64,000 nucleotides of DNA from Taiwanofungus camphoratus (Eukaryota > Basidiomycota > Agaricomycetes > Polyporales > Taiwanofungaceae). The stretch lies in assembly GCA_003999685.1 (NCBI GenBank), contig CP021222.1, positions 496,001-560,000 of the forward strand, in the 5' to 3' direction. This document shows positions 1-64,000 of this stretch, one piece after another. Positions within the stretch are counted from its first letter, which is position 1; each line of letters opens with the position of its first letter. The notes beneath the pieces were generated by a model that was not told the DNA's origin, did not search any database, and saw only the letters and a list, made by a program, of their open reading frames with translations. A program made the translations under genes and the position numbers.

Positions 1-315
1 CCAGTTTGTGACTCGGATACAAGCCCTGTTGAATTGTGCATTGCGGTTGGAACGCACTCTGGGTGACTCGAAATGTATGTAAACGCCTTGGATGGCTGAG
101 TACTGCAATGCTCTGGTGATCCCTTTCCGAGACAACTTCTGATCTTGAAGGCATGCGCATGCAAGGACGCCAGGCGAGCACGATGTCTCGGGCTGGCCCA
201 CGCACATGTACATGCCTCCTCCGCCATGCTCCGGTGCTTCAAGAGAAATAAAGACCGCCGCGGCACGTCTGCGACTCGGAGCAGCCCCGACTCTGCAGCC
301 GACATTATCAAGTCC

Positions 316-1374
316 ATGGCCATGCAGTCCCCGCCCACCCGCGCCGTCGCAGTCTACTGCGCATCCTCCCTCGGAAAGCAGCCCGCCTACGAGAACGCCG
401 CCTGGTGTACGTGCACACGCCCTTCCGCCCTGCATCCTGCTAACCTCTGTGCACCGTGTGCGCGCGTCGCCGTCCCCAGCGCTAGGCAGGGCCCTCGCCG
501 CAGCCGGCCGACCCCTGGTGTATGGCGGCGGCTCCGCGGGCATCATGGGCGTCGTCTCGCACGCGGTGCTGCAGTCCGGCGGGTCGGTGACCGGCGTAGT
601 GCCCTACGCGATGGTCGCGGCGGGCGGCGAGGTGGACCAGGCGAAGGGCCTGCGGGGGCCGCACGTCGCGCTGAAGGAGGAGGGCCGCGAGAACGTGCGT
701 TCGGGTGTGCTCTGTGCCTGCATGGCTGACCTCACTTCCACGCGTGCGTTGCAGGTCGAGACGGTGAGTCCCGCGTTGAGATCCGCCGGGGACGCAGCAT
801 GGGGCTGAGGGCGGTTGTTGTGTGTCGGCCCAGATTGCGACGGGCTCGATGCACGAGCGCAAGCTGGAGATGGCGAAGCGGTCGTCGGGGTTCGTGTGCC
901 TGCCGGGTGGGTACGGCACATTCGAGGAGGTGCGCCATGGCACCCACATTCGCAGGAACGTCACACTCTCAACAGCTTAACACCATATCTAACTTCTGCA
1001 GGTGCTGGAGGCAATTTGCTGGTCGCAGCTAGGGATACATGAGAAACGTGTGTGTATCCATTCCGTCTCACACAAGCCGTCCTCACGCTGCACCCGCAGC
1101 AATCGTCGTCGTGAACGTCCTCGGCTACTTCAACCCGCTGCGCGAGCTTGTGCGGAACGGCTTCCGGGAGGGATTCATCGCCGCTGCGAACGAGCACCTC
1201 GTCCAATTCATCGACGGTCCCTCAGACCTCGAGGCGCACGCGGACTTCGACTGGGGCAAGGCGGCCGTCGAGGCCTTGGATGCGTGGAAGCCCACGGAGC
1301 GGACGCATTTCTACGACTGGACGAAGAAGGGGCCCGGGGAGGAGGGAACAAAGGACCCGCTAGAGGCTACATGA
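316..1374 (+). CDS. LOG-type cytokinin-riboside monophosphate phosphoribohydrolase-like protein, 6 exons
   Basis: Lonely-guy (LOG)/lysine-decarboxylase-like nucleotide hydrolase. The family cleaves the N-glycosidic bond of adenosine-type 5'-monophosphates, releasing free base and ribose 5-phosphate. It is cytosolic. The spliced protein is about 243 aa, normal for the family. Key motifs are [10 protein letters not shown] near the N-terminus, [19 protein letters not shown], and the signature PGGYGTFEE, which carries the nucleotide-binding and catalytic residues. By frame the exons are about 316-406, 480-694, 755-763 (only 9 nt, encoding VET), 834-929, 1002-1047 and 1100-1374, all GT-AG. The start is the ATG just before the conserved beta-strand; a second Met lies two codons later. 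In fungi the substrate may be a cytokinin or a general nucleotide. The family call is firm, the substrate is inference. Confidence 0.9.
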
Positions 1375-1844
1375 GACTCAGAACTACACATGTTCGATCA
1401 GAAATCGGACACCGAGCACAACCTTCCGATCGTTGACCTGATGAGAAGAACTTGGTAGCAGCTCTTTCACTAGCTACATTGTGCACTCCCTTGCAGTTGG
1501 GCATAGCGATATCAATATTCGATTTTAATACGTTAGCATCCGAAGAGAGATCCGAGGAGTGGCACGAAGAATATTAAATGAATCATTGTGCTTATGTCCC
1601 TAAGATGTGTTTTTCTGACGGTTTGATCGACAAAATTGTTAGGAAAACTTTAGCAACTCCTAGTTTCGATCTAGGGACTTCAGGGTATCATACTAATATG
1701 AGCCCTGCACGCTTCCACTGCGTCAAGTTGCTATATTGATCGGTGGCCACTAAAATTATATAACAAGAAAGGTGGCCTCGTTGACGGTCACTACCATCTC
1801 GTTTTCAACTTGCAAGCTCGAACCGGCGATTCGTATAAGCTTAC
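1375..1844. other. Intergenic, LOG-like gene to ORC2
   Basis: AT-richer spacer of about 470 bp holding the LOG-like gene's 3' end and the ORC2 promoter. No further gene, repeat or RNA gene recognised. Confidence 0.6.
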
Positions 1845-3185
1845 ATGGATACCCTGGATAACCAGACTACCGACGCAGAAGAAGACTTTGAGGACTGGCC
1901 AGAAGAAAGAATCCCAAGCTCTGCATATGCGACAAGGCTGTATGGCGTCGACGAGGAGCCACAAGGATTTGCGACCCAGACAGCATTCGACAACTACTTT
2001 TTGTACACCTCTAAGCCCTCTAGGACCTCCTCAAATGTATTCTCCAACATCGTACCTCCACTCTCTCCAGAGGAGTACGCCACCGCCATTGCCCGCCTCT
2101 CAAATGACCCTCAGCAGATACTCTGGCAGGATCTGGACATACGCAAGGCATTCTTCGCGCGCTTCTTCAACGAACTCAGGGAAGGTTTTAATCTGCTATT
2201 CTATGGCTATGGCTCCAAGAGAGACATCTTGAACGCTTTTGCACGCGACCTTGCGAAGAGAAAAGGCCACGTTGTCGTCGCGAACGGGTTCCAGCCCAGT
2301 TTTGCGCTGAAGGACTTGCTCACTGCTATCGAACAGATCCCCGCCTTCCAAGCTAGTTTTCCGGCACTTGCATCGGCTGCAGCCGGGACAAGCATCGAGG
2401 CGCAAACGCAGCGTATCTATGACCTCTTCTCGGCACCCGGGCCACCGGTTTCTCCAGGCGCAGGAGACCTGTACCTGGTCCTTCACAACATCGACGGCCC
2501 TGCTCTGCGCAGTGCCAAGGCCAAGTCGTCTCTTGCGACGCTTGCGCTATGCCCCCGCATCCACCTCGTCGCGTCGATCGACCACATCGGCGCGCCGCTG
2601 CGGTGGACGATGTCCGAGCTCTTCGCGCGGAAAGACCCGCCCTTCGACCCCGACCCGTCCTCGCCCCGTTGCAGGAGTCGAGATGTGCCGCGGCGCGGCT
2701 TCGCGTGGCTCTGGCACGACCTAACGACGCTCGCTCCGTACGACTTTGAGCTCGCCTATGCGGACCCTACTTCCTTCGCCGGCGCGTCCGCCAACAGCCG
2801 GGGCGGCCGCGCGCCAGCCGCTGTGGGGCCCTCGGGGCAGGGCCCGATGACTGAGAGCGCTGCGCGGCACATCCTCGCGTCCGTCACGCAGAAGGCGCGC
2901 AAGCTGTTTCTCCTGCTCGGCCGTAAGCAGGCCGAGCTCATGGACGGGGAGACGGAGAACCCGCAGGACGCGGCGTATGGCTATGAACGGCTGTTTAACG
3001 CTGCGCGCGACAATTTTGTGGCGACGAACGATACGGCACTGCGCGCGCTGCTGGCCGAGTTCAAGGACCATGGGCTGGTAGTGTCGACTGCCGGCGCGTC
3101 AGGCAGTGCAGAGGCGCTGTGGATTCCCATGCGAAGGGATGCGTTGGGCAAGATTTTGAGCGAACTGAATGCGGAGGGTTTGTAG
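1845..3185 (+). CDS. ORC2: Origin recognition complex subunit 2
   Basis: Subunit of the six-protein complex that marks replication origins and loads MCM helicase in the nucleus. It is an uninterrupted 446-aa frame, unusual among its intron-rich neighbours. The diagnostic stretch is GFNLLFYGYGSKRDIL (about residues 115-130), the ORC2 version of an AAA+-like P-loop region, followed by HVVVANGFQPSF. The segment LYLVLHNIDGPALR (about 205-218) is the Walker-B-like 'NIDG' motif of the family. The C-terminal part with EYERLFNAARD-like and KDHGLVV segments fits the winged-helix domain. Yeast and animal ORC2 are longer because of a disordered N-terminal extension; here the start is in a short acidic leader, so some N-terminal sequence could lie in an unrecognised upstream exon. 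Confidence 0.93.
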   Translation: MDTLDNQTTDAEEDFEDWPEERIPSSAYATRLYGVDEEPQGFATQTAFDNYFLYTSKPSRTSSNVFSNIVPPLSPEEYATAIARLSNDPQQILWQDLDIRKAFFARFFNELREGFNLLFYGYGSKRDILNAFARDLAKRKGHVVVANGFQPSFALKDLLTAIEQIPAFQASFPALASAAAGTSIEAQTQRIYDLFSAPGPPVSPGAGDLYLVLHNIDGPALRSAKAKSSLATLALCPRIHLVASIDHIGAPLRWTMSELFARKDPPFDPDPSSPRCRSRDVPRRGFAWLWHDLTTLAPYDFELAYADPTSFAGASANSRGGRAPAAVGPSGQGPMTESAARHILASVTQKARKLFLLLGRKQAELMDGETENPQDAAYGYERLFNAARDNFVATNDTALRALLAEFKDHGLVVSTAGASGSAEALWIPMRRDALGKILSELNAEGL

Positions 3186-3610
3186 GTCTTGCCATCATGA
3201 TTATATCGTCGTCCACCAGTATGAGCGGGTATCAGTTTATCGACAGCAAGGTTTGTGTTAGTATCCCTCTTGTGAACCGCCACTTATCTGTAACAGCTAG
3301 ACAGATACACTCGCGGCACTAGATCAATTGCCCTTTCCTGGACGCCTGGGTGGTATGTTAGTGCTGACATGGACTATGTAATTCACCCCAAGTCCACGGC
3401 GAACCGTAGTGCAACCGGACGCGTTGCGTAAATGTGTCTTTGGTTCACTGCCTTGCGCAATCAGGGCAGTCAAGTCCCCGGCTAAGTACAGTAATGATAC
3501 ATAAAGTGATAAACAATGATAGGTGGCATGTACTCGGATCGCACAGCGGTCATACATTCTTGTGCGGTACCTCCTTCCTATGTACTCCGGTTCCCTTCCG
3601 GAAGTGGCGT
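3186..3610. other. Intergenic between convergent ORC2 and the acidic small protein gene
   Basis: Convergent 3' ends share about 425 bp. Nothing recognisable beyond untranslated sequence. Confidence 0.5.
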
Positions 3611-4120
3611 TCATGCCGTTATATCGGCCGCTCCTTCCGTCTCCTGTGCGGCTTCGGTGATATCTGCTTCGATGGCTCTCTCTTCCACCCCGTTCTCGGC
3701 CTGCTCCTCCTTGGCCTCGGCACCGTTCTCGGGCCCTTCCTCTTTGGCCTCCTCGCCTTCGTCTTCTCCCTCCTTGGCGCCCTTGCTCCCCATGACTGTA
3801 GCGTTGATGCTATCAGAATACCGTTAGCCATTGCTATACGCGCTTGCGAACGGAAGCACTCACGTCAGCATAACATGCACCTTCTCCTTCTCACCCTCTG
3901 CACCGTCCGCGTTTTGCAGCTCGACCGTGAGCCGCTTGCTCCCCTTCCAGCCGTAGCTCCCCGTGGCGAACGAGCTTGGGACAAGCGTCGTTGTCCCGAT
4001 GAAGCCGGGATCCGTGGACGCGACAGCGGTTGTCTCTGCGTCGTCTGAAATCGCAGGCGGGGTGTGTGTGACGTTGACGTGGAGCGGCATTGCGCGCGCT
4101 TTGAACGCGGAGGTAGCCAT
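3611..4120 (-). CDS. Small acidic-tailed protein of unknown function, 2 exons
   Basis: Not recognised as a named family. Exon 1 starts at 4120 and ends near 3863 at a GTGAGT donor. After an intron of about 60 bp ending CTGATAG, exon 2 continues in frame to 3611, giving a protein of about 151 aa. The first 90 residues look folded, with an FATGSYGWKGSKRLTVEL segment and alternating hydrophobic strands, and VHVMLTINATVMGSK crosses the splice. The last 55 residues are almost all Glu, Ala, Lys and Gly (EEAKEEGPENGAEAKEE), an acidic, probably disordered tail. No signal peptide or membrane segment is visible. The clean splice and asymmetric composition argue for a real gene; the function is unknown. 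Confidence 0.6.
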
Positions 4121-5762
4121 GGTTGCCTGCGCGAGCAGTTGTCCTTGATGGCCAATCTATATGTTCGCAGTGGCACGCACCTTGGGTCCTTTTTTTCCAC
4201 CCTTGCGGGTGGCTGGGCTACTCAGCTTGTCTGTCTTGGGCGCTTTGGCAGACCGGGTGGTGGGTCCGGCTCCCTCTTCTGCAGCGCGTTTTGTCCCTAT
4301 TAACACTCGGCTCTAGCCCTGCACTCGTCGCGGACAAGTAAGTGGGGTAGCTCACCGACCATGGTTTCTAGATAGTTGTGGGCGAAGGTAGGTTGGGTGG
4401 GAAAAGAAATGAGGGGAGGGTTTGTTTATCGAATGCAGGAAAGGGGTTCAAATGTAAACTTAGCGTGTGGCCCCATGACAACCGCATCTAGCAATATTGC
4501 TCAGTCACCACCCTCACGTAACGCGTCAAAACGCGTCTGTGGCTGCGACTCGTGTATACCCACGCTTCGTCTTGGTTTACAGCAATGTAGACACCACCCA
4601 GCACTCATTATGCTCGTGCTATCCCCGTAGTGTGAATCCCGAATTATACTCCAGCCAGTTGTTTTCTGTCCCAGGCCTGCGTCAAGATGTGACATCCGCC
4701 ATGTAGAGGCCTCAGAAAATGTTGTATTATGGAATGTCAGTATAGGCCCGTTGTCAACTTTTCTTCGACCACTCGATCCATTATTCGCCAAACGCAATCT
4801 TTAAGATTTCATCCTCCTTTCCAACTCTGGATGCCAGCGCGGCCCCACAGAAAGATGCCCATGCCTGATATACATGAATAACTGCAACGCGAGGATATCA
4901 ATGATCCCACATTCAGCTATCTATGAGCCTGCTTCGAGCTAGGATATCAGCGTACCGGCGACGACGCAGATGTATGACGCATAGCCCTGATAGCGCTTAA
5001 ACACATACGGGCCCTCAGTGACGAGTTGGTGGTCTTCCTTAAGCGATAGTTGAAAGGTACCAATAGCACACGTCACTACCTAACAAGGAAAATGGAGGTT
5101 GTGCGGATGTTCGCCGCTGAGGCAATGGTGAGCCGTGATGATGATGAAATCAGCAATCATATAACACCACTGGTGCTAAGACGCGGTGTTACCCGGTATA
5201 TACAAAATAGTAGGCATTAAAATGCGCCACTAACTTATACTACTTTAGAATAACATTCTGAGGATGATGGACCAAATCGGGTTCTGTGAGGATGATATAG
5301 TAGATACGTGGATGGAGGTGTTGTCTCTGTTGGTAGAATTTTTGGTGTGGTGAAAGAATAGACATGGTCCCTCTCATTTAGGTCCCTCTCATTTAAATAG
5401 TCATCGCCTGTGTAACCTGTATCCGCGTAGCTGCATATGTGAGATCAGGAAAATGAGTGCTCGACGGTGATGACGGACGGGCTTCGTCGTCTAAACGTGC
5501 ATCCCGAGCGCGAGGCACTGGCATAATGCAGCGCTGAGTCTCTATGGAAGCTCGAGTAAAGCTGCATTCTGTCAAACGTTAATATATTGGTCAAATTTTT
5601 AAGGTCTGTCAACGGCGTTGGAAAGGAGGAAGGGGAGGAGTGCTGCCAGGGCCGCTGCGAGGACCTATGCTAAGGGCCTCACAGTTCCAGTGTCAGACTC
5701 GAAAGGCCAGAGATTGTCACGATTTCGAATAAGCTGAAGTGATAGTACAGGTCACTTAACAG
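4121..5762. other. Gene-poor spacer
   Basis: About 1.6 kb without a convincing coding region on either strand. Short frames are scattered and lack conserved motifs or splice logic. It contains the promoter of the acidic small protein and the 3' side of the MYND gene. A CCACCC/GGGTGG hairpin at about 4197-4212 is the only small structure noticed. Confidence 0.5.
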
Positions 5763-6711
5763 TTAGACGATAATCTTGTAATCTGCGGGGTAACCCATCT
5801 TGATCAACTCCTCCCCACTGTATTGTTTCCATTTCCATCCTGAACCAGATTTCTTCAGGTGCCCTATATACCACTCAATTCCCTCATCCACCCGCCGAAA
5901 TACGTAGCCCGCCTCCGTCCTACTCTGCAAGTTCTCAACCCAGTTATCGTGATTTTGTCTTCTGAACATGACCTCCAGCAGCGGATGGCCTCTGTATTGC
6001 TCTTGTGGGAACCACAAGAAGAGACCTTCTATCACGACTAAAATCATCAGTAGCCCTATGTACGCAGGATTCGTGGCCCGAAGGCGCGCTTCTGACGCCT
6101 CACGCATGAGCCTACCAGACTCCCATGCAACCTGGAGATCCGAGCCTGGGGGCATCAGCTCTTCGGGTGGCGCAAAGCGTACGCTCTCGACTCGGAACGC
6201 AAGTGCAGGATTTCCGCCGCAGTCTCTGCGATAACGAAGGTTCATTACCATGTACTCGCGGGCGTATGCGAACTCCTCTGCACCCCCTTTGAGGAAGAGG
6301 GCAGAGCTCACCGCCTTGCTCAGACTCCATGAATGCGCCTCGGCCCAGTCCTCTAAGAGGGCGACGCGTTCTTCGTCAGGCGGAAGTCCGCGGTACTCAG
6401 GCATCTGCGCATGGAGTGCCTCCTTTGCCGGAGCAAGCTCTACCCTGCGCCGCTGATACAGGCAGAGGGGCCTTCAACGTATCATTCTGCTTAGGCAGGT
6501 CTGCCACAGACATAACATTGGAAGCGTACTTGTGGACCTTCCAGGACTGGCGTTGGCATTCCTTGCTGCAATAAGTGACTTCTTTGCAACCGCTGCACAT
6601 CATGAACTTCTCGCCCCTTTCAGGCTTTCTGTCGCATTGGTAACATGCTGCTGCCTTGTCTCGAATGGGGCCTGCGCTCGCGGCGCGGAAGGTAAATTGT
6701 TGCTGAGACAT
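5763..6711 (-). CDS. MYND zinc-finger protein with one membrane segment, 2 exons
   Basis: MYND fingers bind short proline-rich peptides of partner proteins. Exon 1 (6711 down to about 6530) encodes CYQCDRKPERG, MCSGCKEVTYCSKECQ and SWKVHK, the C-x2-C...C-x2-C...C-x3-C pattern of the domain. Removing an 85-bp intron (about 6445-6529, GTACGC...GCGCAG) joins it in frame to KVELAPAKEALHAQMPEYRG and exon 2, which runs to 5763. The protein is about 287 aa. The last Cys of the classic finger (HKxxC) is not at the expected place after the splice, so zinc ligation may be incomplete. A hydrophobic stretch, AYIGLLMILVVIEGLFLWF, in the second half predicts one membrane helix. The C-terminal half belongs to no family I recognise; short MYND proteins like this are common in Agaricomycetes. 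Confidence 0.8.
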
Positions 6712-7162
6712 GCTCGGGCTTGTGGCGGGAACCAGTTATCGAGCTCACCGTTCGGGGCCGTTTCTGAGAGTTGATAAATCTCGCTCATGAGTATTTAAAT
6801 GGCCAGGTCCATGGCCACTCGCCAATGGCAACGTCGGAGAGTAATGTGGAAGCATAAAGACCGTTTGATTTTAGCCAACAAAGCAGCAGACACGGCGAGA
6901 AGCAGACGTCATTTCAGACCGAGAAACAGCGGTAATCAATTCACTTTTCTGTTGATGAGTGCACAGCAAAGAATCATCTTTCACTCGGGTCTGAGAGATT
7001 CGGAATGCATTGTGATCTGAATATTTGAATATTTAATTGATCGATCGTGATTGTAAAAACACGTAGGCTCCAACATCTACACAAACCACGTAGGTATTTG
7101 GGTGTACAGTCGCAATCTATCAGTGTCATAAATCTCGTTACCAACAGGAGTACGTAGGGTGT
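6712..7162. other. Intergenic spacer
   Basis: Promoter of the MYND gene and downstream end of the membrane-protein gene (450 bp). No other feature seen. Confidence 0.5.
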
Positions 7163-8211
7163 CTACTGGACCTTCGTCTTCGGCCCCGATACTGGCTTTA
7201 ACCCCGACGACGGCGCACTGAAGTTCTTGACCGCCCGCGTCACAAACATGCCCGCGAGCAGCGTAGCACACAATGCGCGCGCAACCTCAGCATCTACCGG
7301 GGCGATCTTCTCGTCAGCACCCGCTGCACCGCCGAGCCAGCCAAGCAAGACGGCGTGTGCGTCTGCCCAAAAGGGCTGCGCATGGGTGAGGAGGGCAAAC
7401 AGCCCCGTGATAAGCGGCGCACACCAGAGGTCCGTTGTTGTCCAGCCGTAAGGAAGGAGTTCGGCGGGCGTGGTTAGCGTCAAGGCGTAGGGCTGGAGGA
7501 ATGAGAAGAGGTTGATGAAGAACCATCCCCCATTTGCGATAGCCTGAACATGAACAAATTCCCGAAGTTAGTAATACCGACCGGAGCCACGACTATTATT
7601 GCTGCAATGATACATACCAAAGACGTTACGAGCAATGACCACGGCGAATCAGCGACCGATGGCCAAGAGTGATTGAGCACCGTCGGCGGTATGGTGGAAC
7701 ATAACAGGAAAGCGCGCGAGAACCCGTCCAAGATCGCGAACGGAAGCTCGGTCTCTAAACTAGGCGTCGGAACAGATGGTAGTCGGCTCACAATCGCATG
7801 TATAGCTGTGTAGAATGCAGGCACTCTCCCAGAGATCATGAATGAGGGAGGAATCCCCAGGGCAGGGCCTCACCGACCACAGACATGTTTGTCAATAAAT
7901 TCGAAGTGCATTGATAGTTATAACTTACATGCAACGGCCTCCCCTCCGTACACTGCCATCAGAGTCGCGCTTACGTCTCTTACGAATGATCTCTCCTCGA
8001 CGTCCTGTATCGCTGCCCCTTTGCCAGCTTGGGCCTTCTTGGCCAAATGCTGAACGTAGAATTCCTCCTTCAGCTGACGCATCGCGATGCACAGCCGGAA
8101 CGTCGCAGCGACATCGAGGGTGCAAAATGACAGCCCGAACCAGGCGAAGGGTGCCAGTGGCTGTAGAGCATACCTATACGCCTCGACAACGGGCGCGAGG
8201 AGAAGAGACAT
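7163..8211 (-). CDS. Multi-pass membrane protein, TRIC-channel-like, 3 exons
   Basis: Three exons join without frame loss: about 8211-7929, 7868-7618 and 7543-7163, giving 304 aa. Intron 2 shows GTATGT, a perfect TACTAAC branch site and CAG. Several hydrophobic helices alternate with short polar loops. The segment with AVYGGEAVACP and LGIPPSF, followed by ANGGWFFINLFSFLQPYAL, resembles the glycine-rich pore helices of trimeric intracellular cation (TRIC) channels, which carry potassium counter-current across ER membranes. The resemblance is by eye only; fungal members are poorly characterised, and another small polytopic family is possible. The membrane topology and gene structure are well supported, the TRIC assignment less so. 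The C-terminus is basic (GLKPVSGPKTKVQ). Confidence 0.65.
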
Positions 8212-8913
8212 CGTCTAGAGTAGGCGGATTGATGAGGCCGCCGAGATGGGCTTATCTACTGCAGCAGAACCTCAGCTCGGAACTCGCCAAAGGCGTCTGC
8301 TGCTCGCAGTGCTCGGAGAGCTAAGGGGAACAGCACAGCAACACGTTTGTGACCACGTCCAGACGGTGAACGTGGTAATGGTACGATATATATTCTCTAC
8401 AGCATCCTTCGTCCATGGTACAATGGTGCAGTGGCTGTAATGGCCCTAATCCGGGAATGTGAGGTGGTCTAAAGCTCCAACTGGATATACTTGTCTGTGC
8501 GCTGGTTCAAGACCGTTCCCTCCAGAAAACTTGGTTACTGTGAGCTGTCCGGTGCGGAAGCACTGGTACGGCCCGGTGTAATCTGCTCTTGACTGGCCAG
8601 GGAAGCAATTCCGCAACCAGCAGGGCGTGCCGAGTTAGTCTTGGGAGACAAGGACGCGTCGTCCGTTCGCGCAGGTGGGCCGTGCCCTTCGCAAACCCTT
8701 TTGCCGCCTCACCATTTTGCTTTTTGAGTTTTAATCATTCTTCATTCGTTCCTTGTCCACGGAGAATCAGTGAGACAGAGTTCAGAATGTGACAAATACA
8801 CGCCAGGTGTGTAGACAAGCGAATGAGATTACAGTAAGAACACATGTAAAGTTATGCACAGAGAAAAGCCCAATGTCGAAGTCCACATCCCATCCGTCCC
8901 TCGGACACACTAC
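8212..8913. other. Intergenic spacer
   Basis: About 700 bp between two minus-strand genes. It includes a stretch near 8417-8530 with pol-III-box-like words that does not fold into a tRNA (see rejected items). Nothing else recognised. Confidence 0.5.
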
Positions 8914-10061
<1,148 letters not shown>

Positions 10062-10562
10062 GTCTATTCGCTATGTATGCAGCGGGTCGTACGGTTGCTT
10101 GTAAGGGTGGAGGCAGAAGGAGTCAAGTAGGTAGGAAAGGGAGTGGTAGACGTGGATTAGAGGCAGTGAGAGTGGTGGCGGAGTTTGAATGCCTGGCGCT
10201 CTCTTCTCAGACAAATTACACTCAGGCTGGCAACGAGTAGGCGTATGGGCAGTCGTATGTATATTCCAGAGGTATTGTTTAGGTGTGTTGTTAGTTCCAT
10301 TATCCTCATGACACTTGGGTTGACGAATATAGGACGTATAATATGTAGCTTGCTACATTTCTCGAACGATAAATAGTGTTCGCCATGTATACATGATCTG
10401 ACCTGGATCTGGACGACCCGGATCGTGCCTACTCAACGATGATCACGATGCCTGAGTACTGAATACTGAGTGTTCTTATACTCATACATCCGACGCAAAT
10501 ACTTACTTGAAACACGACGGAAAGCAACGACTTGATCCTCCTGCGTCAGAGTAACGATCAGC
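10062..10562. promoter_or_regulatory. Divergent promoter, Rab11 / rhamnose mutarotase
   Basis: The 500-bp spacer separates two divergently transcribed genes, so it must hold both promoters. No clear TATA box or repeated operator noticed. Confidence 0.45.
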
Positions 10563-11073
10563 ATGTCCATCCCGCACACCAAACGCGTTTGCCAGATCAT
10601 CAAGGTCTCCAGACCCACCGCAGCTGTCTGCGTTATATCTAACAACCCAATCCACAGCTCAAACCCGGTGCAGAAGCTGAATACAAGACCCTGCATGCTG
10701 CCGCGTGGCCTGGGGTGCTCGCCGCCCTCGCACGGCACCACATTGCCGACTACTCAATTCATTATTATCCGCCGATGCACCTCCTGATCGCCCACTTCAA
10801 ATACACAGGCAAGGACTATGTGTCGGACATGCGCGCTCTGGGAGAGGACGAGGAGACATGCCGGTGGTGGGTCGTGACAGATGGCCTGCAAGAGAGCTTT
10901 GTGGAGGGCGCGACTGGGAGTGGGAGTGACCTTCCGTGGTGGTTGGTAAGTTGATCCCAAGAATTCTGCATCGGGGTTCTCATAAGATCGATATATATGT
11001 TGTTATCCAGGATCTGGAAGAGGTATTCCGGTTCGAAGGAAGCGCGGAAGAAGCTACCCACACAACTTCCTGA
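10563..11073 (+). CDS. L-rhamnose mutarotase family protein (DUF718), 3 exons
   Basis: Small dimeric ferredoxin-like enzyme family interconverting alpha and beta anomers of L-rhamnose. Exons 10563-10604, 10658-10945 and 11011-11073 join in frame to about 130 aa, close to the family's 104-110 aa with slight extensions. Visible motifs are KPGAEAEYKTLHAAAWPGVL (entry helix with the conserved His and Trp), IADYSIHYYPPMHLLIAHF, the DMRALGEDEETCRWW block and PWWLDLEEVFRFEG at the C-terminus, all in family order. Intron 1 has an unusual GTCTCC donor with a CTAAC branch; intron 2 is GTAAGT-CAG. Fungi use such proteins in L-rhamnose or pectin sugar use; no other sugar gene lies nearby. Confidence 0.88.
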
Positions 11074-11325
11074 ACAACGCATACTTATTTGAGGTGTCGT
11101 GCAGCGAGGTGTAGCGCAAGATATACGATATGGTGTTTCTTATATATTTTTGGCACCTGTTTCCGTTGGTTGGTCAGTGTACTACCACTTCCGCTGTACT
11201 CTTACGGTTCTTTGCGTGCACGAGATTCAACTATGGACCACGTTTGAGACTCCACAGCCTGAGTGTGACTTTCTCTGCCATAGCGAAGCAACACGCATAC
11301 TTATCCTGGTTCACGCTATCGAACG

Positions 11326-13230
11326 ATGCCGGTACCCAATTTTGAGTCGACTGAGCCAGCAGCATTTCTTCTGCTCACTTTGCCTGATGTAACACTGCAG
11401 ACGTCTGATGCGAAAACATCTGGTGCACTGGCTCTCGAGTGCGTAACACTGACTTCACCTCCTGACAAGCTTCCTGGTCCTACCCTCACTGACGACGTCA
11501 ATGAGATTGAAACGAAAGCCATTACTGCTTCCCTTTCATCGGAGGACCGTTCTGTCTACCTTGTTCTCCGCCTTCACCCCCTTGAACTCCCGCTTGACCC
11601 TACTTGTCACATTTCGCTATCCATATCACCCGACGGTACACGAACCTACACGTTCCATTCAGATGATTCTCCTGACAACGGAGCTTCCTCTATCCGGCTC
11701 TCAATACATCCCTCCACAGCTGACGAGCCGTCGCGGGCAGAGGACATTGGGACCTTTGAACACATTATAGCGCAGTATGCAGACCTCAGTCGGGAGTCTA
11801 CTGGCGACTCTCGCCTCGCTACTGAATCAAGTCGCGATTCATCCGCGAAAGCTCAGCGCGGACCAGACGCGGAGGAAGATTTGCGCGGCAGGCTGGTACT
11901 AATGGACGAGGCGAACGGAGACATTGTAGCTGAATTACCTCAAAAGCTGTCTATAACAGAGGACCCTGAGCTTGCCCATGAAGACCGTCGCCAGGAACGC
12001 GGTCAGGACGAGAAGGAAGCAAGTCCAGTGGTGCTGGAGTTGCCGGAGGATATGTACGATGCGTACACTGGCGAAGGCACTCATGTCATTACTGAAGGGA
12101 CCAACTCAGAGCTCGCAGATGCGCGAGAGATATTTGTGCATGCTGTGCCGCCAGAGGAGCAGGACTGGATAACCAAGTCTGCTACCTTCATCAGGTGTGT
12201 ACACTTTCACAAATCCGATTCATGTCTTGGCATTGACATGGATGTTTAAGTCGAGCTATAGACTCGTCCACATCCTTGCTTGTTAACGGCATCACATCCG
12301 CTTCGAGGTACTACATCAACAACTCGGCACCCTCTCCCCAATCCACCAATGCAGTCGGGTCTTTTGCGCCCTCTTCATCTAAAGCGTCACCCCACTCTGC
12401 GGCCGACACCAATGGGAACGACTCTCAGCAGCCTCCGCGCTCTCTTCTCCTTCTTACTTCGCCACGCACCCAAGCGGCCCTTTCACACGCGTACGCGATC
12501 AGCGGGCAGGCTGCGCGTGTGAGCCAGCGGACAGTCGCACTCGTGGAGAGCATGATCCGTCGCACCGTTAGCAGCTCAAGTGCTGAGCAGCAGGTTAGCG
12601 GTTCCAATGCGAAGGAATTAGAGGGCCAGAACATAATTGCGCAGAGACCAAAGACACCTCCGCCGCCCTATATTACCTCCCCGGCTAGTGGTGCCCAAGG
12701 CTACGTGGAGAACCCTCCGCTTCCCCCTCTCCGTAATGTCTCTACCGGCCCGTCTGGCCTTCCTCTCCCTCCTCGAACTCGACCTTCCTCACCACACACA
12801 TCAGGGAAATCTGCTGGCGCAGTCGCTTCTCAGCAAGATAGCTCAAGTGCAAACACACTGACTGATCAGACGCAGGGACAGCCACTGCGCACGCGCGACA
12901 AGCTGTGGCTTTCTGCAAACCTCGTTTTTGCGACCGTGGACGACTCAGCGCGGCGCGTGTGGGACGTTGGAAGCGAAAGGCTCGGCGCAGTCGTTGGACA
13001 TAAGTCAGTTTTGTCATCATTCCCTATGGATGTCTTGTCTGCTAATTCACTACGTTAGATATGGACCTGCAGCGCAGCATTCGACACATCTTGTGACACA
13101 TACAGCTCGGAACGTTGTGCTCGTATACATTGATATGCGCGGGTTCGCACGAAGAGCGTTGATCAGGAAGGCGGGGAAAGAGTGGGTAAAGGCGAAGTCT
13201 GGTACGGTGGTCAGGCAAGGAGGAAGTTAG
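11326..13230 (+). CDS. Spartin / senescence-domain protein, 3 exons
   Basis: Senescence-domain proteins related to spartin associate with lipid droplets and membranes. Exon 1 (11326-12194) encodes a long N-terminal region with an acidic, disordered middle, ending VPPEEQDWITKSATFI. After an intron to 12250, exon 2 gives RAIDSSTSLLVNGITSASRYYI, the start of the senescence domain, and LTSPRTQAALSHAYAISGQA with RVSQRTVALVESMIRR. Exon 3 (13059-13230) supplies YGPAAQHSTHLVTHTARNVV and VYIDMRGFARRALIRKAGKEW. The senescence domain is interrupted by a Ser/Pro-rich insert of about 100 residues (PPPPYITSPASG). Length is about 600 aa, usual for fungal members. The target membrane is inference from the family. 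Confidence 0.85.
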
Positions 13231-13565
13231 GGAAGTACTGCTGATAGCAAGACTTGGGCGGCGACTAGGTTTGATTCAGTATTCTCTGAATTGTATCATA
13301 TGCAATGTATATTTTGTTTTGCCTTCATTCATATAGGATGGTTTAGCGATGCGGCCAACAAAAATCCTGTATAAATTATTTGATATACAACGACTGTCAC
13401 AGCACAGTGAATCAGCTGTGCTAGCGCTCGTGCGCATACGTTTGACTGCTGGACCGCTATGACACCACTACAAAATGAGTAAAACGATATGCCGCCATTT
13501 CGCAACCATCATAGACGCTATCTTCATACTACCTGACAAGTTAAGTACGGAATTGCCTGAATGGC
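13231..13565. other. Convergent 3' spacer
   Basis: 335 bp between the convergent 3' ends of the spartin-like and EMC4 genes. Nothing else seen. Confidence 0.5.
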
Positions 13566-14313
13566 TCATATAAGTGCAATCTCCGGAGGCTACGGAAGAC
13601 TATATCAGTGAGAAGAAGAGATGACACCATCTAATTCGCTTACCTGTCCTCTTGTCTCGAAAGCTAGCCAGTCACCAGTCCCTGTGGGTAAGAGGCCCAT
13701 CGAGCGGCACTTCCAGAGCCCGAGAGCTAGCGTGAGGAGATTGCACAAGAAGTACACGACCTTTTGTAAGGGCAAGGTCCCGAGAGCCTTAGGTGGGGCT
13801 CTACTTGGTGCGAATGGTGCAAACGCTGGGCCCCAGATCGAGCGGACAGGTCAAGGTTCGCGGAGACGATGGTGGAGGAGTAAAAACATGACATACCGGT
13901 ATTTATCGCTGCTAGATTTTTGAACGGGCTCAGGAGGAGCATGAAGACGATGCCGATGCTAAAGATCTGCACACCACCTCCGGACATGTACAGCATGAAC
14001 GCCTGCATCGGGAGCGATTTGGCCGGCGAGATAGCGAGGTCCCATGCACGCGTGCTCTTCATGTTCTCGTAAGATGCAGTGGCGGCAGCGGACGCTTTGC
14101 TGGGTGCCTTAGACTGCCAAACAGACGGAGCGTGGAATCAGACAAGGAAGGCTCAAGAGAGAGCTTATGAATGTACTGCTGAACTCGATGTGGAGAAGGC
14201 AGGGGGTGGTGGTAAGTTCTTCCATCTGATAGGATATTAATCTTGTAGACAGACGATGTTTACAGAGTTCTTGCTGCTCACTTTGAAGGCTCTATTGTTG
14301 TAGTTGTCGCCAT
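13566..14313 (-). CDS. EMC4: ER membrane protein complex subunit 4, 5 exons
   Basis: EMC4 is part of the ER membrane insertase that places tail-anchored and multi-pass proteins. The start at 14313 encodes [12 protein letters not shown] small exon follows ([16 protein letters not shown]), then an exon with [20 protein letters not shown] and the hallmark [20 protein letters not shown] and [20 protein letters not shown]. The next exon gives [40 protein letters not shown] and [18 protein letters not shown], and a last micro-exon ends PPEIALI. All junctions keep frame by my hand splice. Two strong membrane helices and total length near 180 aa match the family. The track of conserved words is unbroken, so the gene looks intact. 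Confidence 0.92.
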
Positions 14314-16091
14314 GTCGGTTTGAAGTCGCTCAAGCAAACGCTAAAAGGCTAGTCGATGCCAAATGAGGCTGAAGCGCTGATCACTCGACGATTTAGTTAC
14401 TTAGTGCTCGAGGTTGTAGTTGGGCTGTTTGCAATGCTCTTCTGGGTATTCACTGTTTACATCTACTCGTGGTTTCGCCTTACAATCCAAGGCTTGACAT
14501 GTGATAGGACGTGAAAATAACAATGGAGCGTAACATTAAATAGGCGTTAAGAACATAAGCTATGAGTAAACTTTCTCCACCGTGTTCCTAGCTATCCTTA
14601 GGCCTTATCATCGAAATTTATTGGTGGCCCGTCGTCTTTTATTGTCAATGTGATCCCGGTGTATGGCATGTGAATTCTGTCAGAATTATTTTTCTCAAGT
14701 TCAGCCATTTGGTTCAGAGTGTCGTAGTCCTAGCAGCGGTTGAATCTTGCAGATGCTATTGTGTATACGGTATACGATCTCCTCGATTCAGTACGTCCAG
14801 GAGTGAATGCGTTTCGCATACCGCATCATGGCGCCTGGAGTGCGTCTTCTTTCATCTTCCTCGCTTGAAGAAAGAAAGAACGGATGACGGTTTTAACCTT
14901 GCATTGGGGACTCTGCATACAGATGCACTCGGGTCATTAATTGAGTCCGCTGGTCAATTCCTGTATCATTGGTTGCATATCAAGGTCTAGTCACTGCTAG
15001 GTCTTTAGACAAGACTCAACAGAAGATCTCAATAGATGACCTTGTGACTTTTGGGAACAAGACTGTACTGCGCACATGGGATCTGGTTGTTATCTTTGCG
15101 TAGCATCCGGTTCCTGTATTAATGCTCAAGCCAATGGAAGGTTTGTTCAACAATCTCGAGGGAAATTTATTACTGAGTATGATGAGCAGCGCTCGGAGCT
15201 TCCTAAGGGTGTTATACCTACAACCGTCTGTATAGGCATTCAGAGAGAGAAGTCGCGGAACTGAATACGTATAAGTGCCCGAGGTTGGTTGCTGTCGACT
15301 AGGGCGAATAAGTGGCGAACACTAGCAGTTCGCATTATATATGTAAGTGAATCTACTTCGCCTGCTTTTGTGGCCACTTGTATAGATCAGACGACATTAT
15401 GGAAAGCCGATTACTAGTTTCCTCGGAATTTGTTATTCGATTAATAATGTTTCGCGAGGTCGCAGTATTGTATCGCTGCTTTCGTTGTGATAGAAATCAA
15501 TTTGTATTCAACCAGAATCTAAGTTTTAGCCTTCATTTAGTCGGAAAGTGGCGAACGAGGTTCAGGGCAGGCATTCCGGAAAGGGCACTGAAACGGTCAA
15601 CAGTTGTCAGGACTCCTGGGCACAAGGCAGCGCGGCAATCGTTACTCGCCCATCCTGCTCGTCACGGCCGTCCTTGTCAACAGTGCAGTTGCATCGCCCA
15701 CGTTGCTCAAGCCTCCTTTAGGTTCGTCCGTTGTTAGCAATAAGACGCTCTAGGCTCGTGGAATAACAGCCCCTCAGGCTGGTCTGAGACCGCGTTCCGG
15801 TTTGTTTACAGATAGAATAACCTCGGCTGGTATTTCGTTGTCCCCAAGACTCCGTTTCTACAAGCCTACGTCCCATTAGCAAGGTGAGCTTTCGCCTATT
15901 GTATCCTTGGGGACAACGTTCGCGTCCGCCGCCAACACCCATGGTACACGTCAAGTAGTGACACGCGAGCGTTGTATGCTTGCGTCTATCACAAGACCGA
16001 TACTAGATCGGACTGGATTTAACCTACTCGCTGATTTCAGTCTCAAATCACACCAGCTACACGTTTGCTCGATATAGTAGACGTGAGAGCT
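14314..16091. other. Gene-poor divergent spacer, EMC4 / CDC42
   Basis: About 1.8 kb with no supported gene. Frames up to 119 codons occur but show no family motif, no splice continuity and no strand preference. The two flanking promoters must lie here. Confidence 0.5.
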
Positions 16092-16914
16092 ATGCAGACG
16101 ATAAAGTGTGTAGTCGTAGGAGATGGTGCGGTCGGCAAGGTTCGTTTGAGTATTACTCTGGTTTTTCATCACAGTTGACATGGAGGTCGTTCGTGGCAAT
16201 CTATATAGACGTGTCTCTTGATCTCGTACACTACGAACAAGTTCCCAAGTGAATATGTTCCAACTGTGCGTACTATCTGCTGAGCAGCCTGTAAGACAAG
16301 CGCCCATAAATCTGACAGGTTTTCGATAATTATGCGGTCACTGTCATGATCGGAGACGATCCCTATACTTTGGGACTGTTCGACACCGCTGGTATGCTCA
16401 TCCCTTCCATGTTCCTACGCCATTGAGCTTAGCAACCGTTGTATCGGCTTCTATTGACACGCGACAGGCCAGGAGGATTACGATCGTCTTCGACCATTAT
16501 CGTATCCACAAACGGACGTGTTCCTTGTCTGTTTCAGTGTGACTTCTCCGGCTTCCTTTGAGAACGTCAAGGAAAAATGGTTCCCAGAAGTTCATCATCA
16601 CTGTCCTGGCGTACCGTGCCTCATCGTTGGCACGCAAATCGATTTGCGGGACGACCCCCAGGTGTTGGAGAAGTTGGCAAGACAGAAGCAGAGGCCTGTG
16701 ACAAGCGAGCAAGGCGAGCGGCTGGCTCGGGAACTCGGCGCGGTCAAATATGTGGAGTGCTCGGCACTAACACAGAAGGGACTGAAGAATGTCTTCGATG
16801 AGGTGAGTTTACTTCTTGCGGGCAGTCTCATGAGCTATAACGATTTTGCAGGCAATCGTAGCAGCTTTGGAGCCCCCCGTATTCAAGAAGAGACATAAAT
16901 GCGTTATTGTCTAA
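16092..16914 (+). CDS. CDC42: Cdc42 Rho-family GTPase, multiple exons
   Basis: Rho GTPase that sets cell polarity and actin organisation at hyphal tips. Exon 1 starts at 16092 with [16 protein letters not shown] (P-loop); the following small exon gives [19 protein letters not shown] (switch I). Then come [40 protein letters not shown] (switch II), [11 protein letters not shown] (the TQID version of the guanine-specificity motif typical of Cdc42) and [19 protein letters not shown] final intron (GTGAGT...GCAG, about 16803-16851) joins to [20 protein letters not shown]. That is a polybasic stretch with a CVIV CAAX prenylation box, stop at 16912-16914. The short Rho insert helix is present. Rac has different switch-adjacent residues, so Cdc42 is the better call. 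Confidence 0.95.
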
Positions 16915-17665
16915 TGGAGACTTTCTCAGCTTATTACGCCTTTCCACTACTTTCATGACCATCCAATCTTTCATGCCACGATTCAGCGATATATCTTTCT
17001 TTCCCGTCTCAATGCTCATCCACTCATAAATACAGACATCCCGCCCCCTGCCTGGTTACCAATTTTTGGCCTTTTCGTCTGAGGATGTGCCGAGCTGTCT
17101 GTTCTCGGCTCGGAATGTCCTGGTCTTCTTTCAGTTTTCAACATTGTGTAGTTCATATAGTCTGCAATTGGGTACAAGGGGGTATCTAATACCCATGAGT
17201 TGGAGAATGAGCTGTTTGTTCGGATTTCGCTCAGAAATCGCAACCAGCGCGGATGGCTGGATGATAGGAGCAGACCTTCGAAGGACGATTTTTCTGCCGT
17301 GAAGATAGTCTCTGTATGATATACCACGTCGGGCGTGAAGGAACAAAAAGGATACATGTCTGTGTCTAGCTATGCAAGATCACGTTCTCAAGTCGTAAGA
17401 TGTAGTAAAACTAAGGCGCTCAAGGTGGAAACTGTCCTGGATCATTCGTAATGAGAACACATCGTGACTGAAAGGTTTCAGCGTCATTAATCAGGGCGTC
17501 GAGATCAAATGCCCCGTTTACTCGCAGGCATCAAAGTCCACTCGTATGGGGTGGTAGGGCGCGCCACGATAGACGTCTGAGGGTCGGTCCCATATTAAAA
17601 AGCCACTACTACGCACTCTGAGTAAATCTCACCAAACAGCGATTACATTCTTCTTGCTCGGGGCA
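16915..17665. other. Spacer between convergent genes
   Basis: 750 bp. A 113-codon minus-strand frame at 17016-17357 has no recognisable domain and a random-looking composition; it is not called as a gene. Confidence 0.45.
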
Positions 17666-17938
17666 TTAGTGGCGGCCGGGACCCACCAGCTGGCATGTCA
17701 TGTCTTCATGAGAAACAGTATCATGCAAACAGCTTCCGATCACTGACCCAGAAGGCTTTCCAAAGCCATCATATTGGCGTTTGACTGGGGTAGAGCCATC
17801 ACGACGTTTGATCTGGTACTGTTTCAAAGCCTTCTTGATCACAGCGTCATCATGAGGGATGGGCGTGGCGATCGCACATAGCGCAAATGCAAGGAAGGCA
17901 ATGAGAAACAGGAAGGAACGGCTCTGCATGATCATCAA
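17666..17938 (-). CDS. Small secreted peptide precursor with dibasic cleavage sites
   Basis: A 90-aa frame on the minus strand. Residues 1-25 form a textbook signal peptide: SRSFLFLIAFLAFALCAIAT, followed by PIPHDD as a likely cleavage region. The mature part is short and carries KRR and VKRQYDGFGKPSG, that is, two dibasic sites of the kind cut by the Golgi Kex2 protease. This suggests release of a small peptide. There may be an intron: removing GTCAGT...CCAG gives a different C-terminus (GWWVPAATNAPSKKN) with a stop near 17640. There is no CAAX box, so it is not a standard basidiomycete mating pheromone. Family unknown. Confidence 0.55.
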   Translation of the reverse strand: MMIMQSRSFLFLIAFLAFALCAIATPIPHDDAVIKKALKQYQIKRRDGSTPVKRQYDGFGKPSGSVIGSCLHDTVSHEDMTCQLVGPGRH

Positions 17939-18277
17939 ACTCAGAGAATAAGGGGTCTAGTTGCCCAGTAGCTGTTCAAATGTCATCACCTTTTAACCTA
18001 ATAGTGTAACGAGCGCTCGGTACGGGTTCAGGCAGCGAAGCGAATAGATATACTTTGGAAGCCACGAAATTATGCCATGACGGCGGCAAACAATCAAAAA
18101 TCGCAAAGGAAACTCGGAAGTGTCCTTGCAATGTAGATAGAACGTGTATAAGGCGGCTCACCAATGAATTTGAATCAATCAGAGGGGAGAGGCAGGAACT
18201 AGACACCTTAATACCGACCTTCGGGTCCCGTAAGCCCTTGGCTGAGTGGAATCAAGGAATCAGTACAACTTCCTTTA
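17939..18277. other. Spacer
   Basis: Contains a 76-codon minus-strand frame (17976-18206) without recognisable features. It could be a distal exon of the frame at 18278-18538, but I found no splice connection. Confidence 0.35.
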
Positions 18278-18538
18278 TCACCAGACCCAATGTGGACAGG
18301 TAAGGCCGGCCGAATTCCATTGTCTTACATGCAGGTACTGCCTAGAATACGAAACGAGGAAAGCCTGAGAGTTTAGACCCATAGATTGACGAGACAAGTA
18401 CAGTCCACTTTTCGTGGAGATCTGTTCATCGAGAATATGCATAAGTGTGGTGAGTTGCGACAACCACTGGTTTTGTGCCTCCAGAGGATCCTGGGACGAC
18501 ATTGCACGTACGCTAAGCACGCCTTGATTCAAGTCCAT
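18278..18538 (-). CDS. Possible small coiled-coil protein exon, divergent from SF3B4
   Basis: An 86-codon frame beginning 86 bp upstream of the SF3B4 start on the opposite strand. Residues 13-45 (AMSSQDPLEAQNQWLSQLTT and MHILDEQISTKS) form an amphipathic, coiled-coil-like helix and look protein-like, unlike the rest of the spacer. The tail after an internal TCTCAG is not convincing and is probably intronic. I do not recognise a family. It may be the first exon of a small gene, or chance. Confidence 0.3.
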   Translation of the reverse strand: MDLNQGVLSVRAMSSQDPLEAQNQWLSQLTTLMHILDEQISTKSGLYLSRQSMGLNSQAFLVSYSRQYLHVRQWNSAGLTCPHWVW

Positions 18539-18624
18539 GATCCAAGTATATGATTTGAGATTCCGGGGGGTGTCGCCACTCGACGCAAAGCGTCGTAAAC
18601 AACGAGCTTTCGGCTGCTACCACC

Positions 18625-19912
18625 ATGTCGCGTCCGCAAGATGACAGAAATCAGGAAGCGACCGTGTATCTCGTAAGTCTGCGACCCGGAATGGACAGGG
18701 AATAATACTTGAGATAAAACGGCGTAGGGCAACTTGGATGAACGATGTTCGGACGCATTGGTCTGGGAGTTAATGTTACAAGCTGGTCCAGTCGGTCAGT
18801 AAACTCAATGAGGTCCTGAGCTTTGCGTTTGATTTATCTTATCCAACTGTAGTCAATGTTCACCTGCCTAAGGATCGCATTTCCATGGCACATCAAGGCT
18901 ACGGTTTTTGTGAGTTTTTGACAGAGGAGGATGCGGAATACGCTTGTAAAATTATGAATCAAATAAAGTTATGGGGTAAACCCATCAGAGTTAATAAGGT
19001 TTGTAACAGGTTTTCATCAACTCATCACGAGCTCGAACTTTCGTTCTACTGCCGGTTGACACTTCCATGATCTTGTTGTCCACCTTATCACTCTGCTGAT
19101 ATGCATTTGATTACAGGCATCATCGGACAAGAAACAACTCGATGTTGGTGCAAACCTCTTTATCGGTAATCTGGACGAGAACGTGGACGAACGACTGTTA
19201 TATGACACGTTCAGTGCGTTTGGTGTGATGGCAACTACTGCGAAGGTATTTGTAGGCTCCGGACTCCATATGCCCTTCCCCCTATTTGATGGCCGGCGTC
19301 TTGCTGACGTGTCTTCTTGCCTAGATAGCTCGCGACCCAAGTACTGGGAAGTCGAAAGGTTATGGCTTTGTGTCTTACACTGATTTCGAATCTTCGGATG
19401 CTGCTATCGAGTCTATGAACGGCCAGTTCCTGATGAACAAAGCAATCACCGTTCAATACGCATTCAAAAAAGACGGCAAGGGTGAACGGCACGGTACTCC
19501 TGCTGAGCGCCTTCTTGCTGCACAAGCTCGGAAAAATAACGCCCTCCCTGTATCCGCTCGGCCTCCGCCTGCACCTATGGCTTTTGGGCCTCGTCCGCCT
19601 ATACCTGGATATCAAGGTCCATATCAGGGTCAGTTTGCAGGGGCACTGGCACAGCCTCCACCTCCGCCTGGATTCACTCCGCAGCAGACAATTGTTCCGC
19701 AGGCAATGCCAATGCAAATGGCTGGAATGCCCCCAGGTGTCCCAATGGGCATGCCGCCGCCTCCACAGAGCGTTCCTCTCTATACCCCTCCCCCTGCTTT
19801 TGCTCCGCCTCCGCCCCCTCCTGGTTTCATGTCTCAGGGAATGCCTGGCATGGGCCCTCCCATGATGCCTCCTCCACCTCCAGGCGGCCCGCAGCAGCCG
19901 TATATGGGTTGA
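18625..19912 (+). CDS. HSH49: Splicing factor 3B subunit 4 (SAP49/Hsh49), multiple exons
   Basis: Subunit of the U2 snRNP SF3b complex that helps anchor U2 at the branch site. Exon 1 encodes [16 protein letters not shown] (18625-18672); exon 2 gives [20 protein letters not shown]. The next exon supplies [20 protein letters not shown] and [18 protein letters not shown], completing RRM1. RRM2 reads [20 protein letters not shown] and [20 protein letters not shown]. After [20 protein letters not shown]-type linker sequence the last 130 residues are Pro/Met/Gly-rich with PPPPPG runs, the normal SF3B4 tail. Length is about 350 aa. Every conserved block is present, including both RNP1 motifs (YGFCEF, YGFVSY). 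Confidence 0.95.
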
Positions 19913-21085
19913 TCAGCCTTCGTGTCTACAATGGTCATTGTGTATCCTTTGGTAACGTTGTAATTTTAGTGCTTTCTCACAATTCAATGTAACTTGCGGC
20001 CCATTCCTTGACCTAGCTGAATCAGGCATGATGAATCAGTTCATAGTGCTTGCTGGACACGGCAGGTCTGTTCGGAATACCTGCCGAGGCTCAGCCTAAT
20101 TGCTATCGAACGAATTTGGGTTGTTCCTTTTGTCCTCATCCGCCCTATTACCGGTCAGACGCCCTGAGATACACAGGGAATAAATGTTATTCGGATGGCA
20201 TTGTCAGGGTTTTCTGCGGAACGTTCCTTTTCCTCTGAAGCGGACGGAACAGCGTCTGCTAGTCGTGACGCACGACCTTTATACAGTTAACCCGCGGTAG
20301 GTCCGTATGCCAGAAGTCAACATCGAGCCGAGGTTGGCGACTTTTTGTGAATGAGTTAACTTGCCCAATGTTAGACTAGCCAGATGTCCCTACATACTCA
20401 ATCCATTCTCTCTGGGAGAAATGAGTAAAGTGCTATAATGGTGTATCCTTCGCTCCGCTGCTGCCATTTGGACTGCGGCAGGAAGACCCAATGAAATTGG
20501 GCAAAGTGTCTCGTCCCATTTACTGAGTGGATCTGAGAGTTTCCAGTACATACGTGCTATCCATGCAGAATAACAAATGCTGGTTATGTCTCATTAGGCA
20601 TTCTAATGCGGAGTTTGTCCATTCTTCATCCATCTACGGTATGGCCGTGACTCACAGATCTTTGGCTCTTTTCAGATACTTTGATCCACATTGAGTAAGA
20701 TTAGGATTACATCCTACAGTTTTCGTGTCTATAGCCTTACAATTCCGATAGCCCCAATACCCTTGCTTAGATTGGCTCAATGGCAATCTCAAGATCGTGC
20801 TGCATGAATGGAGATCCTCGCCCCAAAAGCCCTGAGAATCAACAGGGCCCTTCCCCAATGTCAGATTCGTGTAACTTCCTTGTATGGTTCCTGTCATCAT
20901 TCAATGCCTCAAAACAGAAGTGATGTTGCGGTGGAGCCTCCATTAGACTAAGTTCAGTGATATAATGTGTATAACAGATCATATAGAATTGATCTCTCTC
21001 CTCTCTAGAGTATATCGACGCAACACGAGAGATGCATACTGAATAATTTGAGTGACAGAGTTCGTCATTTTTTAGCCCTTCTTAT
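19913..21085. other. Spacer between convergent SF3B4 and AhpD-like genes
   Basis: 1.17 kb, no supported gene. It holds one short perfect hairpin (listed separately). Confidence 0.5.
20060..20086. repeat. Short perfect hairpin downstream of SF3B4
   Basis: CGGCAGGT at 20060-20067 pairs exactly with ACCTGCCG at 20079-20086 around an 11-nt loop. It is 148 bp past the SF3B4 stop and could be in its 3' untranslated region. Function unknown; such 8-bp stems also arise by chance. Confidence 0.4.
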
Positions 21086-21991
21086 CTAGATAACTTCCGG
21101 AACGCCGGACTTCCACTTAACACCAGCCTTCTGTGAGACTTTCATGGCAATTTCTCTGACAGCTTTCGCCTCCTCGAGCGTCGCGCCACCATTCTGTGCG
21201 TTAGCAAGATGCCAGACTATTTGCCTGGGTGCGTCGACAGCTATGAGCGCTGCTACAATAACGTAGGACGTCTCAACCTGAGAGAGCACGGAAGTTCCGC
21301 CATAGGTTACCCCATAGCCGATGGTGTTACTCCACCAGCCTGCGTTATACAACCTGTAAGCAACAGATTAGTACATATAGAGATGCTCACCTAGGTCCGG
21401 GTAAGCAGAATCTAACAGAGTCTGCACAGAGTCTGCAGTGTCCCGATACATGGACCGGAAGAGCTGCTCGCCACTCTTCTCGTACGCCTCCATATTCTTT
21501 TTCGTGTCCCTAAAACACGGCGGAAATCAATTTCAAGATAAGAATCCATCGACCGTATGCTTCTTTTACCTGATTATGACTTTGCTCTGCAATTCCTCAG
21601 GCATGACCGTGTGCAGGGCAATGAGGCTATCGATGACCTTGATGTAGCGGTCAGATGACAAGCCTCCCGATCCGCAGACTTCATCGTTACTTACCCGCGG
21701 TACTCCACTTAGAAGTCCAGATTGCAATAATGCCTCCCGTATTTTATTCGCCAATCTCAGTCTCTCCTCGCGAACTTTCTCTGCGTTTGCGTGACTCTGG
21801 ACTAGCTTTAACTCAGCCAATGCGGATTCGAAGACTATAGGTACAGCTTCGGCCCGATGGCTTGCGCTGAATGCGACAGCTGCAACGAGATACCAAGGCT
21901 GTGCTAATACAGCATCAGGGGTCGGAGCTTGGCGAGTTGGGTATAGAGATTTAAGCTCGTTCAAAAATTCGTCAGTGGCAAGGTCGGTCAT
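21086..21991 (-). CDS. AhpD-like / carboxymuconolactone-decarboxylase-fold protein, 3 exons
   Basis: All-helical AhpD-like protein. The fold includes alkylhydroperoxidase and carboxymuconolactone decarboxylase; many fungal members have no known substrate. Exon 1 (21991 to about 21568) includes PWYLVAAVAFSASHRAEAVP, LLQSGLLSGVPR and SLIALHTVMPEELQSKVIIR. Exon 2 gives DTKKNMEAYEKSGEQLFRSM and LLDSAYPDL. Exon 3 gives GWWSNTIGYGVTYGGTSVLS, ETSYVIVAALIAVDAPRQIV and a helical C-terminus ending at 21086. The classic AhpD Cys-x-x-Cys is not visible, so a redox role is doubtful. The exon 2/3 junction does not resolve in frame with the obvious GTGAGC donor and TTACAG acceptor; this may be an unusual splice or a frameshift. 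Confidence 0.75.
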
Positions 21992-22317
21992 GATGCTGCA
22001 GGTGGCAAAGAAGCTGACTTGAGACTTGCGCTTTACTTATAACTTTGATCATAAACTCCTTTGACGCTGGCTGGCCACGAGAAGTACGCATGGCGAGAGA
22101 GCTCGTGTTGTTTCTGAAGCCTTACTAATGCTAATTATGCGAGTGAAACAAATCAAATACTAGGGCTTCATGGGAAGTGTAAAAAGGTGTAGAAGTGCAA
22201 AATCTTGTCCAGAGCACCACAAACACCACGAAATCTCATAAAACTTAGCTGAGGTATAGATACAATAGTATTCTAATGGTTCATCAAGTTTTGGTATGAA
22301 AATATATAATGTAGCCA

Positions 22318-22560
22318 TGTTACAAGATGTAAATGTGCTGTTGTGAGACCCAGACATGGTGATTTCTCGACCTTGACGAGCAGATCTACTCCAATCTTGT
22401 GCACTGTTCCTCCTGAAAATTTGGGTGAGTCAGGGCCAAGCACCTTTGATTCAGACCCTTTATTTTTTATACAAGAAATTGTCGTGGTTTCATACAATTC
22501 AACAAACATTGCTTGAGCGTGACGACTTCAGCCCCACAGCCTCAGAAAGGAAATCACACT
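22318..22560. repeat. Diverged direct repeat, copy 1
   Basis: Aligns by eye with 23350-23590 over about 230 bp. Anchors shared by both copies are TTACAAG-TG-AAATG, GAGCAGATCTA and CAG-C-CTCAGAAA. Most differences are C/T or G/A. A 78-codon minus-strand frame crosses it (22273-22509) but is not recognised as a protein. Confidence 0.55.
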
Positions 22561-23006
22561 TACATATGTTGTTGTAGATAAATTCGCACCGAGGGAAGAC
22601 AATAATGTTCTGAGGCTCAGAAGGAGCCGTTTATATACTACTAAGTAATAAAGCATTCTAACTAGAGTAGTGGGAGACAAAGATCCTTGTGTGATGTTAG
22701 TTCATAATGGATCTCGTTCAAAGTCCTTTGAGCGCGGTTAAAGTGAACACGCCAAAGCAGCCGCACCATACTGGTGTCAGTTGTCTTCATACAAAGCGGA
22801 AACTCCAACAACATACTCCCTTTGAACCCACAGGTTTTTTGATCTTCTGAGTTGGTTTGAGGGGATTTTATTTATTTATTTATTATTTTTTTAATCTAGT
22901 TTGTGGGGATTTGATATCCATAACTTATGCTCTCATATACTCAACACCTCATATCTTCTTGGGGGGTAAAACTCAGATAACTCCAGAATAGCCAATTACA
23001 TCAGGG

Positions 23007-23143
23007 AAACTCAAATTTACCTTGACACACATGAGACATCTAAGACAAAATAAGGTCAAAAATAAGATCATCTTAAGTAAACATTAACTGTCTTAATTTT
23101 ACTTAATTAAGAAAATCAAGATAGCTAAGTTAAATTTGAGTTT
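23007..23143. repeat. Foldback (MITE-like) with 17-bp arms
   Basis: AAACTCAAATTTACCTT (23007-23023) is inverted as AAGTTAAATTTGAGTTT (23127-23143) with one mismatch. It encloses a very AT-rich 103-bp centre with further short palindromes (CTTAAG, TTAATTAA). No coding capacity. A miniature inverted-repeat element is likely, but no flanking target duplication was identified. Confidence 0.45.
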
Positions 23144-23349
23144 TGCTGGAAATTGTGTTATATAATCATGGCTTTTATCTAATGAGATACTATGCATTCA
23201 CCAGCTTTGTACAATGGACCAGCTTTATATAACGGCCTTTTGAGCACTGCAAACTTCAGATTACCTCAAGAAACTTGTTGAACATATGGATCTGGTAGTA
23301 CTCTAATGGAATATCAGCTTCAAGCAGTAGAAATTTGTTGTGGCTGTCT

Positions 23350-23590
23350 TACAAGGTGAAAATGCATCAAAGTGAGTCTCAGTATGGCAGGTAATTGACT
23401 GAGATGAGCAGATCTAGTCCCATCTTGCTCACTGTTTCTTTTGGAAATTTCAGTAAACCAGGGCTTCATGCTTTTCATTTGAGCCTGCTACTTAATAAAA
23501 CAATCAACTGGCCATTTATTATGTTCAAAACAAAACATTGAGCAAGCATAACAAATAGCAGCCATATTGCTCAGAAAGAGAATCATGCTA
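23350..23590. repeat. Diverged direct repeat, copy 2
   Basis: Second copy of the repeat at 22318-22560, in the same orientation and more AT-rich. The copy-1 words CTCCTGAAAATTTGGG and CCCCACAGCCTCAG appear here as CTTTTGGAAATTTCAG and CCATATTGCTCAG, a transition-rich drift. Element family unknown. Confidence 0.5.
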
Positions 23591-23922
23591 GATGATTTTA
23601 ATGTGCTCATGCTTAATGGCTGTTGACCTGCTGAAGAAGCCAAGTATTGGCCATACTGTAACATCTTGTGACAAAACTTTGCAATACACTTTCAAAGTGC
23701 ACTGTTGTCTCAGTACTGTTTTGACACATTTTTTTTGTCATTTTGTACAAATGCTAGAAAACAGTCCTGTAGCTAAAACCTTTTTCTATTCATTGCTGAA
23801 ATTCTGAGGTTATAAGCTAATGTTGTTGTGGAGTTATTTATAATTTACAGAAAATTGTACAAAGCTAATGAATGTATAGTAAAGAACACCTGGCAAGTCA
23901 TAGTCTCTGTTGCTTGACCATA

Positions 23923-24133
23923 CAGTGACTCACAAAACTGTTGCAATGCTTGTCACTTTCTGACTGTTTGGCCTATATCTCAGCAACCAGATATACAATA
24001 GCTTCAAATGTTGAACTGTTAGAAAGCCCTGCATTATGGCTTTCCAATGTGGTATCTATCATAAAAAACAGACAAGTATATGTGAAGTTATCTATTATTC
24101 TTTCAGAGAGTTCATTGCAACAGTTTTGTTGCT
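23923..24133 (+). repeat. Left terminal inverted repeat of the Tc1 element
   Basis: 211 bp from CAGTGACTCAC to GCAACAGTTTTGTTGCT. The innermost word GTTGCAACAGTTTTGTT-type sequence is itself repeated near the outer end (CAAAACTGTTGCAA), so each TIR carries sub-terminal copies of the same motif, a likely transposase binding site. Confidence 0.9.
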
Positions 24134-24163
24134 AGCATAATATGGAATAAAAAATACAAATGA

Positions 24164-25201
24164 TTAGTACTTAGTATATCCTCCTTTTGCCTTTATCACA
24201 GGCTCTACCTTTCTAGACATACTTTCTATCAAATTTTGACACACAGGAGCATCAATTGCATCCCATTCCTTCTCTACACGCTCCCAAAGTTTCAAAATCC
24301 CACTTGAAGGCTTTTCATACCCTGCAAGCCTTGTTTTCAAGTGTTGCCAAAGGTGCTCAATAGGATTGAGGTCAGGAGACTGAGCTGGCCATACCATGAC
24401 ATTAAAATCATGGTCCTGAAACCACCTTTTAGCCTTTTTGCTAGTGTGCTTGGGGTCATTGTCTTGCTGGAAGATGACATCTTAAGGGGTTAGACCATAG
24501 TAATCAAGTGATCCTTGAAGTTCATCCTCCAAGATGCTGATATAAAGGTCTGCATCCATCCTCCCATCAATCTTGTATGTCAATCCAACTCCTTCCCAAG
24601 TCATACAGCCCCATATTATGACACTCCCTCCATCAAACTTGACTGTTCCCTTCATCAGTCTGGCACTAAAACCCTCTTCTGGCTTTTTCCATGCCCATTT
24701 CCTTTCATCTGACCCCAGGTGATTGATTTTGGTCTCATCAGACCATATAACCTTCTTCCAATCATCCACAGTTCAGTGCTGATAATTTGCAGCAAAGTCG
24801 AACCTCTCCTTCTGATGATGCTTTGATAGTAGCGGTCATTTCTTCTTCACCACAGCCTTCATACCTGTTTTTCTCAGAGAACGATGAATGGTCTGTGGGG
24901 ATATGGGTGTGTTTTTAATATCCTGAAGTGTTTTAGACACTTGAACAGCACTTTCAGCCTTTCCAGTGCTAATTAAGCGAATAGCATGATGAATATCAGT
25001 GGAAAAAAGCTTGTCTGAGCAGCCACCAGAGGACTTGAGAAGGGTAGGATGAAGTCTAAAGCATATCCTGGTGATAGTACTATAATGTACACCAGTAGAG
25101 CTGGATATTTGGCAAGCAGATTGACCTAAATTAAGCAGAGAAAGAATTTGATTGGTAATGTCTGTAGAGAGGGATTTCATGATGATGAAAGTGTGGTCCA
25201 A
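24164..25201 (-). pseudogene. Tc1-type transposase, broken by three in-frame stops
   Basis: One continuous frame of about 345 codons from 25201 to 24164. N-terminal paired helix-turn-helix DNA-binding domains run from about residue 12 (ITNQILSLLNLGQSACQISS; ISPQTIHRSLRKTGMKAVVK), followed by the DDE domain with IWSDETKINHLGSDERKWAW, FDGGSVIIWGCMTWEGVGLT and VWPAQSPDLNPIEHLWQHLK. Stops interrupt it at about 24838, 24774 and 24483, with the frame otherwise preserved. There are no frameshifts, which fits point decay of C-to-T/G-to-A type rather than deletion. It is long enough to be the full family protein. Confidence 0.9.
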
Positions 25202-25319
25202 TTTGATATTATTGCTTGTTTGTGCTATGTTGAACTTCTCTTAAGGTCATATGACTTGCACAAGCCCAGCAAGCATGATGTCCTGCCACTGTCTATCAAT
25301 ATTTGATCTGCAAAATGTC

Positions 25320-25530
25320 AGCAACAAAACTGTTGCAACAAATCTTTTAAAAGAATGATAGATAACTTCACATATACTTGTCCATTTTTTATAATAGATA
25401 CCACATTGGAAAGCCATGATGCATGGCTTGCTAATGGTCTAATATTTGAAGCTATCACATATCTGGTTGCTGAGATATAGGCCAAACAGTCAGAAAGTGA
25501 CAAACATTGCAACAGTTTTATGAGTCACTG
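25320..25530 (-). repeat. Right terminal inverted repeat of the Tc1 element
   Basis: Reverse complement of the left TIR with about 24 differences in 211 positions. It ends TGAGTCACTG next to the TA target duplication. Confidence 0.9.
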
Positions 25531-25775
25531 TATGTTCCTACCTTCTTGAGACTATCCGCACTTTGGCATAAGATCCTGTCGTGCAGAACTCATTGGCCCC
25601 TTACTCCTTTGCACACATTAGACTTCTAGGACCCTGACTGTGGTCTAGGTGGTTTCTCTGTCATGTCCATTTGCATATCTTTTCCTCTGATATCTCTCAT
25701 AGATACCACATCACTCTAGCTCTCCTATCATAAAACACTGATGAGCACAGACAATGGCTGAACCAAGAAAAGGGC
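25531..25775. other. Unassigned island sequence
   Basis: Follows the Tc1 element. In minus-strand orientation it would be the body of the tRNA-headed SINE candidate next to it. No coding capacity seen. Confidence 0.35.
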
Positions 25776-25848
25776 AACACTAGCAGGATTTGAATCTGCA
25801 TCCTCTCAACTGGTCTTTCGATGCTTTAGACCATTAAGTTATAATGTC
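25776..25848 (-). mobile_element. tRNA-like sequence, probable head of a tRNA-derived SINE
   Basis: Exactly 73 nt. The ends GACATTA and TAGTGTT pair over seven positions, two of them G-T, like an acceptor stem. TAACTTAATGG resembles a pol III A box and GATTCAAATCC is a near-perfect B box inside a GCAG/CTGC T stem. The D stem is 3 bp and the anticodon stem about 4 bp with an 8-nt loop, so it is degenerate. There is no good anticodon loop, so a working tRNA is unlikely. Location in the transposon island suggests a SINE head or tRNA pseudogene. The call rests on fold and promoter boxes only. Confidence 0.6.
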
Positions 25849-25878
25849 GGTCAAACCTAACACTTGTTAGGTGGATAT

Positions 25879-25946
25879 GGGTACAAACCACTGAAGGCTT
25901 CAAACTCCCTCTGGGTACAAACCACTTAAGGCTTTGAACTCCCCCA
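25879..25946 (+). repeat. 34-bp tandem duplication, two copies
   Basis: GGGTACAAACCACTGAAGGC (continuing to 25912) is followed directly by GGGTACAAACCACTTAAGGC. The copies differ at a few transition positions. The following 100 bp also repeats the words CCCTAGGT and GTCTTATCAA. It lies just before the solo LTR. Confidence 0.7.
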
Positions 25947-26074
25947 GTCTTATCAATGCATCAGACCTACTCCCTAGGTTCATCCCTCCATTCAGGACTC
26001 CCTAGGTCTTATCAACGTATTACCCATTGGAGTTATAGGAGTGACCAGGTGTTCAATCTTAAGTAGGAGGGTAA

Positions 26075-26627
26075 TGATACAATTTCTTTTCTCTTGTATC
26101 TTATCAGTCAGACCTCGAATCAGTCCCATAACCTTTCACTTATTGGATGGGCCTTGGATAGGTCCAGCTTCTTTGTGCAGCCCATTGACTCATGGCTGCT
26201 TACAGTACAGGCCCCGGACAGGCCCAACTTACTCATGAACTCTGACTTATATTGGGCCCTGCTCTCACATTCCATCTTATGCATATGTATTGCTAATACA
26301 GCCTGATGACTCATATTGCCTTACTTATGCTTACTCGTGCTGCTTCTTAGATCACATGCCATGGTCCATGTGCAGAGTAGAATACATATATAAGGCCCTG
26401 TACTTTGTAGATCAGACCTTAAGTTTGATCCGGTTATCAGGTAGCTAGTACTCTAGCAATCCTATACTCATATCTTGCAATCTCTCACTTTGTACCTGAG
26501 TACTTGCTCGACATCTATCGACTTTATGCTCCATGGACAACAGATTGTCCTTAAGTCCTTGCTACCCTATTGTGTAGTCAGGCCCTCATATTTGAGGCTT
26601 CACAGTCATTGATACCAGCTTGTATCA
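26075..26627 (+). mobile_element. Solo LTR (LTR retrotransposon fossil)
   Basis: A 553-bp block with the TG...CA ends of a long terminal repeat: TGATACAA at its start and TTGTATCA at its end are perfect inverses. A CATATATAAGG promoter-like word lies about 320 bp in. No second copy and no internal region is present in the window, so it is a relic left by LTR recombination. No matching target duplication is seen at its edges, which suggests age. Superfamily is not decidable from the LTR alone. Orientation follows the TATA word. Confidence 0.55.
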
Positions 26628-27552
26628 TTGACAGCAATTGCCATCCCTTACCACAAAGATAGCTTTGCAAACAGATAGCTGTAGAATAAGAGAGAATTTT
26701 GATCCCCCTTGCTTGAACATTCTTTATCAACAGCTACCAGAGCCAACACAGGCTCTGAAGCTGACATACAGGACTCTAAATGTGCTATTTAATGGGATGT
26801 GACATGAGTTATATACAAATTGTTTGTGTATGCTTGCTCACACACATGACTCATAAGCTGGCAGGACACCTAAGGTGTCACAAACTACCTAGGCAAGTCA
26901 GCTTCATCACTGATAAAGCCTGTTGACATTCTAAAAAAGGGTCTATGAACCCTGAAAAATGGTCCTCACAACCCTTTTGCACACAAGTTAGTCAACTGTA
27001 CTGACATGACATCAATGACACTACACATCATGGGCAATTCTGATAGGCAGCCAGTGTTCTGCCTGACCTGTCACTCCTCTTTACAATGGCATTGACATAT
27101 GGCACTAGACCTGCAAAGAGAAGCACATCAATCTGCAGTATCCTGACAATATATCTGCTTCATAAATTTTGAGATGACTGATAACACAACAAATGTTTTG
27201 ACAATGATCAAGGTCAAGGTTTCAACCTTGATTTGATCAGCTTTTTGGCATCTCTACATGATTTAGCATCCTGCATTCAGCAGCATGCATATCAATTCTC
27301 TGTGCACACGTTCTGCTTTTATCTAAGTCATTAAATGCCTGTGAATATAAGCGCCAGTATATGAAATCCAATGACTTTGCTGATATACCCACATACCTCT
27401 AAATTATTGTAAATCTAAGACAGGGTAATATCTGATAAACCTGAGTCCCTGTTATGTAACTAATTTGAATCAGACATCTGAGACCAGTAATTCTAATATT
27501 ATTAAAGTCACTTTATTCATTAAGACTACAAGTAGCCAGCACTGGCAGAAAC
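26628..27552. other. Unassigned island sequence next to Dicer
   Basis: About 900 bp of AT-rich, CpG-poor sequence without a coding frame, inverted ends or recognised element. Probably an old, decayed transposon remnant. Confidence 0.4.
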
Positions 27553-27667
27553 TTAGATGTGACATTTTAGGTCTTGATCCTATTAACTAATGTATGCGTA
27601 TTGAAGATTGTCTTCAACATGCATATATCAGTTGATAGAATCAAGACCTGATAATATCACATCTAAA
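27553..27667. repeat. Long near-continuous hairpin overlapping the Dicer 3' end
   Basis: The arm at 27553-27597 is the inverse of 27621-27667, with about 85 percent identity by hand and one indel. Between them lies a perfect inner hairpin, TTGAAGA-TTG-TCTTCAA. The whole 115 nt can fold into one stem of about 50 bp with a 3-nt loop. Part of it (27628-27667) is coding sequence for the last Dicer residues and stop. It could be an inserted MITE that supplied the new C-terminus, or a regulatory fold in the transcript. Confidence 0.75.
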
Positions 27668-30600
27668 ATTGCTGCTGGAGCAATGCAAGATAAATCTTCA
27701 CTCAAGTTCAGCTTCTCACCCAATGTACCCGGTGATTCAGTAGATGGGTCAATTTGCATCATGTCCTCCACTTCTTGTTCTTCAGCCAACACAGTAACAT
27801 CTTCCTCAACAGCCTCCTTATCTTCCATCACATTCTGATCCCCATGACAAGCACCATCATACTCTTCTCTGATGATAGTTGCAAGTGCTGCAAAGCCATC
27901 CTCTGTCTCATCATCCAATAGCCTTGTCTCCGTCTCACTTGTCTTAGTGCCGGTGTTATCCACAGTCACACTTTCGCCACAGTTACAGACATGAGACAAG
28001 CAATATGGATGTTGGGGATCACCAAGGAGGTTACGAGCTCTCTCCGCTGCAAGTCCTTTGGCCAGAGATAAATTTGGTGCTATGACAGGTCCAACGACGG
28101 TCTGACCATGGATGATGACAGATATACTGTCATTCCGTTTGACCTCAGGCCGGCTTTGGAGTTTCCTACAAGAACAATTAGTATGTTGTTGGTGGAATTC
28201 AACAATGATATGTACCGAAAACTTATTTTCCTGCACCCAGACTGTGCAGCCCAGATCATCAACTCAGATACTGGGTCCCTCGGTAGGTCAGGAGATAGTA
28301 CAACGAGTAGATCCTCCAAAGCTAGCTCAGCAACAGTCGACGCTCGCTCAAAGTTGTAGTCCGTATCAACTAGAACGGCACCGAGCACACTCTCCAGAAC
28401 ATCACTGATGGCCTTAGGCGGATCCTGTTTCCAAGCATTGAGAACGATATCCTCATTGGATAGTTCTTCCAGAATCGCAACGTGTTTAGTAATAGCTATG
28501 CTGAGCTCAACGTTATTGACCAGGAGTAATTTGTGTAGCCCCAGGCGCTTGATGGCAACGGAAGCTAGCGCGGGTGCGCAGACTGCGCGCGAACGAGCCC
28601 AGGAAAGTTGGCCTGATGTAGCTTTGGGAAACTTCACATACAAGTATCTCATGACCACCAAATCAATGAGGGCTGACGGATTCGGAGCAATCAGCGAGAT
28701 TTAGTACGATACGACCAACCAAATTCACGCACCGTCTCCCATGAACTCCAGACGCTGATAGGAAGAAGTATCAGATTGTGCAAAGGATGGGTGAGTCACG
28801 GCTTCGAGCAACAGATGTCCGCGTCGAAACTGGTAGCCAAGTGCTTCCTGTAAGTTGGTAAAGAGAGAAGAGACAGGCGTCTCCTGTAATCGTCCTCCAT
28901 AGCGCGCATTCCAAGGTAAGGGACCTCCGAAGCTCAAGCCGAGTGCGGTCCCCGCGTGTAGAGCCATGTTTATTCCACCGGTAACGAAGCTCGCACCAAG
29001 CGTAGCTTCCATACAGTCTTGTAAACTTCTGCGTGGGTAAAGTCTTTGGCTATATCGATACGGCTTACTGGATGATGGATCCATATGGGCAGGCGACGTG
29101 TACCTCCATAATCGCAGACTTTGAGGCTCGCATGTCAAATATTGTTCCAATTGAAGCTCCTTCGCACGTGCAAGCAAGGTACGATTCGACACCGAGTTTC
29201 TTCGCAACATGTCGAGTTGACCCTCGTGACGATGTGGAAACTTGTTGAATAGATATACGACAGTGCTGAGCTTCAACACTGAATCTCCCAACGTTTCCAA
29301 ACGCTGGTTGTTGAAGCCCGCGTTCGCGCTTGGTAATGTCAACGCCTGGACCAGCAAGTCGTCAGCAATAGGTGGAAGTCCCAGTTCGATGCGTGCGGTG
29401 CGAGCACGATAAACATCTGTAATGCGGTGACATAACTCTGGTAAAATATGAAAAGTTCGGTAGACATCTTCCGAGATCTCCACCCGCCGACACATCTTCA
29501 GTGGATATAAGAAAATTGATGGCACAGTTGTGACGATTTCCTGACCCGCACCGGCGTTATCTAAAGAATAAGCACAAGAGGTGTGCCGAACATAGGGCTG
29601 CGCTTCAATGCAAGGTCCATCAATGGGTATCTCCAGAACGGCCCCTCGTCGGGTGTATTTATCTAGCCAATACTCCCTGTAAGATGTAAAGCCTGCTTCC
29701 CGAGAGCCCCGGGGAGGAACGGACAGGGGAGAAACATCAGTACATATTTTGCGAAGGAGGAGAGGACGGCCTGTTTCCCTGTTGAACATCAGTAGAGTGC
29801 GATCATAATGCTCTTCCCCGATTCCTGACCAGTCGTAGGTGCCATAAGGGTGCTGTACTGCTCGATCGATGGCCTGAAAGTCAATCTGTAAAGCATGAGT
29901 AATGGGGACTAGGTAGCACGTCAGTGGGAGAGAGATCCCTCTTCCAGTAATGCACCACCATAGTCCCATTCTCATGAAATCTTCCATTACTCTGCGCTGC
30001 CTCCATTCATCTTCCTCATCAAAGTACACCTGTTTCCCTTCGCTGGTTGAGACGTAGACACCGTTACAAACCAATTCTACGGGCGGTAGTAGTGTCCCCG
30101 TGACAAGACCTGCAGTTGGGCGGCCGTCCAGACAGACAACATGTAACCATTGCTTGTCGCCCCGGGTCCAAGGATCACGAACCTGAACATACATCATGTC
30201 AGGTATCTTGCTGACATCTTGAATAATGCGACCGTCGGCGTCCTCATGATCTCCGTTATTGCCACACTGGGCTGGGAGAAGATAATCATCGAATACGTTA
30301 AGTGCGTGTAACTGTTTGACAGCTAGAAAAGCGACGGCACGTTTGGCTTCCTTTTTCGAACGCTTAGATGGACCAGTATAAAGCAGGTGTTCATGCGGTA
30401 GAGGAAGACTAGTGGGGAGTTGGATCGTCGAGGAGAAACCGCCAGAGTACTGAGGTAAGTGTGCTGGCGTGAATTTGTCGTGCGGGATCAGGGAGCATAA
30501 GTGATTCAAGAGACCGATTGCACTACCGTACGTGAGTACAGCACCGGTGTGTGGTATGACGTATCTTTCTCTTTCCGCGATATCTGCGGGATGATCAGAG

Positions 30601-32489
30601 TCTTCCTCTTCGTCTGCAGAGCTTTGCGATGGGTCGTCGCGTGTTTGATACACAAGGCGAAGGTGTGGCTCGCTCTCGGAGAAGGCTTTATAGCGAGCCA
30701 TGTGGGTTGCATGACCTTGTTGAACCATGATCACAAACTTGGAGCTCTTATGGCGCGCTCGTCCACGCGATTGGAGATATCCAACCATATGCTGCAGTGG
30801 ATCAAAGCGAATGACAAGGTCGCAAGCCTGATAAATAATCAATTAATAGCCCCATCAGTAATGAACTGAACTTACTGGAAAGTCAAGACCTTCTTCTGCA
30901 ACAGATGTTGCTATGACTATACGAGTGAATGTCGCAATTAGATTATAAAATTATATAAGACAGAATAAAATAGAATAAAAATGACGCTCACGAAGATTTA
31001 TCTTTCGCTCACGGAACAACTTCACAACGTCCTGCTGTGTCTTCAAAGCCATGCCTTTAATATGAGACTTTGCCAGGTTCGTCGCCCCGTGACCAATGAG
31101 TTGCCCACTCTTGATGAGGTGACTTAATTGAGGAACACGAGGGAGCATCTTCGCGAGACATGCCGCCACATGTCGCTGCTCAACAAAAACGATGCCTTGA
31201 AAAGTGGAGGTATAATGATCGAAGAGAATGTCTATCAACTCGCGAACTTTCGGAGAACACCATTTAAGATGGACGGTGGCCGGAACCACATCGGAGTTTG
31301 TTTCATCTTCAAATAGGTACCGAAATTTGGCCAACACGTTTTGCATTTCCTTGACTTCCGCTGGAAGTTGTACTTCTGAAGTGGCCGGGATCAGAGGCTC
31401 GTCGCTATCTGTGTCAACAAAATTGAGGGCAAAGTATTCCAAGTCAACCTCGCCAGTGTGGTTGATCAGCTGCATGATTCTCTGCTTCACATCATTGTAC
31501 AGAAATAGGTCGGCGCCGTAAGGTCCCAAACTAGCGTATGTCACTTCGTATCTCGTTCGAATCTTGTCTACAGGTAGGCCGATCGCCGGAGGTAGATCTG
31601 ATAAACTCAATTGATGCCAGAGGGAAATGCCCAAGTAAGCCGGGTACGCATCCAGAGGGGCTGCATACTCATGTATAACCTGCGCGACAGTCAGTTTGAC
31701 TTAGAAAAGTTGAGACTGCAAGTTACCTCCAGCGGTTTAGGAGAGTGACCCATCAGTTCATCGACATGTTGACGAACAGCAATTACTTTGGCATCCAAGT
31801 TTCTTTCCAGCGTTACCAGAGATTCAACGGCATCCCTTGGATTCCAAATCGGTGACGCTGTCATGCCAAAGACTTTCGGTCGTCTCTCAGGTGGTAATTG
31901 GAAATACTCGCGCATGATACCATTATACGCGTGATTCTTCCGCGTATGATGACATTCGTCGAAAACCATCAATGAAACCTGGAGTGTAAGTTGACGCTCG
32001 GTCGTTAGGAGGATATCGCAATATCCAACGCAGGCATACCTTGTCCAAACTCCAATGCGAATGAGTGAGAATGTTGAAGAATATTTGAGCTGACACAGAT
32101 TGAGCATGCGGTGTACTAGAAAGATACTTAAACATACCTGTCATTACAAGAACGTCCGCACCGTCCAGTTCTTTCTTCCACCCGACGCGGTCTGCTAAAT
32201 CTACAGCTGTTGCTCCGCAAAATTTCCTGACGCGCAACGGTGTTTGCTTCACGATGAAATCCCCCTGCTGATCAACAAGCGCGACCTTCGGGACAAGAAA
32301 GACAGTGATCTTGCCCATTCCCGCGTCCCGCGCCGCAATCCATCTGATCAAAAGTGTGCTAATGTATGTCTTTCCGCTCCCCGTGTCCAACGCAGCTATA
32401 ACATTACTGCGTTGGGCGCGAGAAAAGATCTCTTCCTGGTAGCGACGCGGCAGCAAGGCATCGCTAACATCTTCCAGATTCACAGTCAT
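27628..32489 (-). CDS. Dicer-like ribonuclease, multiple exons
   Basis: Double-stranded-RNA-cutting enzyme of RNA interference. The N-terminal helicase has Walker A ALDTGSGKT, the DECH box (VFDECHHTRKNHAY) and GMTASPIWNPRD. The C-terminal helicase lobe includes DLVIRFDPLQHMVGYLQSRG and RARHKSS. A Dicer-dimerisation segment follows (HLCSLIPHDKF...KKEAKRAVAFLAVKQLHAL). RNase IIIa has QRLETLGDSVLKL and DCMEATLGASF; RNase IIIb has YQRLEFMGDGALIDL and SDVLESVLGAVL, so the Glu/Asp metal ligands are present in both. A canonical PAZ domain is not obvious. The tail has a degenerate dsRNA-binding-like segment, then an acidic extension (TEDGFAALATIIREEYDG). Total about 1,400 aa. The start at 32489 precedes NLEDVSDALLPRRYQEEIF. 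The 3' end abuts the transposon island and lies in a hairpin. Confidence 0.93.
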
Positions 32490-32787
32490 ACTTCAGTAAG
32501 CCAATAGACGGGAGATTGTTTCCAGGTCCTTGTTCATCATCGGCGTTGTCGTTAAGAATGCATGCAGAGCACCTGTGTTGAACGAGTGCAACAAGTTGAT
32601 TCCAGAGCCACTCTTCACTAGATATGGAAAGGGGTATTGTTGAGGTTGGATCGACAGAAATCTGAATCTAGATTATTTGGCATGATTTGGCCTCGTGGCG
32701 GATGCAGCTCGAAACGAATAGCACCTTCAAGTCCTCAACTAGCTCAGCTCTAGATTGTCATACTTCATCTTGAATACATAGATTTCG
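32490..32787. promoter_or_regulatory. Divergent promoter, Dicer / PLP2
   Basis: 298 bp separate the Dicer and phosducin-like start codons on opposite strands, so both promoters and 5' leaders are compressed here. No TATA box is evident. Includes TTGATTCC/CTAGATT words of no known meaning. Confidence 0.5.
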
Positions 32788-33806
32788 ATGGCCGTTAATC
32801 CGAATGAAGATACCGAATTGTAAGCAAGCATAGATTGTCCCACGGAGGCCTTGCCAACCTATTTTCCAGCAATGATGCTCTCCGTAAACATGGCATCCTC
32901 CCACCGCGCGAGCCTACATCACCTTCTCCATCTCCTCCTCCATCTCCCACTCTTGAGGAAGCTCTAAAAGACCTAACCCCTTCTGAGTTAAGAGAATTAG
33001 GCGAAGACGTCGGTGACGATGACACAGAACGGATGATCGAGATGTATAGGCGACAACGCATTGCGGAACTACACCGCCAGGAAAATGCAAAATTTGGCAG
33101 AATATATCCGATAGGGCGGGACGACTACACACGAGAAGTAACAGATGCCAGCAAGGTAAACGAGGACGGAAAGACAGAAGGCCGTGGGACTGGCGTAGTC
33201 TGTTTTTTGTACAAAGACGGGTGAGTACAAACCGACTTTCCCCGTCTAGTTGAGCTAGTTCTGATACAAATACTCAATGTCCTTTCTCAAAATATATCGG
33301 AATTGATCAATGTCAATGTAATTGATATTTAGAATTCCTCGCAGCGACCGCGTGTTCGAACATGTACGTATTCTTGCACAACGTCATCCAGATACCAAAT
33401 TCGTGTCCATCGTCGGCGACAAATGTATTCCAAACCTTCCGGATACACGAATACCAATGTTCATTATATACCGTAATGGTGAAGTGCGTAATCAAATCGT
33501 TTCTTGGGGCGCAGACCGCGAGCGGCGTATAGAAGGTATCTACGCACCTTACTATATGCGACGTTGATGATAGTGATCACGAGCTTAGAACTAGAAGCCA
33601 TCTTGATTTTTGCTGGGGCAATTGTACCCCAACAACGTGTGCCGTCTAGAGGAGACCGTAACCACCGCAACGACAGCTCTGAAGATGACACGGATGACGA
33701 GCTTCCCTCCAGAGGGCGGTCTGCCAGAACCAACAGCAAATCTGCCAAGAATATCAGAGGGCCATCCAAGAAGGATGACGACTCGGATTCGGAATTCGAT
33801 CTTTGA
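32788..33806 (+). CDS. PLP2: Phosducin-like protein 2 (CCT co-chaperone), multiple exons
   Basis: Cytosolic thioredoxin-fold cofactor of the CCT/TRiC chaperonin, needed for actin, tubulin and G-beta folding. Exon 1 is only 32 nt (MAVNPNEDTEF, the last codon split by GTAAGC). Exon 2 from 32871 gives NDALRKHGILPPREP, a Ser/Pro linker, the helix EEALKDLTPSELRELGEDV and IYPIGRDDYTREVTDASK, which is the phosducin-family hallmark. The thioredoxin part continues VVCFLYKDG, then IPRSDRVFEHVRILAQRHPD, TKFVSIVGDKCIPNLPDTRI and MFIIYRNGEVRNQ. The acidic C-terminus (DDDSDSEFDL) is typical of the family. About 265 aa. Confidence 0.92.
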
Positions 33807-34200
33807 TTCGTATTGCTTTTCGAGCGCTGGTCCGGTCATAATATAGCATAATCATAACGCACGAGTTGTTTCCATGCAAACAGAAACTTGATGTCCATGA
33901 ATTGACTCTGCTCTTTTCTTCTGGGAGGACTTGTATTATTACTGTTCACTCAAGTTGTTGATCGTTCGCGAACCATCTTCATACCATGCATGGGTTTAGC
34001 ATACGTGACTGTAGTTACCTAGATGTCTGGCTCTTAAGGTTTGTGACCTTCCTTTGTTCGGTATTAGAAGTAGTCGGCGGTAGGCCTTATGTCTCCGAAA
34101 TCGACATGGACTTCACCGAAATCACTACTATCACATTGTTATTTCAACCAGCGGCAGTTTAATGTCGCCTCCGGGACGGACCCTGAAGACTTGCTACTAG
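33807..34200. other. Spacer
   Basis: 394 bp between PLP2 and the F-box gene. No feature recognised. Confidence 0.5.
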
Positions 34201-34662
34201 TTGCTGTTTTCAGTGAGTGAGTACGAGATTCCTCCCATAGCTCACACTGATCTGGAACAAACTGAAGACCATCCTAAGACTAAGCAGCTCTCTGTGAGCA
34301 CCCACCCAATGACAGCTCAGATTCCCATCCCAGTTATACTGCCGATAGAAGTCATCGAACGTATACTTGAACTTGCGTGGCCAGACTGTCACGACTTATT
34401 GGCTTGTGCGTTGACATGTCGTGCATCGAATTCCGGGGCTGGAATGACTAAGTCACTTCTCAGCATTGCTCACTGCAAACCCCTCCTTAGTCAACGACCA
34501 TGGTGGGAGCTGTATCCTGATGAACCTCATAGGATTCCATGTCTACTCTTTGTCGGCTTGACGGGCGAGAAAGCTCCGAGGTGCGACATAGATGTAAAAG
34601 ATCCCACCGGCAGTGCAGCGGCCATGAATGTGTGGATCTCCAAGTGTTCAAGGTACTTATAA
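34201..34662 (+). CDS. Short F-box-like protein
   Basis: 153-aa frame. The segment IPVILPIEVIERILELAWPD with CHDLLACALTCRA is an F-box-like helix pair, the Skp1-binding domain of SCF ubiquitin ligases. F-box proteins in Agaricomycetes usually run 400-600 aa with a substrate-binding tail. Here the frame stops about 90 residues after the F-box, so the gene is truncated, or continues through an intron I did not find, or is a fragment. A later ATG at about 34309 (MTAQIPIPVILPIEV) is an equally good start and matches how such proteins usually begin. The tail (RCDIDVKDPTGSAAAMNVWI) is unrecognised. Confidence 0.55.
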   Translation: MLFSVSEYEIPPIAHTDLEQTEDHPKTKQLSVSTHPMTAQIPIPVILPIEVIERILELAWPDCHDLLACALTCRASNSGAGMTKSLLSIAHCKPLLSQRPWWELYPDEPHRIPCLLFVGLTGEKAPRCDIDVKDPTGSAAAMNVWISKCSRYL

Positions 34663-35240
34663 CCCGACCTCGACAGCCGGATCGTACCAACGTTTACAAA
34701 TAGACAAAACTTCGACCGATATCTAAGGAGTGAATATTCTGCAAAATAGAATCTGATTATGGATGCTGGTTATCAGTGACTGGCGGAAGAGGGGAAAGCA
34801 ATACATAGATCTTGAGTTGGATAGCAATGACAGCGACAGCATTGAAACAATCAAAGACTAATACATGCGGTAGTAACAATGATTGATTCTGGCGGTTGGT
34901 CAGTCTGGAAGCTAGCGGTCAGGAAGAAATACAGACCTTTAAGTGGACGTTCGGTCATTTCATTGACAGCGCTGATCGCTTTGGCCTTCCCGACGCCAAT
35001 CTCCCGACCTCCCCGTACGCAGCTTTGATCATCTCTCGTGGCCGCGGAGCACCACGTCGAACCGCCTCCGTGTCCTGATCCCCCTTTGCTTTCTGAACAC
35101 GAAATCATCCACGCTTGGACAACTGCCGGGTATTCCACAGCCATCCCCCGCCCATTACCCGATAACTCATTCCCCCTGCCCTCCGCCCCACCCGGCGTGC
35201 CCCAGCCAAATGGGGCTCCAACGCGGAGCCGCCACATAAG
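34663..35240. other. Spacer between convergent F-box and eRF1 genes
   Basis: 578 bp; frames on both strands overlap each other and show no domain. No gene called. Confidence 0.5.
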
Positions 35241-36813
35241 TCAGAAATCATCTTCGTCACTCATGAATTCGTCTTCATCTTCATCATCGACGCTCGTCAA
35301 ATTCGTGAAGTCAACCTTATATCGCAGCAGACCGCCGATGCCACCGAAGCCTTTAACGAACTGCGCACCCTCCTGCGAACGGTTTGTCACAAACTCGAGG
35401 TTCGCACCGAATTCCTTATACTTCTCTGCAAACCACTCAAGAAGGGATTGCGGCTCGCAGACCTGCTCCATCTCCAGGCCAGTGGACTTGTCAACAAACT
35501 TCTCACGGTCCTTCTCTTGCTCTTTGTTAGCGTGGACAATAATTTCCTCTGCAAAAACGTTCAGAGGAGATTAGACGTTGAAAACAAGTAATACATACCG
35601 CCTGCAGCATTGCGAAGGGCGTACCGCGTGATATCGAGGTTTTCCCACACAATGAGTGTTTCCACAGCGCCAAGCTCCAGGGCTTTCAAAGTGTCTTCAA
35701 TACCGAAACAGTATTTGCCTGTATCTTGACTGATCTCGTCGAAATACTTCTGAATAAGCCTCTTCTCCTGTACGAACTTGACGTTGGCAAGCGACTCCGC
35801 CGCAAGCTCAATGGCCTGGAGATGAAATAAGCTACACCCGAGCGTATGGACTGCAACGAAATGTACCTGATTAAAACCATTCTCTCCGCCGTAACTGACA
35901 TCAACTACTTTGATGACTTTCGCTGCCAATCTCTGGTCGAACATGTCGCTCTGACTCAGCTCTGTTTTGAAATCTGCACTTCCCGCCAGCACCAGCCCCG
36001 TCACGTTGACCTTGTCGTTAGTGATGAAGTGCTGCACGGCCAGTTCGGCCACCTTCCGTACGTAGTTGTGGCGTTTCTCATCACGGAGACGGGCAAAACG
36101 CAAGGCTGACTGGCCACCACGGCCGTGTTTCTTGGGGAGGTCGACCGTAAATTTATGTATGACCTCGCGCGTATTACCAGCAACGGTGCCGAAAAGAGTG
36201 CCATTGCCGTCCATAACAATGAATCCAAATTTCGAATCAGACTCGAGTAGTTCCTGAAGTGCTTCCGTGTGAAATTTGTTGTCGCACAGGTAGAGTGATC
36301 TAGCACGGAAAATGAACATAATCAACCGATAAAAGCTCGCGGCGACATACGTGTTGATAGGCTTGTGCGGTTCAAAGTCGAACGAGACCTTCTTCTCCTT
36401 GCCTTCATCCGTGAGAATCGTGCCGACGAAGAGCACGAGACCATTGGGCGGTACACGATTGTACAATTTCAGACGCTGCTGCGTACTCGTAATAGCTGCC
36501 AATACAGACAGTCGATTCACTCGGGACTTGATGTTAGATGCGGTGCCGTATTCTTGCGTCAACATAGCAGAAATACGGGATATTTGATCCTGAAGTTGAA
36601 TAATGAGCGGATCAAACAGATCAAGCATGATCGCACACACCCTTGGAGGCATAATGAGACTGATCATGGAAGTACCAGCACTATAAGTCCGATGAACATA
36701 TGGACTACATTATCAGCGACGATGACGACGCACCCTCTAGCTGTGTCAAGGCTCTTAATCAGCTTCTTGACCTTCCACATCTGTATGTTCTGCTCAGCCG
36801 GGTCCTGACTCAT
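35241..36813 (-). CDS. SUP45: Eukaryotic peptide chain release factor eRF1, multiple exons
   Basis: Recognises all three stop codons in the ribosomal A site and triggers peptide release with eRF3. The start at 36813 encodes [20 protein letters not shown] with SLDTARG. After an intron, exon 2 begins [12 protein letters not shown] and carries the stop-reading motif NIKS in [17 protein letters not shown]. The second element YxCxxxF is present as YLCDNKF. The catalytic GGQ lies in [17 protein letters not shown]. Domain 3 follows with [20 protein letters not shown] and [17 protein letters not shown], ending in the acidic [14 protein letters not shown]. All signature motifs are intact; about 440 aa. 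Confidence 0.97.
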
Positions 36814-37082
36814 TTTGGCGCTGTTGTGCTCTCTCCGGAGGGTATTTACAGCAGAAGGAAAGTGCACAAGACACAGAGGGAAGAAGAAAACGGGGATCGT
36901 GATGAAGCAGTCCAAAATTTCTGACCTACATATGGCGCAAAAATAATCAGCGCGATCTGCATTTCTACTATGACCAAAAATAATAATTTTGGAAATTATT
37001 TAGGCTGTTGATAGTCAATAGCCAGTCGCCACTGTCTCTGCATGTTCGACTTGTATACTCAAAGCTCCGGATATAAACACAG
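36814..37082. promoter_or_regulatory. Divergent promoter, eRF1 / POP7
   Basis: 269 bp between two opposite start codons. A GGATATAAACACAG word lies just upstream of the POP7 ATG (about 37069-37081), too close to be a conventional TATA box for a 30-nt leader. An imperfect palindrome AATAATTTTGGAAATTATT occurs near 36980. Confidence 0.5.
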
Positions 37083-37991
37083 ATGCCGACAAGGACGAAG
37101 CGTAGGATTGATTCACACGACGAAACAGGGCGCGCCAAACGACTTAAAGTTGGGACTGAGATACGTGCTATGTCTGTGACAGACAATGATACGAATGCAG
37201 GGCAGAACGCGGATAGTGAGGGAGTACCTGTGGATGAACATGTGGAGATATGTCCTGCCTATGAGGGCAGGAAGGCTGAAGCATCTGGAAGGAATACCGA
37301 CAAGAGGAATGACAAGGAGATTGCTCCCTTACAGGTTGAACAAGGAGGTGCGGACATACAGACGGCGTCGACAAAACCGAAGCATAAGGTTAGGAAACTA
37401 GCACCTCCACGGCCCTTCCCAACTGTTCCGACCTCTGTCTCCGCTTCGGGGCCACGCTCTGCACATACGGAGGGCAAGAACTGCATCTGCATCACGCGTA
37501 AGACCCAGCTAGGCGCATATCTCAGACGTTGTAAGGACGTGTTCCTCAAGGACGGGTGCGTCTTGGTCACCATCAATATATCACATATGTACGACATGTA
37601 ATCCAACAGGTATAAGACTCTGCATCTCAGCGCGATGGGTGCAGCCATTCCACACCTCATGCAACTTACCCTATCCCTCCCGCCCATCTTACCCTTCTCT
37701 CCAGATGAAGTTCACACCGAGATCCTAACTGGCACAGTTGAGGTGCAAGATGAAGTGATACCGGAAGATGAGGACGAGGACATCGGATATCGGACGCGAG
37801 GGAAGTCAACGGTGAGCGTCGTCATCCAGGTCGGAGACGGAATTGATGAGGTTATGAAGCGTGGCGAAGGTAAGGAGAAGGGGAAAGGTGGAAACAAACC
37901 AGGAAAGGGAGGAATGAAGGCTAGAAATAAAAATAAGGACAAAGATGGTCGTCCAGAGCGGGTTATCATTCGAGAAGGTGAAGTGAACTGA
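37083..37991 (+). CDS. POP7: RNase P/MRP subunit POP7 (Rpp20, Alba family), 2 exons
   Basis: Protein subunit of RNase P (tRNA 5' maturation) and RNase MRP (rRNA processing), acting in the nucleolus as a heterodimer with POP6/Rpp25. The Alba core is split by an intron after VFLKDG (about 37556): NCICITRKTQLGAYLRRCKD before it, YKTLHLSAMGAAIPHLMQLT after it, then EVHTEILTGTVEVQDEV and STVSVVIQVGD. The N-terminal 110 residues are basic and then acidic, low-complexity. The C-terminus is a Lys/Gly-rich tail (KGKGGNKPGKGGMKARNKNK). At about 280 aa it is twice the human size, due to these disordered ends. Confidence 0.88.
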
Positions 37992-38129
37992 CATCAGACT
38001 CAAGTGAGACTGATACGTATGTAGCAGTCGGTTCGAGGGATGTTTGATAGTTCGCATAGTTCTGATGCATCAATGTATACTAAATTCGGTCAGGTCTTTT
38101 TGACCTCAAAAATAGCAGTATATACAAGC

Positions 38130-41100
38130 TCATTCCGGGTTCAAGGGGGGCATGGCTTCCCGCCTCCCTTTCACTGGCCACACCTCTTCCATGGTTTGAG
38201 CATCCCAAAGTCTTCCACCTCTCGCTACGAAGCGGAGATGCTTGGTATTGCTAATGTTACCTTCTAAAAGGTCGATACCCGGTGGATACACGACATAGTC
38301 AGCTAGTTTGCCGGGGGTGAGCGAACCGAGCGATGTGTCGATGCCCAGTGTGATCGCTGCATCTGAAGTAGCCGCACGAAGGACCTGGTTCGGTGTGTCA
38401 ATGACGCACCAAGTGATGAATACGGCGCGGCGTAAACAACGGACCTCATAATTTGATAGACCGCCCTGTTGGGCGAAGAACATCTCCGAATGATAGTTGA
38501 AGCCCAGCGGAGGCTCACCATGCGCACCAATATGCGCACGCAGACCCTTGCGCACCATTTTTGCAGTTGACATAGAGGTATTGAAGAGCGCATAGGCTAA
38601 AATCATGCATAAGGACCTGCTCTGCATCTTTACGCGACCGAATTCTTACATGTCTTAGGTCTTGCAGTCGATTCTGACAGGCCCTCCAGAATGTCATGTC
38701 TAGTGAACCGTCTTAACCTAATAACTTCAGTCAGGGAATACGGTGGACATCAAGTATCTGACGTACTTGGCGTCATTTGAGATATCTTCGGCAGCCCATA
38801 TGTACTGTTCCCCCATGACACCTCCATAGTTGACGATGTGAGTAGGAGTGGAGCTTGTACCACTCAACGCATACAGTGTCAAGACATCATCATATAATAC
38901 AGGTACCGGCAGAGGGTGCTCAATGGTCGTCATGCCTGTCTGTGTTGTCAGGCGCACACCTTATCCAGTTGCAAGATGGAATGTACCGTCGACGATGTAT
39001 GTTAGATCCCAGTCATAATTCATCCCCTGGTCATGATGATACGATGAGTTGTCTTCGAATAAAACGTGAAATCACTAACGCCTTCGGGCACACAAAGCAT
39101 GTTCAATTCTCGAGCAGCTAGAAGTAGCCTCTGGCGCGATGCACTGTTTCATGCTAAGTTAGACTTCTGACCGAATATAGTTATACAGCAGCAGCACACC
39201 GCGAAGGTAAGTTGTAGTTCTTGTATGAGAAGCTGGCCGGCCCTCCTTCAGCTTTGATTCGGATTAAAGCGGAGCGGGCTTCTTCCATGTCGACAATGTC
39301 TTGGTGCAAACTAGGTGTAGCTGCGCCATAGATGACGCCTCCGACTTGAAAGATCCGAGGTCCGACAAGCTGACCACGCTCGAGCCGGAAGCGCTCAGCG
39401 AATCCAAGGACGTTATCCGCACTAGGGCTGCGGAAGAGTGGAAAATGAGTTCTCCGGACTTGAAATGCAGCATCAGCCACACTAACTTGTGCAATGTAGT
39501 CACGCCGTAAGCTAAAAACGCCTCCATCTCCCAGGAACGCGCGGGATAGAGTGTATCGAATCCGTTCCAGTGCGCATGAACGTCGATAAACCCAGGAACG
39601 ACAAAACCTGGATTAGTGAGAAGTAGATTAGCACCCTTTTAAGAAATTTGCCATCGGCATGCACTTTCCTCCTTCAGCGTCGAGGACAGTGGCACCATAT
39701 GGGATGACCGCATCTTGTACACCGACTATTGCCTCTATTTTCCCACTGCGGGTGACTAAAATAGCATCTCGCAGAATATCTGGACGAAGATCCCCTGTCT
39801 CCATCGTCAGCAGTGTAGCATTGGAAATGACGTAGAAGTCTGCATTCATCCGAGTTCCTTTATCTTCGGCCGTCATATGCGACACAGCAGCTTCTTTCTT
39901 CAGACGATTGATATCTGAAGGATACTCCACAATGACCTCCTGGAACTGAGGGATGCTCTTGATGCATGATATACCGAAAGACGAAGTATCTTGTTCAATG
40001 ACGGACGAACAAGCGCTGATTTGCGAGACGTTCATCGAGTGGAGGAAAGATCCTATGTCCATGACATACATGAATCGGTCAGCACACACGAATGTACATA
40101 GTATCCACGTACCAAGGAACCAGAATAGTGTCGTGCCGTCCCTACTCCAGGTTATGTCATGACCACCATCTACGCTCAACCGCACCAGTCCCTTGGTCGC
40201 GTTGCCTGGTTTGCTCCATACAGGCTCGTCTCCCTTGGGACTCGCTACAAAGTATACCTGGTAGAAATCCACGAAAGCGAGTTTGTCGGCCTTGGGCGTC
40301 TTTGAGACATCTGGTACCACGACGAGCTCCGTGGACATCCGCCCTGTCGCGACTGTTTGATGTTTGTAATCACCGAGTTCATCAGGGCCTCCGGAAAGGT
40401 CGATGACAAACGCGTGCTGGGGCGACTGCACAAGAAGCTTTGTGTTCCTCTCCAAAAAGCGGATCTTCGTCTTCAACAAGTCATCCGTATTGATCTCCGA
40501 GGGTACATAGTGCATGTTTCGGACAGCAATCCCTCTATCGTTGTCCTCGGAAGGGAGAGTGATCTGACCGAGGTACAAGCCTGGACGCGCTGTGGCAACG
40601 ATGTCACCTGAGAGATAGTCCCCGCCTGTTTTCACGAAAGCGAGCTGCCTCTGAGGTCCAGTGCATTCACACAGCACTGGGGAGTAGTAGCGCCCAAGGG
40701 GAAGATCCGTTAACTCGTATGCCTTGCCAGACGTCAAGTTCGCGAGCTCGATAGTAGTGAGGTTTACGTCTGACCAGCGTGCATGGATCACTAACTCCTC
40801 AGCATTGACAACAAAAGATGGAGAATAATATGGTGCGGTGGGGTACAGCGCCGGTACCCTCTCTGCACGATCTGCATTATTGCCTATGCGCTGCACATAG
40901 GTCTGGCCCGACGCCTGAAACACCGCGCGCTCGCCTACCGTATCTACACTCAACTCCATGAAAGCATGCACTCTCTGGGTGTCCGCTGTTTCTAGCGCTG
41001 CAATATCAGTATGCGCCATCACGGTCTTTGCCAGGTGCTTTTCAATGTGCGCAACGAACCGCACGGGGCAAGGCTCCCCCACTGCGATCCTCTCCCCGAG

Positions 41101-42681
41101 TGAGTTCACTGAGAGGGGAACGTGGTAGATCTGACCCGCCGCCCAAATCAAGATCGCATCATCAGTGGGCGTGAATGAGAAGGAGGGGTAGGTGCCCATG
41201 GGTGCAGAGATGGATCCGAGATCGTAAGTAAGGCCGTGCCAGGCGTGGTAAAGTGTGCCAGTCTCCAAGTCTCTGATGAGGCCATAGTATCAGCATGAAT
41301 GAGATTCGAGCTGGACAGTACCACTACGTACTTGAGCACCAGGGCCTCCTTGTCTCGGACGCGACGAACGAACGCGAGCGTGCGGCCGTCCCTAGAGAGT
41401 TCGGGCCTGGTCGCTCCTCCAGGGAAGGCATCCACAAGCATGGTTGTTCGTTTTGAAGTCAAATTGGTCGAGAAAATGGCATAGATGCCGGCGTGCACAT
41501 CTTGAGTGATGCGTGCTGAGCGCCTCACTCACAAGCTCGAAAATGTAAAAGATACCTTTGCTGTAGCTAAAGGCGCCATTGATATCCTTGACGTTTTTAG
41601 AATATATCAAGGTGTCGTCGCCTTTCCAAATGAATTGTTCCGGCCCAATTTGCTGATCGCCATAGCGTTCTGGACTCCAACCTTGTGGAAGGGTTCGACC
41701 AATGAGACGCTCACCACTACCTGCTTTAATCACCGTATGCGGGGAACTAGTGCTAGGGACAGGATATTCCCAGCCCTCGCCCGCTCCAAGACTGCGGGAC
41801 GAAGTGTACCACTTTGTCGCAACTACCGTAGATCCAGAGGGGTGAAAACGCGCATCGGAAACCCAGCGATATGTCTCGTTTGTCACGCGTTGAGCTGGAG
41901 AGGTCAATCAACGGATTAGAGAACACGACATGCGTGCAAAACACTAGTGCATACCTGTGATGCGACCTTCACGTATCAGTCTATGCTGCCTTCTCTCGGA
42001 AGTTTCCTTAACACCATTGGCAAGCAGCTCTTCCTCGGAATCCTTCGCCACTAAGGCTTGTACAAGCTCCTTGCTGGCTCGGTGAGACCTTACGTTCATA
42101 CTTTCGCAGCCTTTCCACTGCATGACCCATATGTTCTCAATACCCAATTCAGCATCACTTCTGAAGACAAGCTTGTCTCCCTCTGGAGAAAAGTGCGGGT
42201 CGGAATCATGAGGGACTCCCAGCAGAATAGGATACGCCTTCGAGACACCTGCAGAGGCGAGCCTAGATCGTGAGTACGCTTCTGAAGGCAAGCAATACAA
42301 GTCGCCGAGCATATCGAAGACAATGTCTCCCGTCCTCGGGTGGACGTCGAGTCTCAGCCAGGTACCTTCTGTGACATCATATTCCAGAAGACGAGGGAAA
42401 GGATAATCTGTGGAAATGTCCCAAGGTGTCTGCTCACGAATGGGCCAGATGTTGTCCTTCCACTGGCTGCTAGGGTCCGTAAATGCGGAAGTAGTAGCGG
42501 TGGTAATAGGCTGCAACGATATGTGGCTGCGATAGAGGAGGATTGATAGACTTGACAGAAGAGTAGACAATACTGCGGCTGTTGAAAGGAGTAGCACACC
42601 CTGAACCACACGAGAAAGTCCGAATTGCTTTTGATGCCCACTCGGGAGTAGGACAGGTTCCCCGTATATTTGCAACTTCAT
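38130..42681 (-). CDS. Membrane-anchored TolB-type propeller plus amidohydrolase fusion, multiple exons
   Basis: Large protein of about 1,150-1,250 aa. The N-terminus has one hydrophobic anchor (VLLLSTAAVLSTLLSSLSIL, about residues 30-50). Then come WD40/PD40-like propeller blades recognisable as repeated strand-turn units: DVHPRTGDIVFDMLGDLYCL, HFSPEGDKLVFRSD, RPELSRDGRTLAFVRRV, YPSFSFTPTDDAILIWA and HDITWSRDGTTLFWFLG. The C-terminal third is an amidohydrolase: FIDVHAHW (metal-binding HxH) near 39570, a downstream His in TTIEHPLPVPVLYD, the Asp region TSDAAITLGIDTSLGSLTPG and KLADYVV. Prokaryotic and fungal relatives have the same order. Substrate unknown; peptide-like or cyclic amide is possible. 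About ten introns; the exons near 38.5-39.2 kb are the least certain. Confidence 0.85.
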
Positions 42682-43287
42682 CTTGTCTGCATTCGAGAGG
42701 CTTCCGTGTTTAATGGAACGAATACAAGAGAGTACTCAGTAAGAGAAATGGTTGCCGATAAGCTGAGAACGACTCAGGCGTGCGGTGTTCGCAAGATATT
42801 CGGTATCCCTGGATCAGGCCAGCAATGCCGACTCAGAAGACTCCCAGGCTGTAGTGAAGGGTATAGAGTAATTGGAGTACTCTAGTGGTCGCTACTGTCA
42901 GACCCCAAAACGCAATACTGGCAGTGGCTAAGAGCAATGCTGTTCGGTTATTCGATTAATTATCTACTTTCGACGTAGTCTTATTGAATATCTCTTCCGG
43001 CCGACGTACTTATGTGGATCCAGTTACCATCACACTCACATTCAAGCTTGCGCTTTCGGGGGAAACCAGTCGCAGCAATCCATACCAGTTTGCGTTTAGA
43101 TCAAGCTTATCATGTTCACGTGTCCGGAATCCCGAGTGACTTTTTGCTGGGCTTCACATTGCTCATGTGCTCCTATGTATGTCTTGCCGTGACCGTGACA
43201 AGCAATCATTGCGTGCTTGGTATATAAATCGACCATCCATTCCGACGGCAAGCCCGAGACCTTGAGCATTGCTGTTAGTTTGTGAAC
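42682..43287. other. Spacer with a TATA-like box before the MIF remnant
   Basis: 606 bp. The word GGTATATAAATC at about 43219-43230 is a good TATA box about 60 bp before the MIF-type ATG. Nothing else recognised. Confidence 0.5.
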
Positions 43288-43772
43288 ATGCCCTATCTCA
43301 ACCTCACGACCAACGTCGCTCTTGACGACCCCAAGGCTTTTTGTCTTGAGTTCTCGGAGGTGAATACTCGTGGTAGAGCATAAAGTACCATCTAATCGCA
43401 ATGAATCTGATGGTTTGCGACGAAGACGCTCGATAAACCGAAAGCCTTCATCTCCGTGAGCTATACCTATAACGAGACTCTCACCTTCAACGGGACCTTC
43501 GACCCCGCATTCCAGCTCCATATTCTACGCTTGTAGCCTGTAGTGCCACAAGTTGTACACACCGTAGACGAGCTTGAACAATATTAGTTCCCGACTGAAC
43601 GAGGGCTACAGTAGAGTTTTTTTGACTTCTTCGAGTCACACTTGGGCATACCGAGTGATCGTGGATATATGTGAGACTGGTTCTCCTCTCTATTGCCCTT
43701 TATTCATGTAGACTCTGGTCATCCTGCCACCTCAGTACCTTCTATGATACTGGTAAGACGTACCTCGTGTAG
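43288..43772 (+). pseudogene. Macrophage migration inhibitory factor (MIF/DDT) family gene, apparently decayed
   Basis: Split remnants in the right order and strand. MPYLNLTTNVALDDPKAFCL with EFSE starts at 43288. An intron of about 60 bp ends GACGAAG, then TLDKPKAFISVSYTYNETLT with FNGTFDPAFQLHI. Then TSLNNISSRLNEGYSRV, FFDFFESHLGIPSDRGY and, after a GTGAGA...CTCAG intron, TFYDTGKTYLV and a stop at 43770. This is the MIF tautomerase fold across its usual 115 residues, with the catalytic N-terminal Pro after Met. Two junctions fail: the link from LHI to TSLNN has no in-frame splice, and the FFDFF segment is one base out because a T run has 7 instead of 8. Either a recent pseudogene, or a sequencing error plus an unrecognised splice. 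A TATA box lies upstream. Confidence 0.75.
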
Positions 43773-44287
43773 GTCTCACCTCGTAGAATATTCCTCTGAA
43801 CAATGCTGACATCCGACCACAACAGACATAAAGGCATCCATTTTGTTCCTCTCTTCGGTTGAGTGTCAGGTATGTATCCCCAGACAATGAGATCCTGAAC
43901 TTGAATAATCACTATGTAGGTTTATGTACATCTGAAGATGTATTGTCATGCTAGCTGTATATATTATGCTTTTGTATGAATCACTTGAATAGCAAACATT
44001 TGTGTCATATAGTGAGACAGATTGTACCCAATTGACCAGGGGGTATTGTTTCAAGTGACTTCCCTTATATCACAAGTGTGTCTGTCTCCGGAGCGGAGAC
44101 GGAGCTCGGTGTCTACGGCAGCCCTGAAGCGCTGACGCAGGCTTCCGGCACGGCAGTAGCCGCCTGTCGGTCGGAAACTATTTAGCGTTGAGCTCCCCCG
44201 CACCTTCGGGTTCATCTTCGACTACCACCGCAAGCTGGTAATTGACTATTATCTGCACCGCGGACGCATATCGGAAAGCGTTCGACG
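43773..44287. other. Spacer
   Basis: 515 bp before the next gene; GC rises sharply from about 44080, marking its promoter and leader. No further feature. Confidence 0.5.
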
Positions 44288-45799
44288 ATGCAGCTCGGGT
44301 CGTCTGGGCTACGTGCCCTCAAGGGCGGCGCCCTATTTCACAATCCGCCTCAGACTCGTTCCATTCATGTGTCCCCTCTCGCCCGACCTAGCACTGCGCA
44401 GAGTGGGTCTGCCGTCCATACGCTCTTCAAGCAGACCCGAACACTCCTGTCGCGCTTTGTCTCCCATCTGACTACTCCCGGACAACTTCGGGCACCTGGA
44501 GTACCTACGGTAGCTCGCTCGCTCTACCACGGTCCTTCTCACCCCCCAACAATCCACCAGGGCCTGTCCCTGCCTGCGCGCTATGCTCTCGGACGGCCCT
44601 TGGGTGCACCACATCTTCCTCGAGCACCGGCCGTGCCACGCAGCACAACACAGGTCGGATTGGGTCTCGCGCGCAACTTCTCGACGGGGAGGCCGGTCTT
44701 CCAGAACCTGGTGGAGAACGTCCCCGTCAGTGGGCGCGCATTGTGGGAGGCAGACTGGGAGGTGAACATGAACAAGGAGCGCGAGCGGCTACGTGTACAG
44801 AGGTACGGCAAGAAGCAGGAGCTCAAGGCCAGGAAGGAAGAGATGCAGCAGCCTAGGGCTGTGCAGAAGGCCTTGTTCGAGACGACCGAGGACTCGGGGG
44901 CGGAGATGAACGTCTACTTCCCGACTGTGGTCACCCCCGAGGTGACGACGCGTCTGCTGATCCCGCTCGCGCCCACTCCCACATCGCGCGTGCCGCTGTC
45001 GGTGTGCCCACCCGTCACAAGCGCTGAGCACCCGTTGCTGCCGCTGCCGCTGCTGGGCAGCATCCACGCGGAGCACGGCACACATGCGCTGCGGGTGTCG
45101 TCGCTGTTCGCGCGGCTGGACGCGGCGCGGGTGTTCGACGAGCACGGGGTGCGGTGCTCCGCGCATGGAGACCCGCGCGGGCTGTGTACGCTCTTAGAAG
45201 TGGTGTTCGAGGGGTGGGACGAGCCGCGGGTGCGCGGGGTGCTGGGCGAGGCCGGGCGCGGATGGTGCGTGCTTGAGGAAGTGCGGCTGGGCCAGGATGC
45301 GGAGGAGCGGGCGCGGATGGACGAGATGCTCGAGACGATGAGCGATGTGAGCGGGGAGGATGTACTCGGCTTGGAGGACCACAATGGGCCATGGCACGAC
45401 CCTGCGCAGTCGGTCGTCTTTCCGACACTGGACCTCTCGGCGTCGTTTTCTGCCATACACGACAGCTGGTCCGCTCCATCGCCACCCGACGTGCTGTTGC
45501 TCGCTCAATCCGGCATGTCCACGCCGCTCGACGACCTTCAGTTCCATAATGCGTGGTCCACCATCGAGAGAGACCTCGATCGTCGTCATGACTCTGATGT
45601 CGACTCGGACATCTTCTCAGAGGTCGGCAGCGACTTCAGTGTCGTCAATTCAGTTGTCGACGCAAGTTGGATCGAAGCTGCAAACCCTAACTACAGCCCG
45701 GGGCTAATGATACCAGGACAGTCCTCTACCTCAGAGAGTTGGTCTGGATTTGGGGAAAGAATGTCGGAAACGGAGAGGCCTACAGGGTACTTGTTCTGA
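44288..45799 (+). CDS. Uncharacterised protein with a mitochondrial-type N-terminus, single exon
   Basis: An intronless 503-aa frame of high GC content. The first 130 residues are rich in Arg, Ser, Pro and Ala, with almost no acid (QTRSIHVSPLARPSTAQSGS; VGLGLARNFSTGRPVFQNLV). This is what mitochondrial targeting leaders look like, including an RNFST-type processing word. A basic coiled helix follows (NKERERLRVQRYGKKQELKA). The middle contains a conserved-looking domain with LLPLPLLGSIHAEHGTHALR, VSSLFARLDAARVFDEHGVR and LLEVVFEGWDEPRVRGVLGE. The C-terminal 150 residues are Ser/Asp-rich and disordered. I do not recognise the family. Strong codon bias and absence of stops over 1.5 kb make it a real gene. 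Confidence 0.75.
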   Translation: MQLGSSGLRALKGGALFHNPPQTRSIHVSPLARPSTAQSGSAVHTLFKQTRTLLSRFVSHLTTPGQLRAPGVPTVARSLYHGPSHPPTIHQGLSLPARYALGRPLGAPHLPRAPAVPRSTTQVGLGLARNFSTGRPVFQNLVENVPVSGRALWEADWEVNMNKERERLRVQRYGKKQELKARKEEMQQPRAVQKALFETTEDSGAEMNVYFPTVVTPEVTTRLLIPLAPTPTSRVPLSVCPPVTSAEHPLLPLPLLGSIHAEHGTHALRVSSLFARLDAARVFDEHGVRCSAHGDPRGLCTLLEVVFEGWDEPRVRGVLGEAGRGWCVLEEVRLGQDAEERARMDEMLETMSDVSGEDVLGLEDHNGPWHDPAQSVVFPTLDLSASFSAIHDSWSAPSPPDVLLLAQSGMSTPLDDLQFHNAWSTIERDLDRRHDSDVDSDIFSEVGSDFSVVNSVVDASWIEAANPNYSPGLMIPGQSSTSESWSGFGERMSETERPTGYLF

Positions 45800-46198
45800 T
45801 CGTTCTTCCTTCAATCTAAATGTCGGTGAATTCTGATGAATATCACCTTGCTCCCTCGTTCTTTGTAACATGTTTTTCTGCACCGTTTCAGTTGTTTGTC
45901 TTATGCCAACATTATATGTACGTTATCATGTAGGAAGAAAGGATGGCCAAATCCAGATTTGAGGAGGCCAAATAGAAAATACAAGTGGTAATTTCTGCCT
46001 TTCAATATGATCCTTAAGCTGCAATACCAAATACGCAAGTGCCAGCCTCGACCACGATATCCACTCGTAATGCGTCCCGCAACGTGAACGTCGGTCGTCT
46101 CTCCATCGCCCACACTTCTCTATGCCCTCGCACCGGCGTACCAATACACCTGGCCGGAATAGAAGATGGCGAAATCGCCGAAAGCTTCATGTGAGCTT
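45800..46198. other. Spacer between convergent genes
   Basis: About 400 bp; frames on the minus strand are short and without domains. Confidence 0.5.
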
Positions 46199-46384
46199 CT
46201 ACTGAATTGGCGGACCCTTGGGACGGTCCGTGACGTCGTAACTGACTCTCTGCCCCTCCTTGAGGGTCTTGAAGCCGTGCCCACTGATTCCCGAGAAGTG
46301 GGCAAAGATCTCGCTGCCGCCGCCATCGGGGAGGATATAGCCGAAGCCTTTAGAGTTGAACCACTTCACGGTGCCGGTCGGCAT
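46199..46384 (-). CDS. Bacterial-type cold-shock domain protein
   Basis: A 61-aa protein that is almost only a cold-shock domain: [20 protein letters not shown] with RNP1 KGFGYI and RNP2 EIFAHFS, then [19 protein letters not shown]. The family binds single-stranded RNA/DNA and melts RNA structure. Bacterial CspA is 65-70 aa, so the length fits a free-standing domain. The start MPTG at 46384 follows directly after an AAGCAG acceptor. An intron with GTAAGT donor lies in what would be the 5' leader, and the frame upstream of it (from 46531) does not join in frame, so translation from MPTG is preferred. Such proteins occur in some fungi; bacterial origin by transfer is possible. Confidence 0.85.
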
Positions 46385-46776
46385 GTCTGCTTTATATGTG
46401 CAATCTTGAAGACATGAAAAATAGCTCTTATAATAAATACAACTTACGAGTTTACCGGCGGGAAGGCCTAAGTCTCGAGTTCTACTTGTAGCGATGCTGA
46501 CAACTGTTGAGTGTGTGCGGAGACCATGCAAGTGAGACCGTTATATAGGCCAGGACGTTGATGCTAATGGGGTAAACGTGAAACATAACGAATAGGTCCA
46601 CTCACGGCATTGCGTACGCGCTGAACTATGCGACACGAAACCTGACGACGAAACCGAATGTGGGTACTCCGACACCTCCGCGGAACGCTTAATACGGATC
46701 GTCTATCATTGACCACTGCTATCCATTCGCCGGAGACAAAATGAAAAGCGGTTCCATCTCATCTGCTACTGTGTAC
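46385..46776. other. Leader and promoter of the cold-shock gene
   Basis: Contains the probable 5'-leader intron (about 46385-46447, GTAAGT...AAGCAG) and promoter of the cold-shock gene. No other gene. Confidence 0.5.
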
Positions 46777-47115
46777 TCAGTTGCTGAGATCACGAGAAAA
46801 GACGGAGGGTATTCTAACTTTATTCATTCCGCGATACACTCTACTGGCTCCACCACAAGTGAGTAATATCAAGCCCGTCGACAGCACTGCACCATAGACC
46901 AATACAGAGGGCGTTGATGCAGCTCTTGGTGGGCCAGCAACGAGAATGAAGTGATTACTCTCCCGCACCTTTGTCGTCTGCCAGTTGTCAGTGAACAAAT
47001 CGAACAGTAGCGTAAGCACGCAGTCGGTAGGAATGATAAGCACATCAAAAGCAATTGCACCAACCATACCAACCACGAATCCTGCACCGAATCTGTTGGC
47101 GCCCACATGACACAA
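46777..47115 (-). CDS. Possible small membrane protein
   Basis: 112-codon frame with two hydrophobic helices (GFVVGMVGAIAFDVLIIP, about residues 12-29, and VLVYGAVLSTGLILLTCGG, about 72-90) separated by a polar loop. An upstream minus-strand frame to about 47239 might be a first exon but no splice was resolved. Not recognised as a family; it may be a lineage-specific gene or chance. Confidence 0.35.
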   Translation of the reverse strand: MCHVGANRFGAGFVVGMVGAIAFDVLIIPTDCVLTLLFDLFTDNWQTTKVRESNHFILVAGPPRAASTPSVLVYGAVLSTGLILLTCGGASRVYRGMNKVRIPSVFSRDLSN

Positions 47116-48910
47116 CTAGGGGAGGTTCTTCAGCTGTAACTGCAGACTCGCCTCGGCGACTGCAATTACCATCCGCCAGACAGTATCCGAACGTCACGGT
47201 AATTGAAGAGGTACCTGTGAAGTCGACCCTGCGAAACATCTTGGTAATATCTGCCAGGTTGGCTCAAAGCCATCTGGTTATGCCATCTAAGAAATATTGA
47301 GCGCATAAGTGCGGTCAGGAACAAGAATCAAGTGTTCGCACCTATATCAAGGACAAGCTGGCCACGACACTCGGAAAAGGACCTTGGGAAGGAGTTTAAT
47401 CAAGGGTGTCTTAAACCAAAGTGACCGAAGTTGGTTCAGAAAGAATCTAACTGTCACACCTCCGTCAGCAAACCAACATAACGCGACCGTTGCCGATCCA
47501 AGGTTAATATTCTTTTTCTAATACACGGAGTGTACGTGTTCCAACTGGAAAGTGGGATGTTAACACGCCGCAATCGCAAAGGGCAAGGCCTTGCCGCACT
47601 ATATCCGCGCGTCATGAACACTTCATTGATGATTAACAAGGTGAGGTAGTCTGCAGGGTGAACTAGCACCGCACTCAATTCCGAGACCCCGCAATCGGAA
47701 CTGCAACGCTAATTGACCTAGGAGAAATGATCGATATTTGATCATGATGTCGAATACGAGTGTCGCCTAGATTCTGCGTTACGCATTCTAGGGATGAGCA
47801 ATGCAAGACGCGCCGAAGTCGGCGGGGCTGCTCCGAAAGGAACAGAGAAAATAGAGGCCATGATAGCAAGACCCGGCTTGGCTTAATGTATGCGACAGGA
47901 AACAAAATACGTGAGACTGTTTACGCACACCCAACGTAAACAATGACTTTTTTGTTTGTTTCATCTCAGTTCCACACTTTACTTGAAAGAATGAATTATT
48001 TATATAAGAGAGTGATTCAATTCTCAAAGTTCGTGCTCACCTTAGGCTTTATTAACTGCTCCCGACAGGTATGGTGCATGCCTGCAACAAGCCGTCAACT
48101 CTTGACAAAGAAGCTGAGAAAGGAGTAACAACAGTAACACAAACGGTAGCAATAAGCATGAAGTGTTACTCGACTCTCAGTACCTCGAACAGACGAGGAG
48201 AACGTATGCATTGGATGTTCATGAAGTCAGTGAGAAGGTGGCAGAGTCGAGCTAGTAATAGAAATTGCTACTATAATGCGGTTTGATATTTCAGGAAAGT
48301 TCATGAAACCTCGATCACTACGGCAGGGGATAAACACGTTTGGGAAGACATTTATCTGCGGCCCACAATTCTGAGAACCTGCTAGTTTACCAGAGCAATG
48401 TAGTGCGCCGCAGCCATAGAGCACAACCGAAGTCACGGTCACTTGAATTATCCGGATTCCTGGCCGCAGAACAAGACAAGATCTGACTAAAAAAATAGTA
48501 TGACATACTGTATGATTTGGTCCAGGATATCGTCCGAGTCGGTCTGTTCAAGTGTTGGTGAACAAACTGTCGTTTCGAAATTGTTCACTTCGGTGAGCCA
48601 CGAGTCTTCAGTGTACGAAAGCAGCCCTTGACATAATTTTGGAATCCATGATATCCATCGAAGAATTTTGAGTCAAGTGAAAACGACTGCCGTGAACTTG
48701 GCTTTAGTAGGCGACTTGGAACGTATTAAGTTTACCCGATCCGGAAGGTGGTGATCATGGAATCTTACAAATGAAAAATTTGATACAATACAGGGTGTAT
48801 GATCTCAGCAATTCGTTGTCAAAAGTGCGTGAGTTACTAGCTTGTCTCCTAATACGCTCAGTTCGGATATACTATAGTGTCCAAGTTTCAAGACAATGGG
48901 TGCAAGGTTA
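47116..48910. other. Gene-poor spacer
   Basis: About 1.8 kb. Only short overlapping frames on both strands; no motif, repeat or RNA gene recognised. Confidence 0.5.
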
Positions 48911-50429
48911 CTACCATATTTCTAGGATTAGCAACGCAGCCCCCACCGACAGTCCAACAATCCGGAATGATACAGACAGGCTTGATGCGGCGCTGTGAGA
49001 CCCCGGGACGGGTAGGAAATGTTGTGAATCTGAAGCTTGTTGCGCTGCAGATTCCTGTAGGAAACATTGGCAAGAGCTCCAAGATTTGAGGCAGACAAAA
49101 AGGCGCACCTTGAAGGCCGCAAGACCTACTAGGATCCCGGCGGCGAAGAAGCAGAAAGCTATAATTAGCCAGAGGACGCCCCACACTATTGAGAACCAGC
49201 ATTTAGGACCATTGGCAGGCGGTTGACAAAAGAACGATACAGACCTTGTGATGGGCAACAACCGCAAATCTCCGCAAATGAGTAAGCATCGGAACCGTTT
49301 ACCTTGCGTTCAATCGTATCGTCTGATGAATAGACAGGAACATGGACTATGTATGGTGATGACCGCAAAATGGCACTGCTTCGTACCTATGATGTCCCAT
49401 AGGACATACATGCAAGACATAACACCTACGAACAAGATCTGGAAACAGGAATATAGTTATGAGTGTTAAGGCGAGACTGAAACAAGCGAAGGACGCTCAC
49501 GAAGTATCGCAGCGCAACACCTCCTGCGACAAACCAAAACAGGATCACAAGACCTGACATGCCCAGAATCAAGAGCCACGTCCTATGCAAATGAGGACAT
49601 GGAGCGCGTTGCATGGCAGAGATGTCAAACTTACAGCCAATCTCTGCGCGCCCACCATAAGGTGAAAAGAAAGAAGGCAGCCATAACCAGAGATGCAACC
49701 TTGCTCGCATTTGTGTCGAAGCCACAGGCTATGAGAGCGGCGCCTATGAACCCTGAGCCAAGATAACCCGCAGGAAGAGTCAGCCATGGTATTCCTCCGG
49801 ACATGCGAGTCGCCCCGCCCTCGTCGGCTATAGGTCGTAAAGTCGTGTGAACTTTGCAAACCATAGAAATACGGAGGCAGACCTACGATCCAGTTCGATG
49901 GAGTGTATATGGGCGCATGTCAGTACTGTAAAGAGAGTGCTCGTTTTATACGTTAACTTTGGTATTAATCGAACATAACTCACCGCCCATAAGGGCGTGG
50001 CTCATCTAGATGGCCTTTGTGAGTTGCAATAACATCACTGATCAAGTAGTTGAGTATTCACCTCATGGAATCCTACTGTCAGTAACCTGCTCCGAGTTAA
50101 CATTGTCTCTGATATCGGATGTTATTCGCTCACTTACTTGAATGGGTAAACTGAGAAAGAAAGAGCGATAAGCACCGAGGTCTAGTTATATACAGGCTCG
50201 GAGCACTCACTTATCAAGGACAAGTACGGCACATGCCTACAACAACCGGATGAGCAACCGCGTCAATCAGTTACGGAGCAGATACGTGCCATAAGATGGC
50301 TATCGCAACAATATAGCATGCGGCGACAATGAGGGTCGTTCGTTGGGTATCAGTGGGTGTCAGCTCGCTCTGAACATCTCGTGCAAATACATAAAACGTA
50401 TGCTCCGCATAGTCAGGAACAATTGGCAT
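48911..50429 (-). CDS. Peptidase M50B-like integral membrane protein, many micro-exons
   Basis: Polytopic membrane protein of the M50B-like (site-2-protease-related) family. The first exon from 50429 encodes MPIVPDYAEHTFYVFARDVQ and a membrane helix TLIVAACYIVAIAILW. Four tiny exons follow: 26 nt at 50211-50236 (HVPYLSLI), 13 nt at 50138-50150 (YPF), 25 nt at 50062-50086 (LLTVGFHE) and 22 nt at 49984-50005 (MSHALMG). Spliced, they give the zinc motif HEMSH inside VGFHEMSHALMG. Next come VLTCAHIHSIELD, EGGATRMSGGIPWLTLPAGY, FIGAALIACGFDTNASKVAS, LILGMSGLVILFWFVAGGVA, WGVLWLIIAFCFFAAGILVG and a C-terminal exon ESAAQQASDSQHFLPVPGSH. The first intron appears to use a GC donor, because only that keeps frame. 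Substrate unknown. Confidence 0.88.
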
Positions 50430-50858
50430 CGTAAGCTCGTCAGGCAGAGTAAAGCACAGAAGTGAAATAGGGTAAGAGCAATTGGAAAAGCCGACTTTAT
50501 AGATTGTTGTGCGACTGCGATGTCCTGCGCAGCAACACCAGGCAGTAGTCGGACTGTAACAGCAGCGCGCGTCAGTCACGTTCACATTCAACATTGACCA
50601 TTTCGGCGACGAAACCCGGACATACCGTCAAATGTAGCACATTGTAAATGCTATAGTAAATACTAAGTTCTGATGATGTGAATTCCGACATGTTCCAAGA
50701 ATAAAAGTGTGTTTCACATAAATGACATAAACGATAGAATTAATGCTAGGGTACAGGGTACAGGACATCGGATAGAAATAACCTGAGGACGTCCGGATAG
50801 AACAACACAGCACCTTGATGACACAAGGAAAAGTACACTACTACGACAAAGAGAGCGT
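50430..50858. other. Spacer
   Basis: Promoter of the M50B-like gene and 3' flank of EF-3; no other feature. Confidence 0.5.
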
Positions 50859-53800
50859 TTACAACTCGTCGTCAGTGACATCTTCGCCTCGCTTTTTCCG
50901 TGCCATCCGCTCCTTCTTAAGCTAACGACATTAGAGTCATCAGTAAGGAACTCTAAAGAAAGCACAAGTCACGCACCTTCCGAGCCTCCGACGACGTGAT
51001 CTTCTTGGCCTTCTTATTCTCGATCTTGTTACCCATCGCATCGTACTGGACCTCATCCTCTCCGTCCTTCTTGTCGATACGAGGTCCTGAGCCCTGGCCT
51101 TCAACCCAGTTGTGACCCGATGCCTCAAGATGACCATCGCGCATGGCCCAGACTTCCTTGCAAAGCGACTCGGAAAAGTCACGGTTGTGGGTGATTACAA
51201 GCACACCACCCTCGAACTCCTTAAGTGCTTTGATGAGGGCGGCAAGGGACTCACGATCGAGATAGTCTGCAATATACATTAGAATTAGGGGAACGACGAA
51301 TGTGAGGGAGATACATACTAGTAGGCTCGTCTAAGCAGATGACGTGAGGGCGACGCCATGTAGCAGCTCCGAGCACGACCTTAACCTTCTGGCCACCAGA
51401 CAGACCTCTCATTGAGTTGTGCGAGACGAACTCAGCCTCAAGACCGAAGTCAGCGAAGTGCTTCTCGATTTCCCTACGAACAAGGGGACGAAGGAGTCCG
51501 AGACGCTGAGCCTCACGGGTGTCAACCTCGAGCACCTTCTTCTCGAAGCCACGCTTGATAAGATCGTCACGGGGAAGCCAGATGTTCTCAGATGAGCTGA
51601 GATTCTTGAACGACACCTCGTACTCGTAGGACTGCTTGAGCTTCTTGCGGCCGACAATCTCGTCGATCAGGCGCTTCTGACCCTCAACGACTACAACACC
51701 TCCGTCTTTCATTTTTTGCTCTTCCTCAGCTGTGATCTGGCGGTTCGCCTTCATCATCTCCTCCAAATCCTCACCAGTTTGATAACGCCACAACATGTAC
51801 TCGAGGGGAGTCTTGTCGAGATGATTATCAATGTGGTGGAATGCGTGCTGAGCAACGTAACCGATAACCAAGTTAGGGTGCTTCCAGATCTCGCCACCCT
51901 TGTTGGGTTCCAAGTCGCCAATGAGAAGCTTGACGAGCGTAGACTTGCCGGAACCGTTGGGACCAAGAACAGCAACACGGGATGAGAGGGAGACTTGGAG
52001 AGTGATGTCGTAAAGCTGCTGAACGGGTTGGGTGGGGTATTGGTAGCCAACCTTGCGCATCTTGAGCAAACTCTTCTCCTTGGTCTTGACACCCTCCAGG
52101 AGTGGAGGGTCAGGAAGTTTGAACTGGTAGTCTTCCGCGGCCTCAAGAGTGTAGTACGAACGAGCCTCGGGAACCTGCTTCATGAAGAACTCAAGGTTAC
52201 CCTTGTATCTTCTGAGCTTGAATCGATTGAGATGTAGGACATCGGTGATCGTGTTGTTGAGGAAGCCAGAATCGTGCGAGACAATGATGGAAGTGCAGGT
52301 AGTCAGGCCAGTGAGGTAGTTCTCCAACCAAGCAACGTTGACAACATCAAGATGGTTAGTGGGCTCATCGAGAAGGAGAATGTCGGCTTTGAACAGCATT
52401 GCACGGGCCAACGCGAGCTTCATCTTCCAACCACCGGACAAGCTACCGATTGCCTGCTTCTGCCTCTCATCGCTAAAACCGACAGATGCAAGAGTCTCAA
52501 CAATCTCTTCCTTGTTTGCAAGGATGCGCTTATCCGCCAAGATGAAATCCAGGACAGCAGTATCGGCCTCGCTACCATCAATGTCATGCTCGACATAGAA
52601 AGTCCGGACTTCGTCCGGTGACGGAAAACCTTCAACTTGGCTTGATAAAACCCCAATTAGAATCACAATCAGTCAAATTGAAGGAGCAACATACCCGTTT
52701 GTAATTGCGCGCATAAGTGTAGACTTTCCGGTACCATTCCGACCGCAAAGACCGTAGCGATGACCACGCTTGAGACGAAGTGTAGCGGTGTTCAATAGGA
52801 TCTTGGCACCGTAAGCCAAAGAGAACTGGCAGTTACACAAGTCCTCGCCCTCCTCTTCATCATCGGGAACCTCACCATCGTCATCTTCTTGCGAAGCTGA
52901 CTTGACCACCCACTCGTTGACAACGGAGATAGGTTCGGGTTTGGCGGTAAGGAAACCAAGGAAGGGCGTGAGCGACTGCCACTCGGAAATGTCAAAATTC
53001 TTGGAATTGACGAGGTTGGCAGCGAGGTTGGCGACATATATAGTGTCTACGCTGGCAACAGAGGGGACAGGGTCGGCACCAGCCTTCTTATAAAGGCCAA
53101 TAAGGGAGTGCGCGAGCTGTTTCTCGTCGGCTTTCTTGAGAGGGGGAAGTTCCGAACCATCACCGGTGGGGACGTCTCCGACTTGACGAAGAGTTGCAAT
53201 TGCACGGCCAACAACGCTGCGAGCCTCCGGGTCGCCTATGGTCGACTCAACCTTGATTAGGCCAGGTAATAATTTAGGAATGAAAGGTCGGACTGTCACG
53301 GCAGAATCGACGAGCTTGGCCATGTTGTCGATGATGCTGGATGATTCAGTGTATTAGTTAATCAATGCTAGATATGATTGACGCTCGACGCTACGTACAC
53401 AGCAACTTTCCGCTTTGTGGCAGTAAGCTTCTCGCTAAGCCCACGAGACAAGAGGGGGACCATCAGAGAGAGGGTAGGGGAGTCGACTTCTGAAACGAAT
53501 GTAGTGGCCGAGAGGAGGGTAATAGTCTTGGGGACCTCCTCAACGGGATTAATCAGAGCCTTAATTAGGGCAGGAATAAAGCGTTCTATATCCTTGTTTG
53601 ATATCAAAGCAGTGGCCTTTTCAAGAGATTCGCGCGCCGCTTTCTTCACGTCAGCCTTAGTATCCCAGATGGCCTCAGAGAGGACAGGAACGATTTCGGG
53701 GGTAAGACGAGCGGTTTGGATAGGGGCGCTGGTAACAAGCTGATTAAGGATAGTCAAGGCGCCGGTCTTGACCTGCCATTTACCGGCCGTCTTAATTTCA

Positions 53801-54291
53801 TGAAGGAGGGCAGGTAGCACAAGTGCAGTTGCCCATGGGTTCATAGCTGCGACATAAGCCCGCACAGCCTCAATAGCCGCCGTCCGCACAGCGGGCATCT
53901 TGTCGGCGAAGCATTCAAGCAGAGCAGCATAAAGACCGGAATCGATGAAAAGAGGCTCCAATGCCTTCACAGCATCAGATCTAGCGATGGTAGCAACAGC
54001 ATTCGCTGCACCTTCACGGGCCGCGGGTGACTTTTTGTCGCCAAGAGCCTTGACGGCAGCGTCCGTGAAACCAGCGGACTGGAAAGCCTTGGGGCCATCC
54101 TTTTGAGCGAGAGCAGTAAGCGTAGCTGCTGCCAACTCGCGAGTCGCCTTGTCGGCGACAAAGAGTCCAGAAACATCAAACTGACCGTCCGCCGGGAGGA
54201 CGGCGGCCTTGAGGGAAGCGGGGACAGAGGTAGCAGGGGTAGTCGCAGTAACAGCAGGCATTTCGTTAATCTGCATGGCCGATGGGACCAT
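50859..54291 (-). CDS. TEF3: Translation elongation factor 3 (ABC-F ATPase), multiple exons
   Basis: Fungus-specific ribosome-bound ATPase that promotes E-site tRNA release. N-terminal HEAT repeats run across about 320 residues ([40 protein letters not shown]). ABC1 has Walker [17 protein letters not shown], signature [15 protein letters not shown] and Walker [16 protein letters not shown]2 has [33 protein letters not shown] and VICLDEPT, with the chromodomain-type insert ([20 protein letters not shown]) between its halves. The C-terminus is basic then acidic, DVTDDEL. About 1,050 aa. The start is ambiguous: [14 protein letters not shown] (54291) lies just after a GCGCAG acceptor, MQINEMPAV (54276) is possible, and an upstream ATG at 54333 would place coding in the apparent leader intron. 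Confidence 0.96.
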
Positions 54292-54882
54292 TAGACCTGC
54301 GCGCACAAATACCTGTAAATTTTTAGCGCTCACCTTTGACGATGAGATGATCGTTGTACTTGTAAAATGCGATGTGACTTGAAAAGGCCGTCAAGGAAAG
54401 AGCACACTCTATTGTAGCCTGGCCGAAGCCTACAATTCACTGAGTCAGATTCTGGTTGCAGCCGATGCGACAGACGGCGAGAATCACCTTCTATACGACA
54501 AATGCGAAGAGGAAAGGAGGTGAAGAGTAAAGATAAAGTTCCGACTGTCGCGAGCTTATATATCACCTTGCCGCACAGGCGGACTCCGAAAAAAAGTGCG
54601 CCGACTTCACGTGCGCCACGGCTCCAGGCTGCAAGCGACGCCTCTGAGTCGCACCGCTCCTCCACACAGCCGACCTGCAAAGGTCCGAGCGCCTTCCATA
54701 ATCCAGATCTCACGCATCGCCCTAGATGCGGGGTAGCATTACCCCACACGCCCGAGTTGACATGAAGCCTCACGGTTTTCTCTCATTGGCGCCTCCGACA
54801 CCGGATCTACAAGCATGTCCTAGTAGTATAGGGAAGCTACATTGAACTTCTCTCCAACCCTTCACACAACTCTTCAGCCTTT
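54292..54882. other. EF-3 promoter and leader region
   Basis: 590 bp. A leader intron (GTGAGC...GCGCAG, about 54293-54329) precedes the start. Upstream is a T/C-rich stretch on the coding strand, as expected for a strongly expressed gene. No gene. Confidence 0.5.
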
Positions 54883-57800
54883 TCAGTCATTCTCATTCAA
54901 GTTCGCGAAGCTGAGTGGCATAAATTGCTATCAGAGAGTAAGCGATGCACGATTGTGCGTGTTAGCGGCGTGGGATCGATGACCGGAAATGAATGGCACG
55001 CACATAACCTCCAGCTTCGTAATGCTTGCTGTTTGCTTCGACCCAGTGCAAGCGCAACGCGTGCAAGAAAGCAGACAGCCCCTGTACGTGTATCGATCAG
55101 TCAGTATCGACCACTGCTCGCTTGATGAGGAAACGTACCTCCATGATACACAAGATGAAAACAGTCAGAGTGAACCAGAGGGCTCCCACGATAACAATCG
55201 CGATGACCCCAAATATACCCTGCATTCCAAGAACACCTCCGATGGTCATGGACCAAAGCACTTCGGATAATTGAGCGTGCGCAAGTGATAAAGCCCACAG
55301 GCGAAGATACGAAGCTGTGTGCGAAATACATCCTAGGCAAAACTCGATGGTATGAATTACTTGATGGATCACGACTTCCCCGAAATCGTGATGCTCCTAG
55401 ATAACACACAATTGATAAGCCGACCAGAAATTGAAGGTGGCACCGTGCTTACATGCTCTTCATCCATTGCTTCTGCGATCGCTCTACCATCGCCTTCCTC
55501 CTCACCCTCTAGTTCCGTGTCCGAAGTATGCCGGACCACCTCATCCGTCCCAAGACCAATATAGCCCTGCCCCTGGATTTTCTTCATCTCCTTCCATTGT
55601 ATATAAGGCTTAGCCACCAGCATCCACGGGACACAGATCAACGCCATCAATAATAGGATGATCTGAACCGTGCTCTGTCCGGCATACAGCTTGGTATCCT
55701 CGTCGACGCTACCCGGAGAAAGGAACATCCCGATGAGCATATTCAAAAGCGATGGGGGTGCGGTGGGCGATGTCTCCCAGTCAATAGTCCATTTGTAAAT
55801 GATGCATACAACAAGATAACCGAAAATCGACTGTAGGAAGATCATCTGTGGGACGAAGTTGGTCCAGATATCCACGCGACGCTTGAAACGAATATGATTT
55901 GGCACTTGAAGACAGAGCGCGAAGGTCATCTGGGGTGGGATTTAGCAATTACTCGTAATATCCGTTCGGAGGGAGAATGACGCACATGAATCACGCCAAG
56001 CACGATGGACATCTTCATTTTATATGAATTCGTAAAGAGCAGAATATTATCAGCTCCATGCCATCCCGGGTCAATGCCGAAAGCATAGGTATGACCGTTC
56101 GAAATGCCAACAACTGTCTCATTGCCTTGTTGTTCTGGCCAGTCCCAGCCGGAACGGAACAGATGCAATGACTTCGAAAAAATGTCGTTGTACAATAAAC
56201 CGGTATACATTGCAAAGGCGCCCATGAGTAAGATGATATAACGACCACTGCGTTCGAGATCGGTCATCTGGTTTCAAGGCAGACATACAAAATGACTTAC
56301 AAGAAGAAGGTTCCAAAGATCTGGCGTAAAGCTTTAAGTCAGATGCACCAATTCTAAGGTCAAAGAAAATCTACCTCTCCAAGGTCAGCCTTAGCCAACT
56401 TTTTCTCCATCAGAATCATGATCATCGCCGACATGAAAGTGATGAACCCATGTCCAATGTCGCCAAACATTACAGCGAAGAGGAATGGGAAAGTGATCAC
56501 TGCAAACAAACCAGGATTAACTTCCTGATACGAGGCAATTCCGTAGGCATCCATGATAGTCTGGAAGCCTTCTGTGAACTTGTTCATGCGGTTGAAGGTT
56601 GGCGGCGTCTTGTTCGTCCGCAGTTCATGCAGAATAGGAGGGACATTGGTACCAGATTCTTCCTGGAACAGCGTCAAAGTTCGGTCTGACTCGGTTAGAA
56701 CATCGACTTACCGTGGCATGCCGTAACGCCAGTTGAATCATCGGTATATCTCTCGTTGGACACCAGCCTTCAGCAATCAAGGTCTTTCTTCTCACATCGT
56801 AATTCAAGAAATTTAGCGTCTCATAGATGAGCTTTTCCTTTCGCACAACGTCCACCCAGCTCGCGAGGCTTTCGCCAATCTTCATCAACTCAGCCCGCCT
56901 GTTAGCACCCGTATTGTATAAGACTACTTGCAGATCTTCTAGACGCGCAGTGACTTCGCGCATCGAGTCGGAGCGCTTGTCTGCATTGGCGTCAATCGGA
57001 TACAAAGTCGCGCCCATTGACTCGGCAACTTTCCGTATCTTTGCAAGCAACGTGTCCCCATGCGCGAAGATAATGAAAACGTTCTTGCGGGTTTCTTCCC
57101 CTGTCGAAGGGTCGACAAATGGCTCGGCGATGTCGGTATGATTCATGTACAGGTTTCCACGAAGCACTCGCCACAGAACCCGCTCGAAAGTTGGTAGACG
57201 AGACCGCTCGATCGTCCCTGCGACGAACCTGTACGAGAGATCAGGTCTGGACGTGATGAGGAGACTTCAGACTTACTCAAGATCGAACTGGATGTTGCCT
57301 GTCGAATATTGTTGTTCTCGATCATCATGCTGCAGCAATGGAGCAGAGCTGTCATCGAAAGATGTTCTGACTTCGGATTGGTGACCTGCAGCCTTTCGAT
57401 ACGAAGTTAGCCAGTGGAAGTGGTCCCAACTCCCAAACTTATTCCTCACCCTTTCAAAGAACACAGCAGTCTCTCGCAAGACATGTCTCGCTTCTTCCAG
57501 CTCCTTGGTACGCTCACACAATAACTGGTAGCTTTCATTCATCTGTGTAAGCCTGGCTTCATGGTCTGCGAGTTTGAGGTCCAGCTCATCCATCGTCTGC
57601 GCAGCACGTGGCCCGACAGTGAGCAGAGGCGCAGAGTCATACAAGGGTCGAATTGGGATCCTGTCTTTCTCCTTTTCAATCTGAGTGGAGAAGAAACGGA
57701 CTCTGCGGGCCATTTCATCCACGCGGCGAATTTCCCCAACGAAAGAACGTTGGAAAGGATTGACGTCTGGATTTAACTGCAGAAACGATTGGCTCAAGCT

Positions 57801-58009
57801 TAAACACCATAGAAGATACCTCCTACGTCTTTGAATTGAACATCACCCAGTTCACCCAGCTCGGCGATAGCATCATGAGCAACTTCGGTTGGTATGATGA
57901 GCTGCACCAAGCTCATCGGTTCCGAACCTGAATAAAAATCTGAGCCTCATGACCAAGTGTATTCTGTAGGAACGAGCTTACGGAACAGAGACGGGTAGTC
58001 GTCCCCCAT
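54883..58009 (-). CDS. VPH1: V-type H+-ATPase subunit a (Vph1/Stv1), multiple exons
   Basis: Membrane subunit of the proton pump's V0 sector in vacuoles and Golgi; it provides the proton half-channels. The start at 58009 encodes [10 protein letters not shown]; the next exon has [20 protein letters not shown] with [12 protein letters not shown]. The cytosolic N-half includes [20 protein letters not shown] and [20 protein letters not shown]. The C-half has about eight membrane helices: [40 protein letters not shown] and [20 protein letters not shown], which holds the essential proton-path Arg. The last exons give [27 protein letters not shown] and [14 protein letters not shown] with stop at 54883. 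A complete subunit of about 850 aa. The C-terminal two exons are short and separated by an intron of about 75 bp. Confidence 0.95.
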
Positions 58010-60626
58010 TCAGAGAACTGAATAATCTGGGAATGAAAAGTCTAAAGCTGAGGAGAAGTAGGAGAGCCGTGCTATAAAGCACTTCCAGGCGACCCTCTGC
58101 AAAGGGCTGTCGGCAACAATCATAGTGCACACCGTAAGCAGCCGTTGCACGTGCTAATGCCACGTGGCTGTGTTTGTTCCGCGCCGTTTCGTACCTCTGT
58201 TTCTCCTCTCAGGACTGTGTTTCCCCCACAAGATTTCAGAGCCGCTTACTGAGAACGAATGTGTTCACTGTAAATTTGTCTGGTAGTGTGCCTGGAACAT
58301 GATAAACTGGTAGGCTTGATCGAGTAGACCCAATGTTTCCATGTGTTGAAGCAAAAAGGCTAGTAACTACTTCTAGGATTTGGATTACTTGAGGTACGGT
58401 ATTTCATATCCATGTATTCCCGGTGGTCTTTTTTATATTTGGGTACTACCAAAGCTGGATATCTATTTCCGCTCGGACCTCATATACTCATCTAGGACAA
58501 TTGGCGATATATGTTATGTCTCACGGGCATTGGACTAGGACATGTTTAACTTCACCAATTCGCATCGTCTTTTGGGCGACCGCACAGGCAAATGCTGGCA
58601 CTCCCCTTTGACAAAGAAAACAATATATATTAGCTTAGATTGTGCTAGTCATGCCTGGAGACATTGCCTGTTTCTCCAGCATCGCCTTTATGAGGAAGGC
58701 AAAGCTTCTGGCACTCGCAACAATGGAATTCAGTAGTCTCCGGTGTTATGCTCCATCTCATCGGCACAATGTTCAGGTGCACAGTCACCAGTTCTTTCCA
58801 GCGACGTGTCCGTCGGTTCACTTTTCTGTTGGTCTCCGGTCACTGAGAACAGTTCTACCTAGGTCCGTGGTAGCCAAGCTAGTTGTTTCTAATCTACCCA
58901 GGCTCGCGTAAAACACTTATTGCCATATCCTATCAAGTGAGCAAACATTGCCGCAAGGGTCAAAATCTGTCTGATTCACCAGACTCACAACACCGTTCAT
59001 CAATGATTCAGAGAGCCATGTTCGTCCGGGGCAGGCATGTGCGATGGACCATAAATTGGCCAGTGTTCCATACTTACGACTGGATCTGCGTCAGAAATTC
59101 TAAACGGATCGTGATTATACAAACGGACGCTTTGAGAAGACGTTGTTTATTGTGAAGCGTTCTTCAGAGGGATGTCGTTATTCATGACGGCATGCTTTTT
59201 GGTTCGTATATTCGAATTTGCTATACATGTAAGCATCGATGCACTAATCACGTCTAGTTTTGTTCAGAGTGTACACAATCCGGGCTGTCGTAGCACAGGG
59301 CCGCAGCGCATGATACGACCACGATTCATCGGAGGAAGCAAAAGATGTCTTCCCGCCAGTGAACAAGTCTTGATTACCAGAGGCGCTCACCCTTTTCCTT
59401 TCTCATGCGATACTCAGACTTTCATATTATGGAGCGGGGACAAACCAAAGAATAACTATCCACATTCTTTTAACACAGGGCCGTTTACCTGCCTGGAAAA
59501 AGGGTGTGCTTCATAGTAAACTGCCACATTGCCGTGTTCTTTTAACAGCGCCAATGGACGGGGTTTTCGAAGTCACGCTAGACCTATCTTATCTATCCCT
59601 TTTCATCGCTCGTGCTATAGCTCTGCTCTTCTGGAAGTGTCAGCAAGATCAGATGGTAGTCCCCTCGAAAAGAGGGCGGTTCTCGGCGGTGAGAACAGCG
59701 CAGTGTGGTTGGGTCAGCCGGCGTTTGGCACCCCTAGCTAAGTTGGAAAATATCCAATGCGCCGAGAAATTTGGATGACCGGATGAAAATAAGTCTCATA
59801 TCAGGATCTAGATGTATTTGTAGGATTAACGACATGTTGAAGCTTTACTAGCCCTTGACCGGCGATAGTCCTGCACTGCACAGCTATGGCAGCCTTGAGT
59901 TGACATGTCCATATGAAACTCACAGCACCTCTTAGAGCTTTAAGAAGAAACGTTCTCACATGGGCTTCAGTCCTCAAACAGTGCTTGATGATCACCGCTT
60001 AATTACATGCATCTGTTGGTTGCAAGATCATCATGCATTCGTGTGGAGAGGTGGCGTCAATTTCAATCCGTCCATTCTTCGCGATTTTTCAATTAGTGTG
60101 TCTTGTCTATGCCAGTCCAAACACAATACGCTAACTGAGAGACTGTGGACAAGGGGATAGCCCTCCAAATCGCCTGTAAGTCTTTGTCAATGTGTGAGAC
60201 GATCCTGGTTTGAAATGAAGTTGTCAACACTGTCTTCCCCTAATGTATGAAGCTGGAGAAAGTACCATCTCCCTCCCCACGAGACCGAATGAACGCAAAA
60301 TATTCCGCAGGTAAAAGATGAGAAACCGCCGTAGAATAAACGTTATTACACAACTCGCCGCTTACGTGTCCAGTATTAAATGAGGTCACAGCAGTCTCAG
60401 TGTAGGCATTACAGGTATGGAATTTTACCTACGTATTCGTACGCATGTCTATACATTGTAGATTCCCGGGTCAAGCACGTGCCGAATATGAGCTACAGAT
60501 CTAGAGAAAACATGTTCGCCGAAAATTGCACGGACAAAAAAATAATAACAAATTAGATGGATAGCAATTAACATACTTCATCTGCATCCTTGCTCTGGCA
60601 ATGTCAGCCGAGACATATACTATAGA
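58010..60626. other. Long gene-free spacer
   Basis: 2.6 kb, the longest gap outside the transposon island. Frames up to 114 codons occur on the plus strand but have no domain, no splice continuity and shadow-like composition. CpG is not depleted as it is in the island. V-ATPase and neighbouring regulatory DNA must lie here. Confidence 0.5.
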
Positions 60627-62910
60627 TCATGAGAAGGTCACAATATCGCGAGTAAGGAGTCTCTCTTGTTCAGTCTTCGAAGCGTGGATGCCTGCGGCGG
60701 GCTGTTTAGCATATTCAAGTGATTGCATCCAAGAGGATATGAAACGTACCTGCCACCGGAAAGACGGAGGAAAGACGTCTCATAGCGGCTATCAGGACAT
60801 TTAGTTGCTGCTCAATGATATCCATGGTGGTGTCCAGAGCCTGCATGTAAGGAGTCGCTAAGATACGGATATACACGTCTGCCACGCTGCGCCAACATGC
60901 CTAATCGATGCATAAAATTAGTTTTGATACACGGAAATGTTAGGGGAACCAACACTATTGATAGGGTCCAGAAAATCGTAATCGTTGTCACTAAGGTTGC
61001 GGACCAGGGCTGTTACAGAATTTGCAGAGATGAGACATTTTTCGTATGACGAGGGCTGCGTCTCAATGAAATCGCGGTTGAGATGAATAGTCGCCGCATA
61101 TATCAGGGTGTGAATGCCGACTAGATCGATGTCGTCATCTGATAAGAGGAAGTGATTTGGCCTGTTGATATGTGGAATATTCGCGGAGAGTTGAGCAAGG
61201 GACATTTCTAATGATCGCTGCTCGGACCAATGTTCCCTGTCGTACGATGATGCTGATAGAAAGATCAGGACATGTGAAAATGTTGAGTTCTCGGTGGCAC
61301 ATACAGGCTGAAAATCGAGAGGTTCGCTCGAACAACATGACAGCTTTGGCGCGTAGTGTCAAAGTTGATGAAGAAAAACTACACCGTGGAAACCCGTCGT
61401 CGAGCGAGGAGGACATGTTGCTGACCCCAGTATCCTACGGAAGACGAGTGTTAGACAACACAAACGTAAAAATGATGATGTATACCATAGGCATCTCGAC
61501 CATCGGCACAGGCCATATGGTCTCTATCTGAGCTCGGGGATGGTCACCGTCCTGTAATGCTGCCGGTAGACCAGTCGTCACAGACCAAGCCCTGTCTACG
61601 ACAAAGATTTGGCAGAACGCAGCGATGCGTTCCGCATACTCGATCGCATCCGAAGGCGCAGACAAGGGAAATGAAGCTTTCGGTGGTGAACCCCCATCTC
61701 GTGAGCTGCCAGCAAGAGAGATCTGCAATGAGAACCAATCATCGGAGCGTACTTGATGGAGTCCCAAATCCATCGCCAGGCGCGCCGCTATCGAAGAGTG
61801 ATAGTAACCCTCGAGGACGCGGCCATGGCAGAAGAAGTAGACTGCGAGGAGACTAGAGGCTTGGAGGACATTGACGACTCGGTCAGAACATTGAAGTCCA
61901 TCCGCGATACCTTGGAGGGCTCGTTTTAGAAAATGTGCTTCGAGCTCGGTGAACCGCGGCGACCGTGAGAAATAGCAGGCGAGCAAGTAAATGGCGTCCA
62001 TCAACGCTGGGTGTGGCTTTGGGGCGCATGCCGAATATAACGAGGCTTGGAATCTTCCTTTATGTACTTCGAACGCACACTGGTGTCGATGTGAGAAGAA
62101 AATGTCCAAACTGAGTCGACGTGACGATTGTCAGATCTCAATAGCAGCAGCTGCAGAGAATCGCCTACAGCATCTGTTTGTTGTCGCAGAAAGCATCCGT
62201 ATCTTCCCACCAATTCAGTGTGCTGGTTGATGTGCCTATTTCAGTGGCAGACGCACCACTCGACGACTGAGAGCTCATGATGTTGCCTCCCGATCCATCC
62301 ATCGACGGTGATACATTAAGAAACCTGCTCGACCATCCAACATCACTAGGAACACCCTCAGACAGTGAAGGTGCGAACTGCGAGGGTTCCACAGTAGAAG
62401 ATACATGAGAATGGGAAAAACTCTGGTTCCACTCGTTGACTGGCAAAGAATACGTATCAAATGCGATAATGTCTAGTTGCCGCGATTCTGGAGATACTAT
62501 CAGGGCAAGCGGCCAAAGGTTAGCAAAGCCAGCCTGAAAATGGTAAGGAGAGCTTACGAGAATGGTTCACTGCACTTCCAAGGATGGGTACTGTGCTCGG
62601 CGTGGCAGATGGACCGGCCAGTTGTTCTGCCTGCTCAGATTCGAGCTCTCGGAGTCGCGCCTCTAATTTGAAAACCTTCTGTTGTAACAGTTCTGTACGG
62701 CTGATGTGTTTCTTCTCATAGTATTGGCATTCGGAGGACCTGTTTGATTTCAGGCATTGTGTACAAACGGGACGGGCACCGTCACATTTCTAAAAGGGGT
62801 GGCTGTCAAGAACGTGGCAAAGATAGACCAATTGAAATTTGTATCACCATTTTCCTCTTGCGACAGCAGAGACAAGCCATCCCACGCTGCAGAGGCGTTG
62901 TTGTTTTCAT
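60627..62910 (-). CDS. Zn2Cys6 transcription factor with fungal-specific regulatory domain, multiple exons
   Basis: Nuclear regulator that binds CGG-type half sites as a dimer. The start at 62910 encodes MKTTTPLQRGMACLCCRKRK with M. A GTGATA...TTTTAG intron falls inside the zinc cluster, and the next exon continues KCDGARPVCTQCLKSNRSSE with C, giving C-x2-C-x6-C-x6-C-x2-C-x8-C. A linker and coiled coil follow (LLQQKVFKLEARLRELESEQ). The middle-homology region includes ALMDAIYLLACYFSRSPRFT, ALQGIADGLQ, LEGYYHSSIAARLAMDLGLH and AIEYAERIAAFCQIFVVDRA. The 3' end, about 60627, is read through a last intron and is less certain. Target genes are unknown. Confidence 0.9.
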
Positions 62911-63811
62911 CTTGATCGCTGAAAGGTGTAGACATCCAAATGGGAGGGGGGAGAGTTGGAGGCCGTTTGAAGACTGGCGTTAGAAGTATACTTCTGAAAT
63001 CACAGACAGGCGCTCTTGAATGCCGTAAAAAGACTGGATTTACGAGCCGCTACAAGCACGGTGCTGATGATCAACAGATGATTAGGATTTCCTGTATGGC
63101 TTACCAAACAGGAGATAACGTTTCAAAGATAGTGGAAGACTGTCCCTTATCGAGACTGAGTGGCCCACCTTAAATAACCCATCTAGTCTGTCCGTAGGGT
63201 CAGAACGTGATCGAGATGGTAAACATACACAGTTATGTACAATTCTCGGGAAGGACACAGCACTAGCTGATCCGAACCCAAGTTGGAAACACTGTTGAAG
63301 CATATGTCAAGCCGGCTTAGCGCTGAGTATCGCGATGATCGCGGATAGTTCGTTCAACCTTCTAGGCGGCACATGAGGTTTCTGCAATCGTCCGGTGATA
63401 TACCCACGAACAAACGGCAATTGAAGAGAAATATACGACAGTATTTCGAGACCTGAGAGCTTGTTAACAAATAGGATCAAGTATCATGCACAATGCTCAT
63501 GAATATCACGAAGCACAGTCGCGTCGTGTGGTCCTGTGCATATGAATGAAAACTTCCCGAAATACTGCTGAAATCCGAAGCCGACTCCTTCGGCTCCCAA
63601 CCCGGTAGTACAAAGCTTGCTTGACCACGCAATGTTTAATTCCGAGTCCGACATCGGCTGGCATAGTACGCCGCTTACAGGCCGGGGCTTTGCACTTACC
63701 TATGTACATACTTGAATGCGGCCCGTAGTCTCACTCTCATTTCGAATGTGAACGGCCTCTACCATCACGAAAGCAATGCGCAAATGTCTAGATAGATCTA
63801 TGTGATTAGGA
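62911..63811. other. Spacer
   Basis: 900 bp between two minus-strand genes. A minus frame starting at 62935 (MSTPFSDQDENNN) overlaps the transcription-factor start in another frame and is a shadow. Nothing else recognised. Confidence 0.5.
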
Positions 63812-64000
63812 CTACTGCTTTGAAGTAAACACCTTTCTCAAGTTGTCCCACACCACGCTAGGCGATTGTGCAGCGTCGATTGGATGCCACAGCCCTTTCT
63901 GCTTGTAGTACTCGACCACGGGCCCAGTTTGTGCGTGGAACACTGTCAGACGTTTTCGTAGAGCTTCTACATTGTCGTCTGAGCGCTGCACCAGAGGCTC
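63812..64000 (-). CDS. ADK1: Adenylate kinase, C-terminal part (runs off the window)
   Basis: Partial gene; the stop is at 63812 and the frame is open to the right edge. The visible 62 residues, [20 protein letters not shown] then [20 protein letters not shown] and [18 protein letters not shown], match the end of long-form adenylate kinase. They include the QRSDDN segment after the LID domain, which contacts ATP, and the C-terminal helix. The enzyme balances ATP, ADP and AMP. Cytosolic/intermembrane-space isoform is likely from the sequence, but the mitochondrial-matrix GTP:AMP form cannot be fully excluded from this fragment. Confidence 0.9.

Follow-up and report, generated by a model that had tools for sequence, protein, structure and literature searches.

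Does the messenger RNA of a fungal Dicer end in a hairpin that Dicer itself could cut? The question was raised by a 64,000-nt stretch of the Taiwanofungus camphoratus genome (C3:496001-560000 of 33,194,378 bases in 15 contigs; hereafter the window, whose positions are used throughout), for which the original prediction proposed that a fold-back at the end of a Dicer gene could be cleaved by the product of that same gene, with a MITE inserted at the gene end as the alternative.

A fold-back across the predicted stop codon of Dicer

On the minus strand of the window, the Dicer gene was followed from the start of its helicase domain (DEAD, 31923..32489; PF00270, 6.7e-8), through a frame encoding the dimerisation domain and the first RNase III domain (28725..30842; PF03368, 5.5e-16 and PF00636, 2.4e-19), to a frame encoding the second RNase III domain (28080..28661; PF00636, 6e-11). 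The top scorers among solved chains for the product of 28725..30842 were Dicers. The frame for the second RNase III domain extends at its end into a predicted 50-nt intron (28166..28215, reading GTACAT ... TACTAAT ... TAG), beyond which lies the predicted last exon (27628..28165), terminated by a predicted TGA at 27628..27630. The gene is otherwise intact-looking. By eye and in a low-confidence structure model, the last exon opens with what looks like the latter half of a dsRBD, and an acidic tail follows; the model, built from the single sequence, showed a strand-strand-helix at the start of the exon, with a mean pLDDT of 43 that is too weak to rely on. Following the dsRBD-like part, the predicted Dicer end also carries a Cys/His cluster, HPYCLSHVCNC (27979-28011, minus strand). 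The Dcr1 protein of S. pombe has a metal-binding C-terminus.

The fold-back occupies 27553..27666 on the minus strand, where it forms a 114-nt near-palindrome of 50-51 pairs; position 27667, originally counted as part of it, is one unpaired base beyond. It consists of an inverted repeat with 39-nt arms, 85% complementary and separated by a 3-nt loop (27608..27610), and of an outward extension with 14-nt arms that are 93% complementary. In the sense of the Dicer mRNA, the 56-nt 5′ arm (27611..27666) comprises the last 12 predicted codons, the stop codon at nt 37-39 and 17 nt more, and the 3′ arm (27553..27607) falls in the predicted 3′ UTR. The anatomy first described for this hairpin, namely a stem of about 50 bp with a 3-nt loop covering the last Dicer codons, the stop and the following 75 bp, was thus borne out, the hairpin holding 12 full codons ahead of the TGA at 27630-27628. 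The comparison of folding energies with shuffled sequence that had been suggested at the same time likewise came out strongly in favor of a genuine stem. The plus strand folded at -61.1 kcal/mol with 51 pairs (z -12.8) and the minus strand, which is the Dicer sense, at -61.4 kcal/mol with 50 pairs (z -15.7), with 0 of 200 shuffles as good in either case. The stem was retained in a 511-nt predicted-mRNA context, and this piece as a whole outperformed all of 100 shuffles (z -5.4).

Were the last exon mis-predicted, the hairpin would lie outside the Dicer transcript. In line with such an error, the exon returned no Pfam and no PDB matches up to an E-value of 10 and no convincing match to the Dicer-like paralogue on contig C7, and its first 60 codons scored as non-coding-like, 486 of 2000 mononucleotide shuffles being equally high in a codon test trained on 4466 codons pooled from the Dicer frames and from long open frames, not all of them proven genes. 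Against it stand the canonical-looking 50-nt intron and the next 105 codons, which run up to the hairpin free of stops (a chance of about 8e-4 by composition) and yielded a coding-like score equaled by 0 of 2000 mononucleotide shuffles. We regard a mis-drawn exon as highly improbable. The hairpin's own codons scored as non-coding-like (745 of 2000 mononucleotide shuffles equally high, 13 codons being few for the test), and their contrast with the coding-like 105 codons that precede them fits DNA that was added late to the gene.

The regularity of the stem is exceptional in its surroundings

The hairpin was compared with 264 kb of sequence, made up of the 64-kb window and of 20 segments of contig C1, each 10 kb long. 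It was the only ungapped palindrome scoring at least 18 in the window, and three windows simulated from neighbor-base frequencies yielded one palindrome of 14 and otherwise none of at least 12. Across the 264 kb, two palindromes scored at least 15: the hairpin (24) and a palindrome with a 31-nt loop at locus L038 (32.5). When 17,418 segments of 150 nt from the same 264 kb were folded, unbranched stems of at least 40 pairs turned up at 399 loci and of at least 50 pairs at 37. Only one of the 399 long-stem loci, the hairpin, reached 85% or more paired bases within its stem, a cut chosen with the hairpin in view; it also had the most pairs (60 over 141 nt, flanking bases included). By raw folding energy it ranked 15th of 988 loci in the 264 kb, the more stable loci having less regular stems. 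It was missing from the 13 lowest-energy loci of one scan whose 20-nt grid cuts the hairpin; mismatches carried no cost in that scan, so that stems of at least 36 pairs abounded and it was unselective. Shuffle z-scores, palindrome scan and stem regularity together rule out a chance fold, although raw energy alone does not single the hairpin out. The hairpin is real, locally exceptional and strikingly placed.

All substitutions between the arms are transitions

Alignment of the two arms over 56 stem columns gave 47 identities, eight transitions, no transversions and one 1-nt gap, a divergence of 16% (9 of 56 columns). The arms had been said to differ mostly by transitions, with about half the mismatches becoming G-U pairs in the RNA of either strand; in fact all eight substitutions are transitions, and on either strand they give four G-U and four A.C oppositions. 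If pairing in the Dicer message were under selection, G-U should be favored in the Dicer sense; the equal numbers of G-U and A.C on both strands show no sign of this, eight sites being few. All-transition changes with equal G-U and A.C are as would be expected from the drift of a once better palindrome. Mild selection on the stem would also be expected to leave arms that have diverged by 16% and yet retain 50 pairs.

The hairpin occurs at a single place in the genome

MITEs occur as families of elements. The proposal that the hairpin is such an element stood as far as its form is concerned, in that a 114-nt near-palindrome with short terminal inverted repeats was found, and failed with respect to related copies. 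DNA searches of the 33.2-Mb genome, which skip very common words, with the 115 bases (E-value 0.001) and with 141 bases (E-value 10) detected no second copy, nor did the hairpin match anything in phage and plasmid collections. Hairpin patterns of 25, 29 and 31 nt had no second place anywhere in the genome with up to three mismatches; a 29-nt pattern fitted to both arms matched the two arms only. Exact 9-nt hairpin ends spaced 80-110 nt apart likewise occurred at no second place genome-wide. Thus, the search for further copies, many of which would have been the sign of a plain MITE, returned this one place, and a living MITE family is ruled out by DNA, pattern and paired-end searches alike. A MITE origin would accordingly have no family behind it. 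The ends of the hairpin read TA...TA; they are self-complementary and themselves belong to the palindrome, from which a target-site duplication would be indistinguishable.

The same searches bear on a further explanation, in which the Dicer transcript acts as the carrier of a microRNA-like hairpin whose small RNAs target other genes. The tiny loop matches what is described for confirmed fungal hairpins, which have little or no terminal loop, and reports of such loci frequently place them at protein-coding genes (PMC9757828). The same source describes confirmed fungal hairpins as very short, as opposed to 114 nt here, and considers coding-region loci likely misannotations (PMC9757828). Nor did the hairpin match Rfam at the gathering score (the window yielded one tRNA only), and its 25-, 29- and 31-nt stretches are without a second genomic place at up to three mismatches. 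We give this explanation very little credence.

Several repeats were noted on the downstream side of the gene. An LTR-like repeat lies at 26020-26637, running by eye from TGATACAA to TTGTATCA at about 26073-26627, and has at least 44 other matches in the genome, most of them at 79-88% identity (40 of 376 candidates scored). When 26020-27552 was used as a query for a larger repeat on this side, none of the 45 matches listed, except the query itself, reached past about 26637. The L038 palindrome (30-130, with the 31-nt loop) starts, by eye, with TGATACAA like the LTR-like repeat. Farther on, at 23916-25537, two 223-nt inverted repeats with 88% complementarity and 1176 nt between them enclose what by eye is an apparent remnant of a Tc1/mariner-type transposase. 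Between the two mobile-looking elements is the tRNA match (25775-25848, minus strand, 34.4 bits).

The stem is probably transcribed and could in principle be diced

A candidate poly(A) signal, AATAAA, is located 35 nt beyond the hairpin (27512..27517, minus strand), and a transcript ending there would include the whole stem. Fungal poly(A) signals are loose. Judging from this predicted signal, the Dicer mRNA probably carries the hairpin at its 3′ end. The genome returned eight RNase III matches, corresponding to three Dicer-like loci with two domains each plus single matches on contigs C5 and C1. The two further Dicer-like loci, at about 2.029 Mb of C7 (L023) and about 0.861 Mb of C2 (L024), hold two RNase III matches each; an ungapped scan of both revealed no palindrome scoring at least 15. 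Manual grouping placed 22 Piwi matches in about seven places and 16 RdRP matches in about six, which for a genome of 33 Mb amounts to a considerable silencing repertoire. The presence of Dicer-like, Piwi and RdRP genes makes the cutting and amplification of double-stranded RNA plausible in this host. The stem is long enough for a Dicer substrate, and its anatomy could in principle permit self-cutting.

A feature that precedes a candidate poly(A) signal so closely and is equally stable on both strands might alternatively act at the DNA level or at the 3′ end in a manner unrelated to dicing, as a cruciform, by pausing transcription or by protecting the mRNA end. The overlap of the hairpin with predicted coding sequence and the stop codon argues against such a role, as does the absence of a comparable palindrome from both paralogue loci in the ungapped scan, and we consider it decidedly unlikely.

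Selected self-regulation would consist in Dicer, be it the product of this gene or of either paralogue, cutting the stem and removing the poly(A) tail, thereby lowering output when Dicer is in excess and translation is scarce. The position of the hairpin ahead of the candidate poly(A) signal, its stability in the Dicer sense (-61.4 kcal/mol, z -15.7) and in the 511-nt context, the silencing genes of the host and precedents from Arabidopsis DCL1 (PMC12825306), Drosha-Dgcr8 (PMC3814725) and bacterial RNase III (PMC3386247) all speak for it. Set against these are the lack of G-U bias in the Dicer sense (four G-U, four A.C), the two paralogue loci without such a palindrome and the ribosome that, while terminating, would occupy the greater part of the 5′ arm. 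Taken together, these points leave selected self-regulation unlikely.

An orphan fold-back, possibly an incidental Dicer substrate

We put at about an even chance the reading that the hairpin is an orphan fold-back, born either of a local inverted duplication or as the last decayed copy of a MITE, that may be an incidental substrate of Dicer. Counted in its favor were the most regular long stem in 264 kb, the single genomic place, substitutions that are transitions only and the neighboring mobile-looking repeats. An old inverted duplication or dead mobile element is also a simpler reading than self-cutting by Dicer.

The orphan fold-back would sit across the 3′ end of the Dicer gene and supply its last 12 codons and stop. 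A terminating ribosome has a footprint reaching about 10 nt past the stop codon. On these footprint sizes, a ribosome terminating at the Dicer stop would sit over the larger part of the 5′ arm and open the stem, of which only the top would stay closed. The full stem would then exist mainly on untranslated mRNA, be it nuclear or stalled, where Dicer may occasionally cut it; such a cut would split the coding part of the message from its poly(A) tail. We infer that dicing, where it happens, is incidental rather than selected. The same geometry would also permit a translation-gated self-destruct stem, in which ribosomes at the stop codon hold the stem open and protect the message, and in which failed translation or excess Dicer lets the stem close and be cut, with loss of the poly(A) tail; this version is, in our estimation, rather improbable. 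If the stem is cut, silencing capacity would be coupled to translation of the Dicer message. If it is left uncut, the locus would show instructively how a solitary fold-back can become the last codons of a gene.

Comparison with known systems

Plant MITEs are reported to give rise to microRNA genes (PMC10004981) and exemplify short inverted-repeat elements as a source of hairpin precursors, their point of likeness to the present hairpin. Plant MITEs form families of elements, whereas the hairpin described here has no second copy.

The precedent originally invoked for feedback, cleavage of Dgcr8 mRNA by Drosha, is documented (PMC3814725), and closer ones exist in DCL1 and rnc. As in the Dicer message, the Drosha target is a stem-loop in an mRNA of the RNase III enzyme's own pathway, but it is found at the 5′ end of the partner's mRNA, and its cleavage was demonstrated in mammalian cells, whereas cutting is only proposed here. 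Bacterial RNase III cuts a helix in its own rnc mRNA, which in S. aureus lies within the coding region (PMC3386247). Here too an RNase III enzyme is paired with a stem in its own mRNA, as predicted for Dicer; the differences are that the enzyme is bacterial and that its cleavage was seen in vitro with in vivo support. Among the matches listed in a literature search, titles and abstract openings mentioned no hairpin at the stop codon of a fungal Dicer message.

The closest parallels come from Arabidopsis DCL1. Intron 14 of DCL1 harbors pre-miR838, the processing of which by DCL1 is described as yielding nonproductive DCL1 fragments (PMC12825306). Pre-miR838 is a hairpin within a Dicer transcript, as is predicted for the one reported here; it differs in being intronic and from a plant, while ours extends over the stop codon into the predicted 3′ UTR. 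In the same account, the 5′ UTR of DCL1 contains a stem-loop that was enriched with catalytically inactive DCL1 and suggested to have an autoregulatory role, with no small RNAs mapped to it (PMC12825306). This, too, is a stem in Dicer's own mRNA, although its 5′ UTR location, partial conservation and binding data set it apart from the present hairpin. Should the stem be cut, it would place a Dicer feedback loop at the stop codon, in contrast to the intronic or 5′ placement of these eukaryotic examples.
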